Shown here piece after piece: positions 1-64,000 of a DNA stretch of 64,000 bases; position 1 is the first letter of the stretch, and each line of letters opens with the position of its first letter. The stretch is from contig NC_135244.1 in NCBI RefSeq assembly GCF_947623445.1, positions 14,198,860 through 14,262,859 on the forward strand, in the 5' to 3' direction. A program made the translations under genes and the position numbers. Source of the DNA: Clavelina lepadiformis (Eukaryota; Chordata; Ascidiacea; Aplousobranchia; Clavelinidae). Under the pieces are notes generated by a model that searched no databases, was not told where the DNA came from, and saw only the letters and a list, made by a program, of their open reading frames with translations.

Positions 1-241
1 TCTATCGGACAATAACCATTCAGCAATAGTCAGGCCTTAAAACGACATTCGTGAGCATCGAGGTATAATACTTAACTTTATTAATCGAATGATTACTTTT
101 GCATATTACATCAGTGTAGTTTGCTTATTTGTGGGAATTGTGGCACTATGCAACTGGCCAAAAAAGTCGTGGAGACCGACCCTGATTACTTAATACATTG
201 GTGCAAACCGGTCTTGCTACAAACATGTGGGTGGTAGCAAT

Positions 242-664
242 TAGGGATGTGCCGCGAGGAAGATTATTCGGGTTCGTGCGAACCGAATATCATGAAGGTC
301 GACACGAACGAATCCCGAATCTATTCGTATTAGAACCAAACAATAAAATTTCCTCCAGAAGTTGTTAAGTCTTGCTTCTAAAATGACGTAATCGATAAAC
401 AAATCGCTTTCTTTCGAAAAATAGTGTTTAAAAAACGATCGAAAAAGCAAAATCGTTAGGAAAACGACTTTCATTGTAAGTACTGCTGACTCTAGTTTAG
501 CTTTGTCGGGAAACTAGATCATCATTTTTTACGAAAGGCAGTAAATTTACAAGTAATATTGTATTCGGGTTCGCCATTGTTGATATTCGTGTTCGTCCGA
601 ATCTTCCATAAAGGCGATATTCGGCGAATCTATTCGGGTTTGGGTTCGTATCGGCCCATCCCTA
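242..664. mobile_element. Non-autonomous hAT-like element (MITE), 423 bp
   Basis: The ends are inverted (TAGGGATGTGCCG at the left; CGGCCCATCCCTA at the right). The element is flanked by a perfect 8-bp direct repeat, GTAGCAAT, at 234-241 and 665-672. An 8-bp target duplication with short inverted ends is typical of hAT transposons. The interior is rich in repeated ATTCGGGTTCG and TTCGTGCGAAC blocks near both ends and has no credible coding sequence, so it would have depended on a transposase supplied elsewhere. Confidence 0.85.
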
Positions 665-672
665 GTAGCAAT

Positions 673-1762
673 CACGTTTGGTGGAATGCCGTGGATGCAA
701 TTACTATGGAACTGTGTACAAATGCACTTATGCTCCTTTGTAAAGCTCTGCTGGTTCAATGTGACTTTTTGGTAGCGGCCTGACAATACAAATATTGCAA
801 GCATGAAATCATAGCAGCATGAAGTTTACTATTATGCAAAAATTACATTGTATTACATACAATTTACAAATAACGAAAAAGTTGTCGATACGTTTACTGA
901 TATCAATTTATGAAGAAAATATAGCTCTTTTTGTACAAAAGCATCATTGTATCAACATGCCAAGGCACAGAAGTTTTTTGCCTTACAGGTTTAAATATTT
1001 TCAGATGTGAAAACGGGTATTCCACTAACCAATTCATATCATTACCTATTAAAGAGAAGTGAATTCAAAGTGAATGTTAAATATCAATACAAAACACTAC
1101 AGAGTTATTTATCTTTGAAAAAGGAGGGGACAAATTGCACCGGTAGGATCTTGATAATGCATCCGTAATGTTGTAACAAAATTATATTTTCACACTTTCA
1201 TTAGGACTCAAATCTAGCAAATGCTGTTAGTTTATAGCTTTTTGATGTCATATCAAGTGATGTAAGAAAAGTCACCATTCTACACGGTTGTATTACTGAG
1301 AGTGCAGCTTTGTCAATATTGATAACACAAAATAAGTTTACCCACATCAACACTTTGACGCCTTGAATTGCATTCAATCAAGTAATTTTAGAAGTCGTTT
1401 TGAGCTTAAAGAGGCACATTTACTGCTACAATTTGCTTTAAAATCACATTTAAGAGACAAATTTTTCACCCTTAGGTTGATCCCAGGTGGATAATCACAA
1501 GATTAAAGCCAGTGAACCCATTGGTCTAACTTGAATTCTATTACTAAAGGCACCAATATTTTTACCAACTAAATAACACTTACGGTGTATAACGCCACAA
1601 TAATCACACAGTCACAATCAGATCTTCTTTTCTGACAACAAAAGTTTAAACGATTCAAGCTATAATCAAAACTTGCTTGATGAAAATGTATAAAAGCAAC
1701 AGTAACAGATATGACGCAATACAAACTATAGAGTATAATCTTCCTTTGACTACTTTTCAAAT
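673..1762. other. Non-coding, downstream of IDI1
   Basis: No exon with good splice sites or recognisable protein similarity was found on either strand. The part nearest 1762 should hold the 3' UTR of the minus-strand IDI1 gene. I saw no clear polyadenylation signal to mark its end. Confidence 0.5.
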
Positions 1763-3994
<2,232 letters not shown>

Positions 3995-4015
3995 GGTACC
4001 ATTTGCTGTAAAATT

Positions 4016-5038
4016 AAATGATAGATGAGATTGATACATATCGACAATATACGACCTTATCTGCAATTATTTCCAATAACTAATTATAACATTTATCGGC
4101 AGTATTTCTGCTGCCATGTAAGTTGCTTTCCAAACAGTAGACAGGCACTGACTGTGCAACTCCATGGATTTACAAACAATAGAGTTACTTATAACACAAT
4201 CATGTCCACAAAGATGTGTGAAGCATTTAAATTCTTATATATATTGTATTGTTTGTTTTCATCATTGTTTGTGGGGCGACAAAAAATAAAATGTTAACTA
4301 TTATAGCGAGATCAAATAACAACTCCTCCAGCAAACAATGAGTGGTAAAAAGCAGCAAAATGTCACGACTTAAAACGTGCAGTGATAATGTAATCACATA
4401 ATAAAAACAACTAATGCTTGACTCTTAAACGTCCAAATGTTTTGTGGAACTCTATTACTGGTAGCCAACAGCGACCTAGCTCATAAAAATGTTTTGTTAT
4501 TCCTCATATTGACCCAGATGAATTTGGAAATGCATTTTATAATTGCTTTAAGACAGTGCTACAACTATAAATAAGATACAATCGAGAAGACGTGCATTCT
4601 TTGTGTAAAACGGCCATTTTTTCAGCTTGCTGCTTTCTCACTCAAAAACAGTTAAATTTCCAAACTGGCCGAAGGTCACTTTGGCGTACATAATAACTAT
4701 ACCAAAGGTGTTATGCCAACTGCGGTGTCTAAATCACAAGGGACACTATTCTCTTTTTAATGCAAACATGAGAAAAACTGCAGGCGCCATGGTTGTGCCG
4801 AGATATGTATTTACTCCAAGGCATTAATGACACTTGCTCCTGTTCAGTGGACCTGGTGAACAGTTCTGAATTTTGGTAATACTACAAAAAAGTATGGCAA
4901 TCGGAACTTGCATAAAGGCTAGCTCGGTAACAGACGCTCGAACATTGAGGAATCATTGCCGGGTTTAAGTCGTGCAAAGACTTTCCTCAGTCCAAGAGCA
5001 AACATTATGGGCCATTAACATTAACATTATTAACACTA
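4016..5038. other. Intergenic, upstream of IDI1
   Basis: No protein-coding exon is supported. The stretch should hold the 5' UTR exon and promoter of the minus-strand IDI1 gene. I saw no TATA box at a convincing position. Confidence 0.4.
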
Positions 5039-5080
5039 TTATGGTGATAAAGTTGGGTGTAGTATACAAGTGCACGGTAC

Positions 5081-5225
5081 TATGACACTTTATCGAAAGA
5101 CACTTTATCGAACGACACTTTATCGAACGACAGTTAATCGAACCGACAGTTGATCGAACGACACTTTATCGAACCGACAGTTGATCGAACGACACTTTAT
5201 CGAACCGACAGTTGATCGAACGACA
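5081..5225. repeat. Left subterminal tandem array of the MULE
   Basis: About nine tandem units of 15-17 bp built on GACACTTTATCGAAC and GACAGTTGATCGAAC alternate here. The same units in reverse complement form the array at 6909-7085. Such subterminal arrays often serve as transposase binding sites in DNA transposons; that role is inferred here. Confidence 0.85.
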
Positions 5226-5400
5226 AACTTTGACAATAACTTCAAGCAAGATTTTTGCGTGTTTCTCAAACATTGAGACAATAAGCCATTGTGATGTGCG
5301 GTCTTTGCAATGATGTGCATTAATGAATTGTGATGTATATATCATAAAGTTGACGATTTATATTTTACATCTATATTTTATATTTGTATCATAAAGTTGC

Positions 5401-5438
5401 CGATTTCGCATGGCGGGCCGGCCCGCCATGCGAAATCG
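5401..5438. other. 38-bp perfect palindrome
   Basis: The first 19 bases (from CGATTTCGCATGG to GCGGGCC) are followed directly by their exact reverse complement with no spacer. The GC-rich centre GGCGGGCCGGCCCGCC contrasts with the AT-rich flanks. It lies inside the MULE, between the left array and the transposase fragment. Confidence 0.95.
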
Positions 5439-5743
5439 TCCGGCCCGAAACATATTAATAAGTTATCACAAGAATACGGCCCGCCGTTTCTTATTGAGTT
5501 TCAAACTGCAGTGTTAGCTCTGTTTGAAAAAATTGTGGTATTGTTACGCCATAAGTACGTCGTACTAGTCTAATGTTACGCCATAAAACTGGTGCGAAGG
5601 CGGTAGACCAGTATCTCGTACTAACTACTAAGTACGAGATTGTCTGTACAGTAGACTAGACTAGTCGTTATAGATACAAAGAGTAAGGAATTGAAGGCAA
5701 AATTTCATAGCAAGGGGCATATCGCTGCCTGACTTTTACACAA

Positions 5744-6244
5744 AGTAGCTTCTTGAAAGTGGTCTTTATCCCAGCTTTTTCAATTCTTGTTGTACAACGG
5801 TTCGAGGACTTTCTGGCCACGTTCAGTGACAACGATGAGCAGCACTTGTCTGAATACATTGAATATTTCGAAACTACTTGGATTGGACGATTTCGTCGCA
5901 GGAATCGTCGTCAACCTCTATTTCCTATCCGGTGTTGGAATGTCTTCCACCGGGTTCAAGATGACCTTCCACGAACGAATAATAGCATTGAAGGATGGCA
6001 CAATGCGTTCAGCAAGCGTGTCTCAATATCCCATCCGACGCTTCGCAGACTCGTCAAAAAAATTAATCAGGAACAAGGTTCCAACGAAATGTTTATTGAG
6101 CAATTGATTGCTGGAATTGCTGGCCCACCTCGGAAGAAGCGCTACGACGCTGTCAACCAACGGCTGAAGAGCATAGTCGAAAATTATGACTCAACGAATA
6201 TTGACATAAAAAGTTATCTTCGAGCAATTGCACACAACTTGTAA
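5744..6244 (+). pseudogene. MULE transposase, C-terminal fragment
   Basis: An open frame of about 163 codons resembles the C-terminal part of MULE-type transposases often found with FLYWCH zinc fingers. Seen: YFETTWIGRFRRR, RQPLFPIRCWNVFHRV, then LPRTNNSIEGWHNAF, the conserved TNN-EGWH block of that family, and ISHPTLRRLVKKI after it. Full-length relatives have a DDE catalytic domain upstream; here a stop codon just upstream (TAG at about 5747) closes the frame and no catalytic part is seen, so it is a truncated relic. It lies between the inverted repeats at 5039-5075 and 7159-7197, which fits it being the element's own gene. There is no ATG at the start of the open frame. Confidence 0.8.
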
Positions 6245-6397
6245 TTAAATGAATGCGATTGAAATGTGCACTTCGTCAGTTGTCGTGCTTTTAACAGTGC
6301 ATATCGTCAGTTGTTTCGATAAATTGTGGTTCTTTTAATAAATTGTCGTTCTTTTAACAGTGCATATCGTCAGTTGTTTCGTTAAATTGTGGTTCTT

Positions 6398-6904
6398 TTA
6401 ACCCTATCCTAACCAGGCTCGCGAGTTTACTAAAAAACTAGGTGTGGCCGACCCCGCACACACATTTGCAATCGTTAATTACTAGAAAACTATGCGTCGT
6501 AGACTGATGAGATTTTTACAGGTTAGTAGAAACATCATCTGGCTTCCTGTATACATCATAATTGTAAAACTAAAGAAAGTGAATTTAGTGTAAATTAGGT
6601 ATTTCTAAAAGTGACACATTTCTAGAAATTCTTCTTGTTACGCCGCGCCCCCGCTGTGAGAAGAGAACGAAAGAGAATAGTTAGTCAAGTTATTGGTGCG
6701 TAAATGAGTAATACGCTTCAATGCGGAGAGAGAGCAAAATTATATAAATATCACAATATCTCAAAAATTACAAAATCCAAGTTTATCAAACAAACATGGA
6801 CAGATAGCTGAACATTTTTTATGAAAAGTCATCAAATTTCAATTTTCTATAGCAAACAATGCAACTGTACGCCACGTTTTGCTATGACTGTGTGCGGGAG
6901 AAGC
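6398..6904. repeat. 0.5-kb interspersed repeat, copy 1 (inside the MULE)
   Basis: Runs from TTAACCCTATCCTAACCAGG to TGCGGGAGAAGC and is closely matched in the same orientation at 52485-53021. The two copies differ by scattered substitutions, and copy 2 carries roughly 20 extra bases (around GACCAGCTGACC). I saw neither terminal inverted repeats nor a target duplication. Sharing of the full stretch outside any MULE shows that it is a repeat family of its own that inserted into, or was captured by, the MULE. Confidence 0.85.
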
Positions 6905-6908
6905 AACA

Positions 6909-7085
6909 GCCGATTCGATCAACTGTCGCTTTGATCAATTGTCGGTTCGATAAAGTGTCGTTCGATCAACTGTCGGTTCGATCATCTGTCGTTTCGATCA
7001 GCTGTCGTTCGATTAAGTGTCGTTCGATAAACTATCGTTCGATAAAGTGTCGTTCGATAAAGTGTCTTTCGATTAAGTGTCGCGT
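6909..7085. repeat. Right subterminal tandem array of the MULE
   Basis: Tandem units built on GTTCGATAAAGTGTC and CGATCAACTGTCGGTT form the reverse complement of the array at 5081-5225, so the two ends mirror each other. Confidence 0.85.
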
Positions 7086-7725
7086 CACGCAAGTGCACAC
7101 CCACAGGATGCCTTTTTATACTAGACCCCAGCTATTCAAAAGGTGACGTCATCTGGTTGTGCACTTGTATACTACACCCAACTTTATCACACCATAAGCC
7201 TGCCATATCAACGCTGCATGAAATTATAAATATAACAATGATTAAATTTTTTCTTACTCATAAATGAGATTCAGATGTCTCGTATACAAATTTGATATGG
7301 ACAAATAAACTACATAAAACACTTTCTGATCCTATCACTATGTAACACTGTAACTGGATGACTATAGTGACTTGCACTGAAAAAACCAAGGTCCAAAAAC
7401 AGGAATTATTTTGTGGGTTTGGTGGCCACACTAACCTACCACCTTATAGCACAATTCTATTAATTGCTATCTTGCATGTTTTAAGCCCTTGGGTTTTGCC
7501 ACAGATTCCTGCTCCTTAATTTTTCGCGAGCAAGTGCTTTATTGTGCTATAACTACAATGGTTAGCTGTTAGCACCCTAACTTTAGCTCCGCAAAGTTAA
7601 TGGTTAAAGCTATACAATATACAATACAACCTTTCCCCAGCCAAATTCGCTTTTTTGTTTGGGTTTTCCCCCAACCAAAGAATAAACATCATAGACAACC
7701 CAATCCGCTTGTGAGTTATTAAAAC

Positions 7726-8604
7726 CAGGGCTTTGGAGCAGTCGTAAATATTAAATTGCTCCAGCTCCAGCTCCGGAGCTCTCTTTTACCATAAATTAGC
7801 TCCAGCTCCGTAACCCATTGATACCACTGCTCCGGCTCCAGTTCTGGCTCCATTACGTTGTAATGAAAAGTGGTGTATGGTACCTTAACCTGTAAGGTTT
7901 CCCCACTTCACTACAAAGTCTGTTTACTTGTGTATATCTTAACAGTGAACTTTGATAGACTTCAGCAATAATAACACAGGAATGACAACTGTATAATCTG
8001 ATTATATTGAAGCTACTTTGAACGAATAAATCAAGATAAAACATTGTGACAGCTACATAATAAAGTCGACCACTTTCTAGGGTTGACTTAGTAGACTGTA
8101 ACGCATTGAACAACTATGAATAATAACACACACAATGTAGGCATGCACGACATTTTTTGTCACGACTAAATACGATAAGCAGAGAGTAATCGATTACGTA
8201 ACGCAATGCTTTGCTTTGCCGATTTCCGTAAACAAGTATTCTATGTGGCATTCGATTTGCAAGCAATTTTATAATATCATCACAACGTCAAAAACTGAGG
8301 TTTAAGGATGAACGCTCAATTTGGAATATCTAGCCCAATGGGTCGGTCAGTAGTCAGTACCATCGGTTGCAGCTATGAACATGTGGCTGTTCTGCTGTCA
8401 ATTTCCCATAAATTCTTAATTTTGTGAAGGGTTGCTGTTAAATTATGTGAATGCAGCCAATAGTAGTAGCATAGCATCTTATGAAATGCATCGGAGCCGG
8501 AGCTATATTTCAAACAACTGGCTCCAGCTCCATTTGAATTTTATGTATGAATTCTGTTAAAAATGCACGGCTCCGGGGCTCCTTGCTCCGGCTCCAAAGC
8601 CCTG
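7726..8604. mobile_element. hAT-like element, 879 bp, non-coding
   Basis: Begins CAGGGCTTTGGAGC and ends GCTCCAAAGCCCTG, an exact inverted repeat with the CAGGG start common among hAT transposons. The flanking octamers are ATTAAAAC (7718-7725) and GCTAAAAC (8605-8612), matching at six of eight positions, as expected of an old 8-bp duplication. Both ends carry subterminal runs of GCTCCAGCTCCGGAGC type. No transposase frame is visible in the interior. Confidence 0.8.
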
Positions 8605-8612
8605 GCTAAAAC

Positions 8613-9993
8613 TACAGTAGTGCGCTAGATCAATCTTTTATAACTTTTTCGTCTGCATTTTTTTTCGACAAAAATCCTATCTTCCCTTTCTTTGCTCATT
8701 TCTTTCTTTCGGAATGTTGATAAGCGTATGTTCTTTCTTAACGTTTTTTAAAAATATTTTGCAACAAGCAAAGACCGAAAGTTTTCCTAAAAATTTGTAT
8801 CGACCAAATGGTTGTTGACTGACGACTGTTACACTTTTTTAGCGTGAAGTTTCCTTAACAGCTTATTTCGGATTGCATTAAAGGTTTGGGAAAAATATTT
8901 TGAAAGCAGAGCTTAAAATCCCCGACCACTTTGATTAAAAAACGTGGAGCGGGAAAAAAATTGCGATTTCACGCCCCTAAAACCACCTGGAAAACTCCTC
9001 GAAATGAAACGTATTTTCTTGTTTTTACGTACTGTAACTAGCAATTTATGGTGTAGCCTACAAATATGAAAATCCGTATATAAATCAATTTTGTAATACC
9101 CTTTTTAACTACTTTAAAATGCCGAAAACTCCATGATTCCTCGAGAAGGCCGACAGTTCTTCCCAGGAATCACATCAGTATGAGAACGACAACAAAACTT
9201 TTATTTTCAGCGTTGGGCGAAGATTACGAACGAACGTAACGAAAAATATATGGAAGACAGAACGAACTTATTTCAGCACGTTCTAATCGAAGTAAGCCTA
9301 ACAAGGCTGTAAGGATAAACGAAAACGTAAAGCAAACCAAAGTAGCCTAAAATGTGCCAAAAAAGCTAAATAAAATTCTTTTACAGAAATTCGGGATTTT
9401 CATGTGACCTTGACCGCCACGATGCAAATGTCCATTAATCATCCCATCAATACATAAAACCAAATCTATAAATCACTTTGTAATTCAACTCTGCTAACAT
9501 ATCTGTTGTTTCAATATCAGACAGCTAAAAGCCAAGAATAAATTGTTAGTGGGGTAACGTCTTCGTATGAAAGCCCATATCAAACTTTTAATTGTAACTG
9601 AAGTTACGGCAGGCCAGCCTATATCAAATTAAGATCGGCGACAAAGAATTACTGTAATGAAATAAAATGCATTGCGTTTTTTCGTTCTGATATTGCAGAA
9701 TACATAAGCGTCTCTTTTACTTTTTCACTCCTTCCTGTTGCAGGCCAATTTTAAAAAATTAGTATTTTTGTTTTCTTCATAGCAGCATTGGCCAGTAGAA
9801 GAACATGTCCTTCCACCACTTGACAACACTTTGATATCATAACTAACCCATAGGCTATGCGTTACTGGTAGCATAGCCTAACCCTAAAGCACACTAGTCT
9901 GCAAATTCGTTTACAACAATAGCGACTTGAAATAAATTTTGCAGGTGGTATTTGCAATTCCACCAACTGTTGCTGATACTGTTATGTTACACA
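8613..9993. other. Intergenic, no gene seen
   Basis: AT-rich sequence with no supported exon, RNA gene or recognisable mobile element on either strand. Confidence 0.4.
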
Positions 9994-10336
9994 ATAACTG
10001 GCAGGGGGACTGGCCAACCGGGAAGCGGGAAAATTTCCCGGTAGGCTCTGCGTTTACGATTGTTGGAGGTTGTAATTTCTTTGTTTTTTTCACTAAAAAT
10101 TATTAGCCTAAGACTAGCAATTACTTGAAAACTCCCCTTTGTATATAACGCTTGGGAAGTAGGTTCTTATTATTTCCCACAGGGCAAGTTTTTTGCGATA
10201 AAACGTTTTTTGCATCGTATAGTCACTGGGTGTTACAGGTTTTATTTGTTGCTAAGTTACTGAGCACGAACCCACATCCACTAAGTGATTTAACGTGACA
10301 TATTAGGTTATTGTAAACTGCACTGTATATGTATAC

Positions 10337-10791
10337 GTGGGCAGTACCGGTACCGTCGGTACTTTTGAGAAAAATTACCGAAGCTCTATACCGAATTACT
10401 TTTTTCAAGAAATTTTAGTCGATCCCGGTACTCGGTACTTTTCACGTGATTATTTCAAAATTTTAACAAGTATGTTTTCAAAAATACATATTAACTAATG
10501 CTCAATATTAATTTTAGCATCTGTTGATCCTTTCTAATATAGAAATGTCAATTAAAATTACAAGCGATTAACATCACGTAAGTTTTGACCTGGAGTAACC
10601 TTTACAGGGGGCATAATTGCGGCAAGCATTGTATTTGCAGCAGCATCTTTTACACAAAAAGTACCGGTACCGACAAATTAACGAACTAATTTTTTAAAAT
10701 AGTAGGCTACCGAATACCGGAACCGTCGTTACATTTTTTGCCAAGTATCGGTACCGTTACCGACGGTACTTCCAAAGTACAGACTGCCCAC
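10337..10791. mobile_element. Nested element with GTGGGCAGT ends
   Basis: Begins GTGGGCAGTACCGGTACCG and ends with ACTGCCCAC after a block CGACGGTAC, so the ends are inverted. Repeated GGTACCG and CGACGGTAC words occur near both ends. No clear target duplication was seen. It sits inside the element at 10002-12187. Confidence 0.6.
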
Positions 10792-11106
10792 CTCTGTGTA
10801 TATGCCGTAAACTTACTTCCAAGCATTATGCCATGATGGCCTCTCTTCCGTACCAAATTTTGGGAGGTCATCTGTGTTTTTATGTTTTCTGTTCTTTTGC
10901 TTACCACATTTTCCTATTTGCGACTACCTTTTTCCTATAACCTAGGAAAACATATGAATATTGTCGCGTATAGGCCTACGGCATTTCAAACTCGTAAACC
11001 ACTAATAGGCAGCTATTGTAAATATGAGGGTACATTTCACTTCGTGTTTAAAGCTGTGTAAATATATTAAACTTACTGTGGTATTTTTGATGTTAGTGTA
11101 ACAGAA

Positions 11107-11455
11107 TATTCTTGCTTTCGTATGCCAGGCTGCCTTCCCACATTCACGGTGAACCGCGACACCACCAGTAAAACCCAAGAAATCAACTCATTTTATTGAA
11201 CAGCCTCCACGACCCAAAACCAAAACCGACCTCTCAAATCACTTAACAAACGGCTTTTATAGGATACAAAAGGCAAGGTGCCAAATTAGTGATAAGATAA
11301 AAGTGCACAAAACGTGAGACAAACAACGGTAATTGCAACCAATCAACCAAAACCAAAACACCGCGAAGCAATCAACGCACTAGAGAACGAACACCCCACA
11401 AAAACGGTAAAATACAAAATACTGTAAATAACGAGTGACATAGTTTCGTTACATT
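11107..11455. repeat. Interspersed repeat, copy 1
   Basis: Matches 42119-42403 in the same orientation over most of its length. Shared blocks include CCCACATTCAC, GTAAAACCCAAGAAA, AAGGTGCCAAA-like and GTGACATA.TTTCGTTACA. Copy 1 is about 65 bp longer. No coding potential; family unknown. Confidence 0.75.
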
Positions 11456-12195
11456 AGTGCATGCTGAACTAAGTGTTACGTTTTGTTGTCCTCACTCTTA
11501 GAATTACAGGCACATCTTTTATTTAAAAGCAGTTAAGTCAAGTTTCCGTTCACACAGCTCATTTCAGGAGCTCCAATACCAAACTGTCAGTCCAACTACT
11601 TGTCGGACACACGTCGATAAAAAGACACATGTGCTTAATTAACCACGGAAACGCGCAATCGGCCGCAAGGGAGAAACGCAACAGATACAGGGCAAAAACA
11701 TAAGTTACTGAAAATCTTCTAGTTATGGGAATACCGGGCAGGCAGACAACGTTGTCACGACGTCTGTTCAAGGTTCGCTGTTGGTCAACACGTATACAAC
11801 CTAAGAAAAAAACACGTAACGACGTCCATCAATGACGTCATTTTGACAAGTCCAAAGTACGTTCGATTTGTGTTTCAAAACCGAAACTTGCAACACTTGA
11901 TATTGAAAATTTCTTCGTGTTACAGAACTTTGCCTGTGACTTCACAGAAGTGATGTTTTATCAAAATTGTTCTGAAATCCGTAAGTTTACCAATCCCAAC
12001 CGTCAGAATATATCTTGCAAGCAAAATTCCGATGCATGCAACTTCCAAAATTTTCCGAAATTCATCCAACTTGCTGTCAAAGAAAGCACTTTGTCGGATG
12101 CAAAGTCTTTGCTTTAATATATAAGTTATTTTTGGGGGCCCTTTTGAACATTTTCCCGGTAAAAATTTGTGGCCCAGTCCGCCCTTGGTAACTGG

Positions 12196-13942
12196 TGTAA
12201 TTATTACACTGATCTACAAAAACAAAAACTTTTTTGCGGCATGAACTTTGATGATTGATTTAGGCTAAGTTTTGGTTGCTGATCCCAATTCTGAGCTCAG
12301 AATTGCTCTATCACGTCAGGTTTTTTCGCTGTGCATTTTCCCCAATTTCATAAATTGATCAAATTTTGATTTTCGTTAGTGACGGTACGGTGAGCGTATG
12401 ACAAATTAAATTTCGTTTGTGCATTACTTGTGTGAAGTATTACACAACAAACTCATCTGTCGTAAAGACCGCGTATGCTGGCGGTTATTGTTAGAATATG
12501 AGCGAGGACGATTGATGGTTGATGACTTGTTTTACTTCTGCTTCGATGGTATGAGTTCTCATTTCTCAAATTGCGTGACTATGCTGTTAGTTGTTTAATT
12601 TTGTCTACACAAATTACTAAATGATAAAGTTCCCATTTTATTTATTATAAGACACAAAGGTTTTCACCTTCGGGCAAAGCTTACTGAATGTTACATCGCG
12701 CTCAGTAACAACTGAAATCAATCACGTAAAAAAGGAAAGATTGTAAACATTACATTGGTATATATATGTGACACACCAGTTCAAGCGAGGATATTATCTG
12801 ACGTAATTAAGAAGAATTCAAGTCCGGTCACCAACTGCATTGCGAGATCTCAAAATAAAATTCAAGCATTTCGAAAAACAACTCGTGATTGGTGACGTAA
12901 CCGTCACAAGCGTATAACAGCAACAGATCAAATATTGTTATGAAATCACCTATGATGAAGCCTCGGCTCAAAGTTTTGTTGTAGCACAGAATGACAGAGT
13001 TTTCGGTAAACTTTAATCCAGTGGTTCTCAATCTTTTTTCAATCACGGACCTCTTTTCGAATTTCGAAAATATATGTGGACGCATTCATTTTTTATTTGG
13101 TAGCTCATTACTTAGTTTCCATCTTTATACATCGCGTTTGGTAGCTCATTACTCAGTTACCATCTTTATCTTTATACCTCTGCCCTGCAGACTTAATCGT
13201 CCAATGCTTTTTGTGACAGCACCCTGCTCTTTAGTAAAACGTAAACATTGTCAACGATAAACGTAACATTGTTCGTATAATGTAAAAGAAAATTGACAGC
13301 TCAAAACGAAATGTGAAGTGATTGTTACTTCACAATTGATATAAATATGCATCGATTCCAGTAGGACATTCTGTGACACTCAAAGAGACGTAAGAAAACA
13401 TTAAGGATGCGTTGGAAACACTGAAGTACAGTGATCATGGCTGGGTATTATGTGTAGACATAAAAATGATGAACTTTCTGTTAGGACAGCAAGGTGGTTA
13501 CACCAAATACCCTTGTTTTCTCTGCTACTGGGATCCCAGTCAGAAATTTATCTTTGGCCTTACTATGTGATATCTACCGCACATGTTAAAAACAAAGTTG
13601 GCCCAAGGTACGTCCGCCATTCAACAGCCACAGATATATGTTAGAAAGAGGTCAGGAAATTTGACAATGGGCAATGCTTGGCCCAAGTATGGCGACCGAT
13701 CATAAGCCTTATATAACCATGCAAGGGCCTGAGAAAAATTATCTTATATTTTTCTCTGGGCCTAGTCTTTACCTGACATAAAACCCTTTCAGTAACATTA
13801 CTAATAGCTACGATCATTTGCGACTTAATACAACGTATATATACGTTTTAAATGGCATTTATTGAAAGTTGAAAAAAGCGAGAACGCAGAAAATTAGAAA
13901 AAGAAACGAAGATAAAATACAAAGTAAAATAGGAGTTCTTAA
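12196..13942. other. Intergenic; one hAT-like end fragment
   Basis: No supported gene. At 13019 the sequence CAGTGGTTCTCAATC resembles one end of hAT elements of the Charlie type, followed by an ACGGACCTCTTTTCG block, but no matching right end was found. At about 13108-13165 the words TTGGTAGCTCATTAC and CCATCTTTATA occur twice, a small local duplication. Confidence 0.4.
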
Positions 13943-15497
13943 TTATAGGTAAGTGTCTTCATCTTGTCCACTGCTGCAAGACTCCTCCTCAGACAAAACG
14001 TAAGAAATGTGAGACTCTACTGCGGCTCTTTTGGTCGGTAGAACATTGTCAAAGCTGCAGTCTACTGCAACCCTCTTTGCCCTCCCACCTTCCCAATCTC
14101 CCACTCCATTAAATACAAACTTTGCCGCCGTGGCAATATCAGCATGCACTGCTTTGCAGTGCGATGTGTAGTGTAATGTGTCTTGAAATAAAAATGCAAA
14201 TATCAGTACAAGTCATAACGTTTGCTAATATATATGTACTGTATACTATACATACAAACAAACATAATTAAAACCAAAACTTTCCAACAGGCCAGTCCAT
14301 GTTAATACAAATTTGGAATAATTATTCAGTTGTTAGAAAACTTGTCTACCAACTAAATATCACAATATTAATTGAAATTTGTAGTTAAAGCCTTACCAAG
14401 AAAAACATTATATAACTTGTGATCTTTGAAGGCATTCTTTATTTTCCTTCTTTTATGACCCAGGCCGCTCCACGAAAATTCTGAAGCTAACGACTTTGTC
14501 ATAAAAACCCTGACAAAATTCCTGAGCGTTGCACGTAAGGACTGTACGTCGACTTTCCTTGCAATTAATTCAATACCCTACAACAAGAAAATGCATTAGC
14601 AAATATAACAAACAATGTGCGCAGATATGAGTTACATTGATTATTTTGTTTGGCATACCTTTTTAAACAACTTTATCTTAAAATTTGATTTAAGGTAAGC
14701 TTGTTTTAGCACTTGATCGTAATGTTATATAATTTCTCCAAAAGTGTCAGTAAAGCTTACATGTAGATCCTGCAGAGACTTGTGCAGTTCTTCCATTGTT
14801 TCCGATCTTTTAGGAAGAACTGGGGCCTGGTAAGTCGACTGGTGACCACACTGTGATAAGCCAGGTTTGTCTAAAATTGATTTGAGAGCATGCAACTGCT
14901 GGCTTATTACATCAAATCCTGATGCCATGTCTTTTGAAAGCTTCTGCAGCAATTCTGTTGTGGAACTATTAGGATTTGCAGCACCGCAGTTCACAGCCAC
15001 AGTCTTTTGCATTGGCTTTCCTGGTCTTATGAATACACTGCAATAAATAATGTGTACCTAATATCATACAACAACGAAAAGGCTTTTACATCATTTATAA
15101 CATCACATGGTAAGTTTACAGGAACTTCTTACGGAAAATTAGACAGTTTTTTCATCTGCTGGTGGTTTTAAACATTGACATTAGGTTTAACATGGACTAA
15201 AAAATTAAACATTTTCAAATATCTACAACAAACAGAAAACACACATCAACCAAGAATGAATGCCATGCAGCAATTTAACAGTAAATGGAAGAGTATCTAC
15301 CTTTCATCATTAGTTCGTACAAAACTTGATCTTGCATTTTCGGAAGACTCTTCATCAGGCTCACTGGACAGCTCACTGGTTGAGCACTGCTGTGTTGTAT
15401 ATGCTATTCTGCAGCACTTTCGTCGTTTCCACTTTTGCTGTCTTGACAACTCTTCATAACGTTTATAAAATATTCGAGAAGATCGTTTCTTAGGCAT
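13943..15497 (-). CDS. DUF4806-like domain protein, 4 exons
   Basis: Minus-strand exons 15497-15301, 15037-14761, 14577-14397 and 14181-13943 join in phase and give 297 codons plus stop, from ATG at 15497 to TAA at 13943. The N-terminus is basic (MPKKRSSRIF, KWKRRKCCR), which could direct it to the nucleus, and is followed by an acidic Ser/Glu stretch. Exon 2 is predicted largely helical (TTELLQKLSKDM, HALKSILDK). Exon 3 resembles the DUF4806 family: FVRVFMTKSLASEFSWSG then GHKRRKIKNAFKDHKLYNV. The tail ends in an acidic run (LSEEESCSSGQDEDTYL). DUF4806 proteins occur in invertebrate families of unknown function, some near mobile DNA; no catalytic role is claimed. The gene model is well supported by splice phases; the domain name rests on recognising exon 3 by eye. 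Confidence 0.75.
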
Positions 15498-18068
15498 AAT
15501 TATCTCAAGCTTAGTTACTGAAAAAGGAATAAACATAAGCTGTATTCTGTAAGACTGCTGATGGAGACATTCTGTTTTCTGTAAGACTGCTGACGCTAAC
15601 TAATATTGGCAAACAAGTCACGGCTTATCAGATCTAAGAACAGAAATTCAAGACAAAGAAAAAGAATTCCCATGAGGCTACATTTCGTAAAAAAAGCGCG
15701 GAATAAATCAATGCCACGCGATTGGTCAAGGGGAAAGACCTCATTGGCAGAACTATGGGTAGAGTGATGACGTAGAAACTCTTCGGCGAAAAGAGAACAA
15801 CTATAAAGGTTTGCGATTTGGTCGCCATTTTGAAAATGAGTATTGTGTACGAGCTGTTGAAAGCGTGGCAGTGAGTTAGGTTTTATAACTACAAATGATT
15901 CCAAAAGTAACACTTTTAGCGTTTTTGCATAAAATTTTGAAAATGTACATTCCATCTTATAATAATGATTTATAATTAAGTGAACCGGTTAATTATTCTA
16001 CTTGCGCCTTGCATTTTATCGCTACTTATTGTAATATCGCACTACCACAATTATCATTACAATACAGTGTCTACTGTGTGATCATTATCACATTATACAA
16101 TTTTCACACCTACAATGTTGGTAGTCAATAATCATCTATAGTCCAAATACAATTAATTGTTTCCAATTACCTGGTAGGCCTACAGTGACATGCAGAAAAA
16201 AGGCCTTTCAAGTTTGGTGAAAGGATACGTAAATAACAATACAATATTTTTGATAAAACGTACATAAAAAGTTTCGATTTTTATACCAATATTTTGCAAG
16301 AAATTCTTACTTGAGGCAAGGTTTAGAAAGGTACCATGAACCATCGATGGGCTGTTTATGATAAACTACGATATATGTAAGATTATGTAACTCTTTCTTA
16401 CGAACAAACATAATACACACATAATCTATTATAATCAGACATAAGTGATCAAATGGCCATACATAATCTGGTATAATTTCCGACTGGGATAGCAGAGCCA
16501 AAGATGAGCATTGGATAAAAGATGAGTGGTCAGAAAGGAGCAGTTTAACACCTGGAGAAAAAATATATCCTTCATAACCCGTTAGTGGATACCAAGGAGA
16601 TCCTCCTGCCGCCACTTCACATCAAACTTGGGGCAATGAAATAGTATGTTAAAGCCCTTGATCACAATGGAGATTGCTTTAAGTACTATATATTAGTATA
16701 TATTATCTCAAAAACGTGATGTGATAGAAACAAAATAACGCCAGATTCGGATTCAGCGCCCCCAAATTAAGTAAAAAAAGACCCAAACACAATCTGCCGC
16801 AAAAACCGTGTTGACCAGTGTTATCAATATATAAACAACGTGCATATCCAAAAATTCTTCTCATCACGTTTTGTTTGTTATACTGCATAATGGTAATGCG
16901 TCATTGGAAATTTGGTAATATGATTTACTGGATGATCGCAGATAAGTTGATTGATCTCCTCTATACAAAATGTAAAGCATTCAACATTCGATATAGTTTA
17001 CTGTGAAATGTGTTTCTTATTGTGAGACCAAATTCGGCTTACGGTTCAAAACGTTTTTCTATAAAGTAAGATGTACGAAATAAGAACAATGACAAAAAAT
17101 AGCTACCTTCATTTAAACTATAGCACCCTATCATTTTCCAGGCATCTTGTCGCAGTTGTGTAAGTTCGTGGAAGTTTTTAACTCTCACAAAAACTGTAAA
17201 CCGCAGCAATAGGCGTACGCCCGGCAAGTCACTCAAACACGCTTATACATGTACGCCAGAACAAACAATATTTTCTTGAAAAACTTGGTCTTTTTTTCTC
17301 TTTTCAAAAGGTCAGTAAACTTTTTAAAACAGATTTTCTTTTCCCAGGAACGTCATACAACCCCATTTACTGTTCAGCCTACGCTTGTCGTAAAGGAGAA
17401 TTTTCGTTTTTTGTAAATTCACTTTGACGTCATAGTTTGTCAGTTACTTAATAAAGCAACAATTTAAGGATCATCTTTGATAATATTGTTCTTTCTATAA
17501 TTGAACATAGCTTACTTTTAGAAATCTCGATTCCTCGCAATGGTAATGATGGTTGTATAAACACATAAAAGTCGTTTTAACTTCTGACTATGTTCAAATC
17601 ATCGTTACATCCAAAAACAAACAAAATAAATCACGTACTCAAGATAGCAAACAATGGATATTCCGGACAATTTTTCCCAGGGTTAAGGTTGCAGGTTAAT
17701 TTGTAACGGACAATATTATCACTTATTACTGTTTATCCAGATATTGCTTAAGTAAATTGGGTTATGTACACGCCCCTAGAGAACGTCTCAGTCAGCAGAA
17801 GTTCTGTTGACCCACTCACAATCTTGCGATAAGGATGATAAATCTTGCTGAAATTTAGCAAAAGAAGATGGTCGTATAAAGTCGTATAAGTTTTCGACAA
17901 AATAGTCAGGAGCTGCCGCCTCCTTGTTTAACATTTTTGGTTTAAATCTTTTCCTATCAGTATGTTGACACTTAGCACGATAGACTTACTGAGCTTAGCA
18001 GAGACATGGAAGCAAATAAAGTTTATGACTGGAGTAATCACGTGAGCAAATAGAGCAGGCTTGCGAGG
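15498..18068. other. Intergenic between two divergent genes
   Basis: Lies between the 5' end of the minus-strand DUF4806-like gene and the plus-strand inhibitor gene, so it holds both promoters. A short word TTCTGTAAGACTGCTGA occurs twice (about 15543 and 15577). No convincing exon was found; open frames such as the one at 16307-16615 lack an ATG and splice sites that lead anywhere. Confidence 0.4.
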
Positions 18069-18175
18069 ACGTCATTATGGCGGGATCATTCGATATATAA
18101 CGGATAAGCATTGCCTTTTGCCCTTATCTGACTGCATATAAACTTCTAGGTGGGATTCTGTTAACAAGCTCAAAA
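18069..18175 (+). promoter_or_regulatory. Promoter of the inhibitor gene: TATA box, GATA and CRE-like sites
   Basis: TATAAA lies at 18137-18142, 34 bases before the start codon, so transcription should begin close to the ATG. GATA-factor sites occur at 18103-18108 (GATAAG) and, in reverse, at 18123-18130 (CTTATCTG). A CRE-like GACGTCA is at about 18068-18074. These are sequence matches; use in vivo is not shown. Confidence 0.5.
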
Positions 18176-21100
18176 ATGCATCGACCCTTCTGTATTTGTT
18201 TTTTGCTTGCCATTGTTGCAGGTAATACTGTATACCAGTTTATGCAAACTGAAATTTATTCAGTAGTTTACGCCATGATATACGATCAGCTTATTTAAAA
18301 GTAAACTGTTTAAAATCTATTTTTGTAGGTTTAGCCACTTCAACGATAGATACAAAGGCCAAGGTAGGTAAAATGCATGCAAATGTATAAAATAGAACGA
18401 GATTTTTATGTCCGACCTTAATCAAGGTTAATCAAATGTCAAATTACATTGTTTGAAGCAGGTTTCAAGGAATTGTTTTTGTTGTTTGCAGGTGATGGCA
18501 CTTCGTGATGCAGTAAGTAGACATGAAATATTTTTATGCCCTGTTTTTTGTCTCTGTTTCAAATATATATTTTAAACAAAAACATTTTATAAAAAACGTT
18601 TTCACTTGCTTTTTGTTATTGACCTCAGCCATCCACTAACATTTTGCAGTTATTGTGTATATTGATAACATGTTGAACTAAAGAAAGTGAAATAAACTAA
18701 CTAAAATGTTTTTAACAGCTTGACAGCGTTTTAAACGACAATGAACAACAGGTTAGTACATAGCAATAAAAAGCAAAAACACTTAATAATTTGGTACTGA
18801 ATATAAATGCTCATGTTAATTTGTACTATTTTTTCTTCATACGTATAACTTTTCTATAAATTCCCTGTAGCTCTTCGAATACGATCAAATCTTTGGTATA
18901 TACTTTTTGTTCTTAGTTCGAAGCTCGGGCGGATTCTCCCGTAGCATGCACCTTCCACGCTTGCACTGCTGAAATCTTAGGCTGTGCCAAACTTGAGGTT
19001 GATGAACGAGGTTGTAAACTGTGCAAGTGCGCTGGTATGTCTTGGTCTTGTCGCCTTTCATTTTCGTTAGAATCACAACGCCGTATTTTAAGACATGTTG
19101 GATTAGTATAGGATTCCATTGTTCCAAATATTAAGTGATTTGAGTTGTACTGGACGTAAAGTGTCATGTTTGTATAAGTTAATCTAAAAATTTGTCAAAG
19201 CATATATTACTGTGAAAATCACCTTGTCAAAGAAGAGAACTGATAAACCTTCCAAGTTTGCTCTTTGTCATAAATGCGGGCGAATAACTGATCTTAAATA
19301 GTTGTTGGCCGTATAATTTTAAACGTCCTAAAATCTTAAACAAGCCAACGCATGGTGAGCACCATAAAGTACGTTGTCCTTTACTTATGAGGCGGGTTCA
19401 TGGCGCCGCAAACTGACTTTTCCGCTCGTTAACATTTTAAAACCATTAACAAATTAGGTGGTGCGTCATAAATGTTTTATTATACTCTTTGTAGCTTTAT
19501 CTTTGTTACCCTTAAAACCAGTTTATGTGACGCTGGAACAATATTAAACCTGAAGCTGAAAGCTACGCTTTGGTTTCTCCAACAATCATTAAGTATAGTC
19601 TTTTTTCAACGTACATAATAATCGCATAAATGTATGACCTGCAGTTTTGATTATCAGTAATACATGATTAATTCAATATTCTAACATTATTATCTTTACT
19701 ATACATATAATATTAATCCTTTCATTTTCATCACCAGACGAAGGCGTGGTCATAGAACAACCAACACCTTGCACATACCATTCATGTACAGCCGAAATGC
19801 TCAAGTGCGCTGGTTCATTGGCGAAAGATGAAAATGGATGCGAAAAATGCGAATGCGCTGGTGAAGCACATGTGTTATATTAAACCCTAGTGTTGAAAAT
19901 ACCCCGGTTTAGTGCTAACGAAAACCGACTGGTCAGATGACATAATATATAGGAGAGATCCCGCGGAAAGATTGCGGAAGTTAGAATCTGAAGACTTTAC
20001 CTCCGTACTTTTTCAGATTAATATCGATTGATGGCATTGCGCAAATACCGCAACTAATTTCGAATTACAGTATTTGATTAATATAATAACTATAAAATAT
20101 TTAAATTTAACTTTATTGGGTTATCGGCTAGCAACGTTCTTTCACAAGAAGTCTTATTAACCACAACGGGTCTTATTAATCTTATCAATTTTAACAAATG
20201 ATTTACTTTGAAATAATCAGCATTTAACTTGCTCTTCTGTAAAACAAAGAAAAAGGATTTTCTTTAACTAATTGTATCTGCAGCTTTTGATGAGGATTTT
20301 GGAGTGGAACTACCCGCAGAGCCACTGGCTGAATCTACTGTTGACAAGTAGGTGATAGCTATTGGGGTGCGAACCGCTGTGATGTTAGCAATGTCATTTA
20401 CGTTTCATTGAATGATATCCGAAAACATTTTTCAAGGGGTCGTTGCATGCTGAAACCTGACGCTGGACCATGTCGGGGAAAGCACCAACGATATTACTTT
20501 GATCGATCGGCCAACTCTTGTCAAAAATTTATCTATGGCGGTTGCCATGGAAATAATAATAATTTCCAGGTACCAAAGTTTATTAAATTGTAGATTGATT
20601 GCGTTTTTAATACTTTAGTAAATTAATCACAAAGATTTGTCTTTTTTCAAATGCTCTTTGCTGGTATAGACATTGGAAGAATGCAACGAAGTATGTTCAA
20701 AAAGGAAAAGATCTCAGGAACCATCCAAGGAGATTGCCTGTCCCTACCACGATTGCACTGCTGAAAAATTAGGTTGCCTTGGGGAACTGGCCAAAAATGA
20801 AAACGGATGTCCGCTGTGTAAATGTAAAGGTATAAATCTTTGTGTTGCATGCATTTAAACATCATGCGGGGGAAATCCTACCAAATATTGATCAAGCTAC
20901 AGTAGCAAAAAAATTAAAAAGGGCCAATTTAAATTTTAACTGCTAGAAGCCTAAATAATGGAACGTGACAAATATTCAATTATCTTCTTGGTAAAACAAT
21001 TTTTAATACTTTTTAAAAATACTTTATTGTCCTTTAAACTCTCAATAATATCATATGCGCATCTGAAAGTTACGTTTCTACTGTATTTTCCCCAACAATC

Positions 21101-24100
21101 ACTAAGTATTCTTTCCTCAGTGTAAATTATAACCACATAAATGTATAACCTGCAGTTTAGGATATCATTACTATACGTTATTAAATCTATATTCTAACAT
21201 TATACCAATATAGTTGCTATACGCTACATATCAACCTAGTAATTTTTACCAACAGACGAAGGCGTGGTCATAGAACAACCAACACCTTGCACATACCATT
21301 CATGTACAGCCGAAATGCTCAAGTGCGCTGGTTCATTGGTGAAAGATGAAAATGGATGCGAAAAATGCGAATGCGCTGGTGAAGAACTTGTGTTATATTA
21401 AACCCTAGTGTTGAAAATACCCCGGTTTAGTGCTAACGAAAACCGACTGGTCAGATGACATAATATATAGGAGAGATCCTGCGGAAAGATTGCGGAAGTT
21501 AGAATCTGAAGACTTTACCTCCGTACTTTTTCAGATTAATATCGATTGATGGTATTGCGCAAATACCGCAACTAATTTCGAATTATTTGATTAATATAAT
21601 AACTATAAAATATTTAAATTTAACTTTATTGGGTTATAACCGATATATCGGCTAGCAACGTTCTTTCACAAAGAGTGTCCAACCACAAGCGCGTAATCTC
21701 ATCATTTTGATAAAGAATGTGCTTTTCTATAATCAGCGTTTAACTTGCGCTTCTGTAATGCAAAGTAATAATAATTTTCTTTAACTAATTGTATCTGCAG
21801 CTTTTGATGAGGATTTTGGAGTGGAACTACCCGCAGAGCCACTGGCTGAATCTACTGTTGACAAGTAGGTGATAGCTATTGGGGTGCGAACCGCTGCGAT
21901 GTTAGCAATGTCATTTACGTTTCATTGAATGATATCCGAAAACATTTTTCAAGGGGTCGTTGCATGCTGAAACCTGACGCTGGACCATGTCGGGGAAAGC
22001 ACCAACGATATTATTTTGATCGATCGGCCAACTCTTGTCAAAAATTTATCTATGGCGGTTGCCATGGAAATAATAACAATTTTCAAGTATCAAAGTTTAT
22101 TAAATTACAGATTGATTACGTTTTTAATACTTCAGTATATTAATCACAAAGATTTGTCTTTTTTCAAATGTTCTTTGCTTGTATAGACATTGGAAGAATG
22201 TAACGAAGTATGTTCAAAAAGGAAAAGATCTCAGGAACCATCCAAGGAGATTGCCTGTCCCTACCACGATTGCACTGCTGAAAAATTAGGTTGCCTTGGG
22301 GAACTGGCCAAAAATGAAAACGGATGTCCGCTGTGTAAATGTAAAGGTATAAATCTTTGTTTTACATGCATTTAAACATCATGCGGGGGAAATCCTACCT
22401 AATATTGATCAAGCTACAGTAGTAAAAAACTTGAAAAGGGCCAATTTAAATTTTAACTGCTAGAAGCCTAAATAATGAAACATGACAAATATTCAATTAT
22501 CTTCTTGGTGACAGAATTTTTAATACTTTTTAAAAATACTTTATTGTCCTTTAAAGTTTGAATAATAACATATATGCGCAACTGAAAGTTACGTTTCTAC
22601 GGTATTTTCCCCGACAATCACAAAGTATTCTTTCCTCAGTGAAAATTATAACCACATAAATGTGTAACCTGCAGTTTAGGATATCAGTACTATACGTTAT
22701 TAAATCTACCGTAAAACCTCTATTTCACCGCCACCTCTATTTGAACACCACCTCTAATAGAACACCACTTTTAGCGGCGGAATTGTATTAGCAGGTCTCT
22801 ACTGATAATTATACAATTGATTAAGTTTTCACAATCTAGCAGTTAAAGCAGCCATTTAAAAGATACCAACCAACATACCGGTAGTAACAATGCAGTATCA
22901 CGTTACAGTAAAATAGAGCGCCAACCTCTAATTGAACGTCACCTCTAATAGAACGCCACTTTTAAACAAGAGTTGAAAAATAGAGCGCCATGGCGGTGAA
23001 ATAGAGGTTTTACGGCATATTTTAATATTATATTAATATAATTGCTTTACGCTATATATCAACCTAGTAATTTTTACCAACAGACGAAGGCGTGGTCATA
23101 GAACAACCAACACCTTGCACATACCATTCATGTACAGCCGAAATGCTCAAGTGCGCTGGTTCATTGGCGAAAGATGAAAATGGATGCGAAAAATGCGAAT
23201 GCGCTGGTGAAGCACTTGTGTTATATTAAACCCTAGTGTTGAAAATACCCTGGTTTAGTTCTAACGAAAACCGACTGGTCAGATGACATAATATATAGGA
23301 GAGATCCCGCGGAAAGATTGCGGAAGTTAGAATCTGAAGACTTTACCTCCATACTTTTTCAGATTAATTAATATCGATTGATGGTATTGCGCAAATACCG
23401 CAACTAATTTCGAATTATTTGATTAATATAATAACTATATAAAATATTTATATTTAACTTTATTGGGTTATTGGCTAGCAACGTTCTTTCACAAGAGTGT
23501 CCAACCACAAGCGCGTAATCTCATCATTTTGATAAAGAATGTGCTTTTCTATAATCAGCATTTAACTTGCGCTTCTGTAAAACAAAGTAATAAGGATTTT
23601 CTTTAACTAATTGTATCTGCAGCTTTTGACGAGGATTTTGGAGTGGAACTACCCGCAGAGCCACTGGCTGAATCTACTGTTGACAAGTAGGTGATAGCTA
23701 TTGGGGTGCGAACCGCTGTGATGTTAGCAATGTCATTTACGTTTCATTGAATGATATCCGAAAACATTTTTCAAGGGGTCGTTGCATGTTGAAACCTGAC
23801 GCTGGACCATGTCGGGGAAAGCACCAACGATATTACTTTGATCGATCGGCCAACTCTTGTCAAAAATTTATCTATGGCGGTTGCCATGGAAATAATAACA
23901 ATTTTCAGGTAAAAATGCTTGTTTCATTATTTTATTACGTCATTACTGCTTAGAAGTGAGATCATTAAAATGTAATGAGTGGCAAGTTAAATGTTATATA
24001 TTATTGTTAAGACATATGAGGAATGCAATGTAGCGTGTGTGAAAGGAACTGTGAAAGCCCAAGAGCCGCAAGATCCAGTGCCATGCTTACTCCATGGTTG

Positions 24101-27100
24101 TACAGCTAAAATATTGAATTGTCCAGGAGAATTGGCGCTAAATGAAAACGGATGCGAGTTGTGCGAATGTGCTGGTAAGCATGACGATATTTTACATACC
24201 TTACAAAATTTTCTTTGGCAGGACTGTGTAATGTGCTAAAATATTTTCAATCAACTCTTAATTGTTTTTTTCAATATAAAGGAATTGTAGTGGAACAGCC
24301 AACCGCTTGTCAATATCACGCTTGTACGGCAAAGATGCTTGGTTGCAGCGGATCACTTGCAAAAGACGAGAAGGGCTGTGAGCTTTGCGCTTGTGCTGGT
24401 AAATAACGTATCTTGCTTCCTTTTGAACGTATGAACGTTTGCATGAAGGTTGATAAGATTTAATTTTTTTCTAAATTTTTTTTCTGAAAATGCTTGTTTG
24501 TGTTCTTAACTGATTTTTGAGCTTGGTTTTTGGCCTTGACCGCCGCTAAAAAATTTTAAGAGACCGCAAACCTTTCAAGACTAACTCTTCATTTAATATT
24601 TTTGTTGTAGTTGCAGAAGTATAAACTTTGAGAGTCCGTTAGAGAAATTTAATAGACGGTTTCGATCGCTCAAAACACTTTAAAATACTGATTCTAAAAT
24701 TTATAATTTTTTGTATCTCGGATTTGCAGATCTTGATCAGGCGTTTGGAGTTCCATTTCCAGAAAAAAAAGCGACCGCTGAAACGAATATAGACAAGTAT
24801 GTATAAACCACTTTCTACGTTGCGATTGAAATTAACCGTCGTTATCGACATACCGGATCGAGTAACCTTTTCCCTTTTTGTACGTGACTAAATTTTGTAA
24901 TTTCATTTCGGTCTCCAAGTATTGTGTGTGCACAAAGAGAGGAGAAGTATTATTATCTGCGGTTCGTAGGTATATCAGTCCCTCGTGCCTTTTTTCTTCG
25001 TAAACCGATTTCTTGAAAACTGACTTTGGTATGCGTTATGATACCTAATAGGTACGTTACCGTATCCACTCAAACTTTTGCTCAAAATGCGTTTGCCGTT
25101 ATTGGTTTCTTGCTTGTTTTACAACGTTGATAAAGTGTTGTTTTTGCGAATGTTTGGTTTTAGGATGTCATTGGATTCGGAGCCAATACATGCAATACAT
25201 GTTTTGGTCTTTACTCTTTTGTACCTTTCAATTCGCAGTTCACACTCCTAAATGTCGAAGCGATCAAAAACATGCAACTTAAACCGCAAATTTACCAAAA
25301 AGCTGCTTTAAATGCGCAACGTAGCAAAAACTTCTTCAAACGTCATGATTTGTTTTTACCAGAGGAACTTGCATGTTGTCTCCGCAAAAAGGACCCTGTC
25401 GAGGAAAACATATTCGTTATTACTTCGACCGGTCGATGAATGTCTGCCAAAAATTCAACTATGGTGGTTGTCACGGAAACGGCAACAACTTTGAGGTATT
25501 TCTACTTTGCATATAATATGTTTCATTAATCATTTCATAAAATTTTGGCTTCACTAGGAAAAAAATTAGCTGCTGTAGCTAAATCCATTGCCATTGCATT
25601 GCCAAGAGTTTATTAAAAGATAACTTTTGTTTAATCAGACATACGAAGATTGTGTAGCGGCATGTAAGATAAAAGATGTCAAACCCTACGCTCCTGAACC
25701 ACCAGTGGAGAACTTGGTGCCTTGCCCATACCACGCATGCACGGCCGAAATGCTTGGATGTACCTTTGGCCTTGCTAAAAACGATAACGAGTGCGAACTA
25801 TGCAAATGCGAGGGTGAAGGTAATTTGAACATATAGGCTTATGTTTGCATCAAGTTTAACTTGTTCTTGTCGTATAACGCATTCATAGACATAATCTAGT
25901 TTTGATGCTGAGAACGGAGTTTAACTTTTACCTGCTAAATGTGTTTGCAATAGTTGTAATCGGCACAAGTACTGCAGAAATACACATATGTATTTACTAT
26001 AGAAGAAATAACTGACATGTTTCGGATTAGGCTTTAGTCCCTCTTTTGAAAGCAAAAACTGGACTGATAAAATTCCGAAACATGTTGGTTATTTCGTTTA
26101 GTGAAAAAAGATATCTATTTCTGCACTCATTGTGCTGATTACAAGATTTCGGTGTTGCAAAATATTTTCATCTCCTCCGAAATTAAATGCGTTTCAAAGC
26201 AAACCATTATGTTTTCATGTTGCATTTGGAAAGTTGTATCAACATAAAATGAACAGAACTCGTTTTGTTTAATGTCTACAACGACTGACCCATTATTGGC
26301 TTTATTAAAAAGTTTGAATTTTGTTTTGAATGTTACCATGACAAAAGAGCTCATAAAACTATCATTAGATAGATATAAAAGGGTCTGCTTTTAAATTATA
26401 TAAAGAGTAGGCCTACTGACGACTTTTAAAGCTAAGAATAAACTGTTTACTTAGTTATTAAGTTTTTTACTGTGCTGGCTGTTTGCATTCCAGATTGTTA
26501 TCTGGTAACCTATTAAAAACCGTATTATGGTTTAAACTTTAAACCAACTGAACGTTTTTCGACTTTTCTTTGAAATGTCACCAGGTGATGTTATCGTAGA
26601 ACCAGAATTTCCGTGCCCATACCACTCATGCACTGCAGAAATGCTTGGATGTTCCGGGGAACTTGCTAAAAATGAAAATGGTTGCAAACTCTGTGAATGT
26701 GCCGGTAAGCGTCAAGTAGAGTGATCAATAACTATATAACACTAATAACAATAAAACTTATAACTTATAGATTAGACAAACACTACTACTTTTCACAAAA
26801 CTATTTTAAATAATGAAACCAGTTCAAACAATGGTAGCCTAACACTGACATTGCATCACTTTGATATAGTCGAAATGCATAGCATCATAAAGTAGCCTTT
26901 TAAACAATCATGTGACATTTTTACAAGGATGATTCACAAAACGGACACAATAATTCTTGCGCAATTTTGATGCAAACATTTTTTAAACAGACGAGGTGGT
27001 TGAAGAACCTCTTGTACCTTGTCCTGCCCATGTCTGTACGGCAGAAATGCTTGGTTGCGTTTCAGGTCTCGTAAAAAATGAAAACGGTTGTGAGCTGTGT

Positions 27101-28542
27101 GAATGCGAAGGTAAGCTAGCATGGAATTAGACCATAAAATAAGTTACATGTAATTATAATGATATACTGTAACAATTAACATACTGTGTGAGAACACTTT
27201 AAATAAATTCAACCAATCCAATCACAAAGTTAGTTGTAAGATGCACAGTAGACCATACTATTTTTCTATTTAGTCGCTTTTACTGGACTATATTGTCCAT
27301 TCTATAGTATAACTTAGACAGTAACCCAAGTGGCTGCATTATTGTTTAGGTAATTGTCATTTGCAATCGCACTTTTGTTAGATTCTTTTAAAATCATTCA
27401 CAAACATGAAGGGTATCGCTTAAATATATGAATTTAAATTTGATAAAATATTACACAACTTCCGAAAGCCAAAATGGAAACACAATGTTTAGGAAAAGAA
27501 TACAGGGCTCGCTTTTACATAACACGATATTCTTGAGGAAACCTCTTTTACCTCTCTTTACCTCTCCCTGCCGCAGAACCAGTTGAAGAAGAGTTAGCTC
27601 TTACTAAATGTCAGGAGCAGAGAGAGTCGGCTTTGGCAATTGGGGAGGCGGTCCAGGACGGACCCTTTGCTCCAAAATGTCTGGAAGATGGATCATTTTC
27701 TCCTGTCCAATGCTATTGGGATGAATGTTGGTGTGTGGTAAATCTAGATGGAAAAGAAGTTCCGGGAACAAGGGTTGCCAATCAATATATGGAAACTTTA
27801 AACTGTGACGAGCCCGTTGTTGCTCCCCCCAAGCCATTGCCTGGTACATGAACAAACCACTTTTTCGGCATCACCATTTTTTGTATCTTGCACATTTTTT
27901 TGTTTCTGAAACAATTGGACATCAAGGCAATAATTTTCTTCATTTTTTTGTTTTTTATTTTCTTATGTATTCATGATAAACTCTGTGGCAAGCATGATAT
28001 TTTTTCTGTTTAAAAAGCTAAAATCTTATGCATGCAGGCAACACGTCATATAATTGCATGCAATCACCGGGTTTGTTTACTATACAGGCATCAGTAAAAA
28101 AGTATTATATAAAGATATCAATAAGAAAGGTTTTTACGTTAGTTAGGTTCATTTGGGGAGCATCTTTCAAGCTTTACTTTCTGATAGTGCGTTGCTCACA
28201 GTTTACTGGTTACTTACACTCTATAGTCTATACTATAGTATATAAGAAGAAATTCCATCTTCCTGCTTTTATATTTCAAAATGGCTTTCTTTCACCATTA
28301 ATTCTGTTTGAACTCAAATGCCCAGTATCATATTATTTGAAATGGTATTGGCTCTATAGGTTTCGCTTAAAGATTGTCAATCTGTTTTGCTTTACTTACG
28401 CTGACACACTCACGTTAAAACCTAAATAGAACAATCTAAAGAACTGTTATATTTTATGTGTGAAATCGAACATTCTTTTGCAGATATAGAAGTGGCCAGG
28501 CGTGAACTTGAGCTTGCTTTGAAGAAACTTGGTGTTGAGTAG
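18176..28542 (+). CDS. Secreted antistasin/Kunitz/thyroglobulin-1 multidomain protease inhibitor, 25 exons
   Basis: Predicted 917-aa secreted inhibitor. Exons: 18176-18221, 18329-18363, 18492-18512, 18719-18751, 18917-19034, 19738-19860, 20284-20347, 20437-20569, 20670-20829, 21256-21378, 21801-21864, 21954-22086, 22187-22346, 23084-23206, 23623-23686, 23776-23908, 24012-24174, 24282-24398, 24730-24796, 25363-25495, 25639-25813, 26585-26704, 26991-27110, 27577-27843, 28484-28542. Every junction is in phase. The signal peptide is MHRPFCICFLLAIVAG. Eleven modules share CTAEMLGC...NGCELCEC, the antistasin-type ending. Four Kunitz domains have six cysteines and GPCRGKHQRYYF, placing Arg at P1, which suggests trypsin-like targets. 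A thyroglobulin type-1 domain follows (SPVQC...CWCV), a fold that can inhibit cysteine proteases. The C-terminus is a short charged helix (EVARRELELALKKLG). Exon 3 is only 21 nt. Targets are unknown; defence or matrix roles are inference. Confidence 0.9.
19540..21057 (+). repeat. Inhibitor gene tandem cassette, unit A
   Basis: Unit of about 1.52 kb holding four exons: antistasin module (19738-19860), acidic linker (20284-20347), Kunitz part 1 (20437-20569), and Kunitz part 2 plus antistasin module (20670-20829). Exons and introns are almost identical to unit B, offset by 1,518 bp. The cassette starts and ends in the same splice phase, so copies can be added without breaking the frame. Confidence 0.9.
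21058..22578 (+). repeat. Inhibitor gene tandem cassette, unit B
   Basis: Second copy, with exons 21256-21378, 21801-21864, 21954-22086 and 22187-22346. It differs from unit A by scattered changes, for example GSLVKDENG in place of GSLAKDENG, and the Kunitz donor reads CAA-gt where unit A has CAG-gt. Confidence 0.9.
22579..23908 (+). repeat. Inhibitor gene tandem cassette, unit C (partial, MITE-bearing)
   Basis: Third copy. Near-identity to A and B holds through exons 23084-23206, 23623-23686 and 23776-23908, then stops abruptly at the end of the first Kunitz exon. The next intron and the exon at 24012-24174 are clearly diverged (TYEECNVACVKG against TLEECNEVCSKR). A 307-bp MITE sits in its first intron. 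Confidence 0.88.
22709..23015. mobile_element. MITE with perfect 25-bp terminal inverted repeats
   Basis: The 25 bases at 22709-22733 (CCGTAAAACCTC...) are the exact reverse complement of 22991-23015. The interior holds two related blocks with ACCTCTAATAGAAC. A TA lies just before the left end and another three bases after the right end; a target duplication is not certain. The matching intron positions in units A and B lack it, giving an empty-site comparison. Confidence 0.9.
25955..26144. repeat. Hairpin-forming intronic element
   Basis: The two halves are imperfect reverse complements. TTGTAATCGGCACAA at the left pairs with the right-end word TTGTGCTGATTACAA, and both inner arms carry GCAGAAATA and ACATGTTTCGG or ACATGTTTCGGA in inverted order. 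It lies in the intron between the exons ending at 25813 and starting at 26585. Confidence 0.75.
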
Positions 28543-29587
28543 GAAGTGCTGTAAATTCTGAATGTACAACTTATAACTTCTCAAACAAGATGTATGACAG
28601 CCTATACTTTTGTGTAATTTTTCAGCTTCCATTATGCCCACCATTAATTAACAGAGAAGGAAAAATTTTTGCTTAGGTCTTTGCTATGTGATGTTTTGGT
28701 CACCGTTAACAACTACAGTATTTAGGCACTATAGTTTTAGAATAGAGTTATTTAAAATTCAATATCACTAATTCGCACGAAAAACTGTACCCTATAAGTT
28801 TGAAACTACTTTTGTTGGCTCCTTGTTGATCTTACTCCAGAGTTATAACATGTTATAACCTAACCTACATATAACCCAAATCTATACACCTTCTAATTAA
28901 ATCTAAAATCAGCTTAAACTAATATCAATTTTTGCATATCTTTTCTTTTCTTCTAACGTAGGTTTATCGTTATATCTATAACAGCGGGCTTGTTGGTCTA
29001 AATTTATGGTTAAACAATCGCTTCATGATGTTACCCTTATATTTTCACTTTGCAAAGCTCATCCCAAAGTGATACTGTAAAGTGTAAATCGTTGCATACA
29101 CCACGAATTAATATTTTTGTTAAGTTAAACCATGTTGACAAGTGAGGTAAACGTTTTACTCCAAACTATTGCAGTCATGTTTTATAAATCTTAACACACA
29201 TTTCTCGTTAGCACATTTTGTACACAGTCTTAAAGTGATTCCATTTCAAACAGGGCTCATTCGTGCTGCGTTTATCACTTTGCATTATACCCATTACCCA
29301 ATCTTTTCTATATACTGCCATTATATGTCTATATCACTTATATAATTCACATGAAATAATTATTGCCTTAACATATGCTGAATAAACTTGCTATACAGTT
29401 GTTATATAAGTGTCCTTTTTTAGGGTAGACACTGTTCAATTCTTATACCTAAAACGATTGCCAGTTGTATTTCTTTTAGTTACTTTCACGAACGGTGATT
29501 TATTGTATCGGCATGGGAATATATTTCCCTGCGTAAACAGTCGGTTTGTATAATTCATTCCTATACAATAAAACATGGAACCTAAGT
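28543..29587 (+). other. 3' flank of the inhibitor gene
   Basis: Holds the 3' UTR. The first canonical AATAAA I see after the stop codon is at 29381-29386, about 840 bases downstream, so the UTR is either long or ends at a variant signal. No other gene seen. Confidence 0.45.
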
Positions 29588-29595
29588 GATATAAA

Positions 29596-29947
29596 CAGGG
29601 TTGCCATCAGTCTCAACTCAAAAATAAGGACGACTAGAAAATCAACGAGGAATACCACCTTAAACAGTGTACAACAAGAGAAAGCAACCAATGTTCCTGA
29701 AAAAAAAAAAAAAAAAAACAAGACACTATCTGCATGTTCATAATTTTGATATCTCTTTGGTACAAAATGGTATCGTAAAGTGACAAAATGCCCAAAATAA
29801 GGACAAAAGTGCCCACATCCGCCCTAAAAATAAGGACGAAGGTGAAAATAAGGACATTTCTTAGAAATAAGGACAAACATATTTTCTAAGACACGGACCT
29901 TTAAAATAAGGACAAATCTTATAAATAAGGACGGTATGGCAACCCTG
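29596..29947. mobile_element. hAT-like MITE, 352 bp
   Basis: Begins CAGGGTTGCCAT and ends ATGGCAACCCTG. It is flanked by a perfect 8-bp direct repeat GATATAAA (29588-29595 and 29948-29955). The interior has a 19-base A run at 29700-29718 and six or more spaced copies of AATAAGGACAAA or close variants in its right half. Perfect flanking repeats suggest a fairly recent insertion. Confidence 0.92.
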
Positions 29948-30089
29948 GATATAAATCTACAAATAAATCGAGAATTTCTACTCAATTAACCGATTTATGC
30001 GATTAACCAGTGTATTTTCATCACATGTGAATAGGAATGGTTTGGGATTATGCAATTCTATGCGATAAAGTAATTTATACATTTAGCTC

Positions 30090-30940
30090 AGAGGTGATGA
30101 ACATGCGGTCCGCAAAGAATTTTTTGCGGCCCGTAAATCTGTTTGAGAATCGCCCTTGCATGACGAAGCATTCCGGCGAGACCAGCAGACTTGAACTTTC
30201 TTCGACCTATTTCTAATCTTTGCGCAATGCGATATCAAAAGCTGGTACCATGATTGGGTCGCAGCAGTAGCCTATGTCTTCAATAGATTGCCGCACTCAA
30301 TCGATGTATTTTTTTGCCGCGGGAGCAGCTACAAACCTGCCGAATGAAGCGGTTGCGTTTGGATGCTAATTAATTACTGTGCAAAATTGTACAGGTTACT
30401 AAAAAGTTGTGCAGCCCGCTCACGATCAGCTGTTTAACTGATACAGACTTCTTCATCACTTTACATGTCTAAAAAAGGTTCTTGTCTGATCCGATCTCAT
30501 TTGCATTCCTGCATGCTGGTTCGAACGGTTCTATAATCTATGGAAAAATTTCTAGCTCATGTAAATCTTTAAATCGAACGTGCATGTCTTGTTGAACAAA
30601 TTTCATGTGTTCAACATAAACGAGCAAGTGGTTGTCAATAACATCTTCCGACATTTTCGACAGTCGCGAAAAGTAACTGAAGTTTCTTCTGTTCAGAGTC
30701 TGCTGGTAAAGCTCCATTTTGTTAATTAGGCCACATACATGGTTTTGCATTGAACCGACATAACATTTTAGCCTTGCAGTTTATTTGTTACCCTGTTAAC
30801 TTTCTCAAAAAAAATCTGCCAAAAGACTGGTATCTTGCCGGTATGAAATTACATCTTAAGCATGAGCAGTTTCTTCTCCAAGAAATTCCACCACATTTTC
30901 ATGGAGTTCGCTATACCGTAAAAGAGATTCGTCTTTGACA
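30090..30940 (-). pseudogene. Decayed hAT transposase (GTF2IRD2/ZBED5-like type)
   Basis: On the minus strand a broken frame reads LHENVVEFLGEE, then LADFF, then across 30750-30538 QNHVCGLINKMELYQ, LNRRNFSYFSRLSKM and LLVYVEHMKFVQQDM followed by RFKDL. This order resembles the helical region of hAT transposases related to GTF2IRD2 and ZBED5 proteins (a LW..Q/NFSHFP-like block, then EYV.HL..LQ..F..RF.DL). Stops and frame breaks interrupt the upstream part. At the low-coordinate side, CAGAGGTGATGAACATGCGG followed by GCGGCCCG resembles a hAT end, but I did not find its partner. It is a dead fragment. Confidence 0.6.
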
Positions 30941-31000
30941 ACCAACCAACTTTCGTATGAAGGAGGAGACGATCAGATTCTTCATCATTTTTTTTTGCAG

Positions 31001-31161
31001 CTTTATATTTTTCCACACGAGCTCTCGCAAGCTGAAGCTTGCTTCATATGGTGTAGCCTACTGTGAAAGCTACTGATTTTACTACAACTACTACTGATTT
31101 TCGCAGTATACCTGAAGAAGCAAGCTGATGCTTGAGAAAGCTCGTGTCGAAAAATATAAAG
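31001..31161. repeat. Short inverted-repeat element, about 160 bp
   Basis: CTTTATATTTTTCCACACGA at the left is mirrored by TCGTGTCGAAAAATATAAAG at the right, and the inner arms CTCGCAAGCTGAAGCTTGCTT and AAGCAAGCTGATGCTTGAG-type words extend the pairing. It would fold into a long hairpin. No coding capacity. Confidence 0.75.
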
Positions 31162-32749
31162 ATAACCTTCAGAGTGCCAAACTATATGCTGTTTTTTTAT
31201 TTTACTTTAAAATTTGGTTAACACGTTTCAGACAACACCAATTTCTGATAAAATTGTTGGAATCGTTGTGAATCAGAAAAAGGGTTTTCCCCTTTCCGGA
31301 AAGGAGGTTGGGTATAACTTGTGTTAGTTTATTACAACTGACTAGCCTAGACTATGATAATGCATATGGAAAATGGTTTGTTATATACCATCTGGCAAAA
31401 CGGTGAAGGTCATGGATAATAAAGCCTGATAGTCTCAGTAACAAGATTGTCAATGGTATCCACTGAGTTCTAACATGGTGTTTGACCACCGTAATCTGGT
31501 GGATTCGTTAGGCGAAATTTACGACCACGTGGGATGCTATAATCAGACTGTCCACTATGCTGGAGAGATATATACATGCATTCATGAGAGGAAGATTATG
31601 TAAACCTACCTGGTACCAGTTTATACGGCTCGTGGTGTAATATAGAGCTTTCGTTATAATGTAACCCACAATACAATCAATTTTGTCAGGTTAATTGATC
31701 AGAACGTTTGGTATACCTGTAGTTTTTATTATGTGCAGACATGCAAGCTCCGTTGTTCAACAGCTAGCTAAGTTTACTCCTATTCAATCTTTCTCCAGTG
31801 CATTTTTTGCTAGCACTTATATAACTAGCCTAGGCCTATAGATTTAGGCTGTCTGTTGGCTGGATACATTTCCATGATTTCTTATCAAAAACCAGCTAAT
31901 AATTACAGCTAAATGAATGAAGCCAGCCTTGCTCATTCGTTTCGATGATTCTAAACATATTTCACTGTGTTACTTTTGACCGTTTGTCTGCTCTGATTAG
32001 TCTATGTCCTCATTTCGTGTCTTGTGTAAAGCATTGTAGCAACTGAACTCGCTGGCCACTCGATAATATTCAAAGAGTCATGACTGATGGCTACGATGGC
32101 TACAGACATGTCTGGTAGACACCACTTTCTTTCCATACGAGGCTACTCATGATTGAATATCTATACTTAATAAGCTGCGTAGACTTTACTTCGAGCATAT
32201 CCTTCATAAAGTGGTGACTAGAATGTTGAAGGTAGAGGTATCACAAATTATGAAAAGTTGCAACTAAGGTTGTATACCATTGGTACTAATCTTTGTGCAA
32301 AGGTAAATTTAAAGCATTAGATGGATATTTACTTTACAAACTCTGTGCAGCTGCCAGCAAATACAAACTGGCTGACGGAAAATAATGTTAAACTCACTGT
32401 CCCTAACTTCATCCATTTTCTACCGTGCAACTTTGTCGCAAATAACATCAAAAAAATTGTTTTTTTTCCTTTTCTCGTTTGTGTTGTCAATTACAATTTC
32501 TGGATCACTTTACTTTATCTGAAGATGAACTAATGAAAAGTCCAAAACATGTCAGTATTTTTTGTTCGTAATAAAATAGTATTATAAATGTCCCTGCTAT
32601 AGTTCTATTAATTATAACAGTTTGATATAAAATGAAATACTAATTGTTCCAAAGTGTAAATTAACCTAAAACTAATCCTCTATGACTCAAGCTCTCACTT
32701 CTTATGGTTGAATTACCTCAAAAATAAATTTGAACAAAAATAATCCAAC

Positions 32750-32830
32750 AAAGGCAGGGTTCAAACCTTAAACCTCCTGCATGTGGCCCCAATCACTAAA
32801 CATTACTCTACCACATTTGTTTTTTTTCCT
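32750..32830 (-). repeat. tRNA-derived SINE-like fragment
   Basis: Read on the minus strand it shows GTGGTAGAGTAATG, close to a tRNA box A, and about 45 bases later GGTTTGAACCC, close to box B (GGTTCGANTCC). That spacing is as in tRNA genes and tRNA-derived SINEs. It does not fold as a full tRNA by eye, so a SINE head or tRNA relic is more likely. Confidence 0.4.
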
Positions 32831-33910
32831 TGTCCAAAACGAGAGTAATGAACCTACCATCTGCTCGTCACGGTATTGTGATTTTGCTACATTGGTTAAC
32901 GGGTGCCAGTGGAATAGTTATTTCGTTAAATTATTAAAAAAATGAATGAATAGTATTGGCAGAAACGTTGAAAAAAGGGAACACACAAACAAACACAAAC
33001 TTTCAGCATTTTATACTGCTTTCGCTGTCTCCCAGCTTGCAGAGTTTGAATAAGACATTTTCCATATTGTTTTTCATGAGCTCCAGTGATGCACTTTAGG
33101 TGCTTAAGTTTGCATTTAAAGACTTTCAGTGTGCATTTCATGCAATGTGTCTGCCTGAGGTCAGTTTGATGTACATTACGAATACACCAAAGACGTCTTT
33201 ATATGTGTACACTTAATTTTTTATTTGTTTAGAGATTTAATAATTCAAACTGCACATATTACTGTGTAACTGCCCACTTTAAGTGTATTTCGGCATTTTT
33301 GTACGCACACCGTTTTCATTTTTGATTGTTTGATGCACACCAAGTCTTATTGAAAATGGCAATATTTTGCAGCCTTGACTGTCTTGCATACTGTGTAATA
33401 ATTATAAGGATAAACTAGTAATGTGTATTTTAATGGGATTATTTTTTACCATGATTAATGTTAAAGTTATTCAATTCTTTAGTTTGGCCCTTTCTTTGGG
33501 TGCAATCTGCTGCCACTTGTCATTGCAATTTTGTCATTGATCTAAAACGGTTAGAACCTAAACCCATGGTCTATGGCATTAGAAAAACCTTTTTAAAAAC
33601 CACCTGTTTGTTTCAAGATTCTATCTTTTTAACTGCAGCAGAAGAAAACAGAATAATATGCTGTGAATAAAGTTATATGTAGATAGGGTTTTGAGAGTTT
33701 CTAACGCACTTAACCGATGGTTTGCATTGACATTTAAGACTGATACACTTTCAAACATACTTTTTCACATCACTTTTATGCATGTCATCAAAGCATATTG
33801 ACATGAGAAATGGTTTAGATAGGAAATAGGTTAAAATGTAGTGTGAAACTCACAATAAGCTTTGTTGCATGCACTGGAAACAACATGTGCAGTAGGCCTA
33901 TTAAACAAGT

Positions 33911-33982
33911 CATAATACCAGCTGCTAAATGATATCAAGAATGATTCATAATACCAGCTGCCAAATGATATCAAGAACATGA
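33911..33982. repeat. Two-copy 36-bp tandem duplication
   Basis: CATAATACCAGCTGCTAAAT begins at 33911 and recurs at 33947 with one change (CTGCC for CTGCT). Both copies continue GATATCAAGAA before diverging. Confidence 0.85.
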
Positions 33983-34461
33983 TAAATATATGTCTGTATT
34001 TACTTAAACCTCGATTAGCATGTGTACCAAGTACACCATTGTGCTTGTCATATGATTAGGAGATTATGAGTTTAGGCATATTGTATCACTGTATAATAAT
34101 TTCAATTGCAACAAATTCAGATTTGGCAACTGAAGCGATTTGATTTTGATTTGATCTGATTTGACACGCCTCTTTGCTCTGAGTTAACAAGTTTCTATTT
34201 CACTGTGGTTAAGTTTTGTTTGTATTATAATTATTGTACCTCCTGAAAAATGGTGCGTATTCTTACATTTAATTCATATATAATTTTAGTTGTTTTCAAT
34301 GTTTTGTTGTTTAGGGTTGGAGCTTAAAATATTTATGAGTATGTAATTATAGCCTTTTGTGCAATTTGTTGCATAAAGACACAATTTCTATGCTTCAGTA
34401 CTAATGTCACACTAGGATTGCATTGTTTGTGCCTACAACCAATTACAAAGCAGAAGTTGAA

Positions 34462-37400
34462 ATGACTCTTTGCAAAGTCATAAGACATTTGGTGCAAAGA
34501 AAATGTCTTGCTTTTGGAATTCACATGCAAAGGGTTCAGAAAACCTATTCCATTTACCGGAAGTTATATCAAGATTATGGGCGACATAAATTGATGACAG
34601 CTATGTTTGAACACTTTCAAACAAAACGACCTTGGTGTATGTTTGCAGTCGCTGCTTGTTCCTTTTCTTGGGAAGAACACAGCATTACTAATGATGAAAT
34701 AGCGAGGTAGGCATATTTGGTTGAGAATCTGCATAGGATGTTTTATTCATCCGTTTGTAGCATAATGTAGGAATTTGATTATATGGGTTAATTCAGTTAA
34801 TGATAAAACCAAGTTCAAGGTAAGATACCTTGATGATAGTTTTAGCATTTTTGCTGAAGGATGCAATATGGTGACACAACAAGGGGCTATTCATAGAGTG
34901 TTATTGTTTTGTAATTGTTTAACATACATAAAATTTATAGATAATTTGCTTTTATTAGACATATCGAAGAACTGAATATACTTGAAAGTGTTCAGAGTAC
35001 TGCAACCAAGTCTTTGCCTAGTAATTCAGGTATTTTCATCTGGTTTTGTATATATTCTCTAACTTAACTGTAAAGTGTTGCTGTGTCCACTCCAGGTTGG
35101 TGTGTTTTCTGCTCTATTTTATAAGAAATAAAACATGGACATACCTCAAAGTTTTTGAATGCACATATCTGCATTTTTACTTACTACATTCTTCTCTTTC
35201 GGTGCTGAACATTTAGTGAGGCAAACAAGAGTTAGTGTTACAAAGGCTTATGTGGAAAATTTGGTAGTTGTAGCAAACATTTTGCTGAGTATAGGTAACG
35301 AACCAGTACTTGACTGTTACAAAAACTGTATTCAAGTGAACGGAATGGCATTTGTGTTTAAATTCAGTATTGCAGGCTGCAGCTGAAAAAGTTCCATATA
35401 TATTGTAGTAAATGCACTCAACAGTCAGGAACAGAAGTTTCATTTAGTCATTCATTCATTTTGCCTGATTATCTGTTCATTGTTTTATGGCTGCTCTTCA
35501 TGATGAAAACAATCAGCTGGTAATCTTTTTTAAAAGAAAAACTGTTGGTATTGTTACTGAAAATCTATTCTTTTTGAAGTAATAGCCCTCTGAGATGACA
35601 CCAAGATGACTTTTGACTAGTGAAACTATGCTCAGTTACCCCAAGAATAACCAAACATATTATGTGGGAAAAGATTCATCTCAATGCTGCTGGGTGATGT
35701 CAATTTGATAGCAAAATCATCATATTACAACAGAGCCGCAAAGTCACCCAAATGACTCATTTACAGTTAATCAATAAATTATTGCTTAATTTAACACAGC
35801 AGAATTTTCCAAATTCGAAACCTTTAGTTTAGAGGATTACAAAAAAATGCTGAATCAGGTAACTGTTGAATTATGTAAACAGACATGCTCATGCACGAAA
35901 CACACTTTTACGAATTCAACTGAGTTGATGCATTTCGTACATTAGATTCTCTCATCCGGTGGGCTGGAAAGCATGCCAAAATATTATACTAGAAAAGGTG
36001 ACTTTTGTGAAGCGAGACTATTGTAAACTTTTTTATTTTTTTTTGAAAAAATTGTTTTGAACTGACTTGAGTAAATTACGTGACTAAAAGATATTGTCAG
36101 AAAAATTTAGTCAACTAAATTAATGAGCCTCAAAAGAAATTGTCAGAAAAAATTGATTGTTTGTTGAAAAAGATTAATAAGCATTGCCTTACACTGTATA
36201 TAAACTCACTCATTCACACAATCAAGATGAGTCTACTTCAATTGCACGATCGCACATGGATACAGTTATAACTTGTTCATGTCGTAGATTGAGATTACTT
36301 ATGCGTTCACATGCATAGTTCATAAGAAAATGCCTAATTTGACAAACAAAAGGTTTCTCAGAAAAGAAAGAAAGGTATGGTATCACCTTTTTTACCATTG
36401 AACTGCGGATAGCCTTTGCACGACTTAAACTTGATGATAATTTCTCACCGCCTGAGCTGTTGAGCTTGTCTTTGTGCAAGTTTCGAGAGATACACATATG
36501 TATTTTTTAATTAGTTCTGTAATTTTTTACATGAATTTCCCGAATTAGGAAATGTTCTGTTAACACCTTGCCAAAGCATATTATTTACTACAGCAGTGCA
36601 TATAGGAAATCTACTCTGGTTTGCATTTTTATCAGCCAGGCCTTCTAAGTCTACACTGAGAGTAAAAGATAAACTCTAGTATGTGTGTGTGAGTAATACT
36701 TTAGTCGATGTCTATCCTTAAACGATGACAGTCATGAGACTACATGTATGTACATTAAATGCTGCTTCTGTGTGATATGGTTTATGTTTGTTGATTTATT
36801 AGTATCACAGTTTTTTTTGTTATATGCTTTAAACTATGTAATCATGAAGATTATAATTGGTGGGTGTGGCTACGTAAAACATTGTGCGGAATTATTGAAG
36901 CTAATTTCAAGTAACAATATGATACAATCTTTCAAAATTTTCTTATATTCAAATGAAACATATTTTAGAAATCTGTGTATGAATGGAGTGTAAAAACTTA
37001 ACATCATTTTCCGTTTTCACGAATCAGTTAACCCCGCAAATGGCTGTCCAGTTACTATAAAGTCACTTGCAGAATTTCATAAAGTTTTGGGACCCTTCCA
37101 TGATCACAGAGAGTTTACAGCTATATAGATGTAAAACTTGGTCATAAAGCATCAACAAAAGATTGAGTTTCAACCAAAATCTTGAAAATGCTCTCCTAAT
37201 TACAAATTTGCGCATTCGTGACCATAGCAGGAATCTAATGATACTGTTTTAGTATATACATTATACAGCATACACTACGCTTTAAAAACTATATGAATTC
37301 CTCAACCATCCACCAAGTATTTTAATACAGTTTGATAGCAAATATGTTACTTAAGGATAGAGTATTTGTTATAACGACTGTTTAATTCTATATCATTGTA

Positions 37401-40400
37401 TACTCAAGCTTCCCACTACGAAGCCGTAAGCTACTTTTTATTGGAAACCAGATACCTTATGTAAAGATGTAAAGTAAATTGGTTTACAGAAATGCCATAT
37501 TGAATTACCGGTACAAAGTACCCTTCGTAATCAGCTAGGACAACTCGGTCAAAATAAATAGGCTGTTCTATTGGGTTAAAAAGAAATTATTTGTTGAAAT
37601 ATACCTACACTTTTAACAAATGATAAATGTCATTTTTTCGAGCAGAATACACTGATCTACCAGACGAGTGGGAGAACATCTTGGATGGAAAAAATATCAA
37701 AATTTGGAAGCTACCATTGAAGAATTCAGATCGCACACAGTATAAAGGTTAAATGATTCTTGAGTTTTATTTAACCACTTAACTATTGTTACCTCATTTC
37801 GGATACTCTCATTTGCTTAATTCAATTAGTAATGGTTACAAGTTTATATCAGAAAATGCACATATCTTTTTAATAATCTTCATATTATTTTTAGTATTTG
37901 GCCGTTTTCATGATGTAAGTGCTCGCCAATTTTTTTTCGTACAAACGGATCTAGAATATCGTCGCAAATGGGATAAACTCGTTATAGACATCAGTGTTGT
38001 CGATGAAAATCAAACTACTGGAGAGGAAGTATTGAGATGGATATCATATTTTCCAGTAAATGTTTTCAAGCAATTTTATCTAGCAGACAATACTGTAATA
38101 TTGTTAATCACCCGGTTTTGTTGTTGTGAATAGACTTTCCTCATTTGTAGGTCAAGATCACCTTTAGTGACGAATATAGTTATTGCATGGCAATAACATG
38201 CCTATAATTTTCCACCATGTTGTAATAAAGTAAGAAAACATTGCCAGATTTATTTTTCAGTATCCATTTAAAGCAAGAGAATATGTATACATCAGAAGAC
38301 TAAAGGTAAATATATTGAGCAAATTTTTTTTAAATGTCTCTCAATGATAATTTATTTCAAGTTGCGATGTCAAAATGTTCAATTAAATGTACTCTTCTTG
38401 TTTATATATCTTCCCATTTTTTCTGATATAGCGAGTCTTGACTTTTATTCTGTTTTTAAGTGCTTTTAATTCCTTGGCACAAGTGCACTTTTCGTTCTTG
38501 CATTTGTTTCTTTTTAAAACCTTTCTACACTTCGATTTACGAGTCTTGCTTTTTTTGTTCTTTCTTCTCTTCTGGTGGGAATAACACAGCTTATTTTTAA
38601 TCAAGCACCCAAAAGTTTTACAAAACACATGCCTTAAAATATGAGGGTATAGTTTTAAAATCCTTCAATCACCTTTTTAGAATTTAACTTTTTCTTTCTG
38701 GACAACTTAGCTTTGAAGTGATCATTAACCTTTCTGCAATTTATAAAGTGTTATTTGTGATTTTATTTACTTATAACTCAGTATTACACACAAATTTCTT
38801 TTATTCACATAAAAATCTTAATCATACTATTACAAGATAGTCTTACTTTAAATTTTTTCGATGTAATTTAGCTTTAAGTGCCTTCCTTTTTAAGGATCCC
38901 AATACTGCAACTGTCTGCTTCTTAACTAATCTGTAACCCAAAGTATATTTATATACTGTAAGTTATGTTTTGCTGGTAATATACAAGGTTTCCACAAAGT
39001 TTTTCGACAAACTACATTAATAAGTCTTTTAAATTGTCCAAAGACTTTGTGCACATCTTGTCAATTTTCAAAGTTATGAAAAAGAAATTTACAAATTTTC
39101 TTATTTTAAAAATGTTAAAACTTGTATGACACAGTAAGTTGGAACATACCTTTTACCACTAAAACGATATTGACCATTTCGTTGTTTTAGCAAACCCATT
39201 TCAACCATCCATTTCAAAACATAAGAAAGCAAGCTTGCATTTTTGACATGATAACGTAATTGAATGTACCTGATAGATTGTATAAGTTCTGTTATTTGTG
39301 ATAACTGATAGCAAACACTACTGAATCAGCACTTACTTGGATATGGCGTCTTTCCCGGTTAAGTTGAATGGTTTCAAATCTCGAATGGCAGTTTTAACCA
39401 TTGCAATAAAAGTTGGTGATTTACCACTTGGAACTGGTTGATCCGTGTCAGTGGCCAACTGCCGAATCAGCTTACTTATCTTTTGTGTCATCTTTTTTGA
39501 TTCTTGTCTGCCACATGAGTCATGTCCATTCTCTTCAATTTCTTCTATGGCAAGTTTTGTTTCTTTACACTTTGCCATGGCACTTGGCATTGGAGCAACT
39601 TGCACAGTACTTTGAGCTTGCTTTTTCATTATATCCTTACCCTTCTTTTTCGTTTGTTGTTTGGCAAGACGTTTCAGTTGCTTGATTTTAATCTTTTTTA
39701 TGGTTGCTTTAGATAATAATTTCCATTTCCTGGAAGTTTTTTTGTTGCTTGACTTTGTTGATTTTGTTTTTCGCAAAACGGAGCCAACACTTGATGCTTT
39801 GGTGCTTCTTTTTCCTAATTTCTTTGACATTAACTGGTGTTGTTTTCTTAACTGTTTTTTTTTAACAGACTTTGCTTTACGCTTAATTGAAGCTTTCCTA
39901 CTTGACCTATGACCAACAGGATTATGAGATGAATTTTTAATTTTATTCTGTACTTGCCCTGCACTGGGAAATAAAATTCCCTCTTTTTTATACCCCACTG
40001 CCCTAGTTTTACTGGCTTCAGAAGTATTGGGACCTGCACTCACTCTAGGTGTTGAGGAGCTGTCTTTATCTTTTTCTCCTGTTTCACTTACCTCTCCAGT
40101 TGACTTACATTTTTTATGTTTACACACTCGAAAATAATGGCTTAACTCTTCATGTGATTTCTTTTTTCCTTGACTTTTGCATGAAGCTTGCTTAAATATC
40201 TGTTCCTTAATGTAGTTTTTTAGATTTTCGAGGCACTTTTGGCAGCATATGCAGTTATCTGACTGAGCTTGGCCAGCAGAAGTCGTTGGCAGACTCAAAT
40301 TGGTTATTGTTGGTGTCTTTTTGAGGACATACTTCAATAAAGATTTGCCTGCTCGAGCCTTTGCACGTTTTTTGATTGGTTTTCTTTTATCTGTATGAGC

Positions 40401-43400
40401 AGTTTGTTTCATTTTTCTTGCTTTCTTTGTCTTTTGCTTTGGCATGCTTTGTTCCAATGGATGCCTCGAATGTTTCAGTAACCTATGTCTTGACCGTACT
40501 TTGGCAATATTAGCTTGAGAGGAAGAAGATTTTCGATTAACTCCACAACATTCTTTGCAGTCGCAGAATACTTGTTTAATTCTTTCATTACTAGCCTTTT
40601 TTTGCACACTTTCTGCACAGTTAGAACTGTTTGTCGCAGTAGAGCCATTGGTTGAACTGCTGGGTGAAATGACAGAATTATTTTGCTGCTCCTCACTTTT
40701 CAGCAGAAAGCTCAAACCACTTTGACTACTGGTGCAAGTGCGCAACTCTTCTTTTCTTCGTTGTTCTGCACACTGTTTACAACTGCACTGATCTTTTGCC
40801 GTCTGTAATGCATTTGAATTGCTCACATTGTTAAGACTTTGAGTGGATGAAGGAAGACTGGTTACTAGAGATCCAAAAATGCATTCTGATGAACTCTTAC
40901 CCTTTCTTTTCTTAGAATATCTTACACCTGAACGTGTTTTACCTGGTTGCTTTAAAAAATTACTGACAAAAAATTTTTCATGCTCTTTTTTAGTCTTCCT
41001 TGATTTTCTAGACTTTTTTGGAGAGTTTTTTTTTCTTTTCATACCTTTGTTTTTCCAGCACAAGTCAATACCACTGCACACTTTCCTGTGAACAATTTCT
41101 GTTTTTGTTTAAAAGTTTGTTACACAGCAATTTAAAAGTTATTGTTAAATGAATTGGGATTATTAAAGAAAACAATGGCCCATTGTTTAACACTATGGTC
41201 TTTATGAAGCGTATACACATACAAAATCTAAAGAAAAACCAAAATAAATTTCATAACACACACTAACATATTTCAAATATCATTCAAACTTCATTTTCAT
41301 AAAATTATTATCACATTTTTTTATTTGCAGGTGTTGCAGTCCTCAAATGTTATGGCAATTCTGGCAAGGTGATGACCTCAGTTAAAGTACAAAAGATAAA
41401 TTTTCATGTTGTAAAAATTGTTTGTATATGTTCTTTTCTGTAATATATACTGAAGAATAATGTTTCATCTCACTATTGCTTACCTTTATTATCATCAGAT
41501 TCCCTTTAAAGGTCATAAATTTATTCGGTTTACTTAATCAAGAGCATTATGCTATACACATTACGCACTATTTTACAGATCAGTTGATCACCCCAAATGC
41601 GTTACCAACAAGAACCATGTGCGTGTTCCTCTTTATATATCTGAGATGGTGATAAAACCACACAAAACAATAGATGAGCCAGGCCTTGATTACCTTTTGA
41701 CATACTGTGATGATCCACAAACATCGCTTCCTACAAGAGTTTCATCATGGGTGGTGACGACAGGTGCAATACTATATTTGTAACATGCTAGCGTAACTAT
41801 GCATTTGAAATTTGTCTTAATAACTCCTTGGGTTTATTGTCTGCAACCGATAGGTCTTTACTTCTTCGTAGCTGTAAAAATTACTTTCAAGCTTACGTTA
41901 AAGTTTTGTTGGAATTAAAACCTTTAACTTGTAATGAAAAGTTAGAATAAAACTAGTTTTTCATATAAATACAGACTTACAGCAACTAATTGCGTAATAT
42001 GCTCTGTACAAGAAACACAATTAACCCAAGACAGGTTAGCTAACGAGACAGCAAACAAAACCTACGTAAACGCTGAACGAACCAATCTATGAGAAGAAAT
42101 AGGTACCGGTGTAACCGAAAATTCTTGCCTTCTGGTGGCAGGCTGTTTCCCCACATTCACTGTGAACCACGACACCATCAGTAAAACCCAAGAAAGCAAT
42201 TTATTGTATTGAACAACCCCAACGACCAAAACCAAACCGACCCGATTAATTCAATTAACAGCGGAGTTTATAGAATGCAAAAGGTGAGGTGCCAAACTAA
42301 AACACCGTGAAGTAATCATCACACAGCAAGTTGAGAACTAACGGATTACAAAACAGTAAAACATAAGATACTATAAATAAAATGTGACATATTTTCGTTA
42401 CACCGGCAGTTAAACATAAAATCGATCACGAGATCGCGTCCCCGCAATGTCCAACGCACAATTCCACAGCAATCACTTCTTGTAAAAATTTTATGGGCTA
42501 AGTGCCCAAACTTCCGCACTGTGACAGTTCCTTTGCCCACCAGCTATCCAGGTAGAGATTGAGCGAATGTGAATGTCCTGATGATGATGAACATCGGTAT
42601 GGAGTTGGTGAAAGGTATGCAAAATTGATATCAGCTCATACAAGACATTTAGCATCATCATCTCCCGCCAACTCGGTGAGAAGTTTATAGACTTCAGTGC
42701 AAGTCTTAATCGTACCTCAGATTACTCAGTTATTATGTTCAACATGAAGCTACAGATTGTAGTGTGACTATTATGCTATCCCTTAGTCGGTAATGTAACA
42801 TCTAATTCTCTTAGAGCTCATATTCAAAAGTGGATTTTTGGCCTAAAAATACACATTTTCCTATTTTTCATTCCGATTTTTATTTGCATTTCCCACCCGA
42901 CCTGGAACTTTAAAAGGCTCAAACTGATTGATAGTCTAGGGGAATTCCAAGTCTAAAAAACTACACCAACCATGCTGCCCTCTGATTGGTCTAAGCAGGT
43001 TTTTTTAAAGCCCTACAGAAAAATTTAACGATATCAGAAAATAAAGAAATCTTAATTTCTTACCCATACACCTCCTTAATGTGGCGAACAGAAAATAACA
43101 GTAAAGGAACGGACTATATTGAAATGACATTATAATTTATAGGAGCTTAAAGCTTACGTCAATACAGTAATTCATTTAATTGAAACGTAGTCGCGCGCTG
43201 TCACAGGCTGCGCTTTTCTGTATCACCGTGCAGACACTGCAGACTGAATGGAGTTGGGAATAATGAATTGATAAAAAAGTTAGTGAGTTGTCTGCTTGTT
43301 GTTATTGCACTACCTGACCGGTGACCAGGAACTCTGTATTGTATCGAAATTGAGTTAAATAATTCTCATGGTCTCCTTAATTAAGCTGACCCTTGAAGTA

Positions 43401-43667
43401 CATACTGTTTTCCAATGTGCTGGTCTGTGACATGAAACCTAATTCACACATTTCAATTGTTTGTTAACTTTACGTTTACTTTATTTTTATTACTATTTTC
43501 AAGGTATTCCGGATTACATCGAAAAGCTACACAAAGCTTCTCTGAACTTAAATAAGGTCAAAGAAGATAAAGAAGAAATAACCAACATTATGAAAGCTAG
43601 AACTAAATATGACACCAATGTCGTAGATAAAAATCAGCCAAAACATTGTATGCAACAAACTTATTAA
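34462..43667 (+). CDS. STARD7: START-domain phosphatidylcholine transfer protein, 8 coding exons
   Basis: STARD7 carries phosphatidylcholine to mitochondria in animals. Exons 34462-34706, 34959-35029, 37646-37747, 37895-38055, 38261-38305, 41331-41368, 41579-41763 and 43504-43667 join in phase and give 336 aa (human about 370). Matches to STARD7 include the N-terminal WCMFAVAACSFSWEEHSI then EELNILESV, a short hydrophobic segment in the place of the vertebrate membrane-anchor region. The START domain fills exons 3 to 8: VFGRFHDVSARQFFFVQ, EYRRKWDKLVIDI, YPFKAREYVYIRRLK, MVIKPHKTIDEPGLDYLLTY, SSWVVTTGIPDYIEKLHKAS. The start ATG is the first after an in-frame stop at 34402; an upstream coding exon carrying more of the mitochondrial leader cannot be excluded. 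The 3-kb intron 38306-41330 contains a complete gene on the other strand. An AATAAAG at about 43913 could be the polyadenylation signal. Confidence 0.93.
35030..37645 (+). other. STARD7 second intron
   Basis: A 2.6-kb intron between exons 34959-35029 and 37646-37747. Open frames inside it lack ATG starts or splice sites that fit and match nothing I recognise. No mobile element was identified. Confidence 0.5.
38383..41042 (-). CDS. Linker-histone (H15) domain protein with long Lys/Cys-rich tail, nested in a STARD7 intron
   Basis: Minus-strand exons 41042-39337, 39269-39150, 38930-38847, 38733-38673 and 38571-38383 join in phase for about 719 aa. Residues 1-540 are very rich in Lys, Ser and Arg (KKNSPKKSRKSRKTKK) and carry spaced cysteine motifs: QCSCKQCAEQ, VFCDCKECCG, NCICCQKCLE. 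The H1 globular fold spans the exon 1/2 junction at about residues 542-608: SPTFIAMVKTAIRDLKPF, DAISKYIQLRY, LLSYVLKWMVEMGLLKQ, then the wing NGQYRFSG. A basic tail follows, with another CTC motif. Linker histones are usually about 200 aa with a short N-tail, so the layout is odd. By analogy with tunicate H1-related sperm nuclear proteins, a germline DNA-packaging role is possible but inferred. An acceptor-like site at about 41086 leaves room for an upstream exon. Confidence 0.82.
41764..43503 (+). other. STARD7 last intron
   Basis: A 1.7-kb intron that holds one copy of an interspersed repeat (42119-42403). No exon of another gene was found. Confidence 0.5.
42119..42403. repeat. Interspersed repeat, copy 2 (in STARD7 intron)
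   Basis: Same orientation and same order of blocks as 11107-11455, with an internal stretch of about 65 bp missing. It begins ATTCTTGCCTTC and ends near TATTTTCGTTACA. Confidence 0.75.
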
Positions 43668-44412
43668 ATTTGCATGGATTTTGCTTTTAACACCATAGTG
43701 CATTTCGTGGTTCTCAGTAGTGTACTATTAGGTCCGCAGATTTCAATACAGTACTTGTTTTTGTTTGTGGTGTACAGCGTCATCTGTTGGAAGTTTTTGA
43801 TGTAAAATTGCTATCGTAAATGCTGACGTAGTTTCGACATGTTTGTCTTTCGTGCTGGCATTATTTAAAAAGATCCAGAGTTGAAACGCGACACAGACAG
43901 TCTTGATAAGCCAAATAAAGAACAATTTAATTATTGATTACTTTCTGAGCCTCTAGGTCTCGGCTCTTCAGCTTTTAAACACTTTTGAGGCTGGATGACT
44001 CCGAGAAGTGAACATTAACGGACGTGTAGAACACATAGGCTACTGGCGGTTATTCCCATATGTCAAATTTCTTAGATGATATAAGTTACACTGGTGACAT
44101 CTACAAACTTACTCTATTCAGTGTGAATAATCTGCCGTTTTTTTATTGTGCCGGCGTGAAAAAAGCAGCAACGCTTATGTCTGAACCTCAACTGCATCTT
44201 TTTAGTACTTCAAGTTCGGTAGGAACAAGCCTTAAGGCTGCGTGCACATATTAAACATTTATCTGACCGCTGATTTCGCTTGAAGCTGGAGCACGAGTCG
44301 TGTCAATCAGGAATGCCACAGAAATTACAACGAGCGTATACTGCGCTACTTGACGTATAACAACAACATCCATCAATGTTTCCTTGCGGCTGCATTTTTT
44401 TAGTCGAGCGAG
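43668..44412. other. STARD7 3' flank
   Basis: Contains the likely STARD7 3' UTR with a possible polyadenylation signal near 43913, then a short intergenic stretch. No other gene seen. Confidence 0.4.
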
Positions 44413-45761
44413 ATGGATGGTGAAGTTAATGCTGTTTTGCGGCTATTTCTCGACACTGACGAATCTCATCTTGGCGTAAATATTTGCAGGTTAGTAGTTG
44501 TCCTAGGAATGATTTGCGTACGTTCAGATAAACATATAACTTATTAACTTTCCAGTTTTTTTATTAGTTAGAGTGGTTAGACCTTCGGAGCGAAAAAGCT
44601 CGATATGTAAACGTAGTCACTTCGAGTTACTCTACATCTTTCACTGTTGAAAAATTAGGTGTGTCAAGACAGAGATACAATCCTTTTAAAATTACAATTA
44701 TCTCGAAGGTAAATAGTTATATAAGCAATAACTATGACCGTTACGTCACACTAGTTAAGTGTCTACGGTCCGCTCACCTCACTTTTCAAGGAACGTGTGA
44801 AAATGATCATGATTTCACATTACAACACTCCTACCAATGACAAGCATCAACGTAAGTGGAAAGTGTGGTACTACTATATCGAAAGTTTGGAAATTAGCCT
44901 AAATAGGCCTAGGTTATATAAACCCTTGAAAGTCGTGCGAACCAACCCGCAATCATCAATCAAGACGATCTTATCAGCATTAGCCCTATGTGAAATGTTT
45001 GTTCTTTTAGAGCGCGTATGCACAAACAACGAGGCTTTTTGAGGGGGCGAGGCGACCGCTCCCCAAAAACGGCTTTTGTCAAGCTGTAACGCGATCAACA
45101 CTAAACTAAATTGTGAAAAATCGTTGCTCTACCTCCATTGGCTACGTTTTCGTGTTTATAATTCGATGTTATCCAGCGACGGTCGTCATCCCGTATGATA
45201 ACTCTACACGCTTTGCAAGCTGAATAGCGGGAAAACGTGAGAATTTCTGTGAAAGTAATTACTCACTATGAAAATGTCCAAGAATAGGCCTACCGCACGT
45301 TGTGGCGAGTTGGTTACGGTCAATTAAGTATCTTTGGTAGATAATAAGGAGGTGCAGATGTTGAAGATGATCCGAAATCCATCAGAGTTTTGACCCATCA
45401 GTTGTTGCATATCATAGGCAAAGTTGACATCAATTTTTAAGTTCTGACAGTAAAACCTGTATGTGTTTAAAGTAATTTTGCAGCGATAGATTAGATCAGT
45501 TTGCGATTTGTGGAAAGCCAGTTCCCAGTTTCTCATCTTGATAATGTTTTGGAAATGCTCAGCCTTACGGAGCAATGCCAAATTAAAATGACTCACGTTT
45601 TTTTCGGTCTGGATCTCAGGTCCTATTACCACAGAAAAAAATCGTCGAGAAGGAATACATTTTTTCAACGTAAAAGTCAGTCCAAACTAAGACGGAGTCA
45701 TAGCGGATTATCTCGAAGGATGCGTTTCCTGGATTTCCACAAGGAAGGAAAAAAAGAATGA
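44413..45761 (+). CDS. Possible two-exon small basic protein, 72 aa
   Basis: Exon 44413-44489 starts with ATG and ends at a strong donor (GCAG-gttagt); exon 45620-45761 follows a strong pyrimidine-rich acceptor (tctggatctcag). They join in phase. The first 25 residues (MDGEVNAVLRLFLDTDE...) are acidic to neutral; the rest is very basic (YYHRKKSSRRN, KLRRSHSGLSRRMRF). I recognise no family. An in-phase junction has a one-in-three chance of being accidental and the protein is short, so this is a tentative model. The 1.1-kb intron could hide further exons, or the first exon could belong to a longer transcript. Confidence 0.33.
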
Positions 45762-45798
45762 AATTTTGCTAACTGTGCGTATTGTTGAGGTTGTAAAC

Positions 45799-45952
45799 CA
45801 GGGATGTCCAACCTTTTATTATAGTGGGCCGCATTGTCACTTGAAATAATTCAATGGGCCGCAAAACCTATTAAATTTCAAGAAAAATGGGCACATGAAG
45901 TACATACTTTTGGAGTGAAAATGACTAGCGGGCCGCAGGTTGGACATCCCTG
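45799..45952. mobile_element. hAT-like MITE, 154 bp (copy 1)
   Basis: Starts CAGGGATGTCCAACC and ends GGTTGGACATCCCTG, an exact inverted repeat. A perfect 8-bp duplication TTGTAAAC flanks it (45791-45798 and 45953-45960). Interior blocks GGGCCGCA recur near both ends. The same family occurs in reverse orientation at 47070-47235. Confidence 0.95.
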
Positions 45953-45960
45953 TTGTAAAC

Positions 45961-46801
45961 TGTTGTTAATTATTGCTTGATCGATTGTTTGCTAATCTGA
46001 CTTCATTGATAGCGCATTCATTAACCCCTAATAGCCAGTTAAGCATCACAGTATTAGAACCTAACTATCTATGTCTTGAATAATTATTTATTATAGGTTC
46101 TCAACGAAACGGTTGCTGTTTTCAGAGCGCAGAATAAAGATGCATTCGGTAGACTGAAAATAACAGACTCCTATTACTAGACTGACAATATAATAACTAA
46201 CGCATTGAGCGCTATAGTATGAATGACATATTCGGAAGTTGTCATCGTCGTTCAAATTTGGCCTAAAAACGTGCTAATTGCAATTGGTAATCCCACTTCA
46301 AAATACAACATAAATTGTACTTCTCAATGTCGTTATTTCTTAGCTACACCCCGCACTTTAAACTCAAGCTAACCTCACTGAGACTGTTATTAACTACACA
46401 TACTTCTTTGCAAAATTACTACTGCAATAAGTTTCAAACATATATTTTCGTAGCAATATCACTGTGAAATGAAATTGCTCATATTATTAAAACAAACACT
46501 ACGGTTAATATATTTTTACCAAACATGAAAATTGCCATTGCAACTAAACATGGAATTTAATTAGCCGATAAGTGAGTTATTATATTTATTATAATTACTT
46601 TATATTATAACATATAAATCTATTGTATTCACTAAAAATTAGTAAACAGCACCATTCTTGAACAGTTTTCCCTTGTCATAAATATTCAAATTTAATCTAC
46701 AGCAAAAAATATCCAAAGTATATGGCATTTCAGCAGCCATTGCTTTATACGTCATTAGCACAAATAAGACTTAATCTTGAACGATTTGTCAGAAATATAA
46801 A
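45961..46801. other. Downstream of SFR1, no gene seen
   Basis: AT-rich. It should include the SFR1 3' UTR at the high-coordinate side. On the minus strand, an AATAAA-like signal was not clearly identified. Confidence 0.4.
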
Positions 46802-47641
46802 TTAGCTTGTTTTTAAAAATGACTGCGTCTTAGGATCAAACTGTATCATCTTTGTATCAATCCCAAGGTAGTTGATAAGTTGTAGCATAGTAGTTTCTGA
46901 TGGTTTAGATGAGGAATCTAAAAGTTCTTGCAATGCAGACTGACATGCTTCTCTCCATTTATATATTAATTTTTGTAGAGTTTCCAAGTTATTCTAAATG
47001 TCAAAACAGAAATGAAAATCATGTATGGTCAAACTGCATATAGGACATAAAAAACTATATCCTCTATATCAGGGATGTCCAACCTGTGGGCCACAGTGCG
47101 GCCCGCTAGTCATTTTCACTCCAAAAGTATGTACTTTATGTACCCATTTTTCTTGAAATTTAATAGGTTCTGAGGCCCATTGAATTATTTCAAGTGACAA
47201 TGCGGCCCACTATAATAAAAGGTTGGAAATCCCTGCTCTATATACTTCAAGTTTTACGATGAGCAAATCTGTAATGCTTTTGCAATCTTTGTTCGCCAAT
47301 TAATACAATAAAATGTTCTGGTTTGTATCATAAATAACAAACATTGCTTTTCCAAAACTTACTTTGTTTCGATGAGTTCGAACAAGTTTCAACTTCCTAA
47401 TATTTTCTTGGTTGGATAAAAACTGGTCTTTCAAACTCAGTTTCAATGAAATTTGTTTGTCTTTAGATTGTGAGTGTTGTAGCGCAGTACTAGCAATGTC
47501 ACTGGAAGTTAAATTTCCACTCCTTACATTCTCCGAAACATCTGGACCTTCATTCTTTACTGAGTCTATTGATTTTGAATCAAGAGCATCAATGTGAGCA
47601 AGCATCCATGCGTCATCTTCATCATGAAATCCATCACACAT
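46802..47641 (-). CDS. SFR1: SWI5-dependent recombination repair protein 1 homologue, 2 exons
   Basis: SFR1 pairs with SWI5 and stimulates RAD51 strand exchange in homologous recombination in the nucleus. Minus-strand exons 47641-47363 and 46993-46802 join in phase 0 for 156 aa, from ATG 47641 to TAA 46802. The N-terminal 75 residues are acidic and unstructured (FHDEDDAWMLAHIDALDSK). The conserved C-terminal part matches SFR1: QENIRKLKLVRTHRNK, NNLETLQKLIYKWREACQSA, then TMLQLINYLGIDTKMIQFD. This core contains the coiled-coil that binds SWI5 in known homologues. The protein is shorter than human SFR1 (about 245 aa), mainly by a shorter N-terminus. Its only intron (46994-47362) contains a hAT-like MITE that fills nearly half of it. 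Confidence 0.9.
47070..47235. mobile_element. hAT-like MITE, 166 bp (copy 2), in the SFR1 intron
   Basis: Same family as 45799-45952 but inverted relative to it. Starts CAGGGATGTCCAACC, ends GGTTGGAAATCCCTG (one mismatch), with a perfect 8-bp target duplication CTCTATAT at 47062-47069 and 47236-47243. Confidence 0.95.
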
Positions 47642-50600
47642 TTTACTTTTATATGATAAATCTCATCTTCAATTTATGTTATTACAAGATTATATGATGT
47701 GTACCCAATGATAAAATTAAATTGTAATACATTCTAATCTAAGCTATTTTATATAAAGTATATAACATAAATGGCTTCATCAAAAAATTGTAAAGTGCTA
47801 AACAATACATGAAACTACAAAACCTGACACCCACTGACTGGCATATCTTTTGAAATTATTCATTCTCTCTTCTGTTATTCAGTATTATACTGTAGATTAC
47901 AGTATATTCTATTGTATGCAAATCCTTTTCCAAACATATTGCCCCATCAACCCATTTGGCTACATTGTTAATCTAACTTGGCGTTTCTTAACGAAATTCA
48001 GCTAAATCCAACACCTAACGCTTCTCCCAATATAACATTGCATCTTTAACAATGTCATCCCAATGCAAACTGTAGACTAAACATTGTCAATACAACATTA
48101 TATAATCTTTTTGTTTCATCGTGCAGTGTTTATTAATAAGATTATCCAAACAAAGATTCAATGATTATTGTTTTACACTGAGAATGGCAATCAAATCGCA
48201 AACTACTTTTCACAAGCGTCAGCAAGATAACCCTTGCAAAGCGTACGGTACCCTTTAACTCATTTATCTGTCCTACTATTGTCTTGCAAAATTCCTCTTC
48301 TCAATCTCTATGTCAAAATAATCTAATCCAAAGAATCAAAAGCCTAAGCACACATTTATAACAATTCATTGTATTTTTATTTATCACTATTATTAACTTT
48401 ACAAACGATCAACAACAAAATCAATTCTAACACATATCCTACAACAGCAGAACTACCACCAAATGTTTTATGCTACATTATTTAAATCAAAGAGTAGTTG
48501 TCAGTAAACATACTGGTGAAAAGGTTTTAAAAAATAGGTAGTGGTTAAACAGTTATTGCCAAAATTGTATTGTAAATCATGACATTACAATGTAAAATAA
48601 TATGCCTTGACTCTGGTTTGTATTAGGTATGGTATAGGCTACCGTAGTTAACGCATTTTGGATGAAATACATCTCCATAGGTTGGTGAATAGTAGCAGGT
48701 AATGTTTATTTTCAGCAGCATAGGAATTTCACAAATGTCATACGTGTTTGTGTGCATGATTTTTCGTCGAAAACTGCCGTACTTTCCAGTCGGGTGCGCA
48801 AAGATGCAAATTTTATCATGATGGCATCAACTGAAACCTTAATTCTTTGTTTATTTTTTATATTATATTATATTGGCGTTCAAACAACCAGCTTTTCTTA
48901 TTTTGCTTATTATAATTCAGCTTAAAGGTAAAAAAGTTTGGCGTACACATTGATAATTCTCATGTGTGCAGGTGACACACTTTCCGCTATGGCCTGTCAG
49001 TAATAATAAAAGTTTAAAAACGTTCAGTTTAAAATTTGCTGCCAAATGCAAAGGTATTGTCGGTAATCAGTCTTCTAACAGATTTTATCAAAATTGAAAA
49101 TTAGTTGGTACATATAGCTCCATCGCCTTATCTTGCCTTTTTAACTTCAATTCAATGACTTGTGACATAACACTAAACACACTGACTGTGACTGAATATA
49201 TCAAATCAAAGATACTTTGTTACAGTTTTATACAGTTATAGACTAGGCTGACTGCATATATGCGATACTGTCAGACAGTACAAATAGTAATCAAGGCCTG
49301 ATCTCATCTTAAAAGCAGTTCAAAATAATTTTATCGGTAAAAGAATTAAGCGCGAAAATTGTTAGCTTGTACACATAAGCCAGGGCTTATCAAACTTTTT
49401 AGTTGTTTGACCCCATTTTAGAAACGAAAAATATGCGCGACCCCATGATGGGCAGCCTAAACGTTAAAGACATTAAACGTCAATTACAAACCTCAGGTGG
49501 TGTTTTATCTCTGGCAAAATCATACAACTGCACACAATCCAACAAAGTACAGTAGCTGTAGCCTACAGTAATAAAAAACCATGTAATGGAAACAAAGCGA
49601 AACACCACTTGAGGTTGAAACAAAGTGAATACAAAATTAACGAAATATAATTCAATTTATGAAAATTGAATTTGTTTCATGACCCCAAAATTGGCCTAAG
49701 CCTTATGCACAAGCATAAAATAAACATCACAAACTCAAAAGCAAGTAGTAGACGCGCTTTAGGGAGATAACCTTCAAAGGGACTACAAATAAACAGACAG
49801 TGACTTGGCTTGGGCTCGTTGTGTAAGGCCTATGCATGCTAAATTTGTTCCAGCTACCAAGTTTGTTCCAGGCATTCATACAAAAAAGCGTCTAGTGGCT
49901 CCGCATAAGTTTTTAAGTTTTGTTTGTAAGTTGAGTCTTTATGCTTGTAGCCAGGTGAAAGTTTTCCCTAAACCCGAAAGCAACCACCAAGGTTTCTGAA
50001 CGGAAAACTTATGATGAGCAAAGCGATTAAAAACAGTCTCTTTGCGGTGTTTTACGTCGTAATGTCCGGAACAGATTTGGGATGACACCGTTGTCTCGGA
50101 CGCTAATTTGTTAGGGACGTAAAAATATCGAGAATAGCAAAATTTAAAAAAAAATTGAGGTAATTGCAAACAGTTGAGTGCACGTTGGATTGAAAGAAGT
50201 CTGGAGATTGAGAATCACATGATCCGTAAACAACAGGTGACTGTACGATTTTACTGCTTTCAACCATGATAAGTTCTTCTGAAATGTAGAATCCAGTCCA
50301 TACAAACTATGAATTTTACAAAGTGGAAAGATGATTACACACACCCTTGGTTGAGTCCAATATAGGCAATATCCATAGTGAACACGCTTTTGACATGTCC
50401 ACTGTTCATGCAGATACAAATTGCGGGGCAATTGTCGAGCCTTTTAGGCTAATTCAGTGCCGTGTAGATTGCATATTTGACCCGGGCCAGAAACTAAACT
50501 TGGGCCCCTGCAAAATATTAGGTAAGATAGTAAATGCTAAATACATGATTCATAAACAGCCGGTTGCCACCACTATAAGCTTACTCTCTGTAGGCTGCTG

Positions 50601-51400
50601 ATTTTAATGAAAACGCACATATTCCAGCACTAATTAAAATAAGGCAAAAAGTAATAGGCTACATAGGCTAGTTTTAATGAACACTAGACTTCCTTGGCTA
50701 TGTTTCATGAATTTCAAATTTCTGTATATGTTTCAAATGTTTGTTGTAAGAACGTTTTTATAACATTTGACATTATAATAACGTGGTGTAAACAAAATTC
50801 GGTTAAATATAAGTGTTAGTTTTAAGTTTAATTTGTAGGCCAATTTGAATTCAGATAAATGTAGCCAAACTTCCCCAGTCAAATATTAAGCTTGGTTCTT
50901 TACACACGGTGATGAAACTTTGTAGGCCTATGTAGGCCAAACCCGAACACCACTTGAAGGACCCAGCAAGTTTACTCTTTGGGGTTTACATTTTGTTACA
51001 TGCTATGCTGAGATTAGCAAAATCGTACAAAGCTATAACATAATTATATGCAATAGCCTATAGCCTACATTTACTGTAATTCACAACCAGCTAATTTAAC
51101 AGCTTTCAGAAAAATTAGGCTACAGCTTAGGTAGTTTTGGCCTCAGAGAGATTCTTTCATTCTTCAAAACGTATCCACAAATAATTGTCAAGTAAAGGTA
51201 GGCCTATAAGCACATATTAACTTTTATAAGCGTATAACAGATTGTCTTTTTATCTTTTACATGTAGACTACATCTTAAGCGAAATCAAAATTTTGACCCG
51301 CTAATAAACACTTTCATTAAATTTTTTAATCTAAGTGTTTTTTTAAGTTATTTTTTAAAGTTTTTTTAATGTAAGCTATATCTGAAATTTGGTGGCTACG
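47642..51400. other. Intergenic upstream of SFR1; one hAT-end fragment
   Basis: 3.8 kb without a supported gene. At 49381 the sequence CAGGGCTTATCAAAC, followed by GTTTGACCCCATTTTAG and later GCGACCCCATGATGG, resembles the left end of a hAT element, but no inverted right end was found. Open frames at 49.8-50.6 kb lack fitting splice sites. Confidence 0.4.
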
Positions 51401-51955
51401 GCATTGCACCCAACGTAATTGTACCCACACGCAATTGCACCCACAAGGAATTGCACCCAAACAGAATTACAACCAAACAGGATCACACACTTTCGGATTT
51501 TAGGACTGCAAGAAACAAGTTTTGTAATATATAAGAAAATACGTTACGTACGTAAAACTACCATGGATAACAGTGAAATGATTTAGGAAAACATATTTAG
51601 CCCAACAAGTGGGTTACACACATAGACATAATAGAAACACTGTATCGTTTATAAACGGAATTGCACCCACACAGACTTGCAGCCAAACACAATTGCAGGA
51701 TTTACAGTGATATAGAATCGCATCCACAAGGGATTAAAGCAATACGAGATCACTCCCAAATGAGATAGAACCCACACGGAATCAGAAGCGTACCTAGGGT
51801 TTTAGTGCCGGGAACAGAACAATACGTACGTAACGTATTTTCTTAAGGATTACAGTACTTGTTACTTGCATCCCAAAAGCCCGAAAGTGTGCAATTTCGT
51901 TTAGGTGCGCTTCGGTTTGGGTGCAATTCCGTATAGGTCCAATTCCGTATGGGTG
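51401..51955. repeat. Foldback-like element with inverted subterminal arrays
   Basis: The left side has tandem words GGAATTGCACCCA, CGCAATTGCACCCAC and variants. The right side has the inverse, GGTGCAATTCCGTAT and GGTCCAATTCCGTAT. A second inverted pair lies further in: AAGAAAATACGTTACGTACG near 51534 and CGTACGTAACGTATTTTCTT near 51825. This nested inverted-array layout resembles foldback transposons and also the arrangement of the MULE at 5039-7197. No coding sequence. Confidence 0.75.
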
Positions 51956-52484
51956 AAATCACAGCGCAACCTTGAACTTTTATTCATTTGCAGAGACAAG
52001 ATTAAAAAAGCGAAGGAACTATAATTTATACATTCGTTTGGGTGGAGAGGTGCAATAGTTCGAGTGGCCCCCGAGCCCCAAAATTCTCGCTCGCCACAGC
52101 ACTTGTACCCCAATTGACGCGTATATATCTGCTTGTATATTTCCTTTATGGCTTTTTGGACTTTTAGCATATAACGTTTAGCATACACTTAGACTTTTAG
52201 CATATTAACGCATAGTTTTAACTTATATTTTGTATTGTTTTGATCATTTTACAAATTTGTAAGGCACTACTGATCACCATTCAAGCTTAACCCAGAAACA
52301 TCACAAAGATAACTTTGCTTTCATTTTTCCTCTCAATCTTTTCATTTATAGCCACAGACTAGTGAGCTTCGCTATAACATTTGAATGGTAATTTTGCCAA
52401 TACCCTAGTTTCTAAAGTTCCGGGCGAATTATTATAGTATAGCAGACGTTTCATATAAAGCTTCTTTCCTGGATAAGAATTTGC

Positions 52485-53021
52485 TTAACCCTATCCTAAC
52501 CAGGCTCGCGAGTTTACTAAAAAACTAGGTGTGGCCGACCCCGCACACACATTTTCAATCGTTAATTACTAGAAAACTATACGTCGTAAACTGATCGGAT
52601 TTTCACAGGTTAGTAGAAAAATCATCTGGCTTCCTGTATACATCATAATTGTAAAACTAAAGAAAGTGAATTTAGTGTAAATTAAGTATTTCTAAAAGTG
52701 ACACATTTCTAGAAATTGTTCTTGTTACGTCGCGCCCCCGCTGTGCGGAAGACCAGCTGACCGCGAGAAGAGAACGAAAGAGAATAGTTAGTCGAGTTAT
52801 TGGTGCGTAAATGAGTGATACGCTTCAATGCGGAGAGCAGAGCAAAGCAGAGGAAAATTATGAAAATATCGCAATATCTTAAAAATTACAAAATCCAACT
52901 TTATCAAACAAACATGGACAGATAGCTGAACATTTTTTAGGAAAAGTTACCAAATTTCAAGTTTCTACAGCAAACAATGCAACTGTACGCCACGTTTTGC
53001 TATGACAGTGTGCGGGAGAAG
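52485..53021. repeat. 0.5-kb interspersed repeat, copy 2
   Basis: Full-length partner of 6398-6904, in the same orientation. Here it is outside any MULE ends I can see. It starts TTAACCCTATCCTAACCAGG and ends near TGCGGGAGAAGC. Confidence 0.85.
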
Positions 53022-54912
53022 CCAAGCCTAGTTAGAATAGTTACCAAAGTTTAGTGACTATAGGAAATATACTTTCGTTTAAGAGAATCACAAAAAAGGA
53101 CTTAACTGTAAAACCTCTGGAGAACACCCTGCAATTCAAAGTATCTTATGTCCATTTAGAAGCATGTTAGAGACAACTTGAAAGTGATAAAGGATGAAAG
53201 TTTTTAAAATTTCTATTCTATTTCAGATCTGTAGAACTTTTTTCTCAAAAAATATACCTTTTTGATGGGCATTGTACGTATACTGGGTTACTCTAAAGTA
53301 GACTCTAGACTTCTAGAGACTATGTTGTGTAATAATCACATAAGTTATAAGTCACGTAAAAATAAAGTCACCTACAAATATACAGTACTTGCATAGCCTA
53401 AAACAGTTGAAAGCCTAGAAATCGGAACACGTTCAATCAAGGGTAGCCCAATAAACCAAGGCGCCTTCGTAATTATTGACTCAGTGCCTCCACGTGTGTG
53501 TGATGCCTTTTGAAAAATGTAATTAATCGGCAAAAGCGCAGGTGTCCTTTAATACTTAGGCAGTATCTAGTAATTTTTGACCATTCCCTTTAACGTTTAT
53601 CACAAGTAATTATAGCTTTTAAGTATCTTGCATTTCTGGCCTCAACTTAGGTAGTAAATTTGATTGCGGTCAACGAAACGATAAATATCACTTTCATAAC
53701 CAAGTAACAGTATCATTTTGTCATCTGTGAACATAAGTATTTTTGTCAGTTAAATGCAGAATAGCAAATGTAAATATTGATTGATTTTGATTCTTAGAAT
53801 TTCGAAACATTATGTTTGGCAGAAAGCTAGTTCGAAAAATTTAATGTATTTGTGTAAAAGCGTTTCTTTTAAGACTAAGATTATATTTTATTGCGTCATT
53901 AAACTAATTCCGTAGGAATCGAATCCTACTTCGGGTTAGGTGATGAAACAAGTTGTGTTTGACAAAATTGAGAAATCGGACCCAATGTACATGCATTTAA
54001 TATCCTTACGCTTATCAGCATCTATCCTGTTGCAACTTGCAAGTGAGTGACAATAAGCTTGGAAACAACTTACCATCTCATCAATCGAAAATGGCATAGT
54101 AAAATGTCGAGAGTGTATATACCTTTGATTGAGAATACATTTCGCTGAGGGTTCATTTGTTATGACAATAACCAACAACACGCCTAGTTTCTTTTCAGGA
54201 AACACGACAGGAAATGACAAAGGAGAAATCCCGACTCGAAATGGACGCATAATTACCGTGTTTCGCGTGTAACTAGATTTCTGGCCTTACGGGTGTTTGA
54301 GAACTATAGAGTTCGCAAAGACGAAACCGGCCCCGGAAAAGAAAAAAGAGACACTTAAAAAGAATTGTCCTTTTTTTCTTTTTTGTCCTGGAGAGTCTTT
54401 GTTCGCCACTGTACGATTTGTTTGTGTGTCTGCGTGTGTACTTCCGTTGGAATGATTAAAACGAGGGTACCAAACAGAGCGCGTTATAGGACTAGCAGCT
54501 GAAAAGGGCGGATGTGACCATAAGCACAATTCCGGTTTAACAGATTTGCAGCGATCAGATGTCACAGTTGTTCAAGCGGTATTTAGTTGAACGTGGTTTA
54601 AACTAACTAGCATATACTGCGTTGGTTCTGGCTGGCGTTACGTGGTGTTTCGCGCAATGTTGAACTACTGTTTAGTTAACGTTACAGGTAGTCAAGCAAA
54701 GTATGTCACCTATTTTGCAGCTATTACGTAGTTACTGTAGAAAATAAACAATTCAAATTATGCTGCACAAAGTTTTACTCTATTGCGGTCGCATATGTTT
54801 CATAAAAGCGGATAAATTTTTATTTTGTCAGTATTTATGCAGGAAGTGTCAGTAGCTGTTTCTTAGAACTGTTTAAATCTCTCAATAAACAAGTGGCTTT
54901 GCCAGCCTGGAA
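53022..54912. other. Upstream region of the ELK-class gene
   Basis: Should contain the promoter and 5' UTR of the gene starting at 54913. From about 54 kb onward CpG dinucleotides become noticeably more frequent and repeats rarer than in the preceding 50 kb. No separate gene seen. Confidence 0.4.
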
Positions 54913-57900
54913 ATGATGACATTGAAATATGATAATACTGTGGTCGATCAACAGCCTTCTAAAGCAGTAGAAAGATTAGAAGGCGCAAACCAGTCGGTGG
55001 ATGTTTTGGATTGTCATTTTATCAACAAAGAAAGCCTCTCCACCAATTCATTCGGTTCAGGAAGTGAGTTTTATCTGAAAATTATCTTTCTTATCTTTGT
55101 ACTCTCATTTGAAAATATTACTGTGATCGGAGTTCGATCTAATATAACGAAATAACATCCCTACTGGATTCATTTAGACTTTAGAGCTATGTCTTGAAAA
55201 TGTGTTCTTGGTTGAAATAATCGTTTGCCTAAAGTTAGTCAAATCAATCAGTATTCAACGTTTCAGCTTATAGTATATTGCAGTTTGTATACTTCCTAAC
55301 CTTATATAGGCCTAGACGTTTCAAGGATGTTTGAGAGGGAACTAAAAATATTCAACGAGGTTGAAAGGAAAAGAATAATTCGATTACAGTGTGACGTATA
55401 TCGTCGACTTGTTTCCGCCCACTCCTAGTTTAGTTCCGGATTTGAATGGCGCAATGCGTTCCTCGGGCAGACATCGCGCTATGTTTAATTTTACGATGCG
55501 TCAGCGCTGCTCCTCGTGTTTCTTTTACTTCGCTGTAATGGACGCATCTGTTTCTATTTCTACGGACCCGTTGATAAATATCGACAAAGCGCTTATGTAT
55601 AGGAAATGCTTCCGGTTTTCTTGTTGTACTCCTACGGTACAGCAGTTCGCGACTTATGTGACCGCGTTATCTTCATAGCTTGCTCACGGTACATTGACGT
55701 ATTTTTAAAGCCCCAGCAACAACAGGTTTACTGCCGTATATGTTCATGCACGCACACTTCATTTGTCTTGTTTAGTGTCTGTAGATCGTGAGTGTCGTAA
55801 ATCAATACCATCGCTGGTGTAACGCAACCTTGTTCATCAGGTTAATTCAACTTGAAACGAAATACATATACTTGTTGCGTATAACAGTGCTTGGGGCATA
55901 CTGCACAAACACGATAGGTTTAACCAATGAAAAAATTTAATTGTAGTTGGGTAAATAATAACTTGACGTTTCGCCTTCTGACAGCATGAAGATATCTCTA
56001 TCCGTATACATTAGTTTGGCGTAATGATTGCCTTTTGATGTTCTCCCTCCATTTGGTGTTTGCAATTACTTGGCATTCGATCTCAAGAATTCGTCTGGCC
56101 CTTGGATTTAGGTCATTTGTGTCCCAACGCGTTATTATTTGCCAGTTCAAACCAATCCAAGGCAATTAACGGCCCAATAAAATTTATGAATTCATGGCCC
56201 AGTCAATAGTTCAATTTAACGCTTCCAATTTCCGGGACTCGTGCTTCTGCCCATGGGAGCGTGGGAAAGAGACCTTCTGCTTAAATTAACCGGAAATAAG
56301 CACTGGCGGGCACAACAACAGTGTCGGGATACTTAAAAATCGCGCTTACCCATCTCAAACTATATCTAAGCTATAATTTAGCATGAGGTATATGATGGCC
56401 TTTTTGCATCTGTTAAACTTGTATAGTATTATAAGTAAACTTATACAGTAAACCGTGCAATTGATTTGCAGTAGTTGTGTTGCAAAAAAACACGTAGAAC
56501 ACATCTGCGTAGACATTCAGCTTGCCAGTTTTATGCTGCAATTTTGCTGATACCATCTTGGTATTAGTATGTTCTTGTAAAGCATTAATTGCAGATGTTT
56601 TGTAATGTATGATAGGTATATATTTCCTTTTAAGTGTGCGAACCGGCGCCCGGTATAATTGTTTCGATTTCTTTCCCACGCTTCAGCGCTATAAACTGCA
56701 TCAGACAGGAAGAAGTTGTTTCCGATCGAGGGCTGATTGTAAAGGACCGTTTACTTCTAATTGTGTCACGAAATGCCCTTTTGCTCGAAACGTAAACAAA
56801 CAAATCACGATAAATTTAGCGTAACCTACGTAAACGGTGCCGGCATATTCCTATTGACGAGTCAAATGCGTTTGAATGAAAATGAAACGAGGCAAAATTT
56901 GTTGTATTTGACTCGCTTGGTGACGTACATGGTCGTGTATCTCCTCGGTATTCAAAAAAACATCCTTTTTTAACGAGCTCAAATCGCTCACGGAAAATAT
57001 CTGTAAAATTTGCAGGGTTTTACGAGGTTACCGACAGCGGAAATGTTACTTAGTCCTAATTTCAGTTGTATTGCCCCAGGGTGTGCTTTGTCGTTGCTGG
57101 TCAACACTGTCTTTGCTTTTGGTGGCCTGTTTCCGTGGTAAACTGTAAGCAATTGCGCACGTGCGGACGCCCTTTCAATGTATTATGATTCATTTCATGG
57201 CATGGTGGGACTATCCATTATCGTTTGCGTAAATAAGCTTCTGAGTATATAGGTGTAGCTGTAAGTGTATGCGTAGTCAACAGTTAATTGTCCCCGTTAT
57301 TTGCATAAATCTTCATCTATTCGGCTTGAATTTCGCTTTTCGAACACGAAAGCTAAAAAACATGACAACGTTCATCGCCACAGGTTGCAAAAGTTCCGGT
57401 TGTAAGCGGTAAACAGCTTTATCGAGACCTGTCAACACAGACGTTGTTTGCAACGGAACGTCAGGTTTGTTTACGATCCTAATCCCCCTAACATCGTTTT
57501 GAAACGGAAGTGACGTGCAGAAGTAGGCTACCATTGTGTGAACAAAGTCATGGATTTGAAAAATTGGCATATGCGTCGTCGTGCTAGCTACACAGAGTCA
57601 ACCGTAACAAAAAGTGGATATTAATTACGGACACGCTTTTTCAGAAAAGAAACTGTCTCCGAAATAGGTTGCATTTTTCAAACCCTATTTTAATTGCAAT
57701 CTTGGGCAGTAACTGCACCACAATATACACCACTACTGCACCACTACGAATGAAAATGCGTTTGATCAACTTCGATCGGCCGGCATTCTTTGAGGCAAAC
57801 ATCAGACGAGGTTTGCCAACGTTGAGACACAACAATTAATTCTGGACGTTGGGTATCGTTTCCTGTTAGACAGCTAATTTTGTATGAGTTTAGACAACCT

Positions 57901-60900
57901 GATATGCTGACCTGAACCGATCGCTGTCATGAGCTTTCTCTTTATAAACGATAATGACTAACTTATTTGGTCCGAACGGACTTAACACATGGAGTTACGG
58001 TCTTGAGAAGGCCTCTGCACATATCGAAATGACATAGCTGGGGCGCTCTTAAGCTTGTCTGGTTTTGGTTCGCCGTAATAACGGAAACCTGTCCCATTCA
58101 CCCACGTTGGATGTTGGCGTTTAGACACTTCCTGTTTCAATCCCATTATGCCGTACGTTCGAATGTGGCTAATCACTAGTGGGGAATTTTGATGAGTTTC
58201 TTTTTAAAGATTCCCGTCGCCAGATGACTTTATTACCCTCCCCGTTTACGCTTGATCGAAGACAAAGGACTTCGAAAATTGATTGTGTAAAACACAATCG
58301 GTCTATTCTAAAATGATACCAGATCAAGCCAAATTTTTATTACCCATGATTAATACATGTCGAGATGGAGTATTGCGTTAAACGATGCATATTTACAAAT
58401 TTAGCATTTTGCCTAAAATTCAGATTTGAAACCAGCAAAAAGGTGTTGCCCCGGTGACATGTGCGCACGCGAGCAGAAATTCGCACACTCGCTATAGGCA
58501 TTGACGCGGCTCTTGGAAACACTTCCTGATCGGCGTAACGAGCCATTTCCGTCTCATACTCGCTTGGCTAACACCCGACGCCTATAGGTTAGATGAGAGT
58601 TTTACAATCGTAGCGAAAACAACTAACAAAAGCAGGCCTGACTATAGACGTGGAATCCCTTAGTTAGGATGTGCTGTAGGCGCAAAATTTGGGGTTGCGG
58701 ATTGTATAGCATTTCAGGTTGCAAGATATGATCACGCTTTGAATTCGTAAAGCAGCTGATTGATTATATGCAAGTTATTACTATAGGGCACTGTTTCTTA
58801 ATGCTATTAAATGCTGAATGTTAAGCAGTCGAAACGTAATAGATCGTCATACAATGAACAGTAAAACAGCTTTGTTACTTCATTAGCAATTCGAGGTGTT
58901 GAATGTCTAATAATACGAAAGTGATCAAATAGTCACTACGTCGAAATTTCAACGAATTATTCTTGCTAGTCGTTTAAGAAACGTTAGCTTGTCTGAGTTT
59001 GCAGAAAAAACTTGGAAAAAGCGAAAGAGCTAATTATGACGAAACAATCCGACAGAGCTGACTTGTCGCTTTGTAAAGGTCAGTTGAGTTCCTCATGAAA
59101 CCTTAAAAACAACTGAGCTCTCAGTCATTGTGCTTACGTCAGTACCGTTATTTATCCGTATCGCTTGCTATGCACACTTCCTGCGCGAAAACAGAATCTT
59201 TGCCGTGTTAGTCAGCTAATATACTTTGCTCGTAAATTTAGTCATTTTTTGATCTTAACGCAAATTTCAGGGAAGGTTTATGTAACAAGGTATAAACAGT
59301 TCTTGCTGCTGCATCGAAATACACTTTGTATAAAAAAATGGTTTATTAATGTCCGTAGTCGTTTTGCATGAAAAATAGACAAGCTAACCAGTTATAGATA
59401 CAGCTTGTATTTTTTTTAACTGAGCATGGTTTTGATAAATAAATTCATTTGTTCTGATTTATTTTGTTGTTTGTTTTGTATGTGCTTTACGACGATAACT
59501 CTTACAAATTGAAATTATTTGACAACTGAACCACACAATTACAGAAGACGCAAATTCACCAGACACAAATCACATGAGACAGTGTGAAGACACAATGGAC
59601 GAAATGGACCTGCAAGGTCCTCCCTTGGAGAAGAGGATTTGTATGAACAATATGCAGCAGCAGATAGGCTCTCACCTCCCAAGAGGTAAGAAACTCTGTT
59701 TGCTGATTGCTTCTTTGTAAACTGTACTATTAGCGCTTACGATTGCAACGTCAGTCATCGGTAAAACGTCCAAATAAACCGATCGGCAGTTTTAACAAAG
59801 GTTACTTAGAGCTGATTGGGCTCTTGTTTACCTTGCGCATGTTTAGCGTTTGCGTTTTGCGCACCTCGTAGTATAAGCTGTGTTTCTACCGCGGATTAAA
59901 TCATCTGTGACGTAAAATATCGCCACATTGAGGTCTTAGTTTGTGTCAAAATTTGTTGTCCTCATTAGCTTATTCAACGATTGAACCCTTCGGAAAAGCA
60001 CATTCATCACACAGAGATTTTAAAGATGGGTGTGTGCGATTAATGATGCCTTTTTGTCAACAAACTTACTTATGACGTTATGACGTTATTTGCAAGAAAG
60101 CAATTAGAACCGGTTAGCGCATCTTCCGTTCTAAGAAGTCAACAACATCGACCTTTATATTCATAGAAAAAACAGGTCGAATAAAATCACACTTTGTTTG
60201 AACACTATTAAGCAAGAATCAAGCATCTTTTAGGAAACATTACAGCGGAAAGGCCCGAAATTTCAAACCCCGAACCGTGTGCTGGCCTGTTTTTCACGAT
60301 TGCACAATTAACGGAAGCAGGCATCAAACGGTCTTACAGCGCATAGGCAGGGTAATTGCAGCAAATAAACCGGTGTTGCGATTCTTAGGTCTTTTCAACA
60401 TTGCGTGCTACTAATTAACCAACGCCGTTGCTATTAGTTAAATTAGGGGTCTGGAAAATAATCGGTGCTCTGTGCAACGGGAAACAGCAATTTACTAGAA
60501 GAGGAAGGGGAACGCACACCGGTAACTTTTGTGGTTCTGTATCATTAGTACGACCTCACCGCTCGTATGATTAATTAAAAAGGCCTGCGCTGTATAGATA
60601 GACAGTTTGTGTCGTTTGCATCGTGGAAACGCCCTCCGGTACGGTTTGTTCTGTTCGCCTGACGGTTTCCGAACAAAACGACAGTCTTCTTTGCGACGGG
60701 TTGTAAACATGCAACAAATAAAAACACGTTGTTTCCGGAACCCGGATGTACTTGACGACACTTGACCGTATTTCTCATCTCTCTTTCTCTCTATTATTCC
60801 GTCACGGGTTGAATTTCACTAGCGTATTCTTACCTTTTCCGTTATGCGAAATAAAAGATTGATACCAGTATGATATATAAAAACGGACGCCTGTAAGTCA

Positions 60901-63763
60901 GTACAGTATAAAGAAAATGGAAATTGTTTAACACTTGACGAAAGGTGTTTGTCGTTTACGGGAATTTAAAGCGAAAAATACAAAAACCTGATTATAAGTT
61001 TGTGTAATATTGCATTTAGTGATGTCGTGTTTTTCTGAAACTTTGACTTTACCACAAATAAGAACAAAACACTGTAGTTCCGTATTGGGGCGTTGGCATG
61101 ACGTTTACGTTTTAATTACCCTCCACTGGAATGTATACATGTTACGTCTTGGCGAAGGAAGCCGTCGCATCAGCCAACGTAGACTGGTCAAAATAAGAAC
61201 TGAAAGCGACCCGTTTCCAAATCAAGGGGCGTAATAAATGGAGATTAAATTACAGTTGAGCGTTTTAGTATCCCGGAAACCAATACGTGTTGAATTCAGT
61301 AAAACGCTTTGTAATTTCCTTCGCCGCGGTATTACAATCAAGGGACTCAAAATCGTTTTACAGAGCGACCTTAATCGTCATATTTGAGAATTTTCGACTG
61401 ACCAGGAAATTAACCGCTTATATTTTTAATTACGTCACGAACCATCCTACTTTTGTTAATTTGCTGTACCTCGATGATATCATGAAGTGTTGTGTAATGT
61501 TCTATAAATGAACGATGACAATATACACTTCGCCACGATGACATATTAAGCTAAATATCTGTCTTGCGACACAAGTTGACTTTAACGTCGAAAAATCGTT
61601 GTAGCCTAATTACGTCTGGAAATCATTGCCAATGGCCATGTCACGGTTAGGGCAAGTGAATCTACGAAGCAGAACACAGAAATCTATAATATGTTATATG
61701 TTTCCGGCTTTTTAGTTTTTACAAACGTGTTTATGCGAAAGCCGTGCTCGTGTGTTGTTCCTTGCATACTACGGAGTTTGTCTAGTATCGCTAAACCTGC
61801 AGAATTTGATGAATTCCAAATGATATTGTGTCAAGTAAAGTTAAACTCTTACTAAGTGCGTAAAATCGTGCGACTTCGTGTAATATAATTAATGTAGACG
61901 TAAGTCAGGTCGGTAATACCATGTCGTACTTTACATTCTATACACTGTGTTTACAATAGTTTTACGTACACCCTGTCCTCCTGCTATAAATACAGGTCGG
62001 ACTGGTCGGTATGTGAGGCGGCATTAGACAAAATTGAGTTCATTGCGTGCGACGTCTTTTCTGGTTGCAATGCACATTGGATTTCATATTGACATATTTG
62101 TTTTGTTTGTCAGTTGAAATTTTACAAATTTACCGGCGGCGTTAAAATGGAAGGAACTGGCGTTTTATTTTTACATCTGCATGACATTAGTTGACCGCAA
62201 GTGTTCAATTCTGACAGAAGGAGGTGGAAACGTGCCGACATCATGTCAAAATTAGAACAATATGAGCGGAACAACACATTTAAACTGCTAATAATCAACA
62301 TTGCTCAAATAGAATCAACTGCTTTGTGAGTATGCTTTTCCTTACAGCGAGGAAAAGCTTCCTTTGTCGCTGGTCACGTGATAACCAATGGTTTTACAAA
62401 TTCGCTGCAAACAAGCAAAAATTTCTATGCCTGTATTTAACCGCCGGTTCTCTTAAAAGTTTTGCACTGTTTTAAATGAAAGTGAAAGGAATACCAACTG
62501 TTGTTAATATTGATTTTTTGCATAAAGAAGTGGATGTAGAACCGTTGTGCCTGACAGAATTATTGCGTATAGTGCCTCCGCGATGTTGTCCAAAACATGT
62601 ATTTTTAGTTTTCTCGACCGGAAACTTTTTGCCTGCGGCCATAGCGAATATTTAACAGTAAACAAAGTACGGTCTACGTCGGACTTATTTTGATAGAAAA
62701 GTTGTTTTTTCTTGGCTCGAAGACAAATTTGTTTCATTTGAATGAGGTTTCATCTATAACGGAAAACGATTTTCGCCCAGTCATCTGATCAGTATAAGGT
62801 GTGAATTTGCTAACGTTGATTGCCGGTTACTACCAACGCAGCTGTCCATTTGCCGGGTTGCGATATGTGGATTGCGAAATCCTAAGGCAGCAAATCGAAT
62901 TAAATCGCATACCCAACAAAGCCGGTTGACATGCATGGGACGGCTGCTATTATGACGAACTCAAATCGGATTTCTTTTGACAGTAATAATACCGTGAATA
63001 ATGTAAGCGCAATATGGCAGCATGCAAAGTAAGATATCCGTTTCTTTTCTGCGAACACCCTTCGCAAACCCGATCGTATTAGCTGTGCTATTGTGCAACA
63101 AGCTCCGGGGTACGTCCTGTTAACTGGATTGCACCAGAAGACGGGAAGGAAAACTGCCATTAATTAAACGTGATCCCGTTCGGGCGCCAGTGTATTCCTT
63201 TCTGTAATTCCCTCTCTTTTTTACACGACAGGATATCTTAGCTGCGCAGTCCAACGTGCTGCTGGTGTTTTCCACCATCCGTATAAGCATATCCCGTATG
63301 TGCTGGATTAATAACAAGGAATCACGATTTTGACGGCACATTTACAAATCACACATTTTTATATATGCTATAGGATCCCCATTAAACCCGTAACTAGGTT
63401 ATTTATTAGATAGTACCTAGGTAGATACAGTTATTGCACGCGCAGCTTTTCGTCGCTTTTGTTAGGCGCGGTTCACATTTTTATTAGCCGTACAGCATCA
63501 TGGTACCCGTATTAACTTATTTCTCTAAATTTCCGTTCGTTTGTTTTGTAGTGTTGGACATGAACGTCACTTTATGGCAATTTCTTCTTGAGCTTCTGAT
63601 GGATCCTTCGGCGAACAGTCATCTAATCAGTTGGACCTCCACCGATGGAGAATTCAAACTTCATAACTCGGAAGAAGTGGCCAGACTCTGGGGCCTGCGT
63701 AAAAATAAGACTAATATGAACTACGACAAACTAAGCAGAGCTCTTCGTTATTATTACGACAAG
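54913..63763 (+). CDS. ELK-class ETS transcription factor, first three coding exons (3' end outside window)
   Basis: ETS factors bind GGAA sites; the ELK class acts with SRF and is switched on by MAP kinase phosphorylation. Exons 54913-55063, 59545-59685 and 63552-63763 join in phase. The last holds the ETS domain from [11 protein letters not shown] through [32 protein letters not shown] to [11 protein letters not shown] and stops at the donor AAG-gtaagc, so the end of the domain and any SRF-binding or activation regions lie beyond the window. [20 protein letters not shown] is typical of ELK1/3/4. Vertebrate ELKs begin the ETS domain within a few residues of the N-terminus; here about 100 residues precede it, Glu/Gln/Met-rich with a possible nuclear signal (LEKRI). 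An internal ATG at 63561, just before NVTLWQ, would give the classical short form. The two introns are 4.5 and 3.9 kb. Confidence 0.88.
55064..59544 (+). other. First long intron of the ELK-class gene
   Basis: 4.5 kb with few repeats and many ETS-type cores: GCTTCCGGTT (about 55608), ACCGGAAATA (about 56289), ACGGAAGTGACG (57504-57515), CACTTCCTG at 58126-58134, 58520-58528 and 59175-59183. Open frames such as 55391-55678 have no supporting splice sites. Regulatory content is likely but not demonstrated. Confidence 0.45.
59686..63551 (+). other. Second long intron of the ELK-class gene
   Basis: 3.9 kb without a supported exon. It contains a TATA box at 61985-61992 and further GGAA/TTCC words, for example TCTTCCGTTC near 60123 and TTTCCGGAACC near 60732. 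Confidence 0.45.
61985..61992 (+). promoter_or_regulatory. Candidate internal TATA box for a short ELK-class isoform
   Basis: TATAAATA, set in a GC-richer context, lies about 1.57 kb upstream of the ETS exon. Transcripts starting about 30 bases downstream could use the ATG at the front of the ETS domain. This is a motif match only. Confidence 0.3.
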
Positions 63764-64000
63764 GTAAGCGAGATTTATAAGTTGCAAATTTATTATGTTT
63801 AAAAAGTGGAAAGGGTAACCTTGTTTGGAATTGTTCCTCTGAGAGAAATGTAATAAAGAAAAGCAGAAACGGGTTTAGCTGCTCTGTCAGTGATGCATGT
63901 TAATGAGATTAAATAATGTGGAGCAGTCATATAGGCATGATCCCTTATCCGATAGCTTTGCGGTTCACGTGGTGGAAATGATGTTTGTGGTTTCATGCCT

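What the first reader, a model, noticed from the sequence alone, without database searches (positions are those of the whole stretch)
38383..41042. Nested antisense gene for a 719-aa linker-histone-domain protein with CxC cysteine motifs
A long Lys-rich frame looked like low-complexity sequence, but following its donor site leads to four small downstream exons that all join in phase. The exon 1/2 junction rebuilds a complete H15 winged-helix fold (AMVKTAIRDL, AISKYIQLRY, KWMVEMGLLKQ, QYRFSG). The domain sits near the C-terminus behind a 540-residue basic tail with at least four clusters of CxC/CxxC cysteines. I know of no standard H1 with this layout. Tunicates are known for H1-related sperm nuclear basic proteins (protamine-like proteins), so a sperm or egg chromatin protein stabilised by disulfides or metal is plausible.
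Basis: partly seen in the sequence, partly recalled or inferred. Interest (0 to 1): 0.9.

Follow-up and report, generated by a model that had tools for sequence, protein, structure and literature searches.

The report
Nested tunicate linker-histone-domain gene
A sea squirt carries, inside an intron of a lipid-transfer-type gene, a real gene for a large protein with a DNA-packaging (linker-histone) domain; its named relatives so far come from sea squirts, and what it does in the animal is not yet known.

Summary
Five minus-strand exons (38383-41042) join in phase to 719 aa with an above-threshold linker-histone (H15) domain. NCBI already lists the protein as Clavelina lepadiformis uncharacterized LOC143459347 isoform X2, one Lys shorter at a NAGNAG acceptor. 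The gene lies antisense in one intron of a START-domain (PC-TP-like) gene. It is not an orphan: relatives occur in Ciona savignyi, Ciona intestinalis and unnamed assemblies. The six with a complete H15 share a divergent domain. The four with a full C-terminus share CTC and an ending predicted as a beta-hairpin. The Cys-rich N-terminal extension was seen in three long members only. The H15 keeps some DNA-contact residues of histone H5 and lacks the GVGxxG wing. A sperm role is unproven: no expression data were available, Arg is low, and the same genome holds better protamine-like candidates (L004, L003). Best reading: a linker-histone-domain chromatin protein with metal- or disulfide-capable Cys clusters. 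New variant of a known kind, moderate interest.

The parts
38383..41042 (-). whole CDS span, five exons, 719 aa
39337..41042 (-). exon 1 (residues 1-568 and part of 569): Cys-rich basic N-terminal part and first half of H15
   Evidence: donor GTAAGT
39150..39269 (-). exon 2: second half of H15
38847..38930 (-). exon 3: basic tail
38673..38733 (-). exon 4: basic tail
38383..38571 (-). exon 5: basic tail, CTC motif, C-terminal helix and beta-hairpin; NAGNAG acceptor gives 719 or 718 aa
39150..39422 (-). H15 winged helix, residues about 541-609 (intron 1 lies inside)
   Evidence: PF00538; model; PDB alignment
40770..40787 (-). Cys cluster 1 CSCKQC (a CxCxxC is present in all three long members; which Clavelina cluster it pairs with differs between alignments)
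40545..40565 (-). Cys cluster 2 CDCKECC
40233..40253 (-). Cys cluster 3 CICCQKC (two Cys of it aligned as CxxC in the three long members)
39579..39605 (-). VQVAPMPSA motif, matched by LQIAPMPRA in both Ciona proteins
38479..38487 (-). CTC motif kept in the four members with a full C-terminus
38389..38442 (-). predicted C-terminal beta-hairpin
38351..38356 (-). AATAAA 26 nt after the stop codon
38261..38305 (+). host START-gene exon YPFKAREYVYIRRLK, upstream of the nesting intron
41331..41368 (+). host START-gene exon VLQSSNVMAILA(R), downstream of the nesting intron 38306-41330; end read by eye from the printed donor

Best explanation
This is a spliced gene for the Clavelina member of a linker-histone-domain family whose named members are all tunicate. 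Shown here: the gene model, the H15 domain, the relatives, the conserved C-terminus. Inferred: it is a nuclear chromatin architectural protein. The H15 sits on nucleosomal or linker DNA through its conserved basic residues, the two Lys-rich flanks neutralise DNA, and the conserved C-terminal hairpin binds a partner. The CxCxxC, CxxC and CTC clusters hold a metal ion such as zinc or form disulfides that join molecules. The long N-terminal part is an addition to the shorter core seen in Ciona (or was lost there).
For: PF00538 above cut-off in Clavelina, P0002 and P0007. Six family H15s are 43-81% identical to one another against 20-36% to four own-genome H15s and GH5; family clade support 95/97. 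Of eight GH5 DNA-contact residues (list and numbering recalled), counterparts of K52 and R73 are basic in 6 of 6 members, R47 in 5 of 6, K69 in 5 of 6 (paired across an alignment gap), K40 in 3 of 6 (read from the alignment). The C-terminal hairpin has pLDDT about 90 in two runs that share sequences. Cys is identical in 5 of 11 columns against 38 of 339 other columns of the N region, Fisher p 0.006.
Against: No localisation, expression or binding data. GH5 R42, K85 and R94 are kept in 0, 0 and 1 of 6. P0005 scores 21.8 bits against 22.4, and P0004 and P0006 had no PF00538 match listed at E <= 1; P0003 holds only the first part (10.2 bits). The Cys test rests on an alignment that itself favours pairing Cys. 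The three Cys-rich N parts align poorly elsewhere (43 of 350 ungapped columns identical). A winged helix alone proves no chromatin role: an archaeal MCM C-terminus and bacterial Fur-type regulators tie in Z.
Confidence: 0.6

Rival explanations
1. Sperm nuclear basic protein (cysteine-containing protamine-like type): made in late spermatids, compacts sperm DNA and is locked by disulfides.
For: H15 plus basic tails plus Cys. H1-related sperm proteins of tunicates and cysteine-containing H1-like sperm proteins are cited in passages of PMC11607694. TD02, an H1-like protein highly expressed in Ciona testis, stains late spermatid and sperm nuclei (passages of PMC11592721). A Botryllus contig with Histone H1.0 as best homologue is up 944-fold in fertile colonies (table passage of PMC4523013). 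The Ciona savignyi relative has K+R 38.8% and 5 Cys.
Against: The Clavelina protein has R 6.7% and a long N part that is less basic. L004 and L003 of the same genome fit better. Whether TD02 or the Botryllus contig belongs to this family could not be tested: no sequence was seen.
Confidence: 0.25
2. A DNA-reading winged helix of the SAMD1/KAT6A kind: the domain recognises a DNA feature and the rest recruits regulators, rather than acting as a linker histone.
Against: By sequence the PDB hits named as winged helices are histone H5 and H1.0, not SAMD1 or KAT6A, and Pfam names PF00538. Own-genome L003 and L004 also lack that wing yet score well as PF00538.
Confidence: 0.2
3. Low-complexity Lys-rich frame or mis-joined exons with a chance H15 resemblance.
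For: Lys 20%, Ser 12%.
Against: Relatives keep H15 and C-terminus; the NCBI model is the same; open frame far above simulation.
Confidence: 0.01

Closest known systems
Histone H5 / H1.0 (PF00538 linker histones)
   Different: H15 near the C-terminus of a 719-aa protein; no GVGxxG wing; low Ala and Pro; 23 Cys; C-terminal hairpin; five exons
Tunicate H1-related protamine-like sperm proteins (recalled; cited in passages of PMC11607694)
   Same: H15 plus basic tails in a tunicate
   Different: Low Arg, long motif-bearing N-terminal part; better candidates L004 and L003 in the same genome
Ciona H15 domain-containing proteins H2YWB6 (C. savignyi) and F6SSF8 (C. intestinalis)
   Same: H15 64% and 62% identical to Clavelina; APMPRA motif in both; H2YWB6 shares the CTC and hairpin C-terminus
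   Different: 299 and 202 aa, no Cys-rich N-terminal extension; the F6SSF8 model ends soon after H15
SAMD1 / KAT6A winged helices
   Different: No sequence hit; their other domains were not found by Pfam

Membership tests
Linker histone (PF00538) | H15 winged-helix domain above the Pfam cut-off | tested here: met
Linker histone (PF00538) | GVGxxG-type wing loop (recalled as an H1 hallmark) | tested here: not met
   absent in 6 of 6 family members; present in GH5, L001 and L002, absent also in L003 and L004
Linker histone (PF00538) | canonical layout: short N tail, H15, Lys/Ala/Pro-rich C tail (recalled) | tested here: not met
   540-residue N part, Ala 5.7%, Pro 2.6%
Linker histone (PF00538) | binding at the nucleosome dyad | not testable with these tools
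   only residue conservation seen: partial
Protamine-like sperm protein | high Arg content | tested here: not met
   R 6.7% in Clavelina, 11.4% in P0002, 12.4% in P0004
Protamine-like sperm protein | expression in late spermatids and sperm | not testable with these tools
   no expression data held
SAMD1/KAT6A winged helix | sequence membership | tested here: inconclusive
   fold ties but no sequence hit

The most novel reading that the evidence does not exclude
A tunicate class of chromatin linker protein: a divergent linker-histone domain tethered to conserved Cys clusters and a C-terminal hairpin, so that nucleosome-bound molecules are cross-linked by metal or disulfides; the Clavelina-type members carry a long extra N-terminal part that adds further cross-linking sites.
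Probability: 0.2. Interest if true: 0.65.

Novelty: new variant of a known kind. Interest (0 to 1): 0.42.

Why it matters
Tunicates are the sister group of vertebrates and a reference group for how linker histones gave rise to sperm proteins. A linker-histone-domain family with its own conserved C-terminus, shared by Ciona and Clavelina, can be tested in Ciona. It could show whether a linker histone was turned into a cross-linking or recruiting chromatin protein.

Tried and rejected
Chance or low-complexity frame: rejected. Orphan gene: rejected by the profile search. C-terminus as a known motif: phmmer of a 41-residue C-terminal piece of P0004 gave only ribosomal eL24 at E 1.3-1.5, not accepted. 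A PDB profile search with A6 (five rows; the first is the exon-5 piece, the rest full-length) listed 12 sequences at E <= 1, all H5 or H1.0 (one an H5 chimera). Foldseek on the whole model gave no match at E <= 0.001. The hairpin model m57a325346630 was not searched against structures. NCBIfam: nothing useful. tblastn of P0002 in the plasmid collection: no match, uninformative. The START family scan of the genome did not list the window, perhaps because the host gene is split into small exons; the joined exons do match.

Papers: none held the five accession terms. Searches listed no title that I recognised as describing this family, but most lists were cut (20 of 27, 0, 15 of 34, 4 of 4, 18 of 19, 12 of 328, 10 of 3,168, 1 of 1), and most subscription papers are not held. 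Only passages were seen of PMC10884593, PMC3156773 (12 of 20 places), PMC3827831, PMC10046793, PMC11592721, PMC11607694, PMC9776925 and PMC4523013. Nesting in Ciona could not be tested (no Ciona genome in the tools used).

Full report
The gene. Reading the minus strand, five exons (39337-41042, 39150-39269, 38847-38930, 38673-38733, 38383-38571) with GT-AG introns join in phase to a 719-aa protein. The exon-1 frame is open for 591 codons; the longest in 30 simulated 64-kb windows was 209. An AATAAA lies 26 nt after the stop. The best protein match is NCBI LOC143459347 isoform X2 of Clavelina lepadiformis, 718 aa, the same save one Lys. That Lys sits at the exon-5 acceptor, where CAGAAG allows two acceptors one codon apart. 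That isoform X1 is the 719-aa form is inferred. That NCBI's isoforms rest on RNA-seq is general knowledge, not seen here. The species follows from this match; the genome held is 209.06 Mb in 95 contigs, the published assembly 210.1 Mb in 102 scaffolds (passages of PMC10884593).

The setting. The plus strand carries exons of a START-domain gene: the joined exons match PF01852 at E 2.1e-14 and phosphatidylcholine transfer protein in the PDB at E 8.8e-19. The host exons at 38261-38305 and 41331-41368 flank an intron, 38306-41330, that contains the whole coding span of the antisense gene.

Relatives. The first search (540-719) gave P0001 and P0002, the latter 568 aa on a 1,803-nt contig of an unnamed assembly, 52% identical over the region. 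P0002 runs unbroken through the places of all four junctions, so it is probably a transcript. A second search added P0003, a 453-aa frame that ends with EAISK, the point where the unspliced window reads DAISK and then stop; this suggests the same exon boundary in another species. A profile search gave Ciona savignyi H2YWB6 (E 8e-58), Ciona intestinalis F6SSF8 (4e-34), P0006 (5e-29) and P0007 (1e-26), from 7,989 scored candidates. In the own genome the C. savignyi protein gave four matches: exons 5, 1 and 2 of this gene and, weakly (E 4.7e-5), L009. So one locus is seen, but the search with the Clavelina protein itself did not complete.

What is conserved. The six members with a complete H15 share PxPSxxxPT[FY]IxMVKTAIRDL and LKW. 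The four with a full C-terminus (P0001, P0002, P0004, P0006) share CTC and the ending TRY[IV]R..GKIYK. It is predicted as a helix (block pLDDT 61-74 and 68) and a beta-hairpin (89-92 and 80-94) in two runs that share sequences. The Cys-rich N part was seen only in P0001, P0002 and P0003, with CxCxxC and CxxC kept; the pairing of CxCxxC with Clavelina cluster 1 or 2 changes with the alignment. In the N region 43 of 350 ungapped columns are identical in the three; Cys columns are identical in 5 of 11 against 38 of 339 for others, p 0.006, and the aligner favours this somewhat. Both Ciona proteins and Clavelina share an APMPxA motif.

How it probably works. Of eight basic DNA-contact residues of GH5 (recalled), the family keeps counterparts of K52 and R73 in 6 of 6, R47 in 5 of 6, K69 in 5 of 6 (next to an alignment gap; Clavelina itself has Ser), K40 in 3 of 6, R94 in 1 of 6, and R42 and K85 in none (read from the alignment). 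The GVGxxG wing is missing, as it is in own-genome L003 and L004. So DNA or nucleosome binding is likely, in a geometry that may differ from H5. The Lys-rich flanks should neutralise DNA; the C-terminal hairpin is a probable partner-binding element; the Cys clusters could hold zinc or form disulfides. Apart from the residue counts this paragraph is inference.

Sperm protein or not. The long protein has K 20.1% and R 6.7%. In the same genome L004 (201 aa, K 22.4%, R 23.4%) and L003 (127 aa, K 22.8%, R 13.4%) carry H15 domains above the cut-off and look like protamine-like proteins; L001 carries repeated SPKK. Ciona TD02, H1-like, marks late spermatids and sperm (passages of PMC11592721), and a Botryllus H1.0-like contig is 944-fold up in fertile colonies (passage of PMC4523013). 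No sequence of either was seen, so each could be a family member or another H1. The sperm reading stays open but is not the leading one.

Verdict. Real, annotated but unnamed, and part of a family whose named members are tunicate and which I did not find described in the papers searched here (lists capped, see Tried and rejected). Its layout is unusual for linker-histone-domain proteins, and its role awaits expression data.

Noticed in passing
L004 (G000:C2:20128883-20129086, -): 201-aa single-frame H15 protein with Arg/Lys-rich tail (R 23.4%, K 22.4%), a candidate for a main sperm protamine-like protein of Clavelina.
   Followed up: partly
L003/L009 (G000:C5:22346168-22346458, +): 127-aa H15 protein whose domain shares RYIxxRYxVRND and a Trp in helix 3 with the Ciona relatives; joins the family in the tree at 82/83 support only.
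   Followed up: partly
L005 (G000:C2:17545463-17545582, -): Half H15 domain in an exon-like frame, perhaps a further spliced linker-histone gene.
   Followed up: no
window 38569-38574 (-): NAGNAG acceptor (CAGAAG) at exon 5 probably gives two protein isoforms differing by one Lys.
   Followed up: yes
window 63488-63799 (+): ETS-domain exon, PF00178 E 3.9e-28.
   Followed up: no
window 21862-22140 (+) and 27537-27848 (+): Kunitz (PF00014, E 5.4e-17) and thyroglobulin type-1 (PF00086, E 8.4e-14) exons.
   Followed up: no
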